This document shows, piece after piece, positions 1-64,000 of a stretch of 64,000 nt of DNA (within the stretch, counting starts at the first letter, position 1; each line of letters opens with the position of its first letter). The notes beneath the pieces are model-generated. The model saw only the letters and a list, made by a program, of their open reading frames with translations. It ran no database searches and had not been told where the DNA came from. Source of the stretch: Haloplanus sp. HW8-1 (GTDB lineage Archaea; Halobacteriota; Halobacteria; Halobacteriales; Haloferacaceae); assembly GCF_023703795.1 (NCBI RefSeq), contig NZ_CP098518.1:2294001-2358000 (forward strand). Reading direction: 5' to 3'. The translations under genes were made by a program, and so were the position numbers.

Positions 1-1002
1 TTAGTACGACTCCGTCGGCTGTACCGGCCCACTGAACGCGCTGTACAGGACGACGAAGTACGTCACGACGAGCGGCAACAGGAGCGCCGAGGCGACCGAC
101 ATGATGTTCAACGCGAGGGGAGCGATGATTGCCTCGGAGATCGACAGCCCCGAGCCGGGATCGACGAGCGGGTAGAGCAGCAGCGCGACGACGGCGACGA
201 GTCCGTAGGTCAACAGCCCGCTCGCGACGAGGGCGAGTAGGTCACGGCCGGTCCGAAGCGCGGCCATGTAGCCGGCGCCGAGGCCGACCGACGTGGCGAC
301 CAGCACGAGCACCGGCGGCGTCGTCACGGCCGCCGCGAGCCGCGGCGTCGACAGGGCGACCAACCCAAGCGCCACGACAACCAGTCCGAGATAGGCGACG
401 AGGGCACGCTCGCCCGTTTGGCGGACATCCTCTCGCAGCGATCCGGTCGTTTTTACCCGCAGGAAGGCGGCCCCGGAGACGACGGTGAGCGCAACGAGTG
501 CCAAGCCGACGGCGACGCCCGCGGGGGTCAAGAGCGCACCGGATCCCGTGAGCCAGTTTGCGGTGAACACACCGAGAAGGAAGGGGGCGAGGACGCTCCC
601 GGTGACGAACGACCGACCCCACCACCGCTGCCACGCGGTATCGTGGCGCTGTTCGTACATCTCGGGGGCCAGCCCTCGCAAGATGAGCGCGGCGAGCACG
701 CCGAACAACAGGAGGTAGTTCCGGCTGAACAGGTTGGCGTACACTGCCGGGAACGCGGCGAAGAGTGCTCCGCCGAAGACGACGAGCCACACCTCGTTGC
801 CGTCCCAGAACGGCCCAATAGCCGCGAGGATCGTCTCGCGCTCCTCGTCGTCCTCGCGGGTGGCGAAGAGCGCGCCGGCGCCGAAGTCGAACCCGTCCAG
901 AAAGAGGAAGGTCCCGAGGATAGCAAACACGAGCGCGAACCACAGCTCCGGGAGCGGAAGTCCGAACAGCGGACCGGCGGCGAAGGCACCGTAGTCAGTC
1001 AT
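1..1002 (-). CDS. cydB: Cytochrome bd ubiquinol oxidase subunit II
   Basis: Membrane subunit of the cytochrome bd quinol:O2 oxidoreductase, a high-affinity terminal oxidase. The 333-aa protein is almost entirely hydrophobic helices, with the family's early FLFLDGFDFG segment and the FWDGNEVWLV motif near residue 65, both hallmarks of CydB. Length matches the family. It starts at ATG 1002 and ends with TAA at base 1, so it is complete. Its first 8 bases overlap the end of cydA, so the two are one translationally coupled operon. No cydC/cydD or cydX is visible here. Identification is secure. Confidence 0.96.
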   Translation of the reverse strand: MTDYGAFAAGPLFGLPLPELWFALVFAILGTFLFLDGFDFGAGALFATREDDEERETILAAIGPFWDGNEVWLVVFGGALFAAFPAVYANLFSRNYLLLFGVLAALILRGLAPEMYEQRHDTAWQRWWGRSFVTGSVLAPFLLGVFTANWLTGSGALLTPAGVAVGLALVALTVVSGAAFLRVKTTGSLREDVRQTGERALVAYLGLVVVALGLVALSTPRLAAAVTTPPVLVLVATSVGLGAGYMAALRTGRDLLALVASGLLTYGLVAVVALLLYPLVDPGSGLSISEAIIAPLALNIMSVASALLLPLVVTYFVVLYSAFSGPVQPTESY

Positions 1003-2422
1003 CGCCGGGCGCCCCCGCAGTCGGCTCGTCAGCCTCGGTCACGAACGTCCGTAGTTCCTCGGTGCTGGGTGGGCCGGCCCGGATGATCCGTGCGACGACG
1101 TAGCTGTAGAGTGCGAGCAGGCTCGCGTACGCCATGACGAACCCCGCGAGCGTGATCGTCGCTTCGGTCCCGGTCAGCCCGGGGGAGACGCCGTCGGCCG
1201 TCTTCAGCACACCCTGGACAACCCACGGCTGTCGTCCCACCTCGGTGACGACCCAGCCGAGTTCGACGGCGAGGATACCGAGGAGACTGGAGCCCATCAG
1301 CGCTTTGTGGAGCAGGTCGTCCTCGAGGAGTTCGCCGCGCCACCACCGGTATCCGCCCCAGAACGCGAGCAGGATGAACCAGAAGCCGAGGCCGACCATC
1401 GCCCGGAACGACCAGAAGACGATGGCGACCGGAGGCGCTTCGGTGTCGAAGGAGTTCAACCCGCGTATAGTGGCCTGTGGATCACCCCCGCTGGCGAGCC
1501 ACGATGCTCCGCCTGGGATGCCGAGGCCAAACAGTTCTTTCGCGCGTGGGTTCGTAATATCATCAAGGCTCGTGGGGAAGGCGATGAGGTACTCCGGCAC
1601 GTACGAGTCGGTCTCCCAGACGGCCTCCATCGCGGCGAACTTCTGTGGTTGCGTCTCGTGGACGTGCCGGGCGTACATATCGCCGTGCAGCACCTGCAGC
1701 GGCGCGGTGATGAGGAGGGCGACGATCGCGATCTTCAGCGTCTTCTCCCAGAAGTCGACCTCCTGCACCGAATAGCCCCAGACGTAGTGCTTGAAAATGT
1801 GGTACGCCGCGACTCCGGCCATGAAGAGCGCGACCGACTCGACCGCGGCGTTCTGCATGTGGACGTACATGAACATGAACCGCGGGTTCAGATACGCAGC
1901 AAGTGGGTCGGTGAGGTGGACGACCGTCTGCCCCCCGCGCTCAACGAGTTCGTACCCGCGCGGGAGTTGCATCCACGAGTTCGCGATGAGAATCCAGACA
2001 GCTGAGAGCCACGTGCCCGCGGCGACGGCGAGACTGGAGACGAAGTACAGCCGATCGGAGACGCGTTCGCGCCCGAAGACGAAGATGCCGAGGAACGTCG
2101 CCTCAAGCATGAACGCCATCATCCCCTCGGTCGCCAGCGGACCACCAAACAACTCCCCCGCAAACGTGGAGAAGGCGGCGAAGTTGGTGCCGAACTCGAA
2201 CTCGAGGACGATGCCCGTCACCGTCCCGACGACGAAGCTGACGGCGAAGATCTTCGTCCAGAACCGCCTGAGCTGTTCGTATACGGCCTCGCTTCCTCGA
2301 ACTTCTCTCCACGTGAAGTAAACGAGGAAGGGCGCGAGGCCCATGCTCATCACGGGAAAGATGATGTGGACGATGGTGGTGAGGGCGAACTGTACACGGC
2401 TTGCGATGACTGGATCGACCAT
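995..2422 (-). CDS. cydA: Cytochrome bd ubiquinol oxidase subunit I
   Basis: Haem-bearing, quinol-oxidising subunit of cytochrome bd. The start is placed at ATG 2422 rather than the longer frame to 2515. An AGGAG ribosome-binding site sits about 8 bases upstream, and the protein then begins MVDPVIASRVQF with His19 exactly where the family places its haem b595 ligand. His188 in the MYVHMQ stretch matches the second conserved haem ligand (186 in E. coli), and the GRQPW motif of the quinol side is present. Length is 475 aa with about nine membrane spans. It overlaps cydB by 8 bases. An oxidase of this type implies growth at low oxygen or under respiratory inhibition. Confidence 0.96.
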   Translation of the reverse strand: MVDPVIASRVQFALTTIVHIIFPVMSMGLAPFLVYFTWREVRGSEAVYEQLRRFWTKIFAVSFVVGTVTGIVLEFEFGTNFAAFSTFAGELFGGPLATEGMMAFMLEATFLGIFVFGRERVSDRLYFVSSLAVAAGTWLSAVWILIANSWMQLPRGYELVERGGQTVVHLTDPLAAYLNPRFMFMYVHMQNAAVESVALFMAGVAAYHIFKHYVWGYSVQEVDFWEKTLKIAIVALLITAPLQVLHGDMYARHVHETQPQKFAAMEAVWETDSYVPEYLIAFPTSLDDITNPRAKELFGLGIPGGASWLASGGDPQATIRGLNSFDTEAPPVAIVFWSFRAMVGLGFWFILLAFWGGYRWWRGELLEDDLLHKALMGSSLLGILAVELGWVVTEVGRQPWVVQGVLKTADGVSPGLTGTEATITLAGFVMAYASLLALYSYVVARIIRAGPPSTEELRTFVTEADEPTAGAPGDD

Positions 2423-2600
2423 GTTGTGTCTCCTCTTGAACGGCGCGTTCGGTGTGTGCTGTTCACCACTACGTACGGCACCGACGACCCTCCCTCCTCG
2501 GTTGTCGAGGGACAACCCGCCCCGGTCCGGGGACGGCGCCCTGCTCGACGGGGGGTCTACCGGCGCAGTTCTGCTTCGGAAAATTGGAATTATCGCACAA

Positions 2601-2608
2601 TATTAATG
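2601..2608 (+). promoter_or_regulatory. TATA box of the usp gene
   Basis: TATTAATG lies 23-30 bases before the usp start codon in an AT-rich island between the divergent cydA and usp genes. This is the spacing of a leaderless haloarchaeal promoter. The flanking GCACAATA resembles elements in the sulfur-gene promoters downstream. Confidence 0.55.
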
Positions 2609-2630
2609 TTAGCAACGCGAACTGGGAACC

Positions 2631-3488
2631 ATGCGCATCGTGTTTGCCACGGACCTCTCGGACGCGAACGAAGCCGCCATCCAATCACGAACGTGTCTCG
2701 ACTGTCTGGAGAACATCGGCGTCACGGAGGTTCATCTCGTGACCGTCGTCCCGGACAACGTCTCCACCGGTTTGCCCGGAATGGACGTCGCCTCGAACCG
2801 GCACGATGCCCTCCGGACGCAACGCGAGGTGTTCGAATCCGCGGGCTTCACCGTCGAGACACACGTCGCCCGCGGGACGCCACACCGACGCATCAACGGG
2901 TTCGCCGAGCGACTCGACGCAGACATGATCGTCATCGGTTCTCGCGGCCAGAGCCCCCTCGAAGCCCGGCTGATCGGGAGCACGGCACGCAACGTCGCCC
3001 GGACCGCCGTGCGACCGCTACTGATCGAACGCATCGCGGCGGAGGACTCCACGCACTCGGTGGTGAAAGAGCACCTGTTTCAGGACGTTCTCTTCGCGAC
3101 GGACTTCTCGGGGAACGCTGGACGGGCCTTCGGCTTCATCCCGCGACTGCACGGTGCGACGCAGCGTGTGACTCTTTTGCACGTCCGGAGCCGCGAACAA
3201 CGGGCGGCCGAGGAATCCGAAGCCACGGCCCGCGACCGGTTGGCCGATCTCGCCGACGAACTCAAGACGACCATGGGCATCGACGTCTCGACGGCCGTCC
3301 GGAGCGGCGGGGTCGTCGACGAAATTCTCACCATGGAGGCGGAAGTTGGGGCAACGGTGACGGTACTCGGGTCGCGAGGCCAGAGCCGACTCCGTCGACT
3401 CCTCCTCGGGAGCACGTCCGAATCGGTCGTCGCCCGCGGACGCAACAACGTCTTGCTGGTTCCGCCCGAGTCGTCGACACCGCGCTGA
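2631..3488 (+). CDS. Tandem-domain universal stress protein (UspA family)
   Basis: Cytoplasmic nucleotide-binding stress protein of 285 aa made of two Usp domains. Each domain carries the ATP-binding pattern G-2x-G-9x-G-S/T: GSRGQSPLEARLIGS in the first half and GSRGQSRLRRLLLGS in the second. Both halves therefore look competent to bind nucleotide. It is divergent from cydA, with a TATA box 23-30 bases upstream of the start. The neighbourhood (cytochrome bd, sulfur genes) fits a low-oxygen or redox-stress role, but nothing in the sequence names a target. Confidence 0.92.
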   Translation: MRIVFATDLSDANEAAIQSRTCLDCLENIGVTEVHLVTVVPDNVSTGLPGMDVASNRHDALRTQREVFESAGFTVETHVARGTPHRRINGFAERLDADMIVIGSRGQSPLEARLIGSTARNVARTAVRPLLIERIAAEDSTHSVVKEHLFQDVLFATDFSGNAGRAFGFIPRLHGATQRVTLLHVRSREQRAAEESEATARDRLADLADELKTTMGIDVSTAVRSGGVVDEILTMEAEVGATVTVLGSRGQSRLRRLLLGSTSESVVARGRNNVLLVPPESSTPR

Positions 3489-3635
3489 GACGCGGTCCGG
3501 GGTTCTGACCCGTGGCGGGACTGTTCCGTTCGACGCGTCCTAAGACTGACTCTCCGGAGTCGAATCGATAGCCCGGCTGACGGCGACCGCCGTGGCGAGT
3601 TGGCCCACGACAGAGATATGGTTATACGATCTGAT

Positions 3636-3650
3636 TGCCCAATAATTGTG
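3636..3650. promoter_or_regulatory. Candidate operator TGCCCAATA-A-TTG in the transporter promoter
   Basis: TGCCCAATAATTGTG sits just after a TATA-like GGTTATAC (3619-3626). The same 9-mer followed by one variable base and TTG recurs at 5927-5939 upstream of tusA. A similar CACAATACTATC follows at 3659-3670. It could be a shared regulator site; this is inferred from recurrence only. Confidence 0.3.
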
Positions 3651-3745
3651 TATGAAAAACACAATACTATCCGAGGCGATTGATCCCGGCGCCCCGACGC
3701 CCCGCGCCGGTCGCGCTACGCCACACCGTGGACGCACGGGGGACG

Positions 3746-4750
3746 ATGATCCAGCGAGTACTCGCCGGGATCAAGGCGCACCTGATCTACGTGGTCATCG
3801 GTTCGCTCGCCGCCGGACTCGCGTTCGGGCAGGTCGCCGGCCCCGAGACGAAGGATCTGCTGAAGGCCGCCGTCGTGCCCGTCCTGTTCTTGATGATCTA
3901 CCCGATGATGATCAACATCGACCTCCGGGAGATTCTCAACGTCCGCGGACATGCGAAACCGGTGTCGCTGAGCCTACTGATCAACTTCTTGGTCGCGCCC
4001 CTGCTCGCAGTCGGGCTCTCGCGGCTCTTTTTCGCCGGTGCCATCGAGTACGCTATCGGCCTGTATCTCGTCGCCCTCATCCCGACGTCCGGCATGACCG
4101 CCGCCTGGACGGGGCTCGCCAAGGGTGACCTCGAATCCGCCCTCGTCGCGATGGCGGCCAACCTGTTGCTCGCCCTCCTCATTCTCCCGGCGTACCTCTC
4201 GATGCTCGTCCCGGGGAACGTCGGGGTCGATCCGGCAGCCCTGTACCGACAACTCGCGGTCGTGATCGTGACGCCCATGGTCGCCGGCACGCTTACTCGC
4301 CGACTGCTGCTCCGTCGGTACGGTCCCGAGTCGTTCAAGCGCATGAAACCCACCTTTGGCGGGGTGAGTTCGTTCGGTGTCATGCTCATCGTCTTCATCG
4401 CGATGACGATGCGCTCGACGGCGATCCTGGCCGATCCGATCGGCTCCGCCAGTACCGTCGTTCCGCTCGTCGTCTTCTATGCCATCATCCTCGCCGTCGG
4501 GGCGGGACTGGGTGGCGCACTCCTCGACGCCGAACGCTCAACCGCGCTGGTGTACGCTACCAGCATGCGCAACCTCTCCATCGGGGTGGCGCTCGTCGTC
4601 GCCCCCGGCTTTCCGCCGACCGAGGCCGTCCTCCCCATCGCGCTCGCGTATCTCGTCCAGCCACCGCTTGGCGCCGTTTACATGCACTACCGCCGCGACG
4701 TGGTCGGGACGGGACGAACGGTCCGCGAGGTGATCAGGGCGGTGATCTGA
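3746..4750 (+). CDS. BASS-family (bile acid:Na+ symporter / ACR3-like) membrane transporter
   Basis: Integral membrane protein of 334 aa with about ten hydrophobic helices, resembling the bile acid:sodium symporter superfamily that includes ACR3 arsenite exporters. Typical segments are LIPTSGMTAAWTGLAKGD and the late YATSMRNLSIGVAL. The start is put at ATG 3746, after a purine-rich GGGGGA; a frame open from 3680 would add an unlikely basic leader. A TATA-like element near 3620 would give a leader of about 100 bases. No arsenate reductase or ArsR is nearby. Proximity to TusA, DsrE and YeeE genes suggests a sulfur-related or metalloid anion substrate, which is inference. Confidence 0.82.
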   Translation: MIQRVLAGIKAHLIYVVIGSLAAGLAFGQVAGPETKDLLKAAVVPVLFLMIYPMMINIDLREILNVRGHAKPVSLSLLINFLVAPLLAVGLSRLFFAGAIEYAIGLYLVALIPTSGMTAAWTGLAKGDLESALVAMAANLLLALLILPAYLSMLVPGNVGVDPAALYRQLAVVIVTPMVAGTLTRRLLLRRYGPESFKRMKPTFGGVSSFGVMLIVFIAMTMRSTAILADPIGSASTVVPLVVFYAIILAVGAGLGGALLDAERSTALVYATSMRNLSIGVALVVAPGFPPTEAVLPIALAYLVQPPLGAVYMHYRRDVVGTGRTVREVIRAVI

Positions 4751-5041
4751 CCTATCGGGCACGGAGTTGTCCTCCGACAACGAAACGGTTAGGCTTCGCT
4801 CCCTGCTACCACCGATCGGGCGTGGTTGGTCCCCCCGCGCCCCGCCAGACCACTTCCGTCGAGTCCGCGTTCGGCGTCGCGGCGACGAGCGTAGACGGAC
4901 GCGGATTCAATGCGCCGGTGGATCCAGTTCGATCACACTCCTGTCCGCGACGGTAACAGCGCTGGTCTCACGACGACGAGAGAAACCGCGTGCGCTCGGC
5001 TCCGATACGTCGGCTCCGAAGAAACGAGACTACGATACCGC
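4751..5041. other. Intergenic gap between convergent transporter and dsrE genes
   Basis: About 290 bases without a credible gene. It contains a short perfect inverted repeat, GTTGTC-CTCC-GACAAC at 4766-4781, just after the transporter stop codon. That may be a 3' hairpin, but no T-tract follows it. Reading frames here have no recognisable protein. Confidence 0.4.
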
Positions 5042-5614
5042 TCAGACGAGCAGCTGGATGTCGGCCTCGGCCATCTCCTGGAACGCGGTGGCGGCGCCGA
5101 CGCCGACAGTGACGCCGTCGAAGAAGTCCTCCTCGTCGTAGCCGAGGAGGTCGATGGTCATCTGACACGCCTGTAGCTCGACGCCGCTGTCGAGTGACAG
5201 TTGGACGAGCTCTTCGATCGAGGCGACGTCGTTGTCGGCGATGCGCTTGCGCATCATCCGGGTCGTCATCTCGTCCATCCCTGGCAACGCTGCGAGCACG
5301 TTCGGCATCGGCATGTTGGGGTTACCGACCGAACTCAGCTTCAGGTTCGAGGCGTGTTCCTCGTGGAGGATCTCGAGCCCCCAGAACGTGTGGAAGACGG
5401 TGACGTCGTAGTCGAAGGCGGCCGCCGTCGACGCGAGGATGAGCGGCGGATACGCCATGTCGAGTGTCCCCTTCGTCGCGATGATCACCATCTTCTTCGG
5501 GCCGTCTTCGACTTCGCTCCGGAGATCCGCGAGCTCCGCCTCCAGATCATCGATCCGGGTGCGGAGCTCGTCGGCCGACGGCGTGTCTGGCTGTGAGGGT
5601 GTCTCCGTGCTCAT
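5042..5614 (-). CDS. DsrE/DsrF/DrsH-like sulfur-carrier family protein
   Basis: 190-aa cytoplasmic protein. After a coiled, acidic N-terminus (residues 1-40) comes a DsrE/F-like Rossmann-type domain starting KKMVIIATKGTLDMAY, with the candidate redox or persulfide cysteine in LQACQMTID near residue 157. DsrE-like proteins pass persulfide sulfur between partners. It lies 9 bases downstream of the TusA gene on the same strand and so is almost certainly co-transcribed. A sulfur-relay role with TusA is the natural reading; no dsrAB genes are in the window, so a dissimilatory role is not implied. Confidence 0.88.
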   Translation of the reverse strand: MSTETPSQPDTPSADELRTRIDDLEAELADLRSEVEDGPKKMVIIATKGTLDMAYPPLILASTAAAFDYDVTVFHTFWGLEILHEEHASNLKLSSVGNPNMPMPNVLAALPGMDEMTTRMMRKRIADNDVASIEELVQLSLDSGVELQACQMTIDLLGYDEEDFFDGVTVGVGAATAFQEMAEADIQLLV

Positions 5615-5623
5615 CGTGGGAAC

Positions 5624-5869
5624 TTACTCCGTCTTCCGCACGTAGTGCGTGTAGGTCCCGTCGCCCTCGACCTGCTCAACGAGTTCGACACCGTCGGTGG
5701 ACTCGGCCCAGCCCTTGATGTCGCTCATGCTTCCCGAATCGGTCGCGATGACCTCGAGAACGTCGCCCGGGGACAGCTCGTCCACGGCGCCTTTGGTTTT
5801 GATCACCGGCATCGGGCAGTTCTGCCCCGTCACGTCCAGTGTCTCCGTCACGTCGATGTTCGAGCTCAT
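5624..5869 (-). CDS. tusA: TusA/SirA-family sulfur carrier protein
   Basis: 81-aa protein with the defining CPMPVIKTK motif (Cys18), the persulfide-carrying cysteine of TusA proteins. The start at ATG 5869 is preceded by a GAGGA ribosome-binding site. First gene of a tusA-dsrE operon, divergent from the two YeeE-like half genes. TusA-like (TsuB/YeeD) proteins are known functional partners of YeeE/TsuA thiosulfate transporters, so the context suggests thiosulfate-derived sulfur uptake and relay. Confidence 0.93.
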   Translation of the reverse strand: MSSNIDVTETLDVTGQNCPMPVIKTKGAVDELSPGDVLEVIATDSGSMSDIKGWAESTDGVELVEQVEGDGTYTHYVRKTE

Positions 5870-5880
5870 CTGTGATCTTC

Positions 5881-5902
5881 CTCACCGTTCAATACCGGTG
5901 AG
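5881..5902. promoter_or_regulatory. Inverted repeat at the tusA promoter/leader
   Basis: CTCACCG (5881-5887) and CGGTGAG (5896-5902) form a perfect 7-base inverted repeat with an 8-base spacer, immediately upstream of the tusA ribosome-binding site. It sits next to a minus-strand TATA candidate, CTTATAC (5909-5915). It may be an operator or a 5' hairpin of the tusA transcript. Confidence 0.4.
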
Positions 5903-5926
5903 AGGCGTATAAGGTTATCGATATAA

Positions 5927-5941
5927 TGCCCAATACTTGCA
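5927..5941. promoter_or_regulatory. Candidate operator TGCCCAATA-C-TTG in the tusA/yeeE intergenic region
   Basis: TGCCCAATACTTGCA matches the element at 3636-3650 except at the base after AATA and the final two bases. It lies next to AT-rich ATATAA and just upstream of the minus-strand TATA candidates for tusA, so a regulator bound here could control the tusA-dsrE operon. Based on recurrence only. Confidence 0.3.
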
Positions 5942-6094
5942 CGCATAGGTGTGGCCTCGGCGGCGATCGAGTGTGAGAGAAGTGCGTTATACGGCGCTGA
6001 AACGCTTATTCTCCCGTTAAATCCGGGTCTGAGTTGGTGGGTCTCCGGGGAACATCCGAGAGTTTATTGCGCTATATCTACAATACGCAGGCGA

Positions 6095-6163
6095 ATGACG
6101 CAGTCAGCTCGGACGCGAATCGGTCCGTGTCGCACGTCTGGTGAGCCGGAGGGAGCGCCATGA
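6095..6163 (+). other. Possible 22-codon upstream ORF overlapping the yeeE start
   Basis: ATG 6095 opens a 22-aa reading frame whose TGA (6161-6163) overlaps the ATG of the first YeeE gene as ATGA. AT-rich TTTATTGCGCTATAT lies about 17-34 bases before it, so it could be a leaderless upstream ORF coupled to the transporter. The peptide is short, basic and has one cysteine. It may be chance. Confidence 0.25.
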
Positions 6164-6651
6164 TCGAAGGTGCGCTGGAGGCGGCAATGACGTTTTTCCC
6201 CCGCGGGACGATCCAGTATCTCGTCGGCGGGGTCATGGTCGCCGTAGGTATCGCGGTTATCTACCTCGGGACCGCTATCATTCCCGGGAACAGCACGTTT
6301 CTCGAGACCACGCTCTCGTACGTCTCGAACGTCCCACGGTTCAACCGCCCGTCGTATATCGCCTCGCGCGACTGGCGCGTCGTCTTCGCCTTCAGCATCG
6401 TCGCGGGGGCGGCGCTCTGGGGACTGGTCCTCGATCCCGGCCCCTTCGTCACGAGCGTCCAGCCGTGGCGACTGTTCGGCGGCGGCGTCCTCGTCGGGAT
6501 CGGGACGCGCATCGGGAAGGGCTGTACCGCCGGTCACGGCGTCTGTGGTCTCGGATCCGCCTCTACCACCTCGCTCGTGAACGTCGTCCTCTTCGTCGGC
6601 GTCGCCATCATCACGGCGACCGTCGTGGCCGCGCTGGGGGTAACGCCATGA
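6160..6651 (+). CDS. YeeE/YedE (TsuA-like) transporter, N-terminal half subunit
   Basis: 163-aa membrane protein with about four or five spans and the YeeE/YedE signature GKGCTAGHGVCGLGS near residue 127, containing two conserved cysteines. Full-length TsuA/YeeE thiosulfate importers carry two such repeats in one chain; here the repeats are separate genes. The start at ATG 6160 follows a strong GGAGGG site. It overlaps the next gene by 4 bases (ATGA), so the halves are made together and probably assemble into one channel. Divergent from tusA-dsrE, consistent with thiosulfate import and sulfur relay. Confidence 0.88.
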   Translation: MIEGALEAAMTFFPRGTIQYLVGGVMVAVGIAVIYLGTAIIPGNSTFLETTLSYVSNVPRFNRPSYIASRDWRVVFAFSIVAGAALWGLVLDPGPFVTSVQPWRLFGGGVLVGIGTRIGKGCTAGHGVCGLGSASTTSLVNVVLFVGVAIITATVVAALGVTP

Positions 6652-7133
6652 GCCGGGATGCCGACGGCAGCACGACCGACCGGCATCCGCTGTTCCTCCC
6701 GTTGGTGGTCCTCGGCGGACTGATCCAGGGCTTCGGCCTCGCGTACAGCGGGATGGCCCGACCCGAGGTCGTCTTGGATTTCCTCCAGTTCGACGACCTC
6801 GGCCTGATCCTCGTTATGGGTGGCGCCGCGGTCGTATCGGGGATGAGCTTCTATATTGCCACTCACTTCCTCGATCGGGCGCCGCTATCCAGCGATCAGT
6901 ATGGCCGACGAACTCGCTCGATGGATCGGAACGTCGCCATCGGCGGCGTGGTCTTCGGCGTCGGCTGGGGCGTGTCCGGCATCTGTCCCGGCGCGGCGTA
7001 TGCCAGCCTCGGCATCGGCAATCTCCCTATCCTCTGGGCCATTGCCGGGATGTTCGTCGGTGCGTACATCCAAGGCTACTTGCGCTCGCGGAGTCAAACC
7101 GAGTCCTCTCATTCGATCACGGCTGATGACTGA
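6648..7133 (+). CDS. YeeE/YedE (TsuA-like) transporter, C-terminal half subunit
   Basis: 161-aa membrane protein, second half of the split YeeE/YedE transporter. It has about four spans and the family motif GVSGICPGAAYASLG, whose cysteine corresponds to the conserved one in the second repeat of TsuA-type importers. ATG 6648 overlaps the stop of the preceding half (ATGA), giving translational coupling. The C-terminus is short, polar and probably cytoplasmic. Substrate (thiosulfate or related sulfur anion) is inferred from family and from adjacent tusA and dsrE. Confidence 0.88.
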   Translation: MSRDADGSTTDRHPLFLPLVVLGGLIQGFGLAYSGMARPEVVLDFLQFDDLGLILVMGGAAVVSGMSFYIATHFLDRAPLSSDQYGRRTRSMDRNVAIGGVVFGVGWGVSGICPGAAYASLGIGNLPILWAIAGMFVGAYIQGYLRSRSQTESSHSITADD

Positions 7134-7208
7134 CCTTCGGGACAGTATTGTTGAGAGTATTGCACATGGTTCAAAGTACTTTTTGAGTCGGCGTCAGTAT
7201 CCGGAGCT

Positions 7209-7925
7209 ATGACTTCAAACGGCGACGATGCCTCGAAAGCCGAGGGGGGCGGTGACGACCCTCCGAACGCGCGTGTCGGTATGGGACTCCTTGATGTCGA
7301 GATGGGGCCGAGTTCGGCGCTCGCACATCTCTATCGCGGCGAACTCCACCGTATGAAATTGTGGCGCGAGCGTCTCGATCGTACCACCAACTGGGCGGTC
7401 CTGCTGATGGCAGCAATCCTGACGTGGGCGTTCTCGAACGAGACAAACCCACATTACGTCATTCTCATCGGAAACGCCGCGGTGGGATTGTTCCTCAGCA
7501 TCGAGGCACGCCGATACCGGGCATACGATATCTGGCGGAGTCGGGTTCGTTCACTCCAGCAAAACGTCTGGGCGCCTGGTCTCGATCCAAACCGATCGCT
7601 TGAGGATCAACAGTGGCGCCAGAAACTTGCGTCGGATTACGCGCGTCCGACGCTCAAAATTACGATGGAGGAGGCAATTGCCCATCGACTCCGCCGGGTG
7701 TACTTGCCGCTCTTCATTATTTTGAATGGAGCGTGGTTGTTGCGCGTTACGGCGTTTGCCGGCGATACGTGGCCCGCGAGTGCTCGGGTCGGTATCATCC
7801 CAGGAGCCGTCGTCACGGGATTAGTTGGACTCCTTATGCTCGGTGCGATTCTCCTTGGCCTTCGTCCTCGGGTGTGGCACGCGAGCGACGAACTGCGTGA
7901 AAAAAACCTCCGGCGGAATAACTGA
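7209..7925 (+). CDS. DUF2270 family membrane protein
   Basis: 238-aa protein matching the haloarchaeal DUF2270 family. A soluble N-terminus of about 40 residues leads into the conserved stretch SSALAHLYRGELHRMKLWRERLD. It is followed by two hydrophobic spans (around residues 60-105), a basic loop rich in Trp and Arg, and two more spans near the C-terminus. Function of the family is unknown. Stand-alone transcription unit; an AT-rich element ending CAAAGTACTTTTT lies upstream. Base and codon use look like the neighbours. Confidence 0.85.
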   Translation: MTSNGDDASKAEGGGDDPPNARVGMGLLDVEMGPSSALAHLYRGELHRMKLWRERLDRTTNWAVLLMAAILTWAFSNETNPHYVILIGNAAVGLFLSIEARRYRAYDIWRSRVRSLQQNVWAPGLDPNRSLEDQQWRQKLASDYARPTLKITMEEAIAHRLRRVYLPLFIILNGAWLLRVTAFAGDTWPASARVGIIPGAVVTGLVGLLMLGAILLGLRPRVWHASDELREKNLRRNN

Positions 7926-8057
7926 ACGCTCCTGACGGACTGACCCGCTTCATCGACGTGTGCTGAGAATAAAGACGAGCGCTGCTAGTTGATACTTTGA
8001 CACTCGACCTTTCCACTCATACCACTCAACAACACATTTCGGAATTCAAAACTATAG

Positions 8058-8071
8058 TTGTCGCAGGACAA
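8058..8071. promoter_or_regulatory. Inverted repeat in the dpsL promoter region
   Basis: TTGTC-GCAG-GACAA is a perfect 5-base palindrome about 40-54 bases upstream of the Dps-like start codon, within an AT-rich stretch. It is a plausible repressor site for an iron- or oxidant-responsive regulator, but the regulator is not identifiable from this window. Confidence 0.3.
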
Positions 8072-8111
8072 AACTAATCTGATGTATAATCCCATCCTTG
8101 TACGACATGCG

Positions 8112-8771
8112 ATGTCTGAAGAGAAATCCCACGCCACCGGAACCGTCGAACCGGGTGACACGAGCAAACGAGTCGGCATGGAGGTAATCCGTGAGCGCGG
8201 ACTCGATCCCGAGGAGCTCCGCGAAAAACTGATCGACGCCATCGGTGCGGAGTTCACGACCTACTACTACTACACCAATCTGCGAATGCATCTCGCTGGC
8301 GAGGAAGACTACAAGGAGATCACCGAAGACGCGCGTCTCGAAGATCGGGCACACTTCGAACTTGTCGTGCCTCGGATCTACGAACTCGAAGGGTCGTTGC
8401 CGAACGATATCCGCGATTTCGCGGATCGAGCCTCCTGTCCCGACGCTGAAGTGCCGACGCCGATGGACGACAGCGGCGAGTTCGACACGTCCGAGTTGGA
8501 GGTAGAGGACATTCTGGAAGTGCTGCTGGAGGCAGAGCGGTGTGCTATCCGGACTTGGAGCGAGATCTGTGACATGACCCGTGGTGCCGATCCACGCACC
8601 TACGACATGGCTCAGCGGATCCTCAACGAGGAGATGGACCACGAAGCTTGGTTCATCGAGCTACTGAGCAAGGAACGGGACGACGAGATCAACCCGGCCG
8701 GCCACTTCGCCCGCGGCGAACCCGGCGACGCGCCGTACTCGACGAACAACCGGTTCAACGACTCGGCCTGA
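8112..8771 (+). CDS. Dps-like thioferritin (DpsL-type ferritin-like protein)
   Basis: 219-aa four-helix ferritin-like protein that would oxidise Fe2+ with H2O2 and store iron. Ferroxidase-type ligands are visible: Glu47 in AEFTTYYYY, Glu77/His81 (EDRAH) and Glu174/His177 (EMDH). Cys109 in SCPD and Cys144 in ERCAIR match the cysteine pair that distinguishes thioferritins (Sulfolobus-type DPSL) from classical Dps. The start is placed at ATG 8112; upstream in-frame starts lack similarity. A ferredoxin gene and a DCC thiol protein follow on the same strand, suggesting an iron/redox stress unit. Confidence 0.85.
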
Positions 8772-8819
8772 CCTCAATAGTCGACGCTCCCACCCCCACT
8801 CCCACCCTACCCCCCTGTT

Positions 8820-9214
8820 ATGACACAGTCGTCGAACGAAACGTGGACCGTCACGATCGTGGTCCCCGAGGACTCGTCGCTGGACGAGGGCGGTGTGACG
8901 TACGATCTCGAAGTCGGCGCGGACGAGACGATCCTCGCGGCCGCGCGTTCGGCGGGTGTGTGGCTGCCGGCCGACTGCCAGCAGGGCTGGTGTACAACCT
9001 GGCTGCCCGCCTCGTCGACGGCGATGTTGTCCACCCGAACGCGCGTCGGTACTACGACGAGGACGACGAGGCCGGCTATATTCTGCCCTGCACTGCGAAG
9101 CCACGAACCGACACGACCATTGTCGTTGACCAGCACGACGATTTCCTCGAATTTAGAGCCGTTAACGACCGACCGCCAGGCAACTCGAAATTGAACGACC
9201 AGACGGAGCAATGA
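8820..9214 (+). pseudogene. [2Fe-2S] ferredoxin, interrupted by a single-base deletion
   Basis: The frame starting at ATG 8820 encodes a plant-type ferredoxin up to CQQGWCTT, then is out of frame. Restoring one T between 9001 and 9002 gives CQQGWCTTCAARLVDGD and continues to an LPCTAKP segment, ending with TGA at 9214. The restored protein is 131 aa and has the full C-x4-C-x2-C...C cluster motif. The deletion removes the third cluster cysteine and everything after it. The restored stop overlaps the next start as ATGA, so the lesion is recent, a sequencing error, or bypassed by frameshifting. Confidence 0.82.
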
Positions 9215-9729
9215 GTACAAACGACTTACAGCCGACCCAAACAGCAGATCGAGACCGCGTGGAGCCAGCGTACGAAGCAGTCCTCATCTTCGATAGGGGG
9301 TGTCCATTCTGTTCGGCAGCAGCGTCGGCACTCCGGCGACTCCCTAAAGTCGGTGTCCTCGCGTGGAACGGTGATGCTGCACAGCAGTTCTTCACTGCTC
9401 AGTTCGACGAGCCACCGTTTACACTGGTATTTGTCGATGTGACTGCAGACCAAATGTGGCTTGATCGAGCTACCGCCGATGAGTCATGTGACCGTGCCAG
9501 TCTCCCGACGTTCGTTCAGGACCTTCTCGAAGACGACTTTGAGCGTATCGCTGACACGGTGCGCGTAGCCGTTGGTTCGACGCAATACGCCGCTGATCTC
9601 AGTGGCACTCGTTCACTTAATGACGCTGCAACGGCGAAGTATGATAACTTCGCCCCGAATGTTCACAGTACCCTCGGGGCGGGGGAATTGCGCCGATCAG
9701 CGGTGAGAGACAGATATGCCAGTGTGTGA
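9211..9729 (+). CDS. DCC-family (DUF393-like) thiol-disulfide oxidoreductase
   Basis: 172-aa soluble protein with a thioredoxin-like start: hydrophobic strand VLIFDRG followed by CPFC (Cys32 and Cys35), the active-site pattern of the DUF393/DCC family. The segment FDEPPFTLVFVD fits the second half of that fold. ATG 9211 overlaps the restored ferredoxin stop by 4 bases, so it belongs to the ferredoxin operon. Its substrate is unknown; a redox link to the ferredoxin or thioferritin is inferred only from position. Confidence 0.68.
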   Translation: MSTNDLQPTQTADRDRVEPAYEAVLIFDRGCPFCSAAASALRRLPKVGVLAWNGDAAQQFFTAQFDEPPFTLVFVDVTADQMWLDRATADESCDRASLPTFVQDLLEDDFERIADTVRVAVGSTQYAADLSGTRSLNDAATAKYDNFAPNVHSTLGAGELRRSAVRDRYASV

Positions 9730-9968
9730 AAACTGCGGCAAACACGTCTCTGAACGATCGCTCTTGCGTAGAACATTGTTGGTGGCGAGCTGTCGGGCGA
9801 TCTTGTCGTAGTTCTACACGGCGTCCGGACTCACCAGAACGGGAGCGAGACAGGGTGAGAGAAGCGATCTGCCGAATTCACTCAGTCGAGTGAGTCCTCA
9901 CCAACAATCTGCTTCACAAGAGCGACGCCGAAAGTCAAATTATCAGTGTCCTTTTGCAAGTTCAGCTA
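9730..9968. other. Gap with no recognisable gene before the idi2 relic
   Basis: About 240 bases with no coding frame I can identify on either strand. It may contain unrecognisably decayed gene fragments, given the relics that follow. Confidence 0.4.
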
Positions 9969-10488
9969 ATGACAGGGCAGGGAACATCGGTGACCGAAGA
10001 TCGAAAAGACGACCACATCCAGATCGTACAGGAGCGACGTCGAAACCACAGGTTTCGAAGACATTCAGTTCGTCCATAACGCGCTCCCGGAACTCGATTA
10101 CGACGCTATCGATCCGTCCACCGAATCTCTGGGACATAAGCTACCCGCTCCAATCTTCATCGAGAGGATGACCGGGGGGCACGAAAACACCACAGAAATC
10201 AATCGGGCGTTGGCTCGTGCCGCCAGCTCACTGGCATCGCGATGGGGCTCGGAAGCCAGCGAGCTGGCCTCGAACACGACGACTAGCGTGCTCAAATCGT
10301 ATACCGCCGTCCGCGATGCCGCGCCTGATGCGTTCATCTACGGGAATCTTGGTGCGGCACAACTCCGGGAGTACGACATCGAAACGGTCGAACGCGCGGT
10401 CGAGATGATCGAAGCCGATGCGTCCGCAGTCCACTTGAACCTCCTCCAGGAAGCCGCCCAACCAGAAGGGGACGTCGATGGACTACAA
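9969..10488 (+). pseudogene. Type 2 isopentenyl-diphosphate delta-isomerase (Fni/IDI-2) relic
   Basis: Read across three frames, the segment gives [64 protein letters not shown] and [19 protein letters not shown]. These are consecutive conserved parts of IDI-2, the FMN-dependent isomerase of isoprenoid synthesis. Lesions: an extra C at 10035, a shift near 10231, and an extra T at 10284 that restores the third frame. Similarity stops after EGDVDG (about 10488), so roughly the C-terminal half is missing. Archaeal lipids need an isomerase, so a functional copy should exist elsewhere. Confidence 0.85.
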
Positions 10489-10614
10489 TATTCTCCGATA
10501 TTGCAGGACGGTCGTCGGTCGCCTCGTGTAGTCCCTTGATTGACTCTAGGGGCCGAGCGAGACCCACACGCTGTGCGCGTGTGTTTGGGCGCACCGAGTG
10601 GATGTCGACGGCCG

Positions 10615-11244
10615 CTACCGACTAGCCTTGATCCCGACGAACGATCCGTCGCCGTAGCCCTCTTCGATCGGTTCGAGACCGTCGATCTCATCGAGCCAGT
10701 GATAGACCGTTTGTACGAACTCAAAGTCGGAAAATCCGGTGGCTTCGAGCGCCTCGAGGAGTTCTTCGGTCGAGACGAACGTCGCCTCTCTGTAGAAGGG
10801 ATTCTGCTCTTTCTTTTCCTGATAGATTCGACCGACAGGGCTGTCCTTGTCTATGTAGCCGATCACGAGATGCCCTGACTGCGAGAGGATCCGGTCGGCT
10901 TCGGTCAACGTTCGATCAATGTCGTCGACAAAGCAAATCGTCGTCACGATAAGCGCGGTGTCGAAGGTGTCGTCCCGGAACGGCAGATGCTCGGCGACAC
11001 CTCTAACCACGTCGACTCCTCGCTCGCGAGCATATTCCAGCATCGCTTCAGCCGGGTCGATCCCGACGTCCATTCCCAGCGGGGCGGCGAACCGCGCGCT
11101 CCCGACGCCGATCTCGATTCCGCGTCCGGTCGCTGGTACGAGTCGATCCAAAGCAGCCAGTTCGGACTGGTAGGCGGCGTCGTGTTCGCCGAACCATCCC
11201 TCGTATCGGTCGGTGTGGGCTTCGAACGGCTCTACGTTTGGCAT
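10615..11244 (-). CDS. Class I SAM-dependent methyltransferase
   Basis: 209-aa cytoplasmic enzyme of the methyltransferase-11 type. SAM-binding motif I is IEIGVGSARFAAPLG (about residues 43-57), followed by the acidic strand end GIDPAEAMLEYAR and the VAEHLPFRDDTFDTALIV segment. The start is placed at ATG 11244 rather than the longer frame to 11268, where MPNVEPF begins the family-like region. Substrate is not predictable. The gene looks intact although it lies between two pseudogenes. Confidence 0.82.
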   Translation of the reverse strand: MPNVEPFEAHTDRYEGWFGEHDAAYQSELAALDRLVPATGRGIEIGVGSARFAAPLGMDVGIDPAEAMLEYARERGVDVVRGVAEHLPFRDDTFDTALIVTTICFVDDIDRTLTEADRILSQSGHLVIGYIDKDSPVGRIYQEKKEQNPFYREATFVSTEELLEALEATGFSDFEFVQTVYHWLDEIDGLEPIEEGYGDGSFVGIKASR

Positions 11245-11453
11245 ACGTACACATAGTCTATCAAGCACTACTAACGTGGGTCTGGTGTTCGGAGTCCACG
11301 GCCAGCAAAATCGTCGGATAGCGCTCCACTACCGATGTCGTACCTGAGCGTGTTGTATCTCGATTGGGTCGACCCATTCGGGATCGATCTGATCGTATGG
11401 CCTTATATACCTATTACAGTTAATGTTTATGCGTAGCCCACCAAAGTACTGGT

Positions 11454-11609
11454 ATGCCACACGGGCAAGACATCGAGGGTGAAAACAATCTGGAGTCCGC
11501 ATCGAAATACGAATGCCTCAAATGTGGTCGCATCGTCGAGGCCACGTCCCATCCCGGGACCTGTGAGTGTGGCGGCGAGTTCCAGAACCGCTCGAAATCA
11601 CTCGAATAG
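11454..11609 (+). CDS. Small zinc-ribbon protein (rubrerythrin-like / DUF7129-type)
   Basis: 51-aa protein with two metal-binding knuckles, YECLKCGR and GTCECGGEF, forming a four-cysteine zinc or iron ribbon. The arrangement resembles the small rubrerythrin-like domain proteins common in haloarchaea. A TATA-like TTATATACC lies about 45-50 bases upstream. Probably a stand-alone metal-binding or nucleic-acid-binding peptide; role unknown. Confidence 0.72.
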   Translation: MPHGQDIEGENNLESASKYECLKCGRIVEATSHPGTCECGGEFQNRSKSLE

Positions 11610-11629
11610 CCGGACTTACGTTACGGACG

Positions 11630-11988
11630 ATGGCACAGGAACCACCCTCGGTAGCCGGCGGTGTAGCGGACACGTCGGAGGTTTCGCCGAAAACTGCGCT
11701 TGCCACCGTCCGCCATCAACTCAATAAAGCCGCCTCCTACCTCGATATCGACGAAAACATCGTCGAACGGCTGAACCGCCCCGCGGCGGTCCACGAGGTG
11801 ACGATCCCACTCGAACACGACGATGGGCCGTCGAGATGTTCCAGGGGTATCGTGCACAGCACGATCGCGTTCGTGACTCTGCGAAGGCGGAGTTCGAAAC
11901 CCGCGGGTGCACGTAGCACGATGCCGCGTACGTCGTCGCTCTCTCGCGGATTGCGAACGCCCGCGAGAGTCGGGGACCATGGCCATAA
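11630..11988 (+). pseudogene. Glutamate dehydrogenase relic with large internal deletion
   Basis: Starting at ATG 11630 the frame encodes the N-terminus of a haloarchaeal Glu/Leu/Phe dehydrogenase: TVRHQLNKAASYLDIDENIVERL, then the EVTIPLEHDDG strand (segments quoted in part). A one-base deletion near 11829 is needed to continue with VEMFQGYRAQHDRVR. Homology decays through a GGVRNPRV-like remnant and then jumps at about 11923 to AYVVALSRIANARESRGPWP and a stop at 11988, which looks like the enzyme's extreme C-terminus. More than 300 codons of the usual 420-435 are missing, including the active-site lysine and the NAD domain. Confidence 0.75.
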
Positions 11989-12145
11989 CGCCGAAGAGGA
12001 CTGTTTCCCGGTCTGAGCAGAACAGCTACGGCTGCCACTGACCGTTATGTCTGTCTCCTGTTCCGAGCGAAGCGGGGGAGCGGCCACCTCTCCGAGTATG
12101 GCTACCGGTGAGTGATCGAAACCGGCTACAAGTCGATCAGGCGAT
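11989..12145. other. Short non-coding gap after the gdh relic
   Basis: Nothing recognisable; lies between the convergent gdh relic and the end of the first receptor-like kinase gene. Confidence 0.4.
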
Positions 12146-14359
12146 TCACGGCCCCCACGACGTCGAAGAATCCAGCTCCTGTAGGGCATCCCGAAAGTAG
12201 ATGATCGACTCGTAGCGATCGGATTTCTCGCTGGCCAGGGCCGTCAGCAACACGTCGTCGAGTGCCGCCGGCAGCGCGGAGTCACGCTCGCTCGGGGGTA
12301 CCGGTGTCTCGGTCAGGGTCTTGTGCATGATCTCGGCGGACTGTCCCTCGAACGGGGGCCGGCCAGCGAACAGTTCATAGAGGACGGCCCCGAGTTGGTA
12401 GATGTCGGTCAGTTCGTCCGTGCCACCGTACTCGTCGTCGAACTGTTCTGGGGCGGCGTACGGCAGCGAGAGTCCGTCGACGCTCTGGGAGTGTTCCAGC
12501 AGGTGCTTCGAGAGGCCCCAGTCGGCGACCTTGGGGACGTCCCAGGCATCCTCCACCTCACGGAACAGGACGTTCTCGGGCTTGAGGTCGAGGTGGGCGA
12601 CGCCCTGGCGGTGGGCGTGGCGGACGGCCGTCGTCACCGCGATCGCCGTCCACAGTGCCTGATCGAACGGGAGCGTACCGGAACGGGCCCCCAGGTGACC
12701 GCCGTCCATGTACTCCATGGCGATCCAGGGGATCGGTTCGACGTCCCAGTCGATGACGCCCACGATGTGGTCGTGATCGGCGAGGCGGGCCCAGGTTTCG
12801 GCTTCGTCGAGGAGTCGCTCGACTCGTTCGGTGTGGATCGTCCCACTCATCCGGGGCGTTTTCAGCGCGATCGGCACGTCACCGTCGTCGCGTCGAACGA
12901 TCCCACGATACACGTCCGCGGTACCACCACTTCCGAGACGGTCGCCCCGGTCGATCCGATCGTAGTCGAGGGAGAGTGGCCGTGCGAGACCATCGAAATC
13001 GCCCGGATCGGCCGGCCGGCCCTCACCGTCCCTGCCACGAGCACGGCGATAGCGCCACACACCCAGTCCGGACAGCGTCGCGATCACCCCGCCGGTGAGA
13101 ACGCCCACCTCCCGATCGACGAGGTCACTCGCCGGCCCGAGAACCAACTGCGCGGCGGACGGGCGCGCGTCGGTCGACGGCTGCCCGGTGAGCGCGACCA
13201 CGTAGTTGTCGCCGCTGCCGACGTACAGAGTGCTGTCGACCACTGCCGGCGAGGTGACGATGCCACGCTCCGTCTCGTAGGTCCACCGCTCGGTGCCGTC
13301 GGCCGCCGTCAGGGCGTACATGGTGCCGTCCCTGCTCCCGACGTAGGCGATACCGTCGACGACGACCGGCGACGCCTCAACCACGTCTCCCGTCTCGTGG
13401 CTCCACCGTTCGGTGCCATTCGTAGCGTCCAGTGCGTAGACGGCAGTGTCGGCGCTCCCGACGACGACGGTTTCGTCCGTGATTGCCGGGGAAGAGAGGA
13501 TCCCTCCACGGGTCTCCGAGACCCACCGCTCGGTACCGTCGGCGGCATCCAGCGCAGACACCGTACCCGCGTCACTCCGCTCGTCGCCGGTCCCGACGAA
13601 GACGGTTCCGTCGACGACTGCCGGTGACGACAACCGCCGCTCCGCCTCGTAAGTCCACCGATCGGTGCCGTCGGCGGCATCCAGTGCCGTGACGTGTCCG
13701 TCGAGGCCGCCGACGAAGACGGTACCGTCCGCGACCGCCGGTGTCGTGGTCATCACCCTGCCGACGTCGCGTGTCCACCGTTCGCGCCCCGACGCCGCAT
13801 CCAGCGCGTACAGCGTGCCCTCCTGTGAGCCGACGTAGACGGTGCCGTCCGCGACGGTCGGTGACATCACGTTGTCGACCATCCGGTAGACCCACTGGCG
13901 CGTGCCGTCGGCCGCGTCGAGTGCGTACAGCCGGTCGTCCTGGCACCCGACGTACACCGTCCCGCCGACTACCGCGGGCGTTGCGTAGACGCTCCTCTCG
14001 GGCTCGAACCCCCACTGGACGGTACCGTCGGCCGCGTCCAGTGCATACACGCCGGCGTCCCCACAGCCGGCGTACACCGTCCCGTCAACCACCGCACCGA
14101 CGTGGATCCCCCGTGGTGGGCGGCTGATCGAGCCGGTGTCGGCGTCCCAGGACCACCGCTCGCTGATCCCTGTTGCCGGTCCGGTCGCGGCGGGATTTCG
14201 TCCGGAGTTCGCCGCGTCGACGCCTGCCATCGGATGGTCGGGTCCCCTTATCGACGAGTGTTGAGTGGCGCTGACGCGAGCCGTCCCGGCGATTCCTGCG
14301 ACTCCGGCCCCACCGAGTACCCGCAGGAATCCCCGACGCGGTGTCCGTCTCCACTCCAT
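12146..14359 (-). CDS. Receptor-like Ser/Thr kinase with PQQ-type beta-propeller ectodomain
   Basis: 737 aa. Domains in order: Tat signal with RRGFLRVLG at residues 8-16; many repeats of the pattern VDGTVYVG...ALDAADGTERW (about residues 45-400), typical of PQQ-enzyme-like beta-propellers; one membrane span around 415-437 ending in basic WRYRRARGR; then a Hanks-type kinase. Kinase motifs: glycine loop LGSGGTADVY (about 472), IALK lysine, catalytic loop HLDLKPEN (about 590, with HLD for HRD), ADWG for DFG, and YAAPE. Topology predicts an outside sensor and a cytoplasmic kinase. A TATA box 28-35 bases upstream supports the start. Ligand and substrates unknown. Confidence 0.88.
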   Translation of the reverse strand: MEWRRTPRRGFLRVLGGAGVAGIAGTARVSATQHSSIRGPDHPMAGVDAANSGRNPAATGPATGISERWSWDADTGSISRPPRGIHVGAVVDGTVYAGCGDAGVYALDAADGTVQWGFEPERSVYATPAVVGGTVYVGCQDDRLYALDAADGTRQWVYRMVDNVMSPTVADGTVYVGSQEGTLYALDAASGRERWTRDVGRVMTTTPAVADGTVFVGGLDGHVTALDAADGTDRWTYEAERRLSSPAVVDGTVFVGTGDERSDAGTVSALDAADGTERWVSETRGGILSSPAITDETVVVGSADTAVYALDATNGTERWSHETGDVVEASPVVVDGIAYVGSRDGTMYALTAADGTERWTYETERGIVTSPAVVDSTLYVGSGDNYVVALTGQPSTDARPSAAQLVLGPASDLVDREVGVLTGGVIATLSGLGVWRYRRARGRDGEGRPADPGDFDGLARPLSLDYDRIDRGDRLGSGGTADVYRGIVRRDDGDVPIALKTPRMSGTIHTERVERLLDEAETWARLADHDHIVGVIDWDVEPIPWIAMEYMDGGHLGARSGTLPFDQALWTAIAVTTAVRHAHRQGVAHLDLKPENVLFREVEDAWDVPKVADWGLSKHLLEHSQSVDGLSLPYAAPEQFDDEYGGTDELTDIYQLGAVLYELFAGRPPFEGQSAEIMHKTLTETPVPPSERDSALPAALDDVLLTALASEKSDRYESIIYFRDALQELDSSTSWGP

Positions 14360-14386
14360 CTACCGGGACAGTGGCGACGAGCGATC

Positions 14387-14394
14387 ATATAAAT
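14387..14394 (-). promoter_or_regulatory. TATA box of the 737-aa kinase gene
   Basis: ATTTATAT on the minus strand, 28-35 bases upstream of the start codon at 14359. This is the spacing of a leaderless haloarchaeal promoter, and it shows the kinase is transcribed separately from the upstream 1192-aa kinase. Confidence 0.6.
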
Positions 14395-14409
14395 GCTGTT
14401 CGAACGGGA

Positions 14410-17400
14410 TCAACTCAGGTTCCGGAGTGCATCCCGCAAGTAGAGGATCGAATCGTACCGATCGGACGCGTCGGTGGCCATCGCCGTTGCGACGATGTCG
14501 TCGATCTCGGCGGGGAGCGTCGAATCGAGCGTCGTCGGTGGCCGGAAGTCACCGGCGAGTGTGGCTCGCATGATTTCGGCGGGGGTGCCTTCGAACGGTG
14601 GGCGGCCGGTGAACAGTTCATAACAGATGGCACCGAGCGCGTACACGTCGCTCGCGTGGCCCGGCACTCCATACCCGTCGTCGAACTGTTCCGGAGCCAC
14701 GTAAGCGAGGTGGAGTTCCCCGGCACGTTGGGACTGAGTGCGCGAGAGCGCTCCCATACCCCAGTCACCGATCTTCAGACGGAGGCTGTCGTCATCGGTG
14801 CCCAACAGCACGTTCGACGGGTGGAGCCCGAGGTGAGAGGTCCCCCTGCTGTGACCGTGGTACACGGCCTCGGCGATCCGACCGACGGCGACGACGGCCT
14901 GGCGTGGGGAGATCCGATCGATGACCGGGCCGAGGGCTCCCCGATTCATGTACTCCATGGCGATCCAGGGGATCGGTTCGACGTCCCAGTCGATGACGCC
15001 GACGATCCCATCGTGGGCGGCGAGTTGCTGCCAGGTGTCCGCGACCGTGGCAAACCGGTCGAGGGTATCCGTGGCGACCGTCTCCTCGAACTGGAACTCC
15101 TTGAGCGCCAGCGGTCGCGCTCCACGCGTCGTCTCGACTCGCGCGTGGGACACCGTCGACACCGCCCCCCGTCCGAGCGGTTCTCCGATGGAGATGTCCG
15201 CGTACGCGAGGTCGATATCCTGAAGTACCGCCTCGGAACTGGTGTCGGCGGACCGATCGACCGGGCGTGAGGGATCGGTCGCCGGCGTCGCCGCCGCTCC
15301 GGCGGGGCTCTCGTTCGCCGTCGGATCGCCGGGTACGGCTCCGAACGTGACCGACTGGCTCCGGTCGTTGTCGGCCCGTTCGAGCAACTCCACGAACTGG
15401 TCCCGGAGGTACAGCACGGATTCGTAGCGATCCTCCTTCCGTTTTGCCAGTGCCGTCAACAGCACGTCGTCCAACTCGGCCGGTAGTTCCGGGGTCAGGT
15501 CGGTCGGGCGTGTCGGCTCCTCGGTCAGGGTCTTGTGCATGATCTCGGCGGACTGTCCCTCGAACGGGGGCCGGCCAGCGAACAGTTCATAGAGGACGGC
15601 CCCGAGTTGGTAGATGTCGGTCAGTTCGTCCGTGTCGCCGTACTCGTCGTCGAACTGCTCGGGCGCTGCGTACTGCGGGGAGAATCCCTCGATGCTGTTC
15701 GAGTGGTCGAGTAGACGTTTCGAGAGGCCCCAGTCGGCGACCTTGGGGACGTCCCAGGCGCCCTCCACCTCGCGGAAGAGGACGTTTTCGGGCTTGAGGT
15801 CGAGGTGGGCGACGCCCTGGCGGTGGGCGTGGCGGACGGCCGTCGTCACCGCCAGCGCCGTCCACAGTGCCTGATCGAGCGTGAACTCGTCGGCCCGCTC
15901 GCCGAGGTGGCCGCCGTCCATGTACTCCATGGCGATCCACGGGACTGGCGTGCTCCCGTAGTCCACGACGTCGACGACGTGGTCGTGATCGTCGAGTGCC
16001 GTCCACGTCTCGGCCTCGGCGAGCAGACGCTCGACCGTCTCAGTGTGGAGCGTCCCACCCGTCCGGGGTTCCTTGACCGCCAATGGGACCTGCCGATCGT
16101 CGGCCATCACGGTGCCGCGATAGATCTTCGCGTTCCCGCCGGTTCCGATGACTCCCTCCTGTTCGATGCCGTGGTAGCTCACGTTCAGAGGCGGCGGCGA
16201 CGGGATACGCGAGGGAACGGTGGCGTCCGCCGCTGATTCCGAGTCGGTGCCGGACGCCGCGTTTCGCCGATCCATCGTCCCGTCGGAAACGTCGGACGGC
16301 GTCTCCTCCCGTCCGGAGTCCCGGGAACGTCCACGCATCGGGGCATCGTCGCCGGACCGGTACCGATACGCACCGAGCCCGCCGAGAACCCCACAAGCGA
16401 GTAGAGCCAACAGGAGCGACTGTCCGTCGCCGGCGCCGTCCGGTCCCGCCCCCGCGGACGTGACAGTGGCCGACGTCGGCGTGGGATCGGACGCCGACGC
16501 CTCGAGGGTTTGGCGGCCTGCAGTCGGTGGGTTCGCCAGCGGGACCTCGACGCTCGTCTTGCCGGTCGCTCCCGAATCGTCGACGACGAGGAGGTCCGCC
16601 TCACGGTTGCCTGCCGTCGTGAACTCGAACGAATGACGCACCGTCTCGCCGGTGTAGTACGCGTTCGAGATTCGCCACCGGAACGTCTCGATGCTCCCGT
16701 CGACGTCGCTCGATCCGGTGCCGTCGAACGTGACGGTGTCACCCTGCTCTATCTCCGCCGGCGAGAACGAGATGTCGGGACTCGGGTCGGCCGCCGACTC
16801 GCCGGTCGTGATCGCCCATAAGTTCCCGGCACCCGCGACGTACACCGTCCCGTCGCCGACGACCGGTGTGGCGTTCATGTCCATGTCGAGTCCCAGAACG
16901 ATCGACCACAACACCTCGCCGGTTCGGAAGTCGATCGCCCTGAGACGGTCGTTCGTCACGTCGTAGACCGTCTCGTCCGCGATTACCGGCGAGGGTTCGG
17001 CGTTCGCCGTGTCGGTCTCCCAGCGGACACTGCCGGTGGCGGGATCGAGCGCCGTCAGCCGTTGGCTGTCGGAGAGGACCACCCCATCGGCGCCGACGGC
17101 CACCGAATTGGCGACCCTGCGTACACCTCTCGTCCACAGTTTCTCACCACCGGCGGCGTCAACCGCGAACAGAGAGCCATGTGTCGAGGCGGCGAAGACG
17201 GTCCCGTCGGCCACCGTCGGGATCGAACGCAGTCGGTTGTCGGTGGTGAACTCCCAGCGCGTCCGTCCGTCGCTGGCCCCGAGAGCCAAGAGACGTCCCG
17301 TCTCAACGCCGGTGACGACGACCACGCCGTCCGCGACGGCGATGCCGAGAGCGTCGTTCGTGAGGTCATCGCGTCGCCAGACTACCTCGCCGGTCGCCGA

Positions 17401-17988
17401 CCGGAGCGCAGCAACACCGGACTCGTGGGCGACATACAGGGTCCCGTCGAGCAGACAGGGAAAGCCTGTCGGGAACCCGATCGACTCCCGACGCCACACC
17501 TTGGTGCCGTCGGCGAGCGAAATCGCCTCAACACCGTTGAGCGCGGTGACGTACGCTCGCTTGCTATCCACGCTGAGTCCGGTGATTCCGGCACTCGTGG
17601 CGTAATCGGATTCCGGGCCGACCCACTGTTCCTCGCCGGTGGCTGCATCGAGGGTGACGAGGCGGGTCCGCTCGGACCCGTCGGTCCGTCGCACCCGCTG
17701 ACAGAGGAGTCGTCCGGCATCGAGACACGGGTTCTGCGGCGTTCCCGTGTCGATCGGGTAGTGCCAGGCGACGCGTGGCGTCGATCGGACCCCCGCCGCG
17801 TCCGGAACGTATCCCGTGTTGGCTGGATCGCTCTGGAACGAGTGCCACGTAGCTGTCCCGGTCGCCCGCGGACCGGGATCGCGTCCCGTCGCTGCCCTTC
17901 GCGGTGTGCCGACACGGGTGGTCCCCACGACCGCGGACAGACGTCCGATCGTTTTGAGGACCGTCCGACGTGTCGGCACTCCCGTCAC
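14410..17988 (-). CDS. Receptor-like kinase with PQQ propeller, PKD domain, one active and one degenerate kinase domain
   Basis: 1192 aa. Order: Tat signal (RRTVLKTIG, residues 7-15); PQQ-type repeats to about 400; a PKD-like Ig fold (TVTFDGTGSSDVDGSI, about 410-490); membrane span near 520-545; kinase 1 with IGTGGNAKIY, AVKE, HLDLKPEN (about 729), ADWG and YAAPE; then kinase 2 from about 938. Kinase 2 keeps LALKEF and GDWG, but its catalytic loop reads HLGLHPSN, so the catalytic Asp is Gly and the Lys is His. It is predicted to be a pseudokinase, possibly regulating kinase 1. GTG 17988 is chosen because TTTAA lies 26-30 bases upstream. Confidence 0.88.
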   Translation of the reverse strand: MTGVPTRRTVLKTIGRLSAVVGTTRVGTPRRAATGRDPGPRATGTATWHSFQSDPANTGYVPDAAGVRSTPRVAWHYPIDTGTPQNPCLDAGRLLCQRVRRTDGSERTRLVTLDAATGEEQWVGPESDYATSAGITGLSVDSKRAYVTALNGVEAISLADGTKVWRRESIGFPTGFPCLLDGTLYVAHESGVAALRSATGEVVWRRDDLTNDALGIAVADGVVVVTGVETGRLLALGASDGRTRWEFTTDNRLRSIPTVADGTVFAASTHGSLFAVDAAGGEKLWTRGVRRVANSVAVGADGVVLSDSQRLTALDPATGSVRWETDTANAEPSPVIADETVYDVTNDRLRAIDFRTGEVLWSIVLGLDMDMNATPVVGDGTVYVAGAGNLWAITTGESAADPSPDISFSPAEIEQGDTVTFDGTGSSDVDGSIETFRWRISNAYYTGETVRHSFEFTTAGNREADLLVVDDSGATGKTSVEVPLANPPTAGRQTLEASASDPTPTSATVTSAGAGPDGAGDGQSLLLALLACGVLGGLGAYRYRSGDDAPMRGRSRDSGREETPSDVSDGTMDRRNAASGTDSESAADATVPSRIPSPPPLNVSYHGIEQEGVIGTGGNAKIYRGTVMADDRQVPLAVKEPRTGGTLHTETVERLLAEAETWTALDDHDHVVDVVDYGSTPVPWIAMEYMDGGHLGERADEFTLDQALWTALAVTTAVRHAHRQGVAHLDLKPENVLFREVEGAWDVPKVADWGLSKRLLDHSNSIEGFSPQYAAPEQFDDEYGDTDELTDIYQLGAVLYELFAGRPPFEGQSAEIMHKTLTEEPTRPTDLTPELPAELDDVLLTALAKRKEDRYESVLYLRDQFVELLERADNDRSQSVTFGAVPGDPTANESPAGAAATPATDPSRPVDRSADTSSEAVLQDIDLAYADISIGEPLGRGAVSTVSHARVETTRGARPLALKEFQFEETVATDTLDRFATVADTWQQLAAHDGIVGVIDWDVEPIPWIAMEYMNRGALGPVIDRISPRQAVVAVGRIAEAVYHGHSRGTSHLGLHPSNVLLGTDDDSLRLKIGDWGMGALSRTQSQRAGELHLAYVAPEQFDDGYGVPGHASDVYALGAICYELFTGRPPFEGTPAEIMRATLAGDFRPPTTLDSTLPAEIDDIVATAMATDASDRYDSILYLRDALRNLS

Positions 17989-18013
17989 GACCTGGAATTA
18001 TCGGTCAGCACAA

Positions 18014-18018
18014 TTAAA
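18014..18018 (-). promoter_or_regulatory. TATA-like element of the 1192-aa kinase gene
   Basis: ACTTTAATTG on the minus strand puts TTTAA 26-30 bases before GTG 17988, consistent with a leaderless transcript and with the GTG start. Confidence 0.45.
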
Positions 18019-18282
18019 GTCACGAGGGGAAAACGGTGAGCGGCCAACGGATCTCCGGAGGGGATGGCGTGACCGAGGGGCGTATCCCCACGGTGAACGC
18101 TACGACTCGCCGCGGTCGGTGGCCCAGCCTCGTTCCCAGCGGTGGACACCACAGTCTCGGTGGACGTCGCGACTCGCCCGCTGTACGCGGTGGTGACGGC
18201 ACCGACGAACAGGAATGTCCGGCCGGGAGGCAACGGGCGCCGAACCGGGACGTATATGCCCGGGAACGGGATAGAATTCCCC

Positions 18283-18747
18283 ATGGATCCCCTCGGGTGG
18301 CTGTCGGCCGGCCGCGCCGGCGACGACGAGTCACGCGTGGCGCTGTTCGTCGACGGTCCGAACGTCCTCCGCGACGAGTTCGACGTGGATCTGGACGACG
18401 TGCGCGAGGCGGCGGCGGCCGCGGGTCGCCCCGTCACCACGCGTCTCTACGTCGACGAACACGCGACGCCGGAACTGATCCAAGCCGCCGAGGCACGTGG
18501 GTTCGAAGTGATCGTCACGAGCGGCGACGTCGACGTGAAACTGGCGGTCGACCTGACCCGCTTCGCCGTCGAGGGACGTGCCGACGTGATCGCGGTCGCC
18601 TCCCGCGACACCGACTTCAAGCCCGCCGTCGAGACGGCGAACGCCCGTGGCCTCCGAACGCTCGCCATCGCCCCCGGCGAGCACGGCCGGTCCGACGCGC
18701 TCCGAAACGCCGCCGCCGAGAGCGTCACGCTCGGGGGAGACGAGTAG
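18283..18747 (+). CDS. NYN-domain (PIN-like) nuclease-family protein
   Basis: 154-aa protein of the NYN/TIGR00288-type family. The opening strand RVALFVDGPNVLR (about residues 19-31) holds the first catalytic Asp, and DVDVKLAVDLTRF and SRDTDFKPAVETA hold the other conserved acidic residues of PIN/NYN ribonucleases. The start is chosen at ATG 18283 because similarity begins MDPLGWL; ATG 18256 is possible. Probably an RNA-acting enzyme in the cytoplasm; target unknown. It has its own orientation, divergent from the kinase gene. Confidence 0.83.
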   Translation: MDPLGWLSAGRAGDDESRVALFVDGPNVLRDEFDVDLDDVREAAAAAGRPVTTRLYVDEHATPELIQAAEARGFEVIVTSGDVDVKLAVDLTRFAVEGRADVIAVASRDTDFKPAVETANARGLRTLAIAPGEHGRSDALRNAAAESVTLGGDE

Positions 18748-18832
18748 CGGGTCCTGTTCGCGTCACCGACCGCGACGCGACGACCGGGTCGAATCCGAGC
18801 GAATTTTGCCCCGCCGGTCCCGACGAGCGTCC

Positions 18833-19687
18833 GTGACAGATCCGGATCTCGACACGCCGGTGCTCGATAACCACCTCCACCTCGACCCGGACGCCGGCCA
18901 GGGGCTGTCGGCGGTCCGTGACTTCCGTCGCCTCGGCGGCACCCACCTGCTCGTGGTGAACAAGCCGTCGTGGCACCTCGGCGTCGAGGCGGAGACGGGC
19001 GAGGACTTCCGCGAGGTCTTCGAGCGCACGCTCGCGATCGTCGCGGACGCCGACGACCTGCTCCCCGGTCGGGCGTGGCCGATCCTCGGGGTCCACCCCG
19101 GCCTGATCTCGCGGCTCGTCGACGACCGCGACGTCGCGCCCGCCGAGGCACGCGACCTGATGCAGGCCGGCCTCGACGTCGCCGCGGAGTACGTTCACGA
19201 CGGGCGCGCGCTCGCGATCAAGTCGGGACGGCCCCACTACGACACCGACGACGACGTGTGGGACGCCTCGAACGCGGTCCTCCGGCACGCCCTCGATCTG
19301 GGTGCCGAACACGGTTGTGCGGTGCAACTGCACACCGAGGCGAGCGAGGACCTCAGCGACATCGCGGCCTGGGCCGAGGAGCGTGGCCTGTCTCCCCATC
19401 GCGTCGTGAAACACTACGCCGGACCGAGGCTCATGGGGCCGACGCCGAGCGTGATGTGCCGCACGGAGTGGCTCCACGAGGCCGCCGAGCGTGGCGAGCC
19501 CTTCCTGATGGAGACGGACTTCGTCGACGATCCGGAGCGTCCGGGTGCGGTGATGGGGCCGAAGACGGTCCCGCGTCGGGTCCGAACGCTCCTCGAGGAG
19601 GGGTACGACGACGCCGTCCGGCTAGCACACGTCGAGACACCCGCCCGCGTCTACAGTATCGACACCGAGGCCACGCTGACTGAGTGA
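18833..19687 (+). CDS. TatD-like metal-dependent hydrolase
   Basis: 284-aa TIM-barrel amidohydrolase-type protein. The N-terminus has the metal-binding DNHLHLD motif. ILGVHPG, CAVQLHTEAS and VKHYAGP provide further histidines, and a METDFVDDP segment near the end provides the late Asp. This pattern fits archaeal TatD-related nuclease/hydrolases. GTG 18833 is used as the start because the conserved region begins at once and no ATG is closer. Separated from the NYN gene by 85 bases, probably co-transcribed. Exact substrate unknown. Confidence 0.8.
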   Translation: MTDPDLDTPVLDNHLHLDPDAGQGLSAVRDFRRLGGTHLLVVNKPSWHLGVEAETGEDFREVFERTLAIVADADDLLPGRAWPILGVHPGLISRLVDDRDVAPAEARDLMQAGLDVAAEYVHDGRALAIKSGRPHYDTDDDVWDASNAVLRHALDLGAEHGCAVQLHTEASEDLSDIAAWAEERGLSPHRVVKHYAGPRLMGPTPSVMCRTEWLHEAAERGEPFLMETDFVDDPERPGAVMGPKTVPRRVRTLLEEGYDDAVRLAHVETPARVYSIDTEATLTE

Positions 19688-19820
19688 CGGGCTCACCGCG
19701 CTCCAGCGTGCCGAAACGGGCATCAGATCCCTCGAATCCGTCGGTACGGCCGATCGATTCGCCGGTTTCGCGCCGGGAGCATCGGAAAGGCCTTTGAGTC
19801 CACGAACGTTCGGTCGAGGT

Positions 19821-20408
19821 ATGACCGACGTGGAGGACACGTTCTACACCGAAGACCGCTGGCAGAATTGGATCGGGCGGGTCGCAGAGGAAGACCTTGA
19901 CCCGGAGAACGAGGATTCGGCACGACTCCTGCTCAACCTGCAGGACGACGCCGCCATCGCCGTCGCGAAGATCGTCAACGCCTACGAGGACGGCAGCCTC
20001 GACGAGGAGGCGGCCGTCGACGAACTGACGGACGTGCGCGACATCGTCCTCGCGGACGTGGACATCGAAGACGAGGAAAAGCGGATGCTGGTCGACGGCG
20101 TCCAGACGAGCCTGGTCTGTGTCTTCTACGCCGCCGAGGAGTACATCGCTGCGGGCGCGGCCGAGGACGGCACCATCGAGGAGTACGTCCACGCCGCGGC
20201 CGACGCCGAGGCCAACGAGGACTTAGACGCCGCGCTCGGCTATCTCGTACAGGCGGGTACGCGAATCATCGACGGCGACGAACTCGACATCGCGCTGGTC
20301 GATGATCTGGAGTACGGCCTGGTCTCGGAGTGGGTCAACGGGCTGGACAGCCTCCAGAGCGCGATGAGCGACCCCGAAGTCGTCGAAGAGGACGACACCG
20401 ACGAGTAA
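19821..20408 (+). CDS. DUF2150 family protein
   Basis: 195-aa highly acidic, helical cytoplasmic protein matching the haloarchaeal DUF2150 family, beginning DTFYTEDRWQNWIGRV. The start at ATG 19821 is preferred over an upstream frame. The C-terminus ends in an acidic tail. No catalytic motif is visible; function unknown. Confidence 0.85.
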   Translation: MTDVEDTFYTEDRWQNWIGRVAEEDLDPENEDSARLLLNLQDDAAIAVAKIVNAYEDGSLDEEAAVDELTDVRDIVLADVDIEDEEKRMLVDGVQTSLVCVFYAAEEYIAAGAAEDGTIEEYVHAAADAEANEDLDAALGYLVQAGTRIIDGDELDIALVDDLEYGLVSEWVNGLDSLQSAMSDPEVVEEDDTDE

Positions 20409-20438
20409 CACCGGCGACTGATAATCGGGGCGGCACCC

Positions 20439-20446
20439 TTTTTAAT
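20439..20446 (+). promoter_or_regulatory. TATA box of the 553-aa surface protein gene
   Basis: TTTTTAAT lies 21-28 bases before ATG 20467, consistent with leaderless transcription. Confidence 0.5.
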
Positions 20447-20466
20447 GCCGGTGGCGAAGTCCCGCC

Positions 20467-22128
20467 ATGCGATTCCGGGACGACCGACGAGCCGCCGCCC
20501 TCCAGGTCGGGGCGATCCTCCTGCTTGGCTTTCTCGTCATCGGCCTGGCGCTCTACCAGTCGACGGTCGTCCCGAGCCAGAACGAGGCGGTTGAGTTCGA
20601 CCACAACCAGCAGGTACAGGAGAGCCTCCAGCAGGTGCGAAACGGCATCCTGCAGACCGCCGCGGCCGAGCGAACAAGCCCGACGACGGTTCCGCTCGGC
20701 ACGCGCTACCCGACCCGGATCGTCGCGGTGAATCCGCCGCCGTCGAGCGGTCGCCTCGCGACCGACTCCGGGGGTGTGGTGACGCTCGTCGACGCCACCG
20801 CGGTCAACGACGAGACGGCGGACTTCTGGAACGGTACGAACCGCTCGTATGCGACCCAGCGGCTGACGTACGACGCCGACTACAGCGTCTACCAGGCCGC
20901 CCCGCGGACGGTTTACGACGATACGGTGTTGTACAACGACTTCGGGAGTCGGCGCCGGGCGGCGACCGACCAGCGACTGCTCGAAGGGAATCTGATCTAC
21001 GTCGTCGCGCTCGACGGCTCGCTGAGCCGGAGTGGCACGCGAGCGACGAGCGTGAGTCCGACCCCCATCAGTGCGAGCGACCGGACCGTCGCGGTCAACG
21101 GGAGCGACATCGCCATCGAGGTAACGACGGATCTCTCGGAGGACGAGTGGGAGCGTCTGCTCCAGGACCAGTACGAGTCGAACGGCGGGCGCATCGACGG
21201 CAACGCCAGCGGCGTGACGGTGAGCGGCGGGACGCTTCGCGTCGACCTCGTCTCCAACCGGACCTACCGGCTACGGATGGCGAAAGTCGGCGTCGGCACC
21301 GGCGTTACGGACACGGTCGAGCAGTATCTGACGGTCGTCGACGGCGCCGACAGCGTCACCGCAGGTGGGACCCGACGGATCGTCTTGGAGGTTCGGGACG
21401 GCTACAACAATCCCGTCTCTGGCGTGCCGGTCGAGGTGGACGTCTCCGGCACCGGCGCCGGTATTCGACCGGGACAGGGTGTCTCTGACGGCTCGGGGAA
21501 GGTGGTCTTCGAGTACGACGCGCCGGACTCGATCAGCGGGTCGAGCCGGACCGACGAACTCAACTTCACGTTCGACACGCCGGCGGACCGCCCGGACTTC
21601 AGCGGTGAGGAGCCCGAGTCGGTGCGGATCAACGTGACCGTGGTGTCGCTGAGTGGCGGCGGCAATAACGGCCAGTCGTTCTACTATCCCGATAGCTTCA
21701 AGGACGACGACGGGACCGTCGAAACCGACGAAGACCCCTCGATCCCTCCCGACGTGGCCGAGGGGGACATCTCCTCGTTCAGTAACCTCCAGTCCGACGG
21801 CGGTGGCGCCGCCAACCTGGCGTCCGGTGGGGGAGAGCAACTGGCCGTCGGGGTGGCGACGACCGGCGTTCCGAACGCGAGCGCGTACGAACTGGGAATC
21901 AGCGCCAGTGGCGACGTCAACAAGGTAACGGTGGTCATCGTCGACGAGAACGGCGACCCGATTCAGAGCGAAAACTTGGGGAACTTCGACGGTAGCCCGA
22001 TGACGCTGAATTCCGACGCCGAGGAATACGTCAGGAACAACGACGTTCTCTACACCGTGTACGAGCAAAGAAGCGGCAAGGGGAACATCAACGTGGACGT
22101 CGAGTACCAGCGGCTCCGGACGGCGTGA
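20467..22128 (+). CDS. Pilin-like membrane-anchored surface protein with Ig-like domain
   Basis: 553 aa. A short basic N-terminus precedes a single hydrophobic helix (ALQVGAILLLGFLVIGLALY, about residues 13-32), as in haloarchaeal pilin-like secreted proteins, followed by a long acidic extracellular region. Residues about 285-370 (VVDGADSVTAGGTRRIVLEV... and PVSGVPVEVDVSG) look like an invasin/Big-1-type Ig fold. There are many NxS/T sequons (NGT, NRS, NGS, NAS). The next gene is another pilin-like protein 83 bases downstream, so they may form one surface structure. Function otherwise unknown. Confidence 0.7.
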   Translation: MRFRDDRRAAALQVGAILLLGFLVIGLALYQSTVVPSQNEAVEFDHNQQVQESLQQVRNGILQTAAAERTSPTTVPLGTRYPTRIVAVNPPPSSGRLATDSGGVVTLVDATAVNDETADFWNGTNRSYATQRLTYDADYSVYQAAPRTVYDDTVLYNDFGSRRRAATDQRLLEGNLIYVVALDGSLSRSGTRATSVSPTPISASDRTVAVNGSDIAIEVTTDLSEDEWERLLQDQYESNGGRIDGNASGVTVSGGTLRVDLVSNRTYRLRMAKVGVGTGVTDTVEQYLTVVDGADSVTAGGTRRIVLEVRDGYNNPVSGVPVEVDVSGTGAGIRPGQGVSDGSGKVVFEYDAPDSISGSSRTDELNFTFDTPADRPDFSGEEPESVRINVTVVSLSGGGNNGQSFYYPDSFKDDDGTVETDEDPSIPPDVAEGDISSFSNLQSDGGGAANLASGGGEQLAVGVATTGVPNASAYELGISASGDVNKVTVVIVDENGDPIQSENLGNFDGSPMTLNSDAEEYVRNNDVLYTVYEQRSGKGNINVDVEYQRLRTA

Positions 22129-22211
22129 GCGAGTCGCCCCGCCCACGACTATCAGTGCTAATACTCGCGTCGATGGATTGATCCGGCGTTGTGGGAAACC
22201 TCTCCCGATAG

Positions 22212-22895
22212 ATGCCCGACCGCGCCCAGTCCGAACTGATCGGCTCGGTGCTCGTCGTCGGCCTCGTCGTCGTCACCGTCGGCGTCGCGGGCACGTACTC
22301 AATGGGTACGATCACGTCCGGGACCGACGACCCGCGGGCCGACGTCATCGGGCAGATCAGAACGGACGGAATCGACCTCTCGCATCGGGGTGGCGACCCG
22401 CTCCCGGGGGACGACCTGCGGCTGATCGTCCGGGTAAACGGGAGCGAGACGGGACTCGACTGGGCGGACGGCACGCTCCCCGGTGACGATACCTTCGATC
22501 CCGGTGACCGATGGACTGTCTCGCGGAGCTACGACCCCGAGAGCCTGGTCGCGGTCACGCTCGTCCACCACTCCTCGAATACGGTCCTGTTCCGGACCGA
22601 GCGAAATCCGACGACGACTGAACCGGTCGTCGCCGAACGGGGCGGCAAGACTGACGCCCAGGACAGCGAAGGGGAAATCGGTAGCGGGACCGGTGGCACG
22701 ACGCCACCCGAAGACGGCACCGGCGACGGAGCGGATGGCGGCGACGGGAACGGGGACCAGTGTGACGGGGAAGATGACGACGAGGAGGACGAGGAGAAAG
22801 ACGGTGACTGCGACGACGACGATGACGACGATGACGATGACGATGACGATGACGACGACGATGACGATGACGACGAGGGGAAGGGCGGGGACTGA
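22212..22895 (+). CDS. Type IV pilin-like protein with poly-aspartate tail
   Basis: 227 aa. The N-terminus MPDRAQSELIGSVLVVGLVV has the haloarchaeal archaellin/pilin pattern: a short basic leader, a prepilin-peptidase-like site before QSELIG, and a hydrophobic helix. The mature part begins like the DUF1628-type pilin domain and includes LIVRVNGSE and WTVSRSYDP. From residue 145 on it becomes Gly/Asp/Glu-rich and ends with 21 consecutive Asp before EGKGGD. The tail could bind cations or calcium outside the cell. Confidence 0.8.
   Translation: MPDRAQSELIGSVLVVGLVVVTVGVAGTYSMGTITSGTDDPRADVIGQIRTDGIDLSHRGGDPLPGDDLRLIVRVNGSETGLDWADGTLPGDDTFDPGDRWTVSRSYDPESLVAVTLVHHSSNTVLFRTERNPTTTEPVVAERGGKTDAQDSEGEIGSGTGGTTPPEDGTGDGADGGDGNGDQCDGEDDDEEDEEKDGDCDDDDDDDDDDDDDDDDDDDDDEGKGGD
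22812..22874 (+). repeat. (GAC/GAT)21 poly-Asp codon run
   Basis: Sixty-three bases of uninterrupted Asp codons mixing GAC and GAT, inside the pilin-like gene. As a trinucleotide repeat it can change in length without breaking the frame. Confidence 0.95.
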
Positions 22896-23046
22896 CGTCC
22901 CCGAACGACTCACCACGGCGGCCCCCTGTCGGTATGGATGCCGTCGGAGTCGTCGGGACGCTCCTCCGCTCTCGCGGTCCTCCGTGACGTCGGCCTCGTC
23001 GCGTGGCTACTCCTAGCTGGACCGACCGCCCCGCCTCAGGGCGGCG

Positions 23047-23178
23047 ATGGCCGTGTTCGGACTCGCCGTGAGCGCCGGGCTGACCGGCGTCGTCTTCCGG
23101 AAACGCGCCTCCGGAACTCTCTCGCCGTCGGACGTGGATCCGTCGGTCGGCTTCCGCGGCGGCCAGGGTGGCTTGTGA
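23047..23178 (+). CDS. Possible 43-aa single-span membrane peptide
   Basis: In the 386-base gap between the pilin-like gene and HMG-CoA synthase, ATG 23047 opens a 43-codon frame. It has a hydrophobic start (MAVFGLAVSAGLTGVVF) followed by a polar tail ending GGQGGL. Composition looks protein-like, but there is no recognised family or clear promoter, and it could be a relic. The rest of the gap shows nothing else I recognise. Confidence 0.3.
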   Translation: MAVFGLAVSAGLTGVVFRKRASGTLSPSDVDPSVGFRGGQGGL

Positions 23179-23254
23179 GCGGGTGGTGCGCGTTCGGGTC
23201 GCCGACCATCCCGAACGCTGGTTCGACGTTCGACGTATCCAGCATCGACAAACC

Positions 23255-23260
23255 CATATA
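23255..23260 (+). promoter_or_regulatory. TATA box of HMG-CoA synthase
   Basis: CATATA lies 23-28 bases upstream of ATG 23283; a GGAGG also sits just before the start. Confidence 0.5.
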
Positions 23261-23282
23261 GTGGCTCCCGCAACCGGAGGGT

Positions 23283-24620
23283 ATGACAGCCGTCGGCATC
23301 GACGCAATCGAGATCTGGACGGGCAAACTCGCGCTCGATCTGGCCGAGACGTTCGCCCCGGCGAAGGACGAGAACCCGGCGAAGTACACGAAAGGGCTGG
23401 GATTGAAAGCCTCGTCGTTCCCGGACACGTACGAGGACATCGTCACGATGGGCGCGAACGCGGCCAAGCGGTTGCTGGACCGGAAGGGGTTGGAACCGGA
23501 CGACATCGGTCGCATCGACGTGGCGACCGAGAGCGCGTTCGACAACTCCAAGCCCGTCTCGACGTACATCGCGGGCTGTCTGGAGGAGGTCTACGATGGC
23601 GACTTCCACCACGCCAACAAGGGTGAGCGAAAGTTCGCCTGTGTGGCGGGGACCCAGAGCATCGACGACGCGTACAACTGGATCAAAGCCGGGCGAAACC
23701 GGGGCCGAGCGGCGCTGGTGATCGCGACCGACACTGCGCTGTACGCCCGGGGCGACCCCGGCGAGGCGACCCAGGGGGCTGGCGCCGTCGCGATGCTCGT
23801 CGACGAGGACCCGAGCGTGGTCGAACTCTCGACCCACCAGGGGTACGGCAGCGCCGACGAGACGGATTTCCTGAAGCCCAACCAGCAGTTCCCGAGCGTC
23901 GACGGCAAGCGGTCGGTGCAGGTCTATCTCGCCCGGATGCGCGAGGCGCTGGAGGACTTCGAGACCGTCGCCGGCCGCACCCATCCCGACGACTACGCCT
24001 ACATCCCCTTCCACACGCCGTTCCCGGGGATGGTCCGGAAGGCCGCGCTACTCGGGTTCCGACATATGACTCGCGATACGGCGGTCGAGGACGGTCTTGC
24101 CGACGAGATCGGTCGCCAGCCCCGCGAGGCCGACTTCGAGGACTGGGACGCCTACGAGGACGCCATCCGTGAGTACATGGACGCGCTGAAAGAGACGGAG
24201 ACGTACGACACCTGGTACGCGAGGGCCATCGACCCGACGCTCACGCTCTCCCGGCAGGTCGGCAACTGGTACACCGGCTCCGTTCACGTCGCCCGTGCGA
24301 GCGCGCTCAAGACCGCGGCGGAGACGGGGCGCGCGCTCTCCGGCGAGAAACTCCTCGTTGGGTCCTACGGCTCCGGCGCGCAGGCGGAGATCCACTCCGA
24401 GACGGTCGCCGACGGCTGGCGCGAGGAGATCGAGGCGCTCGACATCGACGAACAGCTAGCGCGACGGTACGACCTGAGCTTCGAGGAGTACGGTCGCGTC
24501 CACGACGCCCACAACCACGAGAAAGAGCGGGAGTTGGAGGAGTTCACCGTCCCGAGCGGCGAGTTCGTCTTCACGGGCTGGGGTCGGATGAACGAGCGCG
24601 AGTACGAGTACGTCGACTAG
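23283..24620 (+). CDS. hmgS: Hydroxymethylglutaryl-CoA synthase
   Basis: Condenses acetyl-CoA with acetoacetyl-CoA to HMG-CoA, the entry to the mevalonate route that supplies archaeal isoprenoid lipids. The 445-aa protein is an archaeal/eukaryal-type thiolase-fold HMGS. The catalytic cysteine is Cys120 in KFACVAGTQ, the early Glu lies in VATESAFDNSKP, and the YIPFHTPFPGMVRKA segment carries the catalytic His. Its TAG stop shares the palindromic CTAG with the stop of the convergent HTH gene. A TATA box and GGAGG precede the start. Confidence 0.95.
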   Translation: MTAVGIDAIEIWTGKLALDLAETFAPAKDENPAKYTKGLGLKASSFPDTYEDIVTMGANAAKRLLDRKGLEPDDIGRIDVATESAFDNSKPVSTYIAGCLEEVYDGDFHHANKGERKFACVAGTQSIDDAYNWIKAGRNRGRAALVIATDTALYARGDPGEATQGAGAVAMLVDEDPSVVELSTHQGYGSADETDFLKPNQQFPSVDGKRSVQVYLARMREALEDFETVAGRTHPDDYAYIPFHTPFPGMVRKAALLGFRHMTRDTAVEDGLADEIGRQPREADFEDWDAYEDAIREYMDALKETETYDTWYARAIDPTLTLSRQVGNWYTGSVHVARASALKTAAETGRALSGEKLLVGSYGSGAQAEIHSETVADGWREEIEALDIDEQLARRYDLSFEEYGRVHDAHNHEKERELEEFTVPSGEFVFTGWGRMNEREYEYVD

Positions 24621-25324
24621 GGGAGTTCGCGAAGCTCCGTGAGTGCCGAATCGAGGTCGCAGTTCGAGACGGCGAGGGCGAACCCGTCGATCTTCGCGAG
24701 TTCCGTCGCGTGTTCCCAGAGGTCCGCCTCCTCCAATCCGTGCAGGACCACGGCGTTCGGCGTCGGGTTCACGACCCGAAGCGCGACGAGCGGCGACTCT
24801 CCACGGGTCACGTCGGTGAAGACGAGCGCCCGGTTCGTGCTCTGCCCGTAGAGCCGGTAGAACTCCTCGCTGGGGAGGCGTGTGATCGCCTCGATGCTGT
24901 TGATCACGGTGTGGCCGCTGACGTGGTCGTTGTCGCCGCCGATCACCTCCGTCGCCTCCATCGCCTCGTAGAACCGCTCCAGCGGGATCGACGTGGGATA
25001 CTCCCGCAGGTCGTGGACGATGTCGCTCTCGAAGCCCGCGGAGATGACCCGGGCGTACTGGCGGATGCGGCCGCCGCCGCGGGATTCGTCGATGTCGAGC
25101 AGTGCCCGCACGATCCGGCTGACGACGCCGATTCCGGGACTCTCTCGCCGCCCGCTCTCGTAGTCCGAGATGACCGACGAGGAGACGTCCAGTCGCTCCG
25201 CGAGTTCCGTCTGGGAGACGTCGAAGTCCGTGCGCCACTTCCGGAGCGTGGCGCCGGGGTTGGAACTGAGCGTGATCTCGCCGGCGATCCGTCTGGCGAG
25301 GTCGTCACGGGGATCGTCGCTCAT
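24617..25324 (-). CDS. XRE-type helix-turn-helix transcriptional regulator with ligand-type C-terminus
   Basis: 235 aa. An XRE/Cro-like HTH lies at about residues 27-65 (TLRKWRTDFDVSQTELAERL and SSSVISDYESGRRESPG). A C-terminal alpha/beta region of about 130 residues follows, with LYGQSTNRALVFTDVTRGESPL. The start is ATG 25324, where the family-like sequence begins. Convergent with HMG-CoA synthase, sharing a CTAG stop. It may control isoprenoid or neighbouring genes, but no operator is evident. Confidence 0.82.
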   Translation of the reverse strand: MSDDPRDDLARRIAGEITLSSNPGATLRKWRTDFDVSQTELAERLDVSSSVISDYESGRRESPGIGVVSRIVRALLDIDESRGGGRIRQYARVISAGFESDIVHDLREYPTSIPLERFYEAMEATEVIGGDNDHVSGHTVINSIEAITRLPSEEFYRLYGQSTNRALVFTDVTRGESPLVALRVVNPTPNAVVLHGLEEADLWEHATELAKIDGFALAVSNCDLDSALTELRELP

Positions 25325-25462
25325 CGGCCGCTCCACCCTCCGAGGGCCCAAACCATACCGGATCCCTGGGCGGTGAGCGCAAAAGGGTACCGAACGACGG
25401 CCGTCGCCCGCCGACCGTCCGATCCCCCGAACCTTTGCCCGTCCGGCCCCCAGGAGGGACCG

Positions 25463-26245
25463 ATGCAACGGACCATCGACGCGGCCACCGTCACCCACCT
25501 CGCCGACCGGTTGGTCGAGGCCTACCGGACGGGCGAGAGCCTCGACTCCCTCTCTCCGTCGCTGACCGTCGCCGACGGCTACGCGATCCAGCGGGCGGCC
25601 ATCGACCGCCGCACGGACGCGGAAGGACCGCCCGTCGGCTACAAGGTGGGCTTCACCTCGGTGGCGATCCAGGAGGAACTCGGCGTCGCGGAGCCGGCGT
25701 CCGGGCGCGTCCTCGCGGACACGGTTCGTTCGGAGGGTCGACTGGACGACGGCCTGATCGACCCGAAAGTCGAACCGGAACTCGCCGTGGTGCTCGCCGA
25801 CCCACTCGATCCGCCCGTGACTCCGGTCCACGTCCTCGCAGCGACGGCGGCGGTCGTCCCCGTGATCGAGGTCGTCGACTCGCGGCTCGACGACTGGGCG
25901 GTCGACGCCGGCAGCGCCGTCGCCGACAACGCCCTCGCCGCCCGGCTGGTTCAGGGCGACCGGGTCGCCGACACCTCGACGCTCGATTTGCCTCTCGAAG
26001 GCGTCGAAGTCAGACGGAACGGGGAGCGGGTCGCGACGGGCGTCGGCGCCGACGTACTCGGCGGGCCGGCACGGGTGGTGGCTTGGCTCGCCGGAGCGCT
26101 CGCCGACCGCGGGGAGCGACTCGCGGCCGGCGACCTCGTCTCGACGGGGTCGCTCACGTCGCTCGTCCCCCTCGATCCGGGCGATACCGTCGAAGCGCGG
26201 TTCGCGTCGCTCGGCTCGGTGACCGTCTCGCGGCCGCGACCCTGA
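25463..26245 (+). CDS. 2-keto-4-pentenoate hydratase / FAH-family protein
   Basis: 260-aa enzyme of the fumarylacetoacetate hydrolase-related hydratase/decarboxylase family (MhpD/TesE/4-oxalocrotonate decarboxylase type). VGYKVGFTSVAIQEELGV and the metal-ligand region KVEPELAVVL with the later VIEVVDSRLDDW are typical; the Glu and Asp residues would hold Mg2+. ATG 25463 is strongly supported by an AGGAGGG site a few bases upstream. No meta-cleavage pathway genes are nearby, so the true substrate is open. Confidence 0.83.
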   Translation: MQRTIDAATVTHLADRLVEAYRTGESLDSLSPSLTVADGYAIQRAAIDRRTDAEGPPVGYKVGFTSVAIQEELGVAEPASGRVLADTVRSEGRLDDGLIDPKVEPELAVVLADPLDPPVTPVHVLAATAAVVPVIEVVDSRLDDWAVDAGSAVADNALAARLVQGDRVADTSTLDLPLEGVEVRRNGERVATGVGADVLGGPARVVAWLAGALADRGERLAAGDLVSTGSLTSLVPLDPGDTVEARFASLGSVTVSRPRP

Positions 26246-26290
26246 TCTGCCCGGCGAGAGATTCAAGCCGGTGACGGCCAAGGTCTACCC

Positions 26291-26908
26291 ATGCCATCGA
26301 CGGTCGTCCACCTCGCCATCGGCGGCGTCGTCGCCGCCGCGTTGCTGGGTGTGGACTTCGATCGACGGACCGTCGCCGTCGTCCTCGCCGCCACGGCGGT
26401 GCCCGACCTGGATACGTTCGTCGGACTCGTCGTCCAGGGTGCCCACCGCGCGCTGTTGCACACGCTCGTCCTGCCCGCGCTCGTGGGGGTCGCCCTCGCG
26501 TACGACACCAGGGGTCGGGACGGCTCGCGGCTCCGCGACCGGTGGGGCGACCGGGGCGTCAGGGTTGCGTGGGTCGCGCTCGTGGCACTGATCGTCGGCG
26601 GGATCCTCCCCGATCTGATGACCAACGGCGTCAACGCCTTCTATCCGCTCTATGATCGGTTTCTGACCGTCGACGGCGAACTCCTGCTGTCGAACCAGCG
26701 GGGGATCGTCCAGACGTTCGTCGACCTGTCGGCCGACCCCGAACGGACGACTGCGAACACCCACTACTGGACGGGCGTCGATCCGACTCGGGGGGCGGAA
26801 CCGGAGACCGTCGAACGGATCTTCCCGATCGTCCGGTCCGGCTTCCAGTTGCTCGTAGTCGTCCTCGGCGGTGTCACCCTCGGCGCACGATTTTTCGAGG
26901 AACGGTAG
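26291..26908 (+). CDS. YdjM/DUF457-like membrane-bound metal-dependent hydrolase
   Basis: 205-aa membrane protein with four to five spans. The N-terminal STVVHLAIGG His, the AVPDLDTFV Asp pair and the GAHRALLHTLVLP histidines match the YdjM/DUF457 putative hydrolase pattern. The long polar loop (residues about 135-175) would face one side of the membrane. Substrate unknown. It is 45 bases after the FAH-type gene on the same strand. Confidence 0.75.
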   Translation: MPSTVVHLAIGGVVAAALLGVDFDRRTVAVVLAATAVPDLDTFVGLVVQGAHRALLHTLVLPALVGVALAYDTRGRDGSRLRDRWGDRGVRVAWVALVALIVGGILPDLMTNGVNAFYPLYDRFLTVDGELLLSNQRGIVQTFVDLSADPERTTANTHYWTGVDPTRGAEPETVERIFPIVRSGFQLLVVVLGGVTLGARFFEER

Positions 26909-26946
26909 GCCGCGCTTTGATGTGCCTGTGGCCGTAACGCCGGACG

Positions 26947-28365
26947 ATGGGCACCGAGACCGCCCTCCTGTGGCTCCGGCGCGATCTTCGACTCCACGAC
27001 AATCCGGCCCTCGTCGCTGCGGCGGGAGCCGATCGGCTGCTCCCGGTGGTTGCCGTCGACCCCCGTCGCTACGGCACTGCGGCCTACGGTGGTTCGGACT
27101 CCTTCGATTTCGAGAAGACCGGCGGCCGTCGCACGGCCTTCCGGTGTGAAGCCCTGGCCGACCTGCGCGCTCGCCTCCGCACCCGTGGGAGCGACCTCGT
27201 CGTGCGGACCGGGGAGCCGGAGGTGGTGATCCCGACGCTGGCCGACCGCGTCGACGCCGACGCCGTCCACGTCCACACCCGTCCGACGCCCGAGGAACGT
27301 GCAGTCGAGGCGTGGGTCGAGGACGCCCTCGGCGCGACGCTCGTCCGACATTGGGGACACACTCTGTATCACCCCGACGACCTGCCCGAGGACGTGGCCG
27401 ACATCGAGGACACCTACACCCCCTTCCGCAAGCGAGTCGAGTCCGCGGCGACGGTGCGGGATCCCCGCCCCGTTCCGGACCTGCCGGCACGACCGGCCGT
27501 CGATCCCGGCCCGGTGCCGGCACCCGCCGACCTCGGGGTCGACGCCGAACCTGACGACGACCGCGCAGTCCTCGCGTTCGAGGGCGGTGAGACCGCCGGT
27601 CTGGCGCGAGTCGAGGCGTATCTCTGGGAGACCGACTCGCTCCGGACGTACAAGGAGACCCGAAACGAGTTGGTAGGCCGGGACTACTCCTCGAAGCTCT
27701 CACCGTGGCTGAACGAGGGCTGTCTCTCGCCGCGACGGGTGAACGCCGAGATCGACCGCTACGAGGAGCGCCGTGTCGCCAACGACTCGACGTACTGGCT
27801 CCGGTTCGAACTGCGCTGGCGGGACTTCTTCCAGTTTCAGTTCGCCAAACACGGAGCGACCGCGTTCACTCCGGGTGGCATTCGCCGTCGCGACGTCGAC
27901 TGGGTCGACGACGAGACGGCACTCGACCGGTGGAAGCGCGGTCAGACGGGGATCCCCTTCGTCGACGCCAACATGCGAGAACTGAACCGGACGGGCTACA
28001 TGTCGAACCGCGGCCGGCAGAACGTCGCCTCCTTTCTCGCGAACGACCTTCGGATCGACTGGCGCAAAGGGGCCGCCTACTTCGAAACGCGACTGATCGA
28101 TTACGATCCCGCGTCGAACTACGGCAACTGGGCGTACGTCGCCGGCGTCGGCAACGACGCCCGGAACCGCTCGTTCGACGTCCTCGCTCAGGCGAAGCGG
28201 TACGATCCGGACGCCGAGTACGTGACTCGGTGGGTCCCCGAACTCGACGCCCTCCCCCCGGAGTACGCACACGAACCGTGGCGACTCACCGCCGACGGGA
28301 CGGCCGCCCACGGCGTCGAACTCGGTGTCGACTACCCGCGGCCGATGGTCGACCTCGACGGATGA
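26947..28365 (+). CDS. cryD: Cryptochrome DASH / photolyase-family flavoprotein
   Basis: 472-aa FAD-binding photolyase-superfamily protein. N-terminal alpha/beta domain begins LLWLRRDLRLHDNPAL. The FAD domain has DYSSKLSPWLNEGCLSPR, ELRWRDFFQF, TGYMSNRGRQNVASFL and DYDPASNYGNWAYVAGVGND. The GYMSNRGRQNVASF and ASNYGNW variants favour the DASH group, which repairs CPDs mainly in single-stranded DNA or acts as a photoreceptor. The stop overlaps the start of a ferredoxin gene (ATGA). Start ATG 26947 gives the standard family N-terminus. Confidence 0.92.
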   Translation: MGTETALLWLRRDLRLHDNPALVAAAGADRLLPVVAVDPRRYGTAAYGGSDSFDFEKTGGRRTAFRCEALADLRARLRTRGSDLVVRTGEPEVVIPTLADRVDADAVHVHTRPTPEERAVEAWVEDALGATLVRHWGHTLYHPDDLPEDVADIEDTYTPFRKRVESAATVRDPRPVPDLPARPAVDPGPVPAPADLGVDAEPDDDRAVLAFEGGETAGLARVEAYLWETDSLRTYKETRNELVGRDYSSKLSPWLNEGCLSPRRVNAEIDRYEERRVANDSTYWLRFELRWRDFFQFQFAKHGATAFTPGGIRRRDVDWVDDETALDRWKRGQTGIPFVDANMRELNRTGYMSNRGRQNVASFLANDLRIDWRKGAAYFETRLIDYDPASNYGNWAYVAGVGNDARNRSFDVLAQAKRYDPDAEYVTRWVPELDALPPEYAHEPWRLTADGTAAHGVELGVDYPRPMVDLDG

Positions 28366-28703
28366 CCGACCGCTGTGACGTGGTGTACGTCCGGGTCGAA
28401 GACGGCGACGACGACGACCTCCTGGTCGCGCCAGTGGGCACCACGCTCCGGGCGGCCCTGCTCGACGCCGGGCACTCGCCGTACACCCGACTCACCAAGC
28501 GGGCGAACTGCGGCGGACGGGGACTGTGTGCGACCTGTGGCGTCCGCATCGACGGGGGCGAGACGTCGCCGGAACACTGGCACGACGAACTGGCGGCGCA
28601 GTGGGGGTATCCGCGTCTCTCCTGTCGAATCGAACTGGCGGAGGACTTGCGGGTACGGATTCCGGAGAAAGTGATCTGGGGACGACGGGAGACCGACGGG
28701 TGA
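28362..28703 (+). CDS. [2Fe-2S] ferredoxin coupled to cryptochrome
   Basis: 113-aa ferredoxin with cluster ligands in NCGGRGLCATCG (C-x5-C-x2-C) and a fourth cysteine in RLSCRIEL. This short-spaced pattern differs from the frameshifted plant-type ferredoxin at 8820. ATG 28362 overlaps the cryptochrome stop by four bases, so the proteins are made together. It may supply electrons to the cryptochrome flavin; that is inferred from the coupling. Confidence 0.87.
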   Translation: MTDRCDVVYVRVEDGDDDDLLVAPVGTTLRAALLDAGHSPYTRLTKRANCGGRGLCATCGVRIDGGETSPEHWHDELAAQWGYPRLSCRIELAEDLRVRIPEKVIWGRRETDG

Positions 28704-28764
28704 TCGGGATCGGAGGGTCGGCGAGGGCGAGGCGGGTCGATCGTCGGTCGCGACGGGGGCGCGC

Positions 28765-28950
28765 TCAGGCGGGACGCCCGTCGACGTCGGTGCCGACGAG
28801 GTAGGTACCGATCGTCAGCAGCGCCGCGGCCGCGACCGAGAGCAGATCGACGGTCAAGGCGGTTCCCGGAAAGATCACCGGGTAGAAGGCCACCGTGCCG
28901 ACGATCATCAGAACGATCCCGAACAGTCCTCGCTGCGTGAGGCCGAGCAT
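28765..28950 (-). CDS. Small two-span membrane protein
   Basis: 61-aa hydrophobic protein with two predicted spans (LFGIVLMIVGTVAFYPVIF and LLSVAAAALLTIGTYLV) and a short polar C-terminus. Start at ATG 28950, where a methionine precedes the first span; an in-frame start at 28974 is possible. No recognised family. Confidence 0.55.
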   Translation of the reverse strand: MLGLTQRGLFGIVLMIVGTVAFYPVIFPGTALTVDLLSVAAAALLTIGTYLVGTDVDGRPA

Positions 28951-29023
28951 ACACGCCTCTCCGTCCCCAGTCACATAATTGATTACGCTTTCCGTCTCGG
29001 CGGAGGGCAGGGGCGGACGGCGG

Positions 29024-29284
29024 TCAGCGACCGTGCTCGTGGCCGAGGAGAAGGGCCGTGGCGTTCACGAACAACAGGCCGGCGAAGACCGTCGCCTGCT
29101 GGCCTTGGAGGCCGCCGGCGAGAAGCGGCAGATAGAGGAAGGGCAACGCCACCGCGACCCAGAAGGCGACAAAGCGGAGGGGAGCGGTGACGACTTCGAG
29201 ACTCCACCGCAACGGCCAGGAGTCGACCAGTTCGGTCAGGCGGGGCAAGCGGTCGGTGGGGAGGGTCGGGGACGAGTTCGACAT
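29024..29284 (-). CDS. Small membrane protein
   Basis: 86-aa protein with a polar 25-residue start and two hydrophobic spans (FVAFWVAVALPFLYLPLLAG and ATVFAGLLFVNATALLLG), ending GHEHGR. Start at ATG 29284. Function unknown; same strand as the preceding 61-aa membrane protein, 73 bases away. The 267-base region upstream (29285-29551) has an AT-rich patch at about 29417-29466 but no gene I recognise. Confidence 0.55.
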   Translation of the reverse strand: MSNSSPTLPTDRLPRLTELVDSWPLRWSLEVVTAPLRFVAFWVAVALPFLYLPLLAGGLQGQQATVFAGLLFVNATALLLGHEHGR

Positions 29285-29551
29285 CGGGGACACCTTGCCA
29301 GGCCGTTGAATCCGGAACGTCATATACCCCGACGAGCGTTGGCGTCGTTTCGGGGATTTTCACCGTCGGTCGCCACGGGGTCGTACGATTTACTACGTGC
29401 GTTCGTCGACGATAACGTTTCACGAGCGTATCTAATTCTTTTATTCACCTCTCTGTTATAGAATCAATCACTGCGCCGAACGCGGCGACGTGGGCGGTCC
29501 CGAACCGGTGTTCTCTTAACCACGGTGTCGCGTAAGTCTTGACGAACGTTC

Positions 29552-30241
29552 ATGTCGGACGCGAGTGCCACCACCGAGCGGCAAGTCGACAGCAACCTGT
29601 TCATCACCGTCTCAGGTCCTCCGGGGTGTGGTGCGACGACGCTCACCGAGGGTCTCGCGGAGACTCTCGACTGTGGATACGTCATCGGCGGCGACATCTT
29701 CCGCGATCTCGCGGCGGACCGCGGGCTGTCTCTCCAGCAACTCATCGCCAAGGCGGAGGAAGACGACGAGATCGATCGGGCGCTCGATCGGCGACTGCGC
29801 CGCATCGCCGAACAGTGGGGCGCAGCGAACAAGCCGTTCGTCCTCGAATCCAGGCTCGCAGGCTGGCTGGCCGGCAACCGCGCGGACCTACGGATCTGGC
29901 TCGACGCGCCCGAGGAGGTTCGCATCGAACGCCTCAGCGACTACGAAGTGAGCTACGAGATCGAGCGTCCCGACGAGCGCGCGACCGAGGACGTTCGCCT
30001 CGAAGAACTCGACGACGAGGATGCGATCGGCCCCCTATTGCGCGTCCGCGAGGTCAGCGAAGCCGGCCGCTACCAGAGCTACTACGGTATCGACGTGGAG
30101 GATCAGTCGTTCTACGACATTTCGATCAACACCGCGCGGTGGGATGCCGACACCGTCCTCGACATCGTGCTCTCGGCAGTCGAAGGGTACGACCCCGCGA
30201 CCGACGAGGGAGCGTTCACTACCCGCGACGTGGACCTCTGA
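29552..30241 (+). CDS. Cytidylate-kinase-like protein with altered Walker A
   Basis: 229 aa, related to archaeal (d)CMP kinases by its overall layout: P-loop region near residue 21, VIGGDIFRDLAADRG, DDEIDRALDRRL, the LESRLAGWLA segment and LIWLDAPEEVRIERL-type lid (here LRIWLDAPEEVRIERL). The P-loop reads GPPGCGATT, so the near-invariant Walker A lysine is Ala. This may be a paralogue with a non-kinase or regulatory role. A CTCTTAACC element precedes the gene. The 3' end is followed by a convergent transporter gene. Confidence 0.78.
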   Translation: MSDASATTERQVDSNLFITVSGPPGCGATTLTEGLAETLDCGYVIGGDIFRDLAADRGLSLQQLIAKAEEDDEIDRALDRRLRRIAEQWGAANKPFVLESRLAGWLAGNRADLRIWLDAPEEVRIERLSDYEVSYEIERPDERATEDVRLEELDDEDAIGPLLRVREVSEAGRYQSYYGIDVEDQSFYDISINTARWDADTVLDIVLSAVEGYDPATDEGAFTTRDVDL

Positions 30242-30254
30242 AGGCTCTCCGAGG

Positions 30255-31196
30255 TCACTCGTCGCCGCTCCGTCCCAGGACCGACGCGCGGAGTCGCGGG
30301 AGTTCGGTCCGGAGCATCCGGCGCTTGATGAGGATGAACCCGACGAAGATCAACCCGAAGCCGCCCACCGTGGCCGGCGAGAGCCCCTCGTCAAGGAAGA
30401 CCCACCCCGCGAGTGCCGCGAAGACCGGCGTGATGTAGGAGACGAGGTTGATCTCGACGGCGCCCAGTTCGGCGAGCAGGTCGAAATAGAGGAGGTAGCC
30501 GAGCGCGCTAGCGGCGAGGGAGAGGTACGCGAGCGCGAGGAGTCCGGTCGCCGAGAGCGTCACGTCGGCGACCGACTCCCCGAACGCGACGGAGACGCCG
30601 TGCATCAGGAGGGCGCCGCCGATCATCGACCACGCCTCCATCGTCTCGATGCGCAACTCGGCGTCGATCCGCCGGGTGAGTACCGATCCGAGCGAGAAGG
30701 CCACCGCGGCGCCGAAGACGAGCAGTTTCGCGGCGACGTCACCCGTCAACAGCGCCTCGGGTTCGGGACGGGCGAGGACGACGACGCCGAGCAGCCCGCA
30801 CAGGAGGCCGGCGACCCCGGCGGCGGTCAGCCGCTCGTCGGGGAGGAACGCGCGGGCGAACCCGGTGGTCAGCACCGGGCTGAGGCTGACGATGACCGCT
30901 GCGACGGCGCTGGTCACCGCGGGGTCGGTCTCGCCGATGAAGAGCAGGACGTGGTAGCCGGCGATCAGGAGTGTCGATCCGACGGCGACGAGTGCCCACT
31001 CGCCGCGGCCGCGGGGAATCGGATCGTCGACCACCCAGGCGGCGTACCCGAGCATGAGGATCCCGGCGATGTCGTACCGGACCGCCGCGAAGAGGACGGG
31101 CGGGAAGTAGTCGAGCCCGGCCTTGATGGCCATGAACGCCGACCCCCAGACGGCCGCGAGGGCGAGAAAGAGCCCGAGGTTTCGGTAGCGGGACAC
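30255..31196 (-). CDS. EamA/DMT-family permease
   Basis: 313-aa membrane protein with about ten spans in two EamA repeats (AAVWGSAFMAIKAGLDYFPP in the first and YITPVFAALAGWVFLDEGLS in the second). Drug/metabolite transporter superfamily; substrate cannot be predicted. It lies 25 bases downstream of the CBS gene on the same strand, so the two are probably co-transcribed. Confidence 0.87.
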   Translation of the reverse strand: MSRYRNLGLFLALAAVWGSAFMAIKAGLDYFPPVLFAAVRYDIAGILMLGYAAWVVDDPIPRGRGEWALVAVGSTLLIAGYHVLLFIGETDPAVTSAVAAVIVSLSPVLTTGFARAFLPDERLTAAGVAGLLCGLLGVVVLARPEPEALLTGDVAAKLLVFGAAVAFSLGSVLTRRIDAELRIETMEAWSMIGGALLMHGVSVAFGESVADVTLSATGLLALAYLSLAASALGYLLYFDLLAELGAVEINLVSYITPVFAALAGWVFLDEGLSPATVGGFGLIFVGFILIKRRMLRTELPRLRASVLGRSGDE

Positions 31197-31221
31197 GGAA
31201 CCTCTCGGCCCGGACGCTCAC

Positions 31222-31755
31222 TCAACGTTTCGATTCCGCACGCTGATCGCGAACCGCCCGCAGCACGTCCTGCCGGGCGACGATGCCGACGAGTCGGCCG
31301 TCTTCGACGACCGGGAGGCGGTTGATGTCGCGCTCGTCGTCGGCAAGCAGGTCGAGGATCGTATCGAGGTCGGTGTCGGGTGTGACCGTCACCACCTCCG
31401 TGGTCATCACCTCGCTGATCGGCCGGTTGGCGTTCCGTGCGAGGTCGATTCCGAGGTCGAGGTCGTCCCACGACACGTCGACAGCGTAGGTGAGCGTCTC
31501 GGTAAAGGGCGGGAGGCCGATCGGAATCCACAGGGTCCGGTCCTCGGTCTGGAACAGGTGGACGAGGTCGTGCTTGGTGACGATCCCGACGACGCGGCCG
31601 CCGTCGCCCCGAGACGTCTCCGATTCCTCGTTCTCGACGACTGGGAAGCCGTTGAAGTCGACCCGCGCGAGGCGGCCGAGCACTTCGCTCACCTCGTCGT
31701 CGGGGGCGACCGTCTCGACGTCGGTCTCCATCAGCGACCGGGCTGTCAGGGACAT
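31222..31755 (-). CDS. CBS-domain pair protein
   Basis: 177-aa cytoplasmic protein made of two CBS motifs: ARSLMETDVETVAPDDEVSE...GIVTKHDLVHLF and SEVMTTEVVTVTPDTDLDT...GIVARQDVLRAV. Such Bateman modules bind adenine nucleotides and report energy state. The start at ATG 31755 opens the first CBS repeat; the longer frame to 31827 adds unrelated residues. It is the first gene of a two-gene unit with the EamA permease. Confidence 0.9.
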   Translation of the reverse strand: MSLTARSLMETDVETVAPDDEVSEVLGRLARVDFNGFPVVENEESETSRGDGGRVVGIVTKHDLVHLFQTEDRTLWIPIGLPPFTETLTYAVDVSWDDLDLGIDLARNANRPISEVMTTEVVTVTPDTDLDTILDLLADDERDINRLPVVEDGRLVGIVARQDVLRAVRDQRAESKR

Positions 31756-31839
31756 GGTCGACGCGACGAGTGACGCAGTGGTAGGCTTTGCGGGTCGTCC
31801 CAGCCAATAGTAGAACTGGCCACACACACTGGGGAGCGT

Positions 31840-32150
31840 ATGACCGACACGCTGTTTCTGTCGAGCGAGGACGTCGCCGGACTGGCGACGCCCGCCGAGT
31901 ACGTCGACGCCGTGCGCTACCGCCAGCGTGGTGAGGGGGAACCGGCCGAACCCGGACGGCGCTGTACATCGAGATGCCGTCCGGGCTGTTCACCTCGTAT
32001 GCCGCCGTTCTGCCCGGGACGGGGGCGATGGGCGGGTACACGTACAGCGCGGGCTTCGAAGCGGGCGACGCGTGGTTCGTCACGCCGCTCTACGACGCCG
32101 ACTCCGGAGAACCGCTCGCCATCCTCGACGGCGCGAGCATGAACCCGTTC
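31840..32150 (+). pseudogene. Ornithine cyclodeaminase/mu-crystallin-family gene, frameshifted and truncated
   Basis: The frame from ATG 31840 gives LFLSSEDVAGLATPAEYVDAV, the N-terminus of the OCD family. After AEP (about 31950) one base is missing. The adjacent frame continues RTALYIEMPSGLFTSYAAVLPG, then GGYTYSAGF, and SMNPFKAGA, which are the next conserved OCD segments. Similarity ends at about 32150, so the NAD-binding two-thirds of the usual 320-340 aa is gone. The remaining downstream bases form an unrelated acidic extension. Confidence 0.83.
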
Positions 32151-32246
32151 AAGGCCGGCGCCCGTCACGAGGGCGACGGCGCCGCCGACGAAGACGAGAC
32201 AGCCGAGTGCGACGAACGCCTGCCCGACGGTGTCGCTGCGTGACAT
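32150..32246 (-). pseudogene. Possible N-terminal fragment of a small membrane protein at the OCD breakpoint
   Basis: On the minus strand ATG 32246 opens MSRSDTVGQAFVALGCLVFVGGAVALV, a convincing membrane-anchor N-terminus. It then runs into the reverse complement of the OCD relic at about 32150 and loses meaning. It may be a gene start joined to the OCD fragment by a deletion, or chance. Confidence 0.3.
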
Positions 32247-32249
32247 CCG

Positions 32250-33317
32250 CTACTCCAGTCGATACCGCAACAGCGCCGCGATCCCGCCGAGGTTCTTCAG
32301 TCGCTGGCCGGGTTCGAACTCGCCCGAGAAGACGACGGCGTCGCCGCCCTGCCGTTCCACGGTCGTGATGATCTCGTCGGCGTCGACGTCCCACTCGCCC
32401 TCCCCCTGTCGCTCCTCGCGCAGGCGGTCGTCGAGGACGAGCAACGTCTCGACGGCGCCGTACTCGGCGGCCTCGGCCACCGCCTCGGGGCCGTAGGTCG
32501 CCTTCTCGCCCGTCGCCATCCGCTCGCTCAACTCGTCGATGAGTTCCGCCTCTCGGGCGATTCGCGTCTCGTCTTGGACGTCCTCGACCGCCCCACGTTT
32601 CAGCACCTCGTGGACGCCTCGGTCGCCGACACCCGAGGTGTCGACGGTGGTCGTCATCTCGGCCACGTCGGGAAACTCGTCCTCGAAGTGATCCAGGGCG
32701 TCCTGTTTGGTGAAGCCGGGACCGGCGAGGATGATTGCGTCGGGGTCGAGATGCGAGAGCGCCTCGCCCAATTCGTGGAACAGTTCCGAGCGCGGCCGGG
32801 CGTACTCCCCCTTGCCCGTCGGCCGGGTGAAGGAGGCGTACTCCTCGGTACCGTACTGGGCGACCGTGTGGACGTGGGCCTCTCCCTCCTCGACGGTGGC
32901 GATGGCGACGTCGGGGTTCTCAGCCGCCGCCTCGGCTTCCTCGATGCGCTCTATCTGATCCGGCTTGAAGTGCTTCTCGATCGTCAACTCGTCGTGTTCC
33001 TCGACGTTGAGCGTGTGGTGGTGGCCCAGTTGGTCCTCGCGAGAACAGCCGACGATGACGCCGCTCACCCGCAGTCGGTTGGCGAAGCGAGCGAACTCCA
33101 CCTCCTCGACCTCGAGGGTGACGTGGATGTGTTCGCGCTCGCCGCCGGTGTCGCGCATCCGGTCGTCGTCGCGCTGGATGCGCCGACTCGTGTCGCCCTC
33201 GACGTCGTCGCCAGGTTCGAGGACGTAGGACAGGTGCCAGAGGTCGTCGACGTTCTCGGGGACGACCGTCAGCCGGGTCTTCCCCTCCTCGCCGCGACCA
33301 CGGCTCTGGATTCGCAT
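32250..33317 (-). CDS. pelA: mRNA surveillance / ribosome rescue factor pelota
   Basis: 355-aa aPelota (Dom34), the eRF1-like protein that with aABCE1 and aEF1A splits stalled ribosomes. It starts [21 protein letters not shown] at ATG 33317. Residues 1-130 form the Sm-like domain, with [23 protein letters not shown]. The middle domain has [18 protein letters not shown] and [18 protein letters not shown]. The C-terminal domain ends [18 protein letters not shown]. Length is standard. The next translation-rescue gene, rqcH, is 5.6 kb away, with DUF4013 and two kinase genes between. Confidence 0.95.
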
Positions 33318-33379
33318 ACTGGAGCCTCGCCGTCCACGGGGACATAGCTTGCCATTCGACCTCGCTTCCTGCCGACCCC

Positions 33380-34084
33380 TCAGACTGCCGGCTGCTCCGT
33401 ACTCGTCTCGCCGTCCTCGTCGTGGACCGTCAGCCCGCGGGCGTCCCCCCAGGCGTGACCGACGATGTAGTACGCCGCGACGACGGCGTAGAAGCTCACG
33501 AACGCCCCGACGAACGTGCCGACGAACGGAACGACGCTGAGCAGTCCCGTGACGACCCCCGCCCCGAGGACGACGACGAAGCCGAGCAGCCACGCCGTTG
33601 CGTAGGTGCCCGAGGTGAGGACGGGGCGCAGGTCGCTGACGGCGAAGCCTGCGCCGAACGATCCCTGTTCCGCGTAGTTGGCGACCGCCGCCGGGACGAC
33701 GTACGCCGCGAGCAGGCCGACGACGAGCGCCAGCAGCCCGCCGACGAACGTCACGCCGCCAACCAGCAGCCCACTCCGGGGTCCCGGCCCCGCGACCACC
33801 GCGGCGATCCCCGCGGTCAGGGCGATCAGCAGGCCGGGGACGATCCCGTAGACGAACGCGATAGCGACGGCGTAGAGGCCGTCGCGCCCGAGATCGCCCC
33901 AGTTCGCGAATCGTGGCGGCGTGTCGTCGCCGTGCATCGTCGCTCGCAGGACTCGGACCAGGTAGCCGGCGACGAAGACGACGGGAACGAGCAGGAACCC
34001 GAAGAACGTCAACAAGCCGCCGATCAGGACCGTCTTTACCCAGTCGTCGCTCGTCCGCAGGTAGGTGAGTGATTCGTTGATCAT
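33380..34084 (-). CDS. DUF4013 family membrane protein
   Basis: 234-aa protein with about five to six spans matching the DUF4013 pattern: early [20 protein letters not shown], a [16 protein letters not shown] linker typical of the family, and late [18 protein letters not shown]. Function unknown. Start ATG 34084. It is downstream of, and on the same strand as, the 707-aa kinase (119-base gap), so it could be an output partner in that locus. Confidence 0.87.
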
Positions 34085-34203
34085 GGTACCGAGCAGGACG
34101 GCCGATCCGCGTGTTGCTCTGTAACGTATAACGTGCCTGACGGTATTAAAGGTAGCATGTCTGACAGTCACTCGCTCCCGGCTGTTCGGCGGGGACAGCC
34201 CTC

Positions 34204-36327
34204 TCAGTCCGCCGTCACGTCGCGGAGTGCGTCCCGCAGGTAGAGGACTGACTCGTAGCGGTCGGCCTTCTCCCTCGCGAGTGCGGTCAACAGGACGCCG
34301 TCCAGTGCGGACGGGAGATCCGCGACGTCGCTCGGGGGTGTCGGGTCCTCGTGCAGGACGCGGTGCATGACCTTGGCCGGCTTGCCCTCGAAGGGTGGTC
34401 GGCCCGTGAACAGTTCGTACAGTACGGCGCCGAGCTGGTAGACGTCGGTGATGTCGTCGACCGAGCCGAACTCGTCGTCGAACTGCTCGGGGGCGGCGTA
34501 CTGGGGGGACAGACCCTCGACGCTCTTCGAGTGTTCCAGCAGGTGTTTCGACAGGCCCCAGTCGGCGACCTTCGGCACGTCCCACGCGTCCTCGACCGAG
34601 CGAAACAGGACGTTTTCGGGCTTCAGGTCGAGGTGAGCGACCCCCATCCGGTGGGCATGACGCACGCCTTTGGTAATGCCGAGGGCAGTCCACAACGCCT
34701 GCTCGAACGGCAGGTCGCCGGCCCGGGTGCCGAGATGGCCGCCGTCCATGTACTCCATGGCGATCCACGGGAGCGGTTCGGCGCCGTAGTCGACGACGCC
34801 CACCACGTGGTCGTGGTCGTCGAGTTTGTCCCACGTTTCCGCCTCCGCCAGCAGTCGCTCCACCGCGTCCGTATGCAGGGTCCCCTGCATCCGGGGGCGC
34901 TTGATCGCCAGGGTCACGTCGCCGTCGGGCGTGGGCAGGGTCGCCTTCGTCACGTCGGCGTTGCCACCGCCGCCGATCGGTTCCTCGTCGGTCAGGGCGT
35001 CGTAGTCGACGCGAACGTCGGGCGCCCGCGGGATTCGCTCCGGTGGGCCGGGGCGGTCGGCTCCCGGCGCCTCGACGTCGGGACCGTCGTCGGCGGGGGT
35101 GGAGACAGCAGTGGTAGTGGTGTCAACGCCGGTAGCGTTTGCCTCCCCCTCCTCGTCGACTTCGGAACGGAGGTGTTCCAGTTCCTCTCTCGGCCACGAA
35201 GCGTCGTCTTGCGTATCTTCCCCGTCGTCCCGGATGCGCTCCGGAGCCGCTCGCTCATCGCCGCGGGAGAGGTCCGGGTCGTCGTCGCGTTCGTCACGGT
35301 TCCACCACCACAGGCCGGCACCGACAGCGGCGGCGCCCACCCCCGCCCCGGCGACGACCCCCGCGGCGGGGAAGCCACCGTCGGGGTCATCGCCGCTCGA
35401 CAGTGCCGGTGTCCGCGTCGCCATCGTCGACGTCGGCGTCGGCGTCGGTGTGGACGTCGCCGAGGCTGTCGCCGTTCGTTCGACGAAGAGGGCGACCACG
35501 TCGCCGCTCGCCCCGTCGGAGACGCGGATCGTGTAGGTCGCCGGCACGGCGTCGGCCGGCGTTTCGAGGGTCGTCCGCCACCGTCCCGCGTCGTCCCAGT
35601 CGGTGACCCGTGCCTCCGAGACGGTCGTCCCTTCGTGATCGTTGAACGCGACCGTGATCGCGTTCCCGTCGAACCAGCGATTCGTCGTCCCTTCCACGAC
35701 CACCGCCGATCCCACCGGGACGGGGTTGATTCCGATCGCCTCCTCGCCCACGGGATAGACGTTCTCGACGACGGTGTCCGCCCGACGGTGTCGGAACGCC
35801 GACGTGTTCATCAGGTCGTCACTCCCCGCCTCGCTGACCGTCGCGTTGACGAGTCGAGCCCTGACCTGATCGCCGGAGAGGTCCGCGGAGAGATCGTCGA
35901 GATAGGCTTCGAGCGAGTCGCCACCGTCGCCCCCGCCGATCCACGCGGGGTTCGACCCGTCACCGAGGTTCCCGTCGGCTCCCTCGGAGAGGACGCTCGC
36001 GCTGATCCGTCCCTCGCCGACCGAACCGACGGTCACCTCGGTTTCGAACGTCCGGTCAGTCACGGGAGCGACCGTCAGCGACCGACTGCCGTCCTCGCCG
36101 CCGACGACGATCGCAACCTCGTCGACGACCCCACCCGTCTCCCCGCTGACCGAGAAGGTGCCGTCCGGGACGGCGACCTGTCCGTCGACGGTGCTGAACG
36201 AGGCGGACAGGCTCGGCGTCGCGCCGTCCTGTGCCTCCACGCCCGCGGTACCGGTCACCGCCGTCGCCCCGACGACCATCCCCCCGACTGCTCGCAGCGT
36301 CGCCCGCCGCGTCCACGATGCGTCCAT
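34204..36327 (-). CDS. Receptor-like Ser/Thr kinase with surface-glycoprotein-like ectodomain
   Basis: 707 aa. Tat-like signal (RRATLRAVGG, residues 7-16); an ectodomain to about 290 that has no PQQ repeats and instead resembles haloarchaeal surface-glycoprotein (BGTF-type) modules (VVVEGTTNRWFDGNAITVAF); a Thr/Pro/Ser stalk; a membrane span near 312-335; then an acidic juxtamembrane region with SWPREELEHLRSEVDEEG. Kinase from about 445: IGGGGNADVTKA, LAIKRPR, HLDLKPEN (about 562), ADWG, YAAPE. CTTATC 26-31 bases upstream supports ATG 36327 and a leaderless transcript. The kinase DNA is nearly identical to that of the next gene. Confidence 0.87.
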   Translation of the reverse strand: MDASWTRRATLRAVGGMVVGATAVTGTAGVEAQDGATPSLSASFSTVDGQVAVPDGTFSVSGETGGVVDEVAIVVGGEDGSRSLTVAPVTDRTFETEVTVGSVGEGRISASVLSEGADGNLGDGSNPAWIGGGDGGDSLEAYLDDLSADLSGDQVRARLVNATVSEAGSDDLMNTSAFRHRRADTVVENVYPVGEEAIGINPVPVGSAVVVEGTTNRWFDGNAITVAFNDHEGTTVSEARVTDWDDAGRWRTTLETPADAVPATYTIRVSDGASGDVVALFVERTATASATSTPTPTPTSTMATRTPALSSGDDPDGGFPAAGVVAGAGVGAAAVGAGLWWWNRDERDDDPDLSRGDERAAPERIRDDGEDTQDDASWPREELEHLRSEVDEEGEANATGVDTTTTAVSTPADDGPDVEAPGADRPGPPERIPRAPDVRVDYDALTDEEPIGGGGNADVTKATLPTPDGDVTLAIKRPRMQGTLHTDAVERLLAEAETWDKLDDHDHVVGVVDYGAEPLPWIAMEYMDGGHLGTRAGDLPFEQALWTALGITKGVRHAHRMGVAHLDLKPENVLFRSVEDAWDVPKVADWGLSKHLLEHSKSVEGLSPQYAAPEQFDDEFGSVDDITDVYQLGAVLYELFTGRPPFEGKPAKVMHRVLHEDPTPPSDVADLPSALDGVLLTALAREKADRYESVLYLRDALRDVTAD

Positions 36328-36352
36328 CGTACACGAAACTTCGCAGGACCCC

Positions 36353-36358
36353 GATAAG
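36353..36358 (-). promoter_or_regulatory. TATA-like element of the 707-aa kinase gene
   Basis: CTTATC on the minus strand, 26-31 bases upstream of ATG 36327, lying in the 64-base gap after the end of the 844-codon-frame kinase gene. Confidence 0.4.
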
Positions 36359-36391
36359 TGATTCGACGACGCGCCGGTCCCGCCTTCGGCG

Positions 36392-38914
36392 TCAGTCCGC
36401 CACCACGTCCCGCAACCCGTCCCGGAGGTACAGCACGGACTCGTACCGGTCCTGCTTGTCCGTTTCGAGAGCCGTCAGCAACACGTCGTCCAGCGCCGCC
36501 GGTACGTCGGCCACCTCGCTCGGGGGCGTCGGATCCTCGTGCAGGACGCGGTGCATCGTTTTCGCGGGCTTTCCCTCGAACGGCGGGGCGCCGGTGAACA
36601 GTTCGTACAACACGACACCCAACTGGTAGACGTCGGTGATGTCGTCGACCGAGCCGAACTCGTCGTCGAACTGCTCGGGGGCGGCGTACTGGGGAGAGAG
36701 TCCCTCGACGCTCTTCGAGTGTTCCAGCAGGTGTTTCGACAGGCCCCAGTCGGCGACCTTCGGCACGTCCCACGCGTCCTCGACCGACCGGAAGAGGACG
36801 TTCGCGGGTTTCAGATCGAGGTGGGCGACCCCGCGGCGGTGGGCGTGACGCACGCCTTTGGTAATGCCGAGGGCAGTCCACAACGCCTGCTCGAAGTCGA
36901 GGTCGCCGGCCCGGGTGCCGAGATGGCCGGCGTCCATGTACTCCATGGCGATCCACGGGAGCGGTTCGGCGCCGTAGTCGACGACGCCCACCACGTGGTC
37001 GTGGTCGTCGAGTTTGTCCCACGTCTCGGCCTCCGTCAGCAACCGCTCGACCGCGTCCGTGTGGAGCGTCCCCGACATCCGGGGAACCTTGATCGCCAGC
37101 GTCACGTCGCCGTCCGGCGTGGGCAGGGTCGCCTTCGTCACGTCGGCGTTGCCACCGCCGCCGATGGGTTCCTCGTCGGTCAGGGCGTCGTAGTCGACGC
37201 TCACGTCGGGCGCCCGCGGGATCGACTCGGGTGGCCCGAGACGGTCCCCACCCTCGGACGCCGCCAGCGGGTCCCGCCGTCGTCGATCGGCCGCCTCTCG
37301 GCGGGCGTCGAACCCCGCCTCGGCCGCCCGGTCGGTCAGCGCGTCCGCGCGGGCCACCGCCTCCCGGGCGTCGTCGAGGGTCGTCGCCTCGGCTTCGAGG
37401 CTGTCGCCGGCGTCGATTGCGCCGGAGGCGGGATCGGGGTTCGTCTCCGCATCGGCGTCGGACACTCCTTCGCCAGCCTCACCCGCCGTCCCGGTACTGC
37501 CTCCCTCGTCCGCGTCGGCCCGGAGGCGTTCGACGTCCTCCTCGGGCCACGAAACCCCGTCCGGTTCTCCCTCGTCGCCGTCGTCCCGGATGCGCTCCAG
37601 CGCCGTCGGTCGGTCGTCGTCGCGAACGGCGGGCGGTTCGTCCCCGCCACCGTCCCGGCGCCGATGTCGATACCACAGCGCACCCCCGGTGAGCGCGGCG
37701 GTCGACCCGAAGGCCGACATGGCGATGACCGGCCACCTGCGTTCGAGGAACAGTTCCGCTCGCGCGTCCGCAACCGGCAGGTCGACGGCCGCGGAGGCGA
37801 CCCGTTCGCTCCCGGCCTCCAGCGCGTACAGGTGGCCGTCGGCACTCGACACGTAGACGCGCCCGCCGGCGACGGCCGGCGAGCGAAGCCAGTCCCCCGC
37901 CTCGAAGCGCCAGCGCTCCGTGCCGTCGGCCGCGTTCAGCGCGTACAGGTGCCGGGTCCCTCCGACGTAGACGGTGCCGTCGACCACCGCGGGCTTCCCG
38001 ATGATCCCGTCCGTCCCGAACGACCAGCGCTCCGTGCCGTCGGCCGCGCTCAGCGCGCTCACGCCGCCGCCACGCTCGACGTAGACGGTGCCGTCGGCCA
38101 CCGACGGAGACGGATACCCGCGGTCCGTCTCGACGCTCCACCGCTCGCTCCCGTCGGCGGCATCCAGCGCGTACAGGGGGGACTCGTAGCCGCCGACGTA
38201 GACGACGCCGTTCGCCACCGCCGGCGTCCCCACGCCGCTGCCGACGGCGAAGCGCCACCGCTCGCTCCCGTCGGCCGTGGCGAGGGCGTACAGGGTGTCG
38301 TCGTCGCTGCCGACGTAGACCGTGTCGCTCGCCACCGCCGGCACCGAACGCACCGTTTCGTCCGTCGGGAAGCGCCACCGCAGGCTCCCGTCGGCGGCGG
38401 CGAGTGCGTACACGTCGCTGGCCGATCCCCCGACCAGCACGGTATCGCCGGCGACGGTCGGCCCCGCGGTGATCGAATCGTCGGTCGAAAATCGCCAGCG
38501 CTCCGTGCCGTCACCCGCGCTCAGCGCGTACACCCTGTCCCCTCGCCCGACGTAGACGGTGCCGTCGACCACCGCCGGCGACACCACCTCGTCCTCGCCG
38601 CCGAAGCGCCAGCGCTCCGTACCGTCGGCCGCGTCGAGCGCCCGTAGCCCGTCCAGGCTCTCGACGTAGACGGTGCCGTCGGCCACCACTGCCGATCCGG
38701 GCCCGTCCAGTCCGACCCGCCACGCCTCGCGGACTCCCTCGACGGGACCGGTGTTCCCCGGCACGTTCCCCGTGTTCGCCGCGCCGCCACCGAACTGTGG
38801 CCACGACTCGCCGGTCTGGGCCGTGCCGACTCTCGCCGTCCCGGTCACCACTCCTCCGAGGACTGTCCCGCCGATCGTTCGCAACACTCCCCGGCGTGTC
38901 CGCCCCTCGGCCAT
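36392..38914 (-). CDS. Receptor-like Ser/Thr kinase with PQQ-type beta-propeller ectodomain (locus 2)
   Basis: 840 aa from ATG 38914, chosen over 38926 because the TATA element at 38941-38947 lies 27 bases upstream. Order: Tat signal (TRRGVLRTIGG); PQQ-type repeats with VDGTVYVG and ALDAADGTERWRF to about 365; membrane span near 400 (WPVIAMSAFGSTAALTGGAL); a long acidic juxtamembrane linker sharing SWPEEDVERLRADADEGG with the neighbouring kinase; kinase from about 580 with IGGGGNADVTKA, LAIKVPR, HLDLKPAN (about 700), ADWG, YAAPE. An outside propeller and inside kinase are predicted. Ligand unknown. Confidence 0.88.
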   Translation of the reverse strand: MAEGRTRRGVLRTIGGTVLGGVVTGTARVGTAQTGESWPQFGGGAANTGNVPGNTGPVEGVREAWRVGLDGPGSAVVADGTVYVESLDGLRALDAADGTERWRFGGEDEVVSPAVVDGTVYVGRGDRVYALSAGDGTERWRFSTDDSITAGPTVAGDTVLVGGSASDVYALAAADGSLRWRFPTDETVRSVPAVASDTVYVGSDDDTLYALATADGSERWRFAVGSGVGTPAVANGVVYVGGYESPLYALDAADGSERWSVETDRGYPSPSVADGTVYVERGGGVSALSAADGTERWSFGTDGIIGKPAVVDGTVYVGGTRHLYALNAADGTERWRFEAGDWLRSPAVAGGRVYVSSADGHLYALEAGSERVASAAVDLPVADARAELFLERRWPVIAMSAFGSTAALTGGALWYRHRRRDGGGDEPPAVRDDDRPTALERIRDDGDEGEPDGVSWPEEDVERLRADADEGGSTGTAGEAGEGVSDADAETNPDPASGAIDAGDSLEAEATTLDDAREAVARADALTDRAAEAGFDARREAADRRRRDPLAASEGGDRLGPPESIPRAPDVSVDYDALTDEEPIGGGGNADVTKATLPTPDGDVTLAIKVPRMSGTLHTDAVERLLTEAETWDKLDDHDHVVGVVDYGAEPLPWIAMEYMDAGHLGTRAGDLDFEQALWTALGITKGVRHAHRRGVAHLDLKPANVLFRSVEDAWDVPKVADWGLSKHLLEHSKSVEGLSPQYAAPEQFDDEFGSVDDITDVYQLGVVLYELFTGAPPFEGKPAKTMHRVLHEDPTPPSEVADVPAALDDVLLTALETDKQDRYESVLYLRDGLRDVVAD

Positions 38915-38940
38915 CGATACTGGCACCCTGTCCCACGTCG

Positions 38941-38947
38941 ATAATAA
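38941..38947 (-). promoter_or_regulatory. TATA box of the 840-aa kinase gene
   Basis: TTATTAT on the minus strand, 27-33 bases before ATG 38914. It decides the start, since a protein starting at 38926 would begin upstream of the expected transcription start. Confidence 0.55.
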
Positions 38948-38958
38948 GTCCTCGCCCG

Positions 38959-41058
38959 CTACTCCTCGACGATACTGCTCCCACCCGGCGGCAGGAACTC
39001 CTGAATCCTGTCGGGGCTCGCCACTTTCCGGAGGAACGACTGGTCCGCGAACCGCTCCTTGAACTCCCGGTAACAGCGCTTGGCGGCGTCGTTCTGGGCG
39101 AACTTCCCGGGTTCGAGGCGGAGCGTCGTCGCCGCCTTCGGTTCGATCGCCGACGGCGGCCCGCCGATCACCCGCGTCTCCGGTTCACACTGGATCCCCA
39201 CCGAAACGCTCGCGGAGACGTCACGGAAGTACGTGCGATCGCCCCGGATGACGAACCCGCCTTTCTCGACGTACTCGCCGCTCTCGGGCGTCTTCGACAC
39301 CTGCTCGGGTTCGACCATGTAGGCGTCGCCGGCGAAGCGGCCGTCCTTCCAGACCGAGGAGTAGGAGACGGCGAACTGCGCGGCCTCGTGCAGACTCGTG
39401 TCGGGGAAGTCCACGTCCCGCGCCTTCTCGCTCGGCCCCGTCGCCTTCAGCAGCGTCACCGGGCCGCCGTGGGCCTCCGCGTGGAAAAAGCGGTCGTTGC
39501 CGTCCATGTACTTCTTGACGATGGCCTCGTTCTCGTCGGCGTTCCGGCCGCCGATGACGAGAAACCCGTCGCTCGTGTGGAACCAGCGGAAGTCCTCGTA
39601 CCAGTGTTCCGGCTGCTTGATCGGGACCGACGACATCGAAAGCCAGTCAACGTCGCGTGGTTCCTCGGGTTCGTCCTCGTCCTCGCCGTCCCCGTCGTCG
39701 GCCTCCCACTCATCGCGCCGCCGTTCGACCGCCGCCAGATCCTCGCGCGTGTTCTCGATGGCCGACAGCGCCCCCTCCTTTTTTTCTTCGACCCGTTTGG
39801 CCTCCTGATACCGCCGGTCAGCGTTTTTCTCGACGCCCATCGAGGGGTCGACCGGCACCTCGGTCCCGTCGAGGTCGACCGTCACCTCGCCCTCGACGGG
39901 ATCGACGTCCAGGACGGCTTCGGCGGCCGGAATCCCGCGCTCGGCGCCCGTCGCGAACGTCTCCTCGATCTCTTCCCACGGGACGCTCTCCTCGCGGGCC
40001 GCCCGCACCGTCGAGATTATCTCGTCGACGAGGTCGTAGTGGGCGTAGAGCGCTTCGGCGCGCTTCCGCTCGGCCGCGGCCTGCTCCTCGAACCCCTCGA
40101 TGGCCCCTTCCTGTTGTTCGATGATCCGCTGTTGTTTGGCGATTTCGGCCTCGAAATCCGGGCGTTCGGTCCCCGTGGTCTCCTCCTCGGGGTCGCGTTC
40201 GAGCCGGTAGAAGTAGTCGTCGAGGGCGGCGTTGAAGGAGTCGAACCCCTCCGCCGCCAGCCCCGAACGCTCCTCCAAGGGGAACGGCGTCGCGTCGACG
40301 ACGCGGTCGTCCTCGACGTACACCCGTGGGTCGAAGTCGCCCTCGCGGAGCCGGTCGGCCAGACGCCCGATGGCGTCGTAGAGGGCTTCGTACTCGGCCT
40401 CGCCGGCGTCGGCGATGTCGAGGGTCTTCTCGACGCCCGCCCGGGAACAGATCTCCTCGCCGTAGAGCCCCCCGAAGTTGAGCTGCGTGGCGAGGGTCCG
40501 CACCACGTCCGTGTCGGACTCCTCCATCCGCCGGACGAAGGCGTCGTACCCGACGGTCAGGGGGTCGACCCGCGAGTCCGGAAAGCCGTACTGCGAGCCG
40601 GGGGCGACCGTCCGCGATTTCAGCCGGACCGTCTCCAGGCTCCGAACCACCTCGCCGCTCTCGTCGAGGACCGCCGCGTTACCCTGGCCGAACAGTTCCG
40701 CGACGACCGTCGTGTCCTCGTCGTCGCGTTCGAACTCGAAGACGAGGATGCGGTCGAACTCGTACTGCTCGACGCCGGCGAAGTCGGCGCCGCTCAGTCG
40801 GTTCCGGAGCATCATCGCGAAGTTCGGCGGCCGCCCCGGCGCGTCCGCGACGTGTTCGGGGTCCGCGACGTGGGCGCGTTTCACGTCGCCCACCTCGATC
40901 AGCAACTCGACGCGGCCACGGTCGAAATCCCGCATCCGGAACCGCAGCATATCGTCGTCGTAGAGGTAGACCTTGTCGACTTTCGCCCCCTCGTATCGCC
41001 CGAGTTCGGTGACGAGGGCGGCCAGGTCGACGCTGGTCAGTTCCCGCTTCGCGTCCAT
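38959..41058 (-). CDS. rqcH: Ribosome rescue protein RqcH (NFACT family)
   Basis: 699-aa NFACT/Rqc2/FbpA-type protein that binds the large subunit with peptidyl-tRNA after ribosome splitting. NFACT-N begins MDAKRELTSVDLAALVTELG, with the Asp102-Arg103 pair in YEFDRIL that corresponds to the tRNA-contacting DR motif. HhH and long coiled-coil regions follow (about 250-440, EEQAAAERKRAEALYAHYD). NFACT-R contains SSVPIKQPEHWYEDFRWFHTSDGFLVIGGRN (quoted in part), ending SSIVEE. Functionally paired with pelota; the genes lie on the same strand flanking the kinase locus. Confidence 0.95.
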   Translation of the reverse strand: MDAKRELTSVDLAALVTELGRYEGAKVDKVYLYDDDMLRFRMRDFDRGRVELLIEVGDVKRAHVADPEHVADAPGRPPNFAMMLRNRLSGADFAGVEQYEFDRILVFEFERDDEDTTVVAELFGQGNAAVLDESGEVVRSLETVRLKSRTVAPGSQYGFPDSRVDPLTVGYDAFVRRMEESDTDVVRTLATQLNFGGLYGEEICSRAGVEKTLDIADAGEAEYEALYDAIGRLADRLREGDFDPRVYVEDDRVVDATPFPLEERSGLAAEGFDSFNAALDDYFYRLERDPEEETTGTERPDFEAEIAKQQRIIEQQEGAIEGFEEQAAAERKRAEALYAHYDLVDEIISTVRAAREESVPWEEIEETFATGAERGIPAAEAVLDVDPVEGEVTVDLDGTEVPVDPSMGVEKNADRRYQEAKRVEEKKEGALSAIENTREDLAAVERRRDEWEADDGDGEDEDEPEEPRDVDWLSMSSVPIKQPEHWYEDFRWFHTSDGFLVIGGRNADENEAIVKKYMDGNDRFFHAEAHGGPVTLLKATGPSEKARDVDFPDTSLHEAAQFAVSYSSVWKDGRFAGDAYMVEPEQVSKTPESGEYVEKGGFVIRGDRTYFRDVSASVSVGIQCEPETRVIGGPPSAIEPKAATTLRLEPGKFAQNDAAKRCYREFKERFADQSFLRKVASPDRIQEFLPPGGSSIVEE

Positions 41059-41120
41059 ACCCTCACTTTTTTCCGGGGCCGAAAAGGCGTGTCGTTGTGA
41101 GACGACTTCCCGATCCCGGC

Positions 41121-41930
41121 TTAGCTGCGGCGGCGGCCGGCCAGCGCGCCGGCACCGACCAGCGCGACCAGCGCCGCGACCGGGCCGAAGCCCCCGCCGT
41201 CACCGGCCGTGGTCTCGACGGTCGGGGTGTCGGTCGCGGTGGCCCGCGGCGTGGGGTCCGGGGTCGCCGTCGCGGTCGGTCGGGGTGTCGCGGTCGGCTC
41301 CGGCGTGGCGGTGGCCGTCGCGGTCGGCTGGGGCGTCGCCGTCGTGTCCGGCTGTACCACCGCGAACAGGGAGAATCCTGGCGTCTCGGCGACCACGGTG
41401 ACCGTCTCCTCGCCGCGGCGGACAACCGACGTGTCGAGCCGTTCCGGCGGATTCGTCCCGCTCACTCGGACGATCCGGAGTCCCTCTGCCGTCGCTTCGT
41501 TCGCTTCGAGCAACTCCCGCGGGAGCGTGATCTTCACCCGGGGATCCCGCTCGTAGGCCAGATCGGGGGTGCTGATCTCGACGATCGCCAGGTCCTCACC
41601 CTCCGGGGCCGGAACGCCGGCCGGGAACGTCTCGACCGGTTCGATGGCGAAGGCGCCGGTCGTCGGTTCGTCGAACTCGACCGTCGCCCGTTCCGCGTTC
41701 GCCCGGAAGAACGTCTCCGTCACGCTCGTCTCCGCGACGACCATGGTGCCGTCGCCGCCGCCCCTGGCGATGCCGCCGTCGACGGACATCTCGACCGTCC
41801 CACGGGCGTCACTCGCGTCGGTGTTCGCGTCCGCCGCCGTTCCGGCCACCGCGACCGGCGCGGCGAGAGCCGATACCACGATCACGACCGCCAGCGCCGC
41901 CGCTGGCGGGCCGATACGTACTCCGAACAT
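41121..41930 (-). CDS. Secreted surface protein with PGF-pre-PGF-like domain and PGF-CTERM-like anchor
   Basis: 269 aa. Sec-type signal (residues 10-30); a middle region whose ITLPRELLEAN... and TVVAETPGFSLFAVV resemble the PGF-pre-PGF domain; a Thr/Pro/Ala stalk with repeats such as TATATATPEPTATPRP (about 200-240); and a C-terminal GGFGPVAALVALVGAGALAG followed by RRRS, the layout of archaeosortase-processed PGF-CTERM anchors. Here the motif is GGF, not PGF, so processing is uncertain. Probably an O-glycosylated cell-surface protein. Confidence 0.75.
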   Translation of the reverse strand: MFGVRIGPPAAALAVVIVVSALAAPVAVAGTAADANTDASDARGTVEMSVDGGIARGGGDGTMVVAETSVTETFFRANAERATVEFDEPTTGAFAIEPVETFPAGVPAPEGEDLAIVEISTPDLAYERDPRVKITLPRELLEANEATAEGLRIVRVSGTNPPERLDTSVVRRGEETVTVVAETPGFSLFAVVQPDTTATPQPTATATATPEPTATPRPTATATPDPTPRATATDTPTVETTAGDGGGFGPVAALVALVGAGALAGRRRS

Positions 41931-42019
41931 GATCTCAGCCTCGTTTCCACTCGACGCTACCGGTGCGCTCCGCTGGGGACCGATTCACGGTCGGACGACG
42001 TGTCTCCGCACACGAGTAT

Positions 42020-42037
42020 CCTGTGTCACTACACAGG
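42020..42037. promoter_or_regulatory. Perfect 7-base inverted repeat, candidate operator
   Basis: CCTGTGT-CACT-ACACAGG, with imperfect extension (GTAT outside left, GGTAT right). It lies about 90 bases upstream of the surface protein start and 200 bases before the kinase start, so it could serve either gene. Confidence 0.35.
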
Positions 42038-42207
42038 GGTATCCGGCCGTTCGCTCCGTCGCCTCGCGGTCGGCGGTCGGGACCGTCCCGTCCGGTGTCC
42101 GAGGAACCACCGCCGATCCTCCGGCGGCGATCCGGGGTGCCGGCGCGGTGCAGCGGACGGCGACGGCTCGGTGGCTCACGCAGGGTCGTCGACCGAGGAC
42201 ACAGGAA

Positions 42208-42214
42208 CTATATC
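42208..42214 (+). promoter_or_regulatory. TATA box of the acid-sugar kinase operon
   Basis: CTATATC lies 22-28 bases upstream of ATG 42236, consistent with a leaderless dtnK-pdxA2 transcript. Confidence 0.5.
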
Positions 42215-42235
42215 ACGGCTTGCGCATCCCGAGAT

Positions 42236-43576
42236 ATGGACGGGGGACTGATCGTCGCGGACGACCTGACCGGCGCCTGCGATACGGGACACGAGTTCGC
42301 ACGACGGGGCTACCGAACGCGGGTCCTCGTGGACGGTCGGAGCGTCGATCGGACGGCGGCCGACGTGTTGGTGGTCAACACCGATAGCCGGTACGACTCG
42401 CCGGAGGCGGCCGCAACCGCGGTCCGAACGGCGGTCGAATCCCGGCCTGACGGCGTCGTGTACAAGAAGATCGACTCCACGCTCAGGGGGAACCTCGGTG
42501 CCGAGGTGGCCGCCGCGATGGGTGCCGTCGCGGATCGTGACCCGTCGGCGGCCGACGGGACGGGGGCGGGGAACGGCGCCCGACGGGATCCGCTCGCCGT
42601 CGTCGCGCCCGCCTCGCTGGACACCGGCCGCATGACCGCCTGTGGCCGCCACCTCGTCGACGGCGCCCTCGTGACCGACACCGAGGCCGGCGCGGACGCG
42701 GAGAACGGGCCGGCGAGTGCTCACCTCCCGTCGCTGTTCGAGGGCATCCGCTACCCCGTCGCACACGTCGGGATCGACACCGTCGCCGAGGGGGCGCCCG
42801 CCCTCGCCGAACGGTTCCGAGCGTTCGGCGACGGACCGCGGATCGTGACGGTCGACGCCACGCACGAACGCCACCTGGAAGCCGCCGCGACGGCTGCCCG
42901 GCGGACGGAACGTCCGACCGTCTACGTGGGCAGCGCGGGGCTGGCGAAACACGTCGAGATACCGGTCGGAGCGCCGCGCGATCCGGGAGCGGCGTGTGAC
43001 ACCGCCGGCCGGCGCCGGAGCGGATCCACCGGCGGGGGCGTCCTCGGCGTCGTCGGGAGCGTCGCGCCGGTCACGCTGCGTGGGATCGACGCGTTGCCGG
43101 ACCGGACGGTCGTCGCGGTCGATCCGGCGGTTGCGGTCGGGGCCCCCGGTACCGCCGTCGACCGCGCCACCGAGCGGATCCGGACGGCGATGGACGCCGA
43201 CGAATCGGCAGTCGTGACGGCCGCGACCGACCGAGGGGCCGTGGACCGCGCGCTGTCGGCCGGTGCCGACGTGGGCCTGTCGCCGCGGGCGACCCGGGAA
43301 CGGATCGCAGGCGTGTTGGCCCGCACCGCGAGCCACGTCGTCGCGGACCGACGGCTCGCGGGGCTCTTTCTCACGGGCGGCGACACGGCGATGGCCGTGC
43401 TCGACGCCCTCGATGCCCGATCGATCGACCTCCGGGGGGAGGCCGTCGAGGCCGGCATTCCAGTCGGTACGATCGACGCCGGGGTGGCCGACGGAACGGC
43501 GTTGATCACGAAAGCCGGCGCGTTCGGCGAGGCCGAAAGTATATTTAGCTGTCTGAATCACCTACGGCGCGTATGA
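42236..43576 (+). CDS. Four-carbon acid sugar kinase family protein (DUF1537 / OtnK-DtnK type)
   Basis: 446-aa kinase of the four-carbon acid-sugar family, which phosphorylates sugar acids such as D-threonate or D-erythronate at C4. N-terminal domain: LIVADDLTGACDTGHEFARRG and YKKIDSTLRGNLGAE. The C-terminal nucleotide-binding domain has GVLGVVGSVAPVT and LFLTGGDTAMAVLDAL. ATG 42236 follows a TATA box by about 25 bases. The stop overlaps the pdxA2 start (ATGA), the same pairing known from bacterial threonate/erythronate pathways. The exact acid is unknown; no aldolase or transporter is adjacent. Confidence 0.87.
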   Translation: MDGGLIVADDLTGACDTGHEFARRGYRTRVLVDGRSVDRTAADVLVVNTDSRYDSPEAAATAVRTAVESRPDGVVYKKIDSTLRGNLGAEVAAAMGAVADRDPSAADGTGAGNGARRDPLAVVAPASLDTGRMTACGRHLVDGALVTDTEAGADAENGPASAHLPSLFEGIRYPVAHVGIDTVAEGAPALAERFRAFGDGPRIVTVDATHERHLEAAATAARRTERPTVYVGSAGLAKHVEIPVGAPRDPGAACDTAGRRRSGSTGGGVLGVVGSVAPVTLRGIDALPDRTVVAVDPAVAVGAPGTAVDRATERIRTAMDADESAVVTAATDRGAVDRALSAGADVGLSPRATRERIAGVLARTASHVVADRRLAGLFLTGGDTAMAVLDALDARSIDLRGEAVEAGIPVGTIDAGVADGTALITKAGAFGEAESIFSCLNHLRRV

Positions 43577-44595
43577 CGGAGCCGGATCGGCCGATCGCCG
43601 GAATCACGATGGGTGATCCGGCGGGTATCGGCCCAGAGGTGATCGTCAAAGGCCACGCAGCGGCGGTCGAACACGCGCGCCCGCTAGTCGTCGGCGACGC
43701 CGACGTCGTGCGGGCCGCCGCCGAGATCTGTGGGCTCGACCTGACGGTTCGGCGGATCGATTCACCCGCGGCGGCGACGGCCGATCCCGCGGTCGTCGAC
43801 GTTCTCGACGTGAACGAAGTGGACGTCGACGGGCTGGAACGCGGGATCGTCGACGAATCCAACGGACGGGCGAGTCTGGCCTACGTCGAACGGGCGATCG
43901 ATCTCGCGATGGAGGGTTCGATCGACGCCATCGTGACGGCGCCGATCAACAAACAGGCCACCCGTCTGGCGGGGAGCGATCACGCCGGCCACACCGGGCT
44001 GCTGGCAGAGCGGACCGGGACTGAACACTACTCCATGATGCTCGTCGAGGAGCCGTTGCGCGTCACACACGTCAGCACGCACGTTCCGCTCTCGGAGGCC
44101 TGCGATCTGGTCACCGAGGATCGGGTCTTCGAGACGATCAGCGTGACCGACGACGCGCTCCGAACGCTGGGCGTCGAGGCGCCGACCGTGGCGGTGGCGG
44201 GGCTGAACCCCCACGCCGGCGACGGAGGACTGCTCGGCGAGACCGACGCGGCCGAGATCGAACCGGCGGTCGAGCGCGCCCGCGAGGCGGACATCGACGC
44301 CGTCGGCCCCGAGTCGCCCGATACCGTCTACGTGCAGGCCGCCGACGGCGCCTACGACTGTGTCGTCTCGATGTACCACGACCAGGGCCACATCCCGATC
44401 AAGATGCTCGGGTTCTCGGGTGGCGAGGCGGTCAGCGGCGTGAACGTCACGATCGGGTTGCCGATCGTCCGAACCAGCGTCGATCACGGCACCGCCTTCG
44501 ACATCGCGGGCGAGGGCGTCGCCTCCGAGACCAGCCTCGTCGACGCCGTCGAGGTCGCCGCGGGGATGGCACGGTCGCGCCGGTCGGGACGCTGA
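43573..44595 (+). CDS. pdxA2: PdxA-family 4-phosphate dehydrogenase (PdxA2-like)
   Basis: 340-aa NAD-dependent oxidative decarboxylase of the PdxA family. Motifs: GITMGDPAGIGPEV at the start, APINKQATRLAGSDHAGHTG with metal-binding histidines, and SMYHDQGHIPIKMLGF with the second metal site. Coupling to the four-carbon acid-sugar kinase by a 4-base overlap points to PdxA2 (threonate/erythronate 4-phosphate dehydrogenase) rather than vitamin B6 synthesis; archaea usually make B6 by PdxS/PdxT. The reaction would yield a triose phosphate. Confidence 0.9.
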   Translation: MTEPDRPIAGITMGDPAGIGPEVIVKGHAAAVEHARPLVVGDADVVRAAAEICGLDLTVRRIDSPAAATADPAVVDVLDVNEVDVDGLERGIVDESNGRASLAYVERAIDLAMEGSIDAIVTAPINKQATRLAGSDHAGHTGLLAERTGTEHYSMMLVEEPLRVTHVSTHVPLSEACDLVTEDRVFETISVTDDALRTLGVEAPTVAVAGLNPHAGDGGLLGETDAAEIEPAVERAREADIDAVGPESPDTVYVQAADGAYDCVVSMYHDQGHIPIKMLGFSGGEAVSGVNVTIGLPIVRTSVDHGTAFDIAGEGVASETSLVDAVEVAAGMARSRRSGR

Positions 44596-44711
44596 CCGGC
44601 GCGGCCGGACGGCTGCGGTCGCCTTTTCGGTCGACGTGCGTTCCCGCCAGCGTCGACTCCCGACGGGGGCGTGGAGGCAACCACTATACGCTCCGCCCGA
44701 GTGCCTCCGGT

Positions 44712-46430
44712 ATGCGACTCGAGGACTACTGGGGGGTCGGCCCGAAGACGAGCGAGCGCCTCCGCGAGACACTGGGGGAGGAAGCCGCGGTCGACGCCAT
44801 CGAGTCGGCGGACGTGCGGGCGCTGACCGACGCCGGGATCACGCGGGGGCGGGCGACGCGCATCCTCCGCCGGGCGAACGACGAGGCCGGAATGGACACG
44901 CTCGCCACCCGCGATACGCGTGACGTCTACGACGACCTGCTCGAACTGGCGAGCGAGTACGCCCTCACCCGGCACGCGGCCGATCGCATCCGGGTCCTGA
45001 CGCCGCTCTCCGATCCCGGGGCTGCCGAATCACGGCTCGACGACGTCGACGCCGCGCGCGCGGCCTGGACCGGCCTCGACGACGAGGGGCGGGAAGCGGT
45101 CGTCGCCGCCTTCGAGGCCTACGACGCGGCCGAGGGCTCCGAACGCGCGGCCGTCGACGCCGCCCTCGCGCTTCGGGAGGCCGGCCTCGACGGCACGGCC
45201 TTCGACGCCCTCGGCGCGGTCGATCCGGACGCCCTCCGCGAGGCCGCCGACGCCCTGTCGTACGTGACCGCGGAGGGCGTCGCCCAGGGGGCCGACGAGC
45301 GACTCGACGACCTGCGGGCCCGCCTCGCGGACGCTCGCAACCTCGAGAACGACGCGTTCGACGTCCTCGAACGGGTCCGGGAGACCGGCGTCCGCGACCT
45401 GGCGGACTTCCGGCGCGCCTTCGCCGACTACGTGGATCGCGAGACGCGCCTCTCGCGGTCGGCCATCGAGGAGGTCGCCCCCGAAGACGCCCACGACGCC
45501 GCTGACTTCGTCAGCACGGCGCTCCGGGCGCTCGTCGACGACCTGGAACGTCGGGCAGCCGACCGCGAACGAGAGATCGAGGACGACCTCCGGGCCTCGG
45601 TGGCCGACGCCCGCGAGGACGTGGACCGGATCCTGGCCGCCGTCGACGACGTCGCCCTCGACCTCTCGTTGGCCCGCTTCGCGGCGGCCCACGACCTCGT
45701 CCGGCCGGCCCTCGGCGGCGACTGCCTCGCCGTCGAGGGAGCGCGCAACCCCTTTCTCTCCGATCCCGACCCCGTCGACTACGCGGTCGGCGATCACGAC
45801 CTCTCGCCCCCGCCGGGCGACCGCGTGACGGTGCTGACCGGTGCCAACAGCGGCGGGAAGACGACCCTGCTCGAGACCTGCTGTGCGGTCGCCCTGCTGG
45901 CTGCGATGGGGCTGCCGGTCCCCGCCGACCGCGCCGCAGTCGGCTCCTTCGGAGCCATCGTCTTCCACCGCCGCCACGCGAGTTTCAACGCCGGCGTCCT
46001 GGAGTCGACGCTGAAATCCATCGTTCCGCCCCTGACCGACGACGGGCGAACCCTGATGCTGGTCGACGAGTTCGAGGCGATCACCGAACCCGGGCGGGCC
46101 GCCGACCTGCTGAACGGCCTCGTCGACCTCACCGTCGACCGCGGCGCCCTCGGCGTCTACGTCACCCACCTCGCGGACGACCTGAGCCCACTCCCCGACA
46201 CCGCCCGCATCGACGGCATCTTCGCCCAGGGGCTCACCGCCGATCTGGACCTTCGGGTGGACTACCAGCCCCGCTTCGGTACCGTCGGCAAGTCCACACC
46301 GGAGTTCATCGTCTCCCGCCTCGTCGCGAACGCGGGTGGCCGGCGCGAACGGCAGGGGTTCGAACGGCTCGCGGCCGCCGTCGGCGAGGAGGCGGTCCAG
46401 CGCACCCTCGCCGACGCGTGGGAGGAGTGA
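44712..46430 (+). CDS. HhH-MutS-family ATPase
   Basis: 572 aa. An N-terminal helix-hairpin-helix (residues 1-60, YWGVGPKTSERLRETLG and DAGITRGRATRILRRA) replaces the MutS mismatch-recognition domain. A helical lever/core region follows, then the MutS-type ATPase: Walker A GANSGGKTTLLE (about 377), Walker B TLMLVDEFEAIT, and the VYVTHLADDL switch. Proteins like this in archaea are MutS2/MutS5-like and probably act on DNA junctions or recombination rather than on mismatches. Long Asp/Glu/Arg-rich coiled regions at 120-320. Stand-alone gene. Confidence 0.83.
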   Translation: MRLEDYWGVGPKTSERLRETLGEEAAVDAIESADVRALTDAGITRGRATRILRRANDEAGMDTLATRDTRDVYDDLLELASEYALTRHAADRIRVLTPLSDPGAAESRLDDVDAARAAWTGLDDEGREAVVAAFEAYDAAEGSERAAVDAALALREAGLDGTAFDALGAVDPDALREAADALSYVTAEGVAQGADERLDDLRARLADARNLENDAFDVLERVRETGVRDLADFRRAFADYVDRETRLSRSAIEEVAPEDAHDAADFVSTALRALVDDLERRAADREREIEDDLRASVADAREDVDRILAAVDDVALDLSLARFAAAHDLVRPALGGDCLAVEGARNPFLSDPDPVDYAVGDHDLSPPPGDRVTVLTGANSGGKTTLLETCCAVALLAAMGLPVPADRAAVGSFGAIVFHRRHASFNAGVLESTLKSIVPPLTDDGRTLMLVDEFEAITEPGRAADLLNGLVDLTVDRGALGVYVTHLADDLSPLPDTARIDGIFAQGLTADLDLRVDYQPRFGTVGKSTPEFIVSRLVANAGGRRERQGFERLAAAVGEEAVQRTLADAWEE

Positions 46431-46507
46431 GGACGCGACGCGCGGTCGGCCGTCACGGAGCCTCACCCACGATATGAGGGGCCCGCGCCGTCTCACGGAG
46501 CGTGCGA

Positions 46508-46514
46508 CTCTTAA
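46508..46514 (+). promoter_or_regulatory. TATA-like element of the CRTAC1-like gene
   Basis: CTCTTAA lies 23-29 bases upstream of ATG 46537. Confidence 0.4.
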
Positions 46515-46536
46515 CCCCGCGCCGTCTGTGAAGACT

Positions 46537-47889
46537 ATGTTCGAGGACTGCTCGGGGCTACTCGCCGACAACCCGGCGTTTCGCGGGTACGGCGTGGCCG
46601 TCACGCCCGGCGCCGAGGGTCCGCTGGCGTTCGTCGCCGGCTTTGGCACCGCCAACCGCGTCCTCCGATTCGAGGAGGGCGCCGTCGCCGACGCGGCCTG
46701 TGGCGTCCTCGCCGACGACGGCAGACACGCCATCGGCGTCGCCGCGGCGGACCTCGACGCCGACGGCCGCGAGGAGGTGTACGTCCACAACGTCGCCGCC
46801 TTCGGCGGCACGTCCGCCGAGGCCGACCTGCTTCTCGATCCGGAGCGCGGCGGGGCGCGGTGGCGTGACCTCTTCGCCGACCCGGTGAACCGGGGACGAG
46901 GGAACCACCGTGTCGGCCGTTCGGTCGCCGCCGTCGACCGCCTCGGTACCGGTCGCTACGGTCTGTTCGTCACCGGATACGGCGCGCCTGCACGGTTCTA
47001 CGAGGTCGGCGACGACGGCGGCATCACCGACCTCGCCGACGCGGTCGGCCTCGACGTGGTCACCGGCGGCCGGTCGATCGCCGCCGGCCCCATCCTCTCC
47101 GACCGGACGGACCTGTTCGTCGGTGCCGAGCGCGGGCCGAACCTCCTGCTCAGAAACGTGGGGGGGAAGTACGTCGACGTCGCCCGGGAGTACGGCGTCG
47201 CCGATCCCGAGGAGAACGCCCGTGGCGCGGCGCTCGTGGCCCCCGAGGGGTCGCGAACGCCCGACATCGTCTGTGGCAACTGGAACGGCGCGAACCGGCT
47301 GTTCGCCCGCGAGGGGGATACGTTTCGCGACGTGGCACCGGCCGAGCTCTCCCGTCCGGCACGCGTCCGGACCGTCGTCGCCGCCGATTTCGACAACGAC
47401 GGCCGCGGGGAACTGTTCGTCAACTGCCTGGGCGCGCCCAACCGCCTGCTCACGTACGACGACGGGTGGACACAGACGGGGATCGGCGCCGCCCTCGAAC
47501 CCGAGGGGATGGGCACCGGCGCCGTGGCCGCCGACTTCGACGGCGACGGCACGCTGGAACTCCTCGTGGTCCACGGGGAGGCCGAGGCTCAGCCCCTCTC
47601 GCTCTATCGCGTACCCAACGACGGCGACTGGCTCCGCGTGCGACCGCTCACGCCCGCCGGGGCGCCCGCCCGCGGCGCCCGGGTGACGCTCCACACCGAC
47701 GCGGGCCGACAGGTCCGGATCGTCGACGCTGGGAGCGGCTACCTCTGCCAGATGGAACCGGTCGCCCACTTCGGCCTCGGTTCGGCGGTTCCACGCGAGG
47801 TCACCGTCTGCTGGCCCGACGGCCGCGAGCGGACGATCGACGAGCCACCGTCGAGGGCGACGATCCGCCCGTCTCACCCCGGCGGCTGA
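46537..47889 (+). CDS. CRTAC1-like FG-GAP/VCBS repeat protein with ASPIC/UnbV domain
   Basis: 450 aa. Repeated FG-GAP-like blades with Asp-rich calcium-type loops: DLDADGREEVYVHN, DFDNDGRGELFVN, DFDGDGTLELLVV. The C-terminus fits an ASPIC/UnbV domain (GAPARGARVTLHTDAGRQ and SGYLCQMEPVAHFGLG). No signal peptide or membrane span is visible at ATG 46537, so it should be cytoplasmic, whereas most relatives are exported. Function unknown. Confidence 0.85.
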   Translation: MFEDCSGLLADNPAFRGYGVAVTPGAEGPLAFVAGFGTANRVLRFEEGAVADAACGVLADDGRHAIGVAAADLDADGREEVYVHNVAAFGGTSAEADLLLDPERGGARWRDLFADPVNRGRGNHRVGRSVAAVDRLGTGRYGLFVTGYGAPARFYEVGDDGGITDLADAVGLDVVTGGRSIAAGPILSDRTDLFVGAERGPNLLLRNVGGKYVDVAREYGVADPEENARGAALVAPEGSRTPDIVCGNWNGANRLFAREGDTFRDVAPAELSRPARVRTVVAADFDNDGRGELFVNCLGAPNRLLTYDDGWTQTGIGAALEPEGMGTGAVAADFDGDGTLELLVVHGEAEAQPLSLYRVPNDGDWLRVRPLTPAGAPARGARVTLHTDAGRQVRIVDAGSGYLCQMEPVAHFGLGSAVPREVTVCWPDGRERTIDEPPSRATIRPSHPGG

Positions 47890-47913
47890 TCGACCGTCGG
47901 CCGAGGTAGCGGG

Positions 47914-47920
47914 ATTTAAG
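47914..47920 (+). promoter_or_regulatory. TATA-like element of the small zinc-finger gene
   Basis: ATTTAAG lies 28-34 bases upstream of ATG 47948. Confidence 0.45.
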
Positions 47921-47947
47921 GCGGGGTCCCCGCTACTGACTGGAAAC

Positions 47948-48145
47948 ATGATCGACCCCACATCCGATATCGGTGAGGACGTCGACGAGAGTACCGCACC
48001 CACCTGTCACACCTGCGGGAAGAAAATCGTCGCGGAGCCGGAGCATCGCGTCGTCTCGTGGGTCGAGGACGGCGAGGTCGAACATCTCCACTTCTGTGAC
48101 GACGAGTGCCACGAGGCCTGGAGCGGCCGGCGACCGAGTCGCTGA
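47948..48145 (+). CDS. Small zinc-finger protein (DUF7576-type)
   Basis: 65-aa protein with two knuckles, CHTCGKK (residues 20-26) and HFCDDECHEAW, forming a treble-clef or TRASH-like zinc site. Such small CxxC proteins are abundant in haloarchaea. Own promoter; partner unknown. Confidence 0.75.
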   Translation: MIDPTSDIGEDVDESTAPTCHTCGKKIVAEPEHRVVSWVEDGEVEHLHFCDDECHEAWSGRRPSR

Positions 48146-48249
48146 TCGGCGGCCGATCGGTGTGGGGTCGATTCATATATTGTACGTCAGTACCGGCGGT
48201 TCGTCGAGACGGTCCCGCGAACACGGGTGAACGGTTACAGTAATCCGTA

Positions 48250-50592
48250 TCAGCCGTCGGTCGTCTCGAACCGGTCCAGTCCCAGCGACAGCATGTCCGG
48301 ACTCACCGGCCGGAACTCCTCGCGCTCCCACGCCGGGAAATACCCCCGGACGCCGTTCCATCGGTCACGGGCGTAGCGTGCGTCGACGAGTACGCGGACG
48401 CCTCGCTCGTCGGGACCGCGGATGACCCGCCCGACGGCCTGTCTGGCCTTCCGGACCGCCGGCGCCGTCAACGCCGTCTCGAACCCGCTCCGGCCGCCGC
48501 CGTGCTCGCCGTCGGCTCCGAACGCCCGGTCGTACGCCGTCACGACGGCCTGTGTCCGGGGGCGTGTCGTGTCGACCAGCGGCACGCCACACACCACCGC
48601 CGCGTGCAGGCGGTCGCCGCGGTAGTCGACCCCCTCGGTCAGCGTCCCCCGGAGGCTGGTGACGAGCGTCTTCGATCCGCCCGAGAAGAAGTCCGTCTTC
48701 AGTGCCTCCGTCGCGCCGTCGTCGCTCGACTCGTCGAGCAGGACCGGCGAGTCGAGACGCTCGTCGAGGCGCCCGGCCATCCACTCCGCCTCGGCGTAGT
48801 TCGGCATTCCCACCAGGACGTTCCCGTCCCGGCCGGCCACCTCGGCGACGGCGTCGACGTACACCCGACGGGCGTCGGTGTCCGCGCCAACCTCGCCCCG
48901 GTTCTCGTAGGTGTAGGCCGGCGCGTCGACTGCGAAACTCGCGCGGTTCTCCGCCGGGAAGCCGAGGCCGTACGTCCGCTCGACGACCGGTCTGCCGTCG
49001 TCGGCGAGCGTGTTCAGCCCCGTCACCGTCCGGAACACGTCGAGAGGTTCGAGCGTCGCCGACATCAACACCCCGCCGCCGAAGTCGTCGAGGCGGTCGG
49101 CGATGGCGTCGCCGGGGACGCAGTTGTGGAGGGCGAGTCGTGCGTTGTAGGCCCGCCGCCACGAGTCGCCGGGTTCGGCCTCGTTCCACGTCCGCGAGAG
49201 GTCGATCGTACGGAAGTAGCGGGTGTGGTCCGCACGGTACCACGCGCCGAGCACCCGGCCGACCGTCGGCGTCGCCCGCTCCCGGTCGGCCTCCTCCAGT
49301 TCGTTCAGGACGCGCGCGACGACGGCGCCGACCGCCTCGGCGCGCACCCAGACGTCGTCGCCGTACCGTCCGTCCGCCCACTCCGTGATGGCGTCGGGTT
49401 CCGGTCGGTCCGGGTCGCGGAGGGGAATCTCGTCGTCTTCAAGGCCGTCCAGCGACGCCCGCCACCCAGGCCGTTCCCGGTCCAGGTGGGCACGCACCCG
49501 CCGGTCGAGTTCCTCGCGCAGGTCGCGGACGAACGCCCGCGTCGCCTTCACCTCCGCGAGGCTCACGTCCGACTCCGCGAGTTCGCCGCGGATCAGGTCG
49601 GCGTCCCGTGAGTCGTCGTCCATCGCCACTGGCTGGATCACGCGCGTGAGTTCGGACTCGGCGTCTCGGAGGGTGGCGTCGCCCACCCCGTCGCTCACCA
49701 GGTCGCGCACCCGCGGTTCGAGCATGTGTGCCTCGTCGCAGACGACGAACGTCGAGTCGTCGAGGAGCGCGCCGGTGAACGAGCCGACCGTCTGCGGATC
49801 GAACGCGTGGTAGTAGTTGCCGATGGTCACCTCGACGTGGGGGATGAGCGCCCCGAGGATCGAATGTGGGCAGGCGCCGTGGCTCGCCGCGAGGCCGACG
49901 AGGTCGTCGGTGTCGAGTAGGCCGCGATCCGTGACGTCGAAGGGGACGGCCTCGGCCGGATCGCCGTCCTCGGGCAGGTCGTCGAGATACTGCGCGTAGA
50001 AAGGGCAGTACTCGACGCCCTCGTACTCGGCGGTGTCGGGCGGGTAGGGCGTCGGTTCGCCGGCCGTCTCCAGAAACTCCGCCGCCGCCCCGCTCCCGGT
50101 GTCGAGCAGGCCGGTCTGGGTCCGCCGGGCGTCGTCGGCGAGCGCCGCGGCCGTCGTCGGTCCGTCGCTTCCCGTCAGGTTTCGTGTCCGCTCGCGGAGC
50201 CCGTCACACCGGTCGTAGACGGTCGTCTCGTCGACGTCGGCGACGCGTTCCCGGCTGTACGGGCAGACGTCCGCCTTGCCGACGAGCGTCAGCGCCGAGA
50301 CGGGACGCCAGTCCTCGGGCAGTTCCTGGTTGATCGTCTCCACGTCCGCCTCGAACTGGCGGAGTTGCTGTTTGACGCTCGTGAGGACGGCCACCCGTTC
50401 GAACGGCGAGTCCGGATCGCGCACTCGGTCGATGCCGGCGGTCAGCGCGAGCATCGTCTTGCCCGTGCCGCAGGCGCCCTCGATCACGGCGAACCCGCCC
50501 CGGTCGGCCACTTCGACTGCCGTCTCGATGCCGTCTGCCTGATCCGGGTACGGCTCGTCGTGGCCGAACACCGTCCGCCACGTCTCGCCCAT
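48250..50592 (-). CDS. XPD/DinG-like ATP-dependent DNA helicase
   Basis: 780-aa superfamily 2 helicase. Motif I is EGACGTGKTMLAL (about 39-51), DEAH box VVCDEAHML (about 285), and motif VI QAVGRVIRGPDERG near the C-terminus. Between motifs I and II, cysteines in DVCPYS, YDRCDGL, EYCPFY and GACPHS are the likely Fe-S cluster ligands of the XPD/Rad3/DinG group. It begins with a Q-motif-like EPYPDQADGI. A CTTTTTATC element upstream of ATG 50592 is the probable TATA box. Role: DNA repair or unwinding of structured DNA. Confidence 0.88.
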   Translation of the reverse strand: MGETWRTVFGHDEPYPDQADGIETAVEVADRGGFAVIEGACGTGKTMLALTAGIDRVRDPDSPFERVAVLTSVKQQLRQFEADVETINQELPEDWRPVSALTLVGKADVCPYSRERVADVDETTVYDRCDGLRERTRNLTGSDGPTTAAALADDARRTQTGLLDTGSGAAAEFLETAGEPTPYPPDTAEYEGVEYCPFYAQYLDDLPEDGDPAEAVPFDVTDRGLLDTDDLVGLAASHGACPHSILGALIPHVEVTIGNYYHAFDPQTVGSFTGALLDDSTFVVCDEAHMLEPRVRDLVSDGVGDATLRDAESELTRVIQPVAMDDDSRDADLIRGELAESDVSLAEVKATRAFVRDLREELDRRVRAHLDRERPGWRASLDGLEDDEIPLRDPDRPEPDAITEWADGRYGDDVWVRAEAVGAVVARVLNELEEADRERATPTVGRVLGAWYRADHTRYFRTIDLSRTWNEAEPGDSWRRAYNARLALHNCVPGDAIADRLDDFGGGVLMSATLEPLDVFRTVTGLNTLADDGRPVVERTYGLGFPAENRASFAVDAPAYTYENRGEVGADTDARRVYVDAVAEVAGRDGNVLVGMPNYAEAEWMAGRLDERLDSPVLLDESSDDGATEALKTDFFSGGSKTLVTSLRGTLTEGVDYRGDRLHAAVVCGVPLVDTTRPRTQAVVTAYDRAFGADGEHGGGRSGFETALTAPAVRKARQAVGRVIRGPDERGVRVLVDARYARDRWNGVRGYFPAWEREEFRPVSPDMLSLGLDRFETTDG

Positions 50593-50641
50593 TACCCACA
50601 GGCTGGCGACGTCCTCTGATAAAAAGCTCGGCTCACGCCCG

Positions 50642-51028
50642 TTACAGCAGGCTTCGTCCCAGGACGATCACCGAGAGGTTGTTGGCGAAGACGCCGAGAC
50701 CGACGGCGACGAGGACGCCCAGCCACCCCTCGATCAGGAGTGCGAAGTAGTACTCGGTCGGCGACGGCGTTCGGCGGAGACGGCCGACGAGAAGGCGAAA
50801 GAAGCCGGTGACGATCACCACGACCGCGAGGTGAGCGCCGATCACGACGAGGACCGTCCGGCCGAGCAGCCACCGCATCAGCGGGTTGCTCTCGGCGCCG
50901 GCCCCGACCGTTCGGGCCGCCCCGAGCGTCGTCAGCAGATCCACCGCCAGCAGGAGAAAGAGCGCGACTGCGATCCAGTCCCAGTACTCCTCGATCCGAG
51001 TCTCGGTGACGCGGCGGCTCACGGCCAC
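50642..51028 (-). CDS. Membrane protein, DUF5658-like
   Basis: 128-aa protein with about four spans, including WIAVALFLLLAVDLLTTLGAA and LLGRTVLVVIGAHLAVVVIV, separated by an AESNPLMRWLL turn that recalls DUF5658. Function unknown. Same strand as, and 50 bases upstream of, the helicase gene; they may share a transcript. Confidence 0.65.
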   Translation of the reverse strand: MAVSRRVTETRIEEYWDWIAVALFLLLAVDLLTTLGAARTVGAGAESNPLMRWLLGRTVLVVIGAHLAVVVIVTGFFRLLVGRLRRTPSPTEYYFALLIEGWLGVLVAVGLGVFANNLSVIVLGRSLL

Positions 51029-51064
51029 GGTCCGGTGTGCCGAGCGGCCGACCGGGTCAGGGCG

Positions 51065-52702
51065 CTACGGGCGGTCCTGGCGACTCGGCCCTTCGTCGCC
51101 GGTCGGGGTTCGGTCGTCGCCGGTTCGATCGCGGTCGTCGTCCTGTCCATCGGTCCGTTCGGCCGTTCGGTCCCGACCGTCGTCATCGTTCCGATCGGTT
51201 CCGCCGCCGCCCGAGCGACCGCGCTCGTCCTCGGGGCGGTCGTCGTCGCCGGAACCGGTCGGCTGCGTGCCGTCGTCACGCCCGCCGGACCTGGTGGCGT
51301 TGCGATCCCCATCGGTCGTCGCGCCCTCCCGTGTCGCCGTGGCGTGGTCGGCCCTCCCGTCGTCACGGCCGCTCGTCGACGGATCCCCGGCGGCCGTCCC
51401 GGCGCCCACCGTGTCGTCACTCCCCGACGTGGCCTCGACGGCCGCGAGGGCGTCGAGGGAGTCGCCGTCACCGTCGGCGGTGCGTTCGAGGATCGTCTCG
51501 ACGCGCGTCGGCGAGGGATCGCGGCCGCCGGACTCCATGAGCGCTGCCGTCCCGGCGACGTAGGGCGCGGCCGCCGACGTGCCCGCGAGGTCGGCCGCGG
51601 CGGGCGTGTCGGCACCCGCCGGCGCGATCAGATCCACGGTGCCGTTCGCGGAGAGCGAACTGTATCCGGTCGGGTCGCCGTCCGTGGCCGCCCCGACCGC
51701 CACGACCCGGTCGCTCGTCGCCGGCGCGACCATGCTCCCGTGGGCGGTGGCGTGTTCGAGTTCGTGATGGGCGGCGAACACCTGCACCCGTCCCGGTGCG
51801 AGCGCCGGATCGTCGGCGTAGACGGCGAGGTAGTACCGGCCGCGCGGGACGGCGACGTCGATGCCTTCGACGGTCGGTCCCGGACCGCTCTCGTCGGCCG
51901 CGGACTTGGCGACGACGCGGTCGGGCGCGTTCGGGAGTCGTCGATAGAGGTAGAGGTCGTAGTCGGCGTCGGACTGCCAGCGCAGGCGGGCGATGACCCG
52001 GCCACGGATGCGGTCGCCGTCGGCGAGGTGGTTCGCGGCGTCGTCCTCGGCGAAGGTGACCCACCCGTCGCGGGTCCCCTCGCCCGCCCAGTGGCGGTTG
52101 GCGTAGTTCCCCGCGGAGGTGACGAAGACCACGCCCTCGGCGGCCGCCCGTTCCGCGGCGGCGGTGATCCGGTCTCCGTCGCCCGCGACGCTCGGGAAGT
52201 AGCTCCCGGAGTCGACGATGACGTCCACTCCGCGGTCGGTCAGCCACTCGACCGCCGTCGCGTACTCCTCGGGCGTCGGCGTGCGTCCCACACCCGCGAG
52301 GTAGAGGTCGGCCGACGGCGCCGTCTCCGAGACGACCGCCGCGACGGCGGTGTCGTGAGCCGTCCGCCCCGCCGGGTCGCCGACCTGTCGGCGTGCGACC
52401 ACGTGAGGAGCGACGACCGTATCACCCGCGTCGAAGCCGCGCCCGATGACGCCCACGTCGACGCCGGTGCCCGTGAGACCCTGGTCGTGGACCGCGTCCG
52501 CCCGGACCGAGCGGAGCGCTTCGGCGGTCGCTCCGGCGCCCGACGGGTGGCGCTGTACCGCCGACCCGACGGTCGAGCCGACGTCGCCGTCAACGGCCGT
52601 GGCCGCCGCGTCGGGACTACCGCCGGCCGGTACCGGCTGGATCGCAGCCAGAACGACGACGACGGTCAGGAGGGCGATACGGGAACGGGGAGCGCCGAGC
52701 AT
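51065..52702 (-). CDS. Secreted S8 (subtilisin-like) family protein with altered catalytic Asp
   Basis: 545 aa. Sec signal (residues 6-26), then a subtilase-like domain. His116 in TAHDTAVAAVV and the Ser in AGTSAAAPYVAGTAAL are in place, and VFVTSAGNYANRHW supplies the oxyanion Asn. The usual VIDTG catalytic Asp position reads VGVIGRGFDAG, so Asp is Gly87 (Asp91 is nearby). A pre-peptidase-type beta domain interrupts the catalytic region. The last 120 residues are a disordered Asp/Arg/Gly/Thr tail. It lies 6 bases downstream of a membrane-anchored HTH gene, so the two are co-transcribed. Confidence 0.82.
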   Translation of the reverse strand: MLGAPRSRIALLTVVVVLAAIQPVPAGGSPDAAATAVDGDVGSTVGSAVQRHPSGAGATAEALRSVRADAVHDQGLTGTGVDVGVIGRGFDAGDTVVAPHVVARRQVGDPAGRTAHDTAVAAVVSETAPSADLYLAGVGRTPTPEEYATAVEWLTDRGVDVIVDSGSYFPSVAGDGDRITAAAERAAAEGVVFVTSAGNYANRHWAGEGTRDGWVTFAEDDAANHLADGDRIRGRVIARLRWQSDADYDLYLYRRLPNAPDRVVAKSAADESGPGPTVEGIDVAVPRGRYYLAVYADDPALAPGRVQVFAAHHELEHATAHGSMVAPATSDRVVAVGAATDGDPTGYSSLSANGTVDLIAPAGADTPAAADLAGTSAAAPYVAGTAALMESGGRDPSPTRVETILERTADGDGDSLDALAAVEATSGSDDTVGAGTAAGDPSTSGRDDGRADHATATREGATTDGDRNATRSGGRDDGTQPTGSGDDDRPEDERGRSGGGGTDRNDDDGRDRTAERTDGQDDDRDRTGDDRTPTGDEGPSRQDRP

Positions 52703-52708
52703 GGCTGA

Positions 52709-53317
52709 TCAGCGGTCGTACTGGTTCCAGACGGCCAGGACGGCGACAACCAGGAGGCCGCCGGCGAGGAAGGCGAGACCAGGGGGCACGAGGCCGAGGA
52801 GGGGGCCGGCCGCACTCCCGACGCCGTCGCCGACCCGAGGCGTCGTCCCGGGGCCCCCGAGGTCGACGACGCCCGCGCCGAACGCTCGCTGGATCGCGAC
52901 TGCACCCACCGCAAGGAGCCCGAGAACGCCGACGAACCGCTCTAGCGAGTCGAGAAACCGCTCTTTGTTCGCGTCCGATCCGACGCAGACGACGAGCGAG
53001 TCCTCGGTCGGCGCGTACACCTTCATCTCGCGTCCCTTCACGGAGTAGCGTGTGTCCGCGACCTCGACGAGGCCGACCTCCTCGAGGTTGCCGAGGTGGT
53101 GGCGGACGTTCTGGAGGGAGGTCGATACGTTTTCGGCGAGTTCCGACGCCGTCGCGGGGCTCTCTTCCAAGGCGGCCAGGATCGAACGGGCCGTCTCCGA
53201 CGAGATTGAGCCGATGAGGTCGTCGGCGTCGTCGTCGGTCAGGGACAGCACGCGGAGTTCCCCGTCTCCCTCCGCGCTCACGTCCCCTTCCAACTGTGAC
53301 GGTAACAGCCCCGACAT
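52709..53317 (-). CDS. Winged-helix transcriptional regulator with C-terminal membrane anchor
   Basis: 202 aa. A winged-helix (ArsR-like) DNA-binding domain at about residues 33-95: SSETARSILAALEESPATASELAENVSTSLQNVRHHL (quoted in parts below 20 residues: ARSILAALEE, TASELAENV, NVRHHLGNLEEVGLV). Two hydrophobic spans near 128-148 and 170-195 anchor it to the membrane. Start at ATG 53317. It is 6 bases upstream of the S8-like protein. A regulator tethered to the membrane beside a secreted protease-like partner suggests signal-dependent release or control, which is inference. Confidence 0.82.
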   Translation of the reverse strand: MSGLLPSQLEGDVSAEGDGELRVLSLTDDDADDLIGSISSETARSILAALEESPATASELAENVSTSLQNVRHHLGNLEEVGLVEVADTRYSVKGREMKVYAPTEDSLVVCVGSDANKERFLDSLERFVGVLGLLAVGAVAIQRAFGAGVVDLGGPGTTPRVGDGVGSAAGPLLGLVPPGLAFLAGGLLVVAVLAVWNQYDR

Positions 53318-53391
53318 CACGCCGTGAGTTACCAATACTAACTAAAAACCCTTCGCCAGAATCTCATTCAGTAACTCGGATGACAGTTACG

Positions 53392-54594
53392 TCAGTCGGT
53401 GGCGGTCGGGAGGACGCCGCGCAGATACAGGGCCGCGAGGCAGGCAACGAGCGCAAGGAGGGCGAGGGCGAAGCCGCGGAAGATAGCGTCGAACGGGTAG
53501 GTCTCACCGAGGAAGCCGACGGCGCTGCTCCCGGTTGCCTGGACGGCGAGCGCGAGGCCCCCGTAGACGGCGTAGGCGCTGCCGCGGTTGTCGGGGACCG
53601 TCCCCAGAACGTACGCGTCGAGGGCCGGAAAGAGACTGTGTGCGACGAGGCCGAGGCCGACGCTCACTGCCACCAAGGCGACGAGCGACCGGACGACGGT
53701 CAGGGCCGCGACGCCCGACGCGACGCCCACCCCCAGCGTCAGGATGTAGGGGACGTGGGGGAGGCGGTCGGCGAGCCCACCACCCAGCCAGAACGCCGGC
53801 AGGCCGGCGGCGAACGCCACCGTCAGGAGCGTCCCCGCCCGGCCGGCGACCAGTCCCTTGGTCGTGATCAGGTACGTGACATAGAAGTTGAACACGCCCT
53901 GCCAGACGAAGCCCGCGCCGCCGACCATCACGACGGCCGCGAGGATGATCCGCCAGTGGGAGAGCGCCGCGACGAAGTCGTGGTCGCCACCCCGGGGAAC
54001 CCCGCCGTCCAGTCGCCGGGCCACGAGGAACACGAGGAGCGTCAGCGTCGCCCCGAGTGCCGCCAGCAGCCAGAAGACGGCGCGCCACGACTCGACGGCC
54101 ACGAGGGTGACCGTGAGCGTCGGTGCGACGACCGCCGCCGCCTGTGCGGCCGTCCCGTGGATGCCGACCGCCTGTCCCACGCGGTCGGGATAGAGGTCGC
54201 CGATGAGGGGCACCGCCGCCGCGTAGTACGCCCCGGAGGCGACGCCGATGGCGAACGCGCCGGCCTGCAAAAGCGGGAGCGCCCCCGCCGTGGCGGTCAG
54301 CGCCGACGCCACCGTGAGGAGGACGCCCGCTCCGAGCACGATCCGCCCCCGCGAGACCCGCGTCACCAGGTAGCCCACGGGGATGCGCGGGACCGCCGTG
54401 CCGACCCAGACGAGCGTCGCCACGAGTCCGACCGCTCCCGTGCCCACCTGGAACGTGGTCCGGAACGTCTCGAGCAAGGGGGCAAACGCCACCCGCCCGA
54501 AGTTGACACAGAACACCAGCCCACAGAGCGTGCCGAACAGCCGACGTGTCACAGTCGGGGTTCGAGGGGGTCGGTCACAAGGGTTGTGTTCCAT
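53392..54594 (-). CDS. MFS transporter
   Basis: 400-aa membrane protein with about 12 spans. Loop 2-3 motif GYLVTRVSRGRIVLGAG resembles the major-facilitator signature, and the N-terminal NFGRVAFAPLLE lies in the first span. A central polar loop near residue 190 divides two six-helix halves. Substrate unknown. Same strand as the HTH/S8 pair but separated by 74 bases with its own probable promoters. Confidence 0.87.
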   Translation of the reverse strand: MEHNPCDRPPRTPTVTRRLFGTLCGLVFCVNFGRVAFAPLLETFRTTFQVGTGAVGLVATLVWVGTAVPRIPVGYLVTRVSRGRIVLGAGVLLTVASALTATAGALPLLQAGAFAIGVASGAYYAAAVPLIGDLYPDRVGQAVGIHGTAAQAAAVVAPTLTVTLVAVESWRAVFWLLAALGATLTLLVFLVARRLDGGVPRGGDHDFVAALSHWRIILAAVVMVGGAGFVWQGVFNFYVTYLITTKGLVAGRAGTLLTVAFAAGLPAFWLGGGLADRLPHVPYILTLGVGVASGVAALTVVRSLVALVAVSVGLGLVAHSLFPALDAYVLGTVPDNRGSAYAVYGGLALAVQATGSSAVGFLGETYPFDAIFRGFALALLALVACLAALYLRGVLPTATD

Positions 54595-54647
54595 CGGGTC
54601 TCCCCCCGTGGCGAATAGTATAACGGCCGCCGGGGCGAAGCCGGGAT

Positions 54648-56081
54648 ATGATCACCGCAGACCGGATGGCGGCCGTCGACGAGAACGCGGCCGCTCTCGG
54701 TGTCCCGCGCAAGCAGTTGATGGAGTCGAGCGGCAACGCCGTCGCGGGGGCGGTGCGGCGGGTCGCCGACCCCGGCGCCGCCGTCGCCCTCGTCTGTGGC
54801 CGCGGCAACAACGGCGGCGACGCCTTCGTCGCCGCCCGCTTTCTCGACGACTACGACCCGACGATCCACCTGCTCGGTCGCCCCGAGACAATCGGAACCG
54901 ACATCGCCCGCGAGAACTGGGCGGCGCTTACGGCCGCCGACTACGACACCCGGATCGTCCGCGACTCGCGGGTCCTCGACCTCGGCGATCCGGACGTCGT
55001 GGTCGACGCCATGCTCGGCACGGGCGTGACGGGGGCGCTCCGACAGCCGGAACGATCGGCCGCCGCGGCGATCAACGACTCCGCCGCGACGGTCGTCGCC
55101 GTCGACGTCCCCACTGGCGTCGACGCCGACACGGGCCAGGCCGCGGGCGTCGCCGTCGACGCCGACCGCGTCGTCACCTTCCACGACGCCAAGCCCGGCT
55201 TGGACGACTACGAGGTGACCGTCGCGGACATCGGCATCCCCGCGGCGGCCGAACTGTTCGTCGGACCGGGGGACCGTCGACTGCTCTCCCGTCCGGGCGA
55301 CGCTCACAAGGGCGACTTCGGCGAAGTCCTCGTCGTCGGGGGCGGCCCCTACACCGGCGCGCCGGCCCTCGCCGCTCAGGCGGCGATGCGGGCCGGCGCC
55401 GACCTCGTCCGCGTGGCCTGTCCTCGCGCTGTCGCCCGCGAGGTCCAGGGGTTCGAGGCGGGGTTGATCCTCCGCCCCTTCGACGGCGACAAACTCACCG
55501 TCGAGGAACTGCCACACGTCCGGGACCTCGCGGCCGCCCACGACGCCGTCGTCTTCGGCCCCGGCCTCGGCGACCACGAGGCGACGCTCGCGGCGGTCCG
55601 GGCGTTCCTCGCCGACTACGACGGGCGGGCGGTGATCGACGCCGACGCCCTCGCCGTCGTCCCCGAGGTCGACACCGACGCGACGCTCCTCTGTACGCCA
55701 CACCAGGGCGAACTCCGTGCGATGGGGGGGCCGAGCGCCGACGACTGGCGCGACCGCCTCGACGCCGTCTCCGACTTCGCCGCCGACCTCGGCCACACGC
55801 TGCTCGTGAAAGGCGCCCACGACGTCGTTTCGGACGGCGACCGCTCGCGGGTGAACCGCACGGGCAACCCCGGCATGACCGTCGGCGGAACGGGCGACGT
55901 CCTCGCGGGCGCCGCCGGCGCCCTCCTCGCCACGCAGGACCCCGTTGACGCCGGCGCCCTCGCCGCGTACGCCAACGGCCTCGCCGGCGACCGGATCGTC
56001 GACCGCCAGGGGTACGGCCTGTTGGCGAGCGACCTCCTGTCTGACCTCCCGCGGTCCCTGTGGGGTGGTGCCGATGAGTGA
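54648..56081 (+). CDS. nnr: Bifunctional NAD(P)H-hydrate epimerase / ADP-dependent hydratase
   Basis: 477-aa repair enzyme for damaged NADH and NADPH. The N-terminal YjeF_N epimerase has CGRGNNGGDAFVAARFL and VVDAMLGTGVTG (about 45-125). The C-terminal ADP-dependent dehydratase has GDFGEVLVVGGGPYTGAP, VVFGPGLGD, and NPGMTVGGTGDVLAGAAG with the catalytic Asp. Length is right for the fused protein. ATG 54648 is followed closely by moaC, whose start overlaps the nnr end by 8 bases. Confidence 0.93.
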   Translation: MITADRMAAVDENAAALGVPRKQLMESSGNAVAGAVRRVADPGAAVALVCGRGNNGGDAFVAARFLDDYDPTIHLLGRPETIGTDIARENWAALTAADYDTRIVRDSRVLDLGDPDVVVDAMLGTGVTGALRQPERSAAAAINDSAATVVAVDVPTGVDADTGQAAGVAVDADRVVTFHDAKPGLDDYEVTVADIGIPAAAELFVGPGDRRLLSRPGDAHKGDFGEVLVVGGGPYTGAPALAAQAAMRAGADLVRVACPRAVAREVQGFEAGLILRPFDGDKLTVEELPHVRDLAAAHDAVVFGPGLGDHEATLAAVRAFLADYDGRAVIDADALAVVPEVDTDATLLCTPHQGELRAMGGPSADDWRDRLDAVSDFAADLGHTLLVKGAHDVVSDGDRSRVNRTGNPGMTVGGTGDVLAGAAGALLATQDPVDAGALAAYANGLAGDRIVDRQGYGLLASDLLSDLPRSLWGGADE

Positions 56082-56568
56082 GGACGACCCCGCGGACGAC
56101 CTGACCCACACCGACGAGTCCGGGTCGGTCCAGATGGTCGACGTGGGCGACAAACCCGACACGGCTCGCCGGGCGGTCGCCGAGGGGACGATCCACCTCC
56201 AGCCGTCGACGGTCGCTGCCATCCGCGCCGACGACGTCGAGAAGGGCGATGTACTGGCGACGGCCCGCGTCGGCGCCGTGCAGGCCGTGAAACACACCTG
56301 GGAGACGATTCCGATGTGTCACCAGATCCCGATCACGAACGTCGAGACGACGTTCGAGGTGGGCGACGACCGGGTCCACCTCACCGTCGCCGTCGAGACG
56401 ACCGGCAAGACCGGCTGCGAGATGGAGGCGCTGGAGGGCGTGACGACCGGGCTGAACGTCGTCTGGGACATGGTGAAGGCGGCCGAAAAGAACGCGGACG
56501 GCGAATACCCCGACACGGCCATTCGGGACGTGCGCGTGACCGAGAAGACCAAGCGGGAACTAAACTGA
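56074..56568 (+). CDS. moaC: Cyclic pyranopterin monophosphate synthase
   Basis: 164-aa enzyme of molybdenum cofactor synthesis that converts the MoaA product to cPMP. Conserved features: MVDVGDKPDTARRAVAEG at the start, IPMCHQIPITN (the LCHP-like active-site loop) and TGKTGCEMEALEGVTTGLNVVWDM near the end. ATG 56074 overlaps nnr by 8 bases. Its 3' end overlaps the end of convergent hflX by 9 bases. Confidence 0.95.
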   Translation: MSEDDPADDLTHTDESGSVQMVDVGDKPDTARRAVAEGTIHLQPSTVAAIRADDVEKGDVLATARVGAVQAVKHTWETIPMCHQIPITNVETTFEVGDDRVHLTVAVETTGKTGCEMEALEGVTTGLNVVWDMVKAAEKNADGEYPDTAIRDVRVTEKTKRELN

Positions 56569-57855
56569 CTCGACCGCCGTCAGATTGCCGGCCTTGGCGC
56601 GGGCGCGCTCGACGACCGACGGCGGCGCCTCGAACTCCAGTACCATCTGCTCCCCTTCGTACTCCTCGGCCTCGACGTTGGCGTGGTCGTGAACCCACGA
56701 GACGAGGCTCATGGTGTCGTCGCCCATCGGCAAGACGAGACGCTCGAACTGCCAGTCCGGCAGTTCCGCCTCGATCCGATCGCGGAGGTCGTCGACTCGC
56801 TCCCCGGTCAGCCCGGAGACTGCGACGGGATTCGGGGCGAGCGCCGACAGCGCCTCCCGTTTCTCGGCGAACTCCTCGTCGTCGACGCGGTCCACCTTGT
56901 TCAACACGGTGACGATGGGTGCCTCGTTGCGCTCGTACAGCGTGTCGTGACAGGTGACGAGTTTCTCACGCATCTCCTCGACGGGTTCGCTCGCGTCCAC
57001 CACGAGGAGGACGAGGTCGGCGTGGTACACCGAGCCGAGCGTCGATTCGAAGGACTCGACCAGCCAGTGGGGCAGATCCGAGACGAATCCGACCGTATCG
57101 GTCAGGAGGACGTCCCGTCGGCCGGTGTCGGCCCGGCGGGTGGTCGTCCCCAGCGTCGTAAAGAGTCGGTCCTCGCTCTCGGCGGTCGTGTCGAGGTCCG
57201 GGTGTCGATCCTCGTTTTCCGTCACGTCGAGGTCCTCGGCCAGACGGCGCATCAGCGTCGACTTGCCGGCGTTGGTGTAGCCCGCGAGCGCCACGAGATC
57301 GAAGCCGGATTCGCGGCGCTGTTCCCGGCGGGCTTCCTCTTTTTCCGCGAGGCCCTCTAGCTCCCGCTTGATGTCGGCGATCTGGTTTTTGATGTCGCGC
57401 TCGCGACTCTCGTCGTACTCCCCGAGTCCCATGAAGCCGGGGCGCTCGTCCCGCTTGGCGAGGCTGGTCTTGGCCTCGGCCCGCGGGAGTTCGTAGCGGA
57501 GTTCCGCGAGTTCGACCTGTAACTGTGCCGTGCGGGTCTGTGCCCGCTGCCCGAAGATGTCGAGGATGAGGGTGAAGCGGTCGACGACCTCGGCCCCGTC
57601 GGGGAGTTTGCTGCCGATGTTGTACGTCTGGTAGGGGCCGAGACGGTTGTCGACGATCACCGCGCCGGCGTCGCGCTCGGCCGCCAGCGCGGCGAGTTCC
57701 TCGACTTTCCCCTCCCCGAAGCCGTAGGCGGCGTCCTCCTCGCGGGTCTGGGTGAGTTCGCCGACCACTTCGTGGCCCGCGGCGCGCGCGAGGTCCGTGA
57801 TCTCGTCGAGGTCGGCGTCGCCCCGGTCCACGCGCTTGGCGACGATCGCTCTCAT
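56560..57855 (-). CDS. hflX: HflX-type GTPase
   Basis: 431-aa translational GTPase that binds ribosomes. The N-terminal HflX domain (VIVDNRLGPYQTYNIG, LILDIFGQRAQTRTAQLQVELAE quoted in part) leads through a coiled coil (ESRERDIKNQIADIKREL). The G domain has P-loop GYTNAGKSTL, switch II DTVGFVSDLP and NKVD. Start ATG 57855 is favoured over 57930 because MRAIVAKRV matches the family start. Probable role: ribosome rescue or recycling under stress, echoing pelota and rqcH in the window. Confidence 0.93.
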   Translation of the reverse strand: MRAIVAKRVDRGDADLDEITDLARAAGHEVVGELTQTREEDAAYGFGEGKVEELAALAAERDAGAVIVDNRLGPYQTYNIGSKLPDGAEVVDRFTLILDIFGQRAQTRTAQLQVELAELRYELPRAEAKTSLAKRDERPGFMGLGEYDESRERDIKNQIADIKRELEGLAEKEEARREQRRESGFDLVALAGYTNAGKSTLMRRLAEDLDVTENEDRHPDLDTTAESEDRLFTTLGTTTRRADTGRRDVLLTDTVGFVSDLPHWLVESFESTLGSVYHADLVLLVVDASEPVEEMREKLVTCHDTLYERNEAPIVTVLNKVDRVDDEEFAEKREALSALAPNPVAVSGLTGERVDDLRDRIEAELPDWQFERLVLPMGDDTMSLVSWVHDHANVEAEEYEGEQMVLEFEAPPSVVERARAKAGNLTAVESV

Positions 57856-57995
57856 CGGTCCATCACCGCCCCGTCGGGTGCCGTATGCGTTCCCTGCACG
57901 TTCTAGCGACGAGGTAGGTGCTCGAACCACTTAAACTCCGCTCGCGGCTCGGTACGCGCCACAAACGACTTACCGACGCACGGCCCACGGGGGGT

Positions 57996-58334
57996 ATGGA
58001 CGGGTTTCTGTTCGCGTTGCAACTGGGAATCGACCCCCAACAACTGGGGATCGAGTTCGGCAGCGGCGCCGTGATCGGGGGGATCATCGGCTTCGCGGCC
58101 AAGAAGATCGCCAAGATCGTCGCGCTGATCGTCGGTCTCGAACTCGCGCTGTTCAAGTTCCTCGAATCCCGGGGCATTCTCACCGTCGACTGGGCGGCGC
58201 TGTCGGCGGGCCTCCTGAAGACGGGGGAGGGTGCGGCCGGCGGGCCGCCGGGCTGGGTGTCGACGATCCTCTCGACGCTCTCGGTGTCGGTCGGTTTCAC
58301 CGGCGGGTTCCTGCTGGGCTTCCGGCGGGGATAG
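57996..58334 (+). CDS. FUN14-domain small membrane protein
   Basis: 112-aa protein with two or three spans. The GSGAVIGGIIGFAAKKIAKIVALIVGLELALFKFLE region (shown in part: GGIIGFAAKKIAKI) fits the FUN14 family, and the C-terminal SVSVGFTGGFLLGFRRG is typical. Start ATG 57996. Convergent with the following minus-strand gene with no gap. Role in archaea unknown. Confidence 0.85.
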   Translation: MDGFLFALQLGIDPQQLGIEFGSGAVIGGIIGFAAKKIAKIVALIVGLELALFKFLESRGILTVDWAALSAGLLKTGEGAAGGPPGWVSTILSTLSVSVGFTGGFLLGFRRG

Positions 58335-58733
58335 TCAGCCGTCGCGACCGAGGTCGATCGTCAGGGCCAGCGACTCGCAGGTGGCCTCCAGATCCTCGAT
58401 CGCCTCCTCGAACGCCGCCGCCTCGGCGCTCCGTTCCGCGCCGAGCAGGTGGTCGGCGACGACGGAGCCGACCGACCAGTCCAGTCCCATCGCCCCCTCG
58501 CCACCCCCACCGGCCATCACCGCCACCTCGCAGGTCTCGTCGTCGCGGAGTTCCATGACGACCACGACCATCAGATCCGAGTTCGTCCGCCAGGAGTCCC
58601 ACCGCTCCCACGCGATCACGCCGAAAGTGTCACCGAGATATCGAGTCCGATTCATCGCCCGCTTCGGGCCGGTCATCTCGGCAAGCAGGTCGTCGGCATC
58701 CTCGCCACGGACGACGACGGTGCCGAACTCCAT
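58335..58733 (-). CDS. Conserved hypothetical protein coupled to SBDS
   Basis: 132-aa soluble protein with no recognised motif. It has an RNRTRYLGDTFGVIAWERWD-like segment (NRTRYLGDTFGVIAWERW), a Gly-rich MAGGGGEGAMGLDWSVGS turn, and an acidic helical C-terminus. ATG 58733 shares one base with the SBDS stop (TAATG), so it is translated from the same mRNA as SBDS. That suggests a ribosome-assembly link, by position only. Confidence 0.72.
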   Translation of the reverse strand: MEFGTVVVRGEDADDLLAEMTGPKRAMNRTRYLGDTFGVIAWERWDSWRTNSDLMVVVVMELRDDETCEVAVMAGGGGEGAMGLDWSVGSVVADHLLGAERSAEAAAFEEAIEDLEATCESLALTIDLGRDG

Positions 58734-59458
58734 TATCGGACGTTGAGGTCGTCCTCGTCCTTGACGATCCGGGTTTCGGCCTCGCCGCTCGTCACTTCGT
58801 TCACCAGGTCGTAGAACTCGTTTTGCATCCCGGCGGGGAAGGTGAGGACGCCGATCCAGGAGCCGTCGGCCTGCCACTCCTCGCGGTCGAGGTCACCGAA
58901 CTCGCGGATCTTCGCCTGGGCGCTCCCCGCCTTGTCCGCGGGCACCTGTACCGCGACGGTCACCTCGGCGAAACGGATGGGAATGACGGGACGGAGGGCG
59001 TCGAGCGCCTCGTCGACCTGCGTCTCGACCCGCTCCATGGGGTCGACCCGAAACCCCGCCTCCTCCAGGGCGCGTTCGATGCGCTCCGGCGGGTGTGGGG
59101 CGTCGTCCATCTGGGGGTTGACCGCGTTCCGGGCGATCCGGTTGATCAACTGCTTGCGCTTCTGTTCTTGCATCTCGCGGCGCTGCTCGGCGGTGATCTG
59201 GATCTCGCCGCGCGTGATGACCTCCGGAATGATCTCCAGGGAATCGGTCGTCCCGAATACCTCCTCCAGGTCGTTCTCGGCGGGGCGGTCGCCGCGGGAG
59301 GCGTCCTCGAAGACGTCCTCGGCCGCGATGACGTCCTCCAGGTCGCCCTCGAACTCGCCGCGCTTGATGGCCAGCGCCGCGTCGGGATCGACCAGTACCT
59401 CGAAGCGCTCGCCGTGGGATTCGAGGCGCGCGGTGACGGCCTCGTCGAGCGAAATCAT
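58733..59458 (-). CDS. sdo1: Ribosome maturation factor SBDS
   Basis: 241-aa Shwachman-Bodian-Diamond protein involved in 60S/50S maturation. FYSH domain: [52 protein letters not shown]. The middle domain has [20 protein letters not shown], and the C-terminal ferredoxin-like domain is present. Length is standard. It precedes a coupled hypothetical gene. Confidence 0.95.
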
Positions 59459-59554
59459 ACGCCGAGGTAGACCCTCCGGGGGTATATACTCTCGGCTACC
59501 CCGGCGTCGCCCCCCTCGGCTACCACAGCGCCGGCGACGACGGACCGACGCCGA

Positions 59555-59893
59555 TCAGGAGAGGTTCTCGACGATCTCGACCAGGTCCGCCTTGTCCTGG
59601 ACGCCGATCAGTCGTTCGGCCTGCTCGCCGTTCGCGTAGAACTCGAGGGTCGGGACGCTGCGGATGCCACGCTCCTGGGCGAGTTCCTGCAGCGCGTCGA
59701 TGTCGACTTTCAGGACGACCGCGTCCGTCTCGGCGGCGATCTCCTCGACGGTCGGCTCCAGCATCTTGCAGGGGCCACACCAGTCGGCGTAGTAGTCGAC
59801 CAGGACGACGGCGTGCTCCGAGAGGAGATCGTCCAGGTGGTCGGCGTCTTCGACGTGGATGGGTTCGGACTGCTCCGCGGTCGACTTGCTCAT
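59555..59893 (-). CDS. trxA: Thioredoxin
   Basis: 112-aa cytoplasmic thioredoxin. Active site WCGPCK with Cys39 and Cys42, cis-proline region RSVPTLEFY, and the usual acidic N-terminal extension. A TTAAGG element lies upstream of ATG 59893. General protein-disulfide reductase. Confidence 0.95.
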   Translation of the reverse strand: MSKSTAEQSEPIHVEDADHLDDLLSEHAVVLVDYYADWCGPCKMLEPTVEEIAAETDAVVLKVDIDALQELAQERGIRSVPTLEFYANGEQAERLIGVQDKADLVEIVENLS

Positions 59894-59957
59894 ACTGCCA
59901 CGTAGCCACGCGAACCCCTTAACGGTTGAGCCGTTCCGGTGAACGGACGCACGACCG

Positions 59958-60620
59958 TCAGGGTCGGCGGTATCTGAGGACGACCCCGTCGTCGACCCGT
60001 TCGACGTCCACGAGATCCAGCGCCGGGAAGTCAGCGACGAACCCCTCGCCGTCGGCGAGGGTCGGCGCCTCGCGGCCGCCGATCACGAGCGACCCCACGA
60101 ACACGCTGAGTTCGTCCACCAGGTCGGCCTCGAACAGCGAGAAGACGAGTTCGCCGCCGCCCTCGGCGAGCAAGCGATCCATCCCGTCGGCGTCCAGTCG
60201 ATCGACCGCGGCTGGCAGGTCGACCCGCTCCTCGCCGGCCTCGATCACGGTCGCTCCCGCCGCTCGCAGCGTCTCGCGGCGCGCCGCGGGCGCCGCCGCC
60301 GAGACGAGCAGGTAGGTGTCGGCGTCGTCGTCCAGTACCGTCGCGTCGGGCGGCGTCCGGGCCCGGGAGTCGGCGACGACACGGGCCGGGTTGGCCGACC
60401 GACCGTTTCGCAGGCGTTCGACCCGTCGATCCTCCGATTTCACCCCGAGGTGGGGGTCGTCCGCGAGGACGGTCCCGACGCCGACGAGGACGGCGTCGGC
60501 GGCCGCCCGCAGCCGATCCACGCGGGCGAAATCCGCCTCGCCCGAGATCCGAACCTGCCGACGTTCGCGGGTCGAGAGCTTCCCGTCGACGCTCGTCGCC
60601 GCATTGACGACGACTTCCAT
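59958..60620 (-). CDS. arfC: 2,5-diamino-6-ribosylaminopyrimidinone 5'-phosphate reductase
   Basis: 220-aa RibD C-terminal-type reductase, the NADPH step of archaeal riboflavin and F420 synthesis. Features: VVNAATSVDGKLSTRERRQ at the start, ADAVLVGVGTVLADDPHL (NADPH/substrate loop), LLAEGGGELVFSLFEADLVDEL and VIGGREAPTLADGEG. Divergent from the rpa1 operon across a 107-base intergenic region. Confidence 0.92.
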   Translation of the reverse strand: MEVVVNAATSVDGKLSTRERRQVRISGEADFARVDRLRAAADAVLVGVGTVLADDPHLGVKSEDRRVERLRNGRSANPARVVADSRARTPPDATVLDDDADTYLLVSAAAPAARRETLRAAGATVIEAGEERVDLPAAVDRLDADGMDRLLAEGGGELVFSLFEADLVDELSVFVGSLVIGGREAPTLADGEGFVADFPALDLVDVERVDDGVVLRYRRP

Positions 60621-60695
60621 GCCGGACCCTTCGGTCGGGGGAGCAAACCGCTTTCGGTGGCGGCACGGCCGATGGAGCGCGGCCGGCGGGCGAGG

Positions 60696-60703
60696 TTTTT
60701 ATG
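60696..60703 (+). promoter_or_regulatory. TATA box of the rpa1-rpap1-rpe operon
   Basis: TTTTTATG lies 25-32 bases upstream of ATG 60728. It decides the start: the frame also opens at 60701, inside the promoter. Confidence 0.55.
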
Positions 60704-60727
60704 AGCCGGCGACCAACCCCTCACCCG

Positions 60728-61996
60728 ATGCAACTCGACGATCATGCCGAGGACCTCGCCTCCGACCTCGGCGTAGACAAAGCGGAGGTCAAAGACGATC
60801 TGGAGAGCCTGCTGGAGTACAACGTCCCCATCGAGGAAGCGAAAGCGAGCGTCCGCCGGAAACACGGCGGCGACGGCGGGTCGTCGGCGACGCCGACGAC
60901 GAAGTCCCTCGCCGACGTCTCGCCGGAGGATGGGTCGGTGACGGTCACCGTTCGCGTACTGACCAAGGGGACCCGCTCGATCCGATACCAGGGGGAAGAT
61001 CAGGTCATCCGAGAGGGAGAGTTCGCCGACGGGAGCGACCGCATCGCCTACACCGCGTGGGAGGCGTTCGACTTCGAACCCGGCGACTCGATCACCGTCG
61101 GCAACGCGAACGTCCGCGAATGGGAGGATGATCCCGAACTCAACCTCGGGACGAACACGACCGTCGCGCCGGCCGATCCGGTCGAAACGTCCTACGAGGT
61201 GGGTGGCGAGCGCGACCTGATCGACCTCGAACCCGGCGACCGAGGCCGCACCGTCGAGGTGACCGTCCTCGACCTCGAACGACGGACCATCGACGGCCGC
61301 GACGGCGAGACGGAGATCCTGTCGGGCGTCCTCGCCGACGAGAGCGCTCGCCTCCCGCTGACGGACTGGGATCCCCACGACGAACTCAGGGAGGGAGCGT
61401 CGCTCCGCCTCGCCGACGTGTACGTCCGCGAGTACCGTGGCGTGCCACAGGTGAACGTCACCGAGTTCTCGACGGTCGAGCGCCTCGACCGCGAGATCGA
61501 AGCGCCCGACAGCGCCCCGCGGCTTGGGATCGGCGAGGCGGTCGACGCCGGCGGCCTGTTCGACGTGGAACTCGTCGGCAACGTGATCGAGGTGCGCGAC
61601 GGCTCCGGCCTCATCGAGCGGTGTCCCGACTGCGGCCGGGTCGTCCAGAACGGTCAGTGTCGCGCCCACGGCGACGTGGAGGGCGAGGACGACCTCCGGG
61701 TCAAGGCCATCCTCGACGACGGCACGGGCACGGTGACGGTCGTCCTCGATACGGCTCTCACCGCGGAGGTGTACGGCGGCGGGATCGACGACGCGAAGGC
61801 CGCGGCCCGAGACGCCATGGACAAGGCGGTGGTGGCCGACGAGATCCGCGACCGGATCGTCGGCCGCGAATATCGCGTTCGCGGCTCGCTCTCGGTCGAC
61901 GAGTACGGCGCCAACCTCGACGCCGACACGTTCGAGGAGCGGACGGACGATCCGGCCGATCGGGCGCGTGAACTGCTCGCGGGGGTGGCGCGATGA
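60728..61996 (+). CDS. rpa1: Replication protein A, single-stranded DNA-binding subunit
   Basis: 422-aa haloarchaeal RPA. A short helical N-terminus (ASDLGVDKAEVKDDLESLLE) precedes three OB-fold regions (about 65-160, 165-255 and 260-370). The last is interrupted by a zinc-binding CPDCGRVVQNGQCRAHGD near residue 305. Single-stranded DNA binding protects and organises replication and repair intermediates. Start ATG 60728 is set by the TATA box. The stop overlaps rpap1 (ATGA), as in the rpa1-rpap1-rpe operon known from haloarchaea. Confidence 0.93.
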   Translation: MQLDDHAEDLASDLGVDKAEVKDDLESLLEYNVPIEEAKASVRRKHGGDGGSSATPTTKSLADVSPEDGSVTVTVRVLTKGTRSIRYQGEDQVIREGEFADGSDRIAYTAWEAFDFEPGDSITVGNANVREWEDDPELNLGTNTTVAPADPVETSYEVGGERDLIDLEPGDRGRTVEVTVLDLERRTIDGRDGETEILSGVLADESARLPLTDWDPHDELREGASLRLADVYVREYRGVPQVNVTEFSTVERLDREIEAPDSAPRLGIGEAVDAGGLFDVELVGNVIEVRDGSGLIERCPDCGRVVQNGQCRAHGDVEGEDDLRVKAILDDGTGTVTVVLDTALTAEVYGGGIDDAKAAARDAMDKAVVADEIRDRIVGREYRVRGSLSVDEYGANLDADTFEERTDDPADRARELLAGVAR

Positions 61997-63483
61997 GCGC
62001 CGGCGACGACGCCGGCCCCGGGCGCCGCGAGGTGGCCCACCGGCTCTTCGCCGCCGAGTTCGACGACGCCACCGTCTCCTACGCCGAGAGCGACGAGGAG
62101 CGCGCACCGAAGTACGTCGTCACACCGACCGGCGCGCGGGTGAACCGTCTCTTCGCCGTCGGCGTCCTCACCGAAGTCGAGTCGGTCAACGAGGACGTCC
62201 TCCGCGCCCGCGTGGTCGACCCCACGGGCGCGTTCGTCTCCTACGCCGGCCAGTACCAGCCCGACGCGGCCGCCTTCTTCGAGCGGGCGTCGTCGCCCTC
62301 GTTCGTCGCGCTCACGGGGAAGGCCCGGACGTTCGAACCCGACGACGGCGATCGGATCTACACCTCCGTCCGCCCGGAGAGCGTCGCGGAGGTCGACGCC
62401 GAAACCCGGGATCGGTGGACGGTGTCGGCCGCCGAGGCGACGCTCCGACGGATCGACGCGATGGCCGACGCCAAGTCCCTCGACGCCGAGGGCGACGCGC
62501 TCGAAGCGGCGCTGCTGGACCGCGGGTACGACCCGTCGCTCGCGGCGGGCATCCCCATCGCCCTCGACCGGTACGGGACGACGACCGCCTACCTCGACGC
62601 CCTCCGGGAGGTCGCGCTCGACGCGTTGGCGGTCGTCGCCGGCGACCGCGACGCCGTCCGGTCGCTCGACCGCGCGCCGGCCGACGCGGGCACCTCGTCG
62701 CTCGGCCCCCTCCCGGCCGCGATGACCGCCGACTCGATCGACGACGAGGCGCAGACCGTCGACGCGACGGCCGCCGGGACCGACGAAGGCGAGCGCACGG
62801 CCGGGAGCGAGGCGACCGCGCCGGACGTCGAGGGGACACCGGCGGACGGCGCATCCGCCGGGGACGCCGACGCCGCCGCTGACGAGCCGGACGCGGACGA
62901 TTCGACGCCGACGGCCGCGGAGTCCGCCGGCGGTGCGCCGGACGATTCGACGCCGACGGCCGCGGAGTCCGCCGGCGGTGCGCCGGGCGATTCGACGGTG
63001 GTCGAGGAGTCGGACGAACTCGGCGACTTCGACGACGACGACGACCTCTACGAACTCGACGAGGAGGAGCGCCGGGAGGTCGAGGAGTCCTTCGACGTGG
63101 GATTCGAGAGCGCCGCCGAGGTCGACGATCCGGGCGAGGCGGGTATCGACGTCCCCGGTCCGGAGGAGGTCGCGGAGGCCGCGGAGGCGACGGGCGAGAG
63201 CGCCGCGGCCGACGACGAGGGCGGAGCGGTTGACGACGGGGCCGAGTCAGAGGCCGAGGAGTCGGACGCCGAGAAGGCAGCGGCCGACGTCGATCTCGAA
63301 GCCGCCGCCGTCGACGCCATGGCGGCCCTCGACGACGGCGACGGAGCGGCCCGGGACGACGTCGTCGCGGCGGTCGTCGACGAGTACGGCGCCGATCCCG
63401 GCGAGGTGGCCGACGCCATCGAGGACGCCCTGATGAGCGGGAAGTGTTACGAGCCGAGCGAGGACAGCCTGAAAGCGATCTGA
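61993..63483 (+). CDS. rpap1: RPA-associated protein (COG3390)
   Basis: 496-aa partner of RPA. An N-terminal OB-type region (EVAHRLFAAEFDDATVSYAE, VVTPTGARVNRLFAVGVLTE, YAGQYQPDAAAFF) is followed by a helical part and a long, very acidic Ala/Asp/Glu/Ser/Thr-rich linker from about residue 235 to 430. The C-terminal helix-turn-helix-like AAVDAMAALDDGDGAARDDVV... ends CYEPSEDSLKAI. The linker holds a 45-base tandem duplication (62896-62985). Overlaps both neighbours (ATGA with rpa1, TGATG with rpe). Confidence 0.92.
   Translation: MSAGDDAGPGRREVAHRLFAAEFDDATVSYAESDEERAPKYVVTPTGARVNRLFAVGVLTEVESVNEDVLRARVVDPTGAFVSYAGQYQPDAAAFFERASSPSFVALTGKARTFEPDDGDRIYTSVRPESVAEVDAETRDRWTVSAAEATLRRIDAMADAKSLDAEGDALEAALLDRGYDPSLAAGIPIALDRYGTTTAYLDALREVALDALAVVAGDRDAVRSLDRAPADAGTSSLGPLPAAMTADSIDDEAQTVDATAAGTDEGERTAGSEATAPDVEGTPADGASAGDADAAADEPDADDSTPTAAESAGGAPDDSTPTAAESAGGAPGDSTVVEESDELGDFDDDDDLYELDEEERREVEESFDVGFESAAEVDDPGEAGIDVPGPEEVAEAAEATGESAAADDEGGAVDDGAESEAEESDAEKAAADVDLEAAAVDAMAALDDGDGAARDDVVAAVVDEYGADPGEVADAIEDALMSGKCYEPSEDSLKAI
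62896..62985 (+). repeat. Two tandem 45-bp units in the rpap1 linker
   Basis: Two exact copies of a 45-base unit encoding DDSTPTAAESAGGAP, followed by a partial third (GDST). It keeps the frame and lengthens the disordered linker. Recent slip-type duplication. Confidence 0.95.
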
Positions 63484-64000
63484 TGGCGCTCGTCGAACCG
63501 GTTCCGGACGCGCCCGCCGCGGTGGCCGACTGCGGCGACGAACGGGCGCTCGTCGTGGCGGACTACCACGCCGGCATCGAGATCGGCCTCCGGTACGAGC
63601 GCGGGGTCGAACTCCGGAGCGACGCCGGCGGGCGTCGCCGGCGGTTGCTGGCGCTCGTCGGGCGCACCGACCCGGACCGGGTGCTCGTCATCGGCGACCT
63701 GGTCCACCGGATCGGCGACCCGGGCGAGGGGGAACGCGACGAACTCCTCGCCCTCCTCGACGCCCTCGACGTCCCCCTGACGCTCGTCCCCGGCAACCAC
63801 GACGGCGGCGTCGCGGACGCCTACGGCGACCGGATCGAGGTGACCGACGCCGGCGGCTGTCGGCGCGGCGACGTGGGGTTCGTCCACGGACACACCTGGC
63901 CCAACCGGTCGGTGCTGGGGGCGTCGACGGTGTGCATGGGTCACGAACACCCGCAGGTCCGCCTCGAAGACGAGGTGGGCGGCGGCCGCGCGGAGAAGGC
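63483..64000 (+). CDS. rpe: RPA-operon calcineurin-like phosphoesterase (3' end beyond window)
   Basis: Partial: 172 codons visible from ATG 63483. Metallophosphoesterase motifs are in order: VVADYHAG (D-x-H), VLVIGDLVHRIGD (GD-x-x-H), LVPGNHDGG (GNHD) and FVHGHTWPN (GH-x-x), with CMGHEH (a GH-x-x H motif) near the edge. Third gene of the rpa1-rpap1-rpe operon; its start shares a base with the rpap1 stop. Probable role in nucleic-acid or nucleotide phosphate hydrolysis linked to RPA function. Confidence 0.9.
   Translation, partial: MALVEPVPDAPAAVADCGDERALVVADYHAGIEIGLRYERGVELRSDAGGRRRRLLALVGRTDPDRVLVIGDLVHRIGDPGEGERDELLALLDALDVPLTLVPGNHDGGVADAYGDRIEVTDAGGCRRGDVGFVHGHTWPNRSVLGASTVCMGHEHPQVRLEDEVGGGRAEK

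Follow-up and report, generated by a model that had tools for sequence, protein, structure and literature searches.

In the genome of Haloplanus sp. HW8-1, two adjacent genes, here called A and B, encode putative receptor kinases whose kinase halves are nearly identical and whose ectodomains are unrelated. How did such similar kinases come to carry different sensors, and does their similarity reveal when this occurred? An earlier note on this DNA had answered that sensor domains are exchanged in modular fashion onto one kinase. We examined this proposal computationally in the 64,000-nucleotide stretch that holds both genes (the window) and in related genomes. On the minus strand, the gene order is RqcH, gene B, gene A, a DUF4013 membrane protein and a Pelota-like gene, and the features of the locus are as follows.

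38959..41058, minus strand: RqcH/NEMF-like (NFACT) gene, upstream flank
36392..38926, minus strand: gene B, with Tat signal, PQQ propeller, transmembrane segment (TM), juxtamembrane segment and Ser/Thr kinase (844 aa from the GTG start; an ATG start lies at 38914); from open reading frame and domain profiles
37787..38803, minus strand: PQQ beta-propeller ectodomain of gene B (PF13360; approximate bounds)
36623..37192, minus strand: gene B kinase codons 1-190, homogenised with gene A
36395..36622, minus strand: gene B kinase C-lobe, closest to the syntenic orthologues in genomes G008 and G003
34204..36327, minus strand: gene A, with Tat signal, S-layer D5-D6 ectodomain, Thr-rich spacer, TM, juxtamembrane segment and Ser/Thr kinase (707 aa); from open reading frame and domain profiles
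36229..36327, minus strand: twin-arginine signal of gene A, its DNA homologous to gene B and the G003 syntenic gene
35473..36213, minus strand: gene A ectodomain, homologous to D5 and D6 of csg-type S-layer glycoprotein (7ptp match and model)
35836..35913, minus strand: alpha-hairpin of D5 in gene A (model helices at residues 109-115 and 122-134)
35377..35472, minus strand: Thr/Pro-rich spacer of gene A (alignment)
35302..35376, minus strand: transmembrane segment of gene A, of the kinase-family type (..GLWWWNR), with no PGF-CTERM motif
35149..35265, minus strand: juxtamembrane segment of gene A (ERIRD..SWP..LR)
34435..35004, minus strand: gene A kinase codons 1-190, N-lobe to activation segment, homogenised with gene B
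34207..34434, minus strand: gene A kinase C-lobe, not homogenised (dS 1.17 to gene B, codons 190-270)
33380..34072, minus strand: DUF4013 membrane protein, downstream flank
32250..33317, minus strand: Pelota-like (eRF1-domain) gene, far flank of the conserved cluster (start approximate)

The near-identity of the kinase DNA that the earlier note had seen is confirmed by a gap-free alignment of 277 codons, with 88.2% nucleotide and 92.1% amino-acid identity. The 94 bases at 34743-34836 recur exactly at 36931-37024 (offset 2188), and further identical runs span 86 nt and 72 nt. By simple arithmetic for 831 columns at 88% identity, a run of at least 94 bases has a chance probability of ~7e-4, and the identity therefore appears to be clustered. 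It is confined to the N-lobe and activation segment, whereas the final ~260 nt that were aligned agree at 79% of positions, with a dS of ~0.9. Both genes also carry the SWP juxtamembrane motif that had been noticed, in the fuller form ERIRD..SWP..LR. Scores against PF00069 (99.8 bits for A and 102.2 bits for B, relative to a curated cut-off of 31.7) and conserved catalytic residues (GGGGNADV, LAIK, EAETW, HLDLKPEN and APE) identify both proteins as Hanks-type Ser/Thr kinases that are predicted to carry out phosphotransfer. The DFG motif reads DWG in both, with the Asp and Gly retained. PADLOC matches to phage-defence kinases (PD-T4-6, MAD6 and PglW) cover the kinase domain only and are generic, so they do not support membership in a defence system.

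The ectodomains share no such relationship. PQQ repeats are present in gene B (PF13360, 1.2e-51) and a surface-glycoprotein-like domain in gene A (TIGR04216 positions 474-735, 2.1e-34), as had been read from the sequence. When the gene A ectodomain alone is searched against all PDB sequences, the sole match is 7ptp (E 8.7e-33, chain residues 475-779), the Haloferax volcanii S-layer glycoprotein csg. A model of this ectodomain (mean pLDDT 79), constructed with the help of S-layer relatives from Haloplanus, has the D5-D6 fold, as evident by its superposition on 7ptp (Z 20.9, rmsd 2.2 A, 245 residues) and by a Foldseek E of 3e-21, and it includes the helices of the D5 hairpin. The ectodomain of gene A is the last two Ig-like domains (D5-D6) and the Thr-rich spacer of a haloarchaeal S-layer glycoprotein. 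In csg, hexamers are connected by a trimeric, cation-stabilised joint that the D5 alpha-hairpin forms, and D6 is stacked against the D4 domain of a neighbour (PMC8640222).

Gene A is not a complete S-layer protein. Its score against full-length TIGR04216 (118.9 bits) is below the cut-off of 400, and it lacks the PGF-CTERM anchor that the two S-layer genes of its own genome (L061 and L062) possess. At 31-40% identity to Haloplanus S-layer proteins, the ectodomain appears too diverged for a recent exchange, and its ~34% identity to L061 and L062 rules out that it was copied recently from an S-layer gene of its own genome. The propeller of gene B is closest to that of the syntenic G003 gene (58-61% identity). 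When compared with the kinase tree, a tree of PQQ ectodomains, in which two rows were poorly cut, has little resolution, with only the grouping of B and G003 L050 being firm (100/100).

If the kinase near-identity is taken as a clock, then gene B was recently duplicated in tandem and one copy directly received a new ectodomain. The tandem order, the common Tat-signal, juxtamembrane and kinase sequences, and a kinase protein tree that joins A and B (98/95) all agree with such a history, which we nevertheless regard as quite improbable because of what is found inside the kinase. Values for dS between A and B in successive blocks are 0.26, 0.13 and 0.24, and then rise to 1.17 in the last block (codons 190-270), whereas those between B and its G008 orthologue stay near 0.4 throughout (0.41, 0.31, 0.40 and 0.40). 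Variation in rate along the gene cannot explain the jump, since the second comparison is steady where the first is not. MaxChi places a break at codons 170-190 (p=0.0002 for all sites and 0.0006 for silent sites), in triplets that were picked after the distances had been inspected. Trees conflict in the same manner. For codons 1-190, the DNA tree joins A and B (99/99) and the syntenic group B+G008+G003 is rejected (AU p=0.005), with B+G008 alone not rejected (p 0.26), whereas for the C-lobe it is the A+B clade that is rejected (AU p=0.0087). On the other side of the core, the juxtamembrane segment of B is 93% identical in amino acids to that of G003, 76% to G008 and 55% to A, in a segment with few silent sites. 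The similar core therefore forms an island with diverged sequence on either side, which is the pattern expected of gene conversion. A recent duplication would also need the C-lobe of A to have been imported, which again is recombination within the kinase.

The converse arrangement, in which a recent duplication was followed by conversion of the A C-lobe from an unsampled kinase, makes the divergent part the converted tract. It fits the mosaic equally well at the right-hand breakpoint. We consider it improbable, because the compared kinases include no close donor (the nearest has a fourfold divergence of 0.42) and because the left flank has diverged too, such that two separate replacements would be required.

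Conversion of the core itself is also suggested by other kinases. The core of the multi-TM kinase L016 has a fourfold divergence of 0.24 to A and B of its own genome versus 0.43 to its orthologue L051, while its C-lobe follows L051 (0.20), and MaxChi yields p values of 0.0002-0.0003. Its conversion appears to be partial, because the core tree still keeps L016 with its orthologue (100/98). Several further triplets of kinases from one genome also give significant MaxChi results, most of the breaks falling at codons 155-190, and this recurrence among same-genome paralogues argues for gene conversion of the catalytic core; the flank-versus-core tests cover part of the kinase family. The hallmark of concerted evolution, a tract in which paralogues are closer than orthologues and which is bounded by sequence that follows orthology, is present here. 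Gene conversion is very efficient in haloarchaea, and the homogenised tract of ~570 nt fits the few hundred nucleotides cited as the conversion range for bacterial gene families (PMC8223754). Known cases of concerted evolution by gene conversion (PMC6053082; Haloferax, PMC8223754) resemble this one in that paralogues within a genome are more similar than orthologues over tracts of a few hundred bases. The Haloplanus case differs in being limited to the catalytic core of multidomain receptors, with sensors and C-lobes staying apart.

The window holds a second tandem kinase pair (12146-14359 and 14410-17988, minus strand), whose ectodomains are very different and whose kinases share an identical run of 115 bases (at 12308-12422, within the first gene). 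At fourfold sites, this pair differs less in the C-lobe (0.17) than in the core (0.37). The gene at 14410-17988 encodes PQQ, PKD and kinase domains and then a further kinase domain, with HLGLHP in place of HLDLKP, which is probably a pseudokinase fused to an active kinase.

Evidence for the exchange comes from the rest of the gene and from the locus. Members of the kinase family are present in 3 of 12 genomes of the genus, with many copies in each, and in 12 of 119 genomes of the taxonomic family. In all three of these Haloplanus genomes (G000, G003 and G008), a kinase resides in the same cluster of RqcH, kinase, DUF4013 protein and Pelota, and the sensor at this position differs: G003 has a single PQQ kinase, G008 has a kinase with only a two-TM hairpin and no ectodomain, and G000 has gene B (PQQ) together with gene A (S-layer). 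The RqcH of the locus is 90% identical to that of Haloplanus ruber. This cluster at 32250-41058 (minus strand) combines ribosome-rescue genes (RqcH and Pelota) with the DUF4013 protein, and a kinase-free version is found in other Haloplanus, in G001 and G009, and in many further haloarchaea. Relative to its G003 and G008 orthologues, gene B is missing a juxtamembrane stretch of ~60 to 80 residues (37200-37500, minus strand).

The ERIRD..SWP..LR motif is present in 4 of 91 compared kinase genes, all four of them at this locus. The DNA encoding the Tat signal of gene A aligns with that of B and of the G003 gene with scores of 27 and 33, relative to maxima of 18 and 21 for shuffled sequences. Because they share the juxtamembrane motif and homologous Tat-signal DNA, we infer that gene A was formed from the kinase of this locus by exchange of its middle. 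The hairpin of the G008 kinase was considered as a possible Tat-signal remnant, and this is unsupported (DNA score 13, shuffle maximum 17). The claim of modular exchange therefore stands for gene A, which keeps the Tat signal, TM type and juxtamembrane segment of its family and carries S-layer D5-D6 where B and the G003 gene have PQQ; the retained signal and TM indicate that it was the sensor that was exchanged. What does not stand is the use of near-identical kinase DNA to date or demonstrate the swap, as this near-identity reflects conversion of the core (dS blocks, MaxChi and conflicting trees). In this corrected form, a real sensor exchange in gene A combined with gene conversion of the A/B catalytic core, the proposal is partly supported by the sequences.

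Exchange is occasional rather than a general rule. Congruence of ectodomain and kinase across species, which the earlier note had named as evidence against swapping, is seen in part elsewhere in the family: in Hsp70-, multi-TM- and short-TM-kinases and in one PQQ pair, the N-terminal part and the kinase both stay the same from species to species. Across haloarchaea, the partners fused to this kinase module are PQQ, Hsp70/GrpE, a DnaJ zinc domain, HEAT repeats, multi-TM segments and coiled segments, which argues that modularity is real on a longer time scale. Several of these architectures were encountered along the way. Fusions of Hsp70 and kinase occur in three Haloplanus genomes (L013:4368-7925, minus strand, with a GrpE-like match; L069; L057), L137:7397-11050 (minus strand) from another genus has an Hsp70-like N-terminus and a kinase, and G099 (L140) has a kinase with a DnaJ zinc domain, such that chaperone-kinase fusions look like a recurring theme. 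Multi-kinase islands lie in scattered haloarchaeal genera (L137-L139 of G057, L141 of G099, L154-L155 of G165, L156 of G226 and L158-L160 of G172), with kinases joined to HEAT, PQQ, coiled-coil and membrane modules. A fusion of DUF4013 to kinase L014, suggested by similarity to the eye, was discarded because Pfam finds no DUF4013 in L014.

What the sequences show directly is the domain homologies, a Tat signal and juxtamembrane segment in common, the conserved synteny and the mosaic structure of the kinase, and from these we infer the following order of events. A and B stand in tandem and belong to a family of receptor-like Ser/Thr kinases that is specific to the lineage. A PQQ-type receptor kinase would have arrived in the RqcH-DUF4013-Pelota cluster of one Haloplanus lineage and been duplicated there. 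The membrane-proximal D5-D6 domains of an S-layer glycoprotein would then have taken the place of the PQQ propeller of copy A, between its Tat signal and its spacer and TM. Gene conversion would have overwritten the catalytic core, from N-lobe to activation segment, among paralogues of the same genome, while juxtamembrane segments and C-lobes went on diverging. We favour this account, taken whole and including signalling coupled to the S-layer, with moderate confidence.

Gene A might instead have arrived beside its homologue B by horizontal transfer from another Haloplanus lineage, its core being converted afterwards. The patchy distribution of the kinases and the clusters of other species that have no kinase at all would suit such an arrival, and yet no second S-layer-kinase gene turned up in the genomes searched; we find this origin rather doubtful. 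No second fusion was detected among 170 genomes of the family and 243 of the order, for each of which the best few candidates were scored. Because gene A is found in one genome only, it is possible that it is a dead-end chimera. The literature searched, which covered few subscription papers, holds nothing relevant on haloarchaeal PQQ or S-layer kinases.

Exchange of the middle of gene A followed by core conversion leaves the question of what an S-layer sensor would do. Most likely, gene A couples S-layer state to phosphorylation in the way that PASTA kinases do for peptidoglycan, a proposed role that is based on homology. The protein would probably be embedded in the S-layer or lie against it, held by the D5 alpha-hairpin (a cation-stabilised trimer interface) and D6. 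Altered lattice packing, curvature or divalent cations would then alter clustering of the kinase domains, and with it trans-autophosphorylation inside the cell. Gene B would act likewise for a ligand of its propeller. The homogenised core would keep catalytic output alike, and the sensor and the substrate-docking surfaces of the C-lobe would differ.

Bacterial PASTA kinases (PknB, StkP and Stk1) are similarly single-TM Ser/Thr kinases that read the cell wall via an ectodomain, and the nearest solved kinases to A and B are of the PknB/StkP type. This bacterial group is described as pairing conserved catalytic parts with varied extracellular domains (PMC12077195). NF033483 matches the kinase part only, with 159 and 152 bits, below the cut-off of 450. 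Unlike PASTA kinases, A and B have no PASTA domain in Pfam, their order is the opposite (N-terminal ectodomain with Tat signal and C-terminal kinase), and the presumed wall component for gene A is S-layer protein rather than peptidoglycan. With csg (HVO_2072 family, 7ptp), gene A shares D5-D6, the D5 alpha-hairpin and the Thr-rich spacer. It differs from csg by lacking D1-D4 and the PGF-CTERM/archaeosortase signal, by having a Tat signal in place of the S-layer protein's own, and by its fusion to a TM and kinase. Gene B resembles the AfsK-type kinases of Streptomyces in joining a kinase to a PQQ propeller (NF053615, 6.2e-65), with 220 bits compared with a cut-off of 1300. The domain order of AfsK is the reverse of that in gene B, whose propeller, unlike that of AfsK, is Tat-exported. 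The expanded Ser/Thr kinase families of Planctomycetota and Myxobacteria (PMC11032199) also show many paralogues, tandem duplicates and one kinase with many partners; the Haloplanus family is distinct in being archaeal, in exchanging sensors at one syntenic locus and in having its core under gene conversion.

It is possible, and we suggest it tentatively, that gene A is a receptor kinase built into the S-layer, an archaeal counterpart of the PASTA kinases in which the D5 alpha-hairpin takes part in Ca2+-dependent trimer joints and informs the cytoplasm about the integrity of the lattice or about divalent cations. Assembly domains of the coat would thus be placed on a kinase whose core is kept uniform across paralogues by gene conversion. 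A comparably tentative possibility is that the ectodomain senses nothing and is a rigid anchor or spacer, tethering the kinase to the S-layer or setting its distance from the membrane, with activity set inside the cell. In its favour, D5 and D6 are structural domains of the coat (PMC8640222), and the syntenic G008 gene keeps its kinase with no ectodomain. PASTA kinases use domains that bind the cell wall as sensors (PMC12077195), which argues against a purely mechanical part, as does the prevalence in the family of propeller ectodomains, whose fold typically binds ligands or proteins.

Gene A is a concrete and testable candidate for an S-layer sensor, and its ectodomain corresponds to the very region through which the coat forms its lattice contacts. 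The locus offers a clean natural experiment in receptor evolution, in which neighbours and juxtamembrane segment are the same and three sensor states are found in three species. It also carries a warning that similarity between kinase domains does not date sensor swaps. The mosaic kinase points to a process that could let the family change its sensors and yet keep one common catalytic core.
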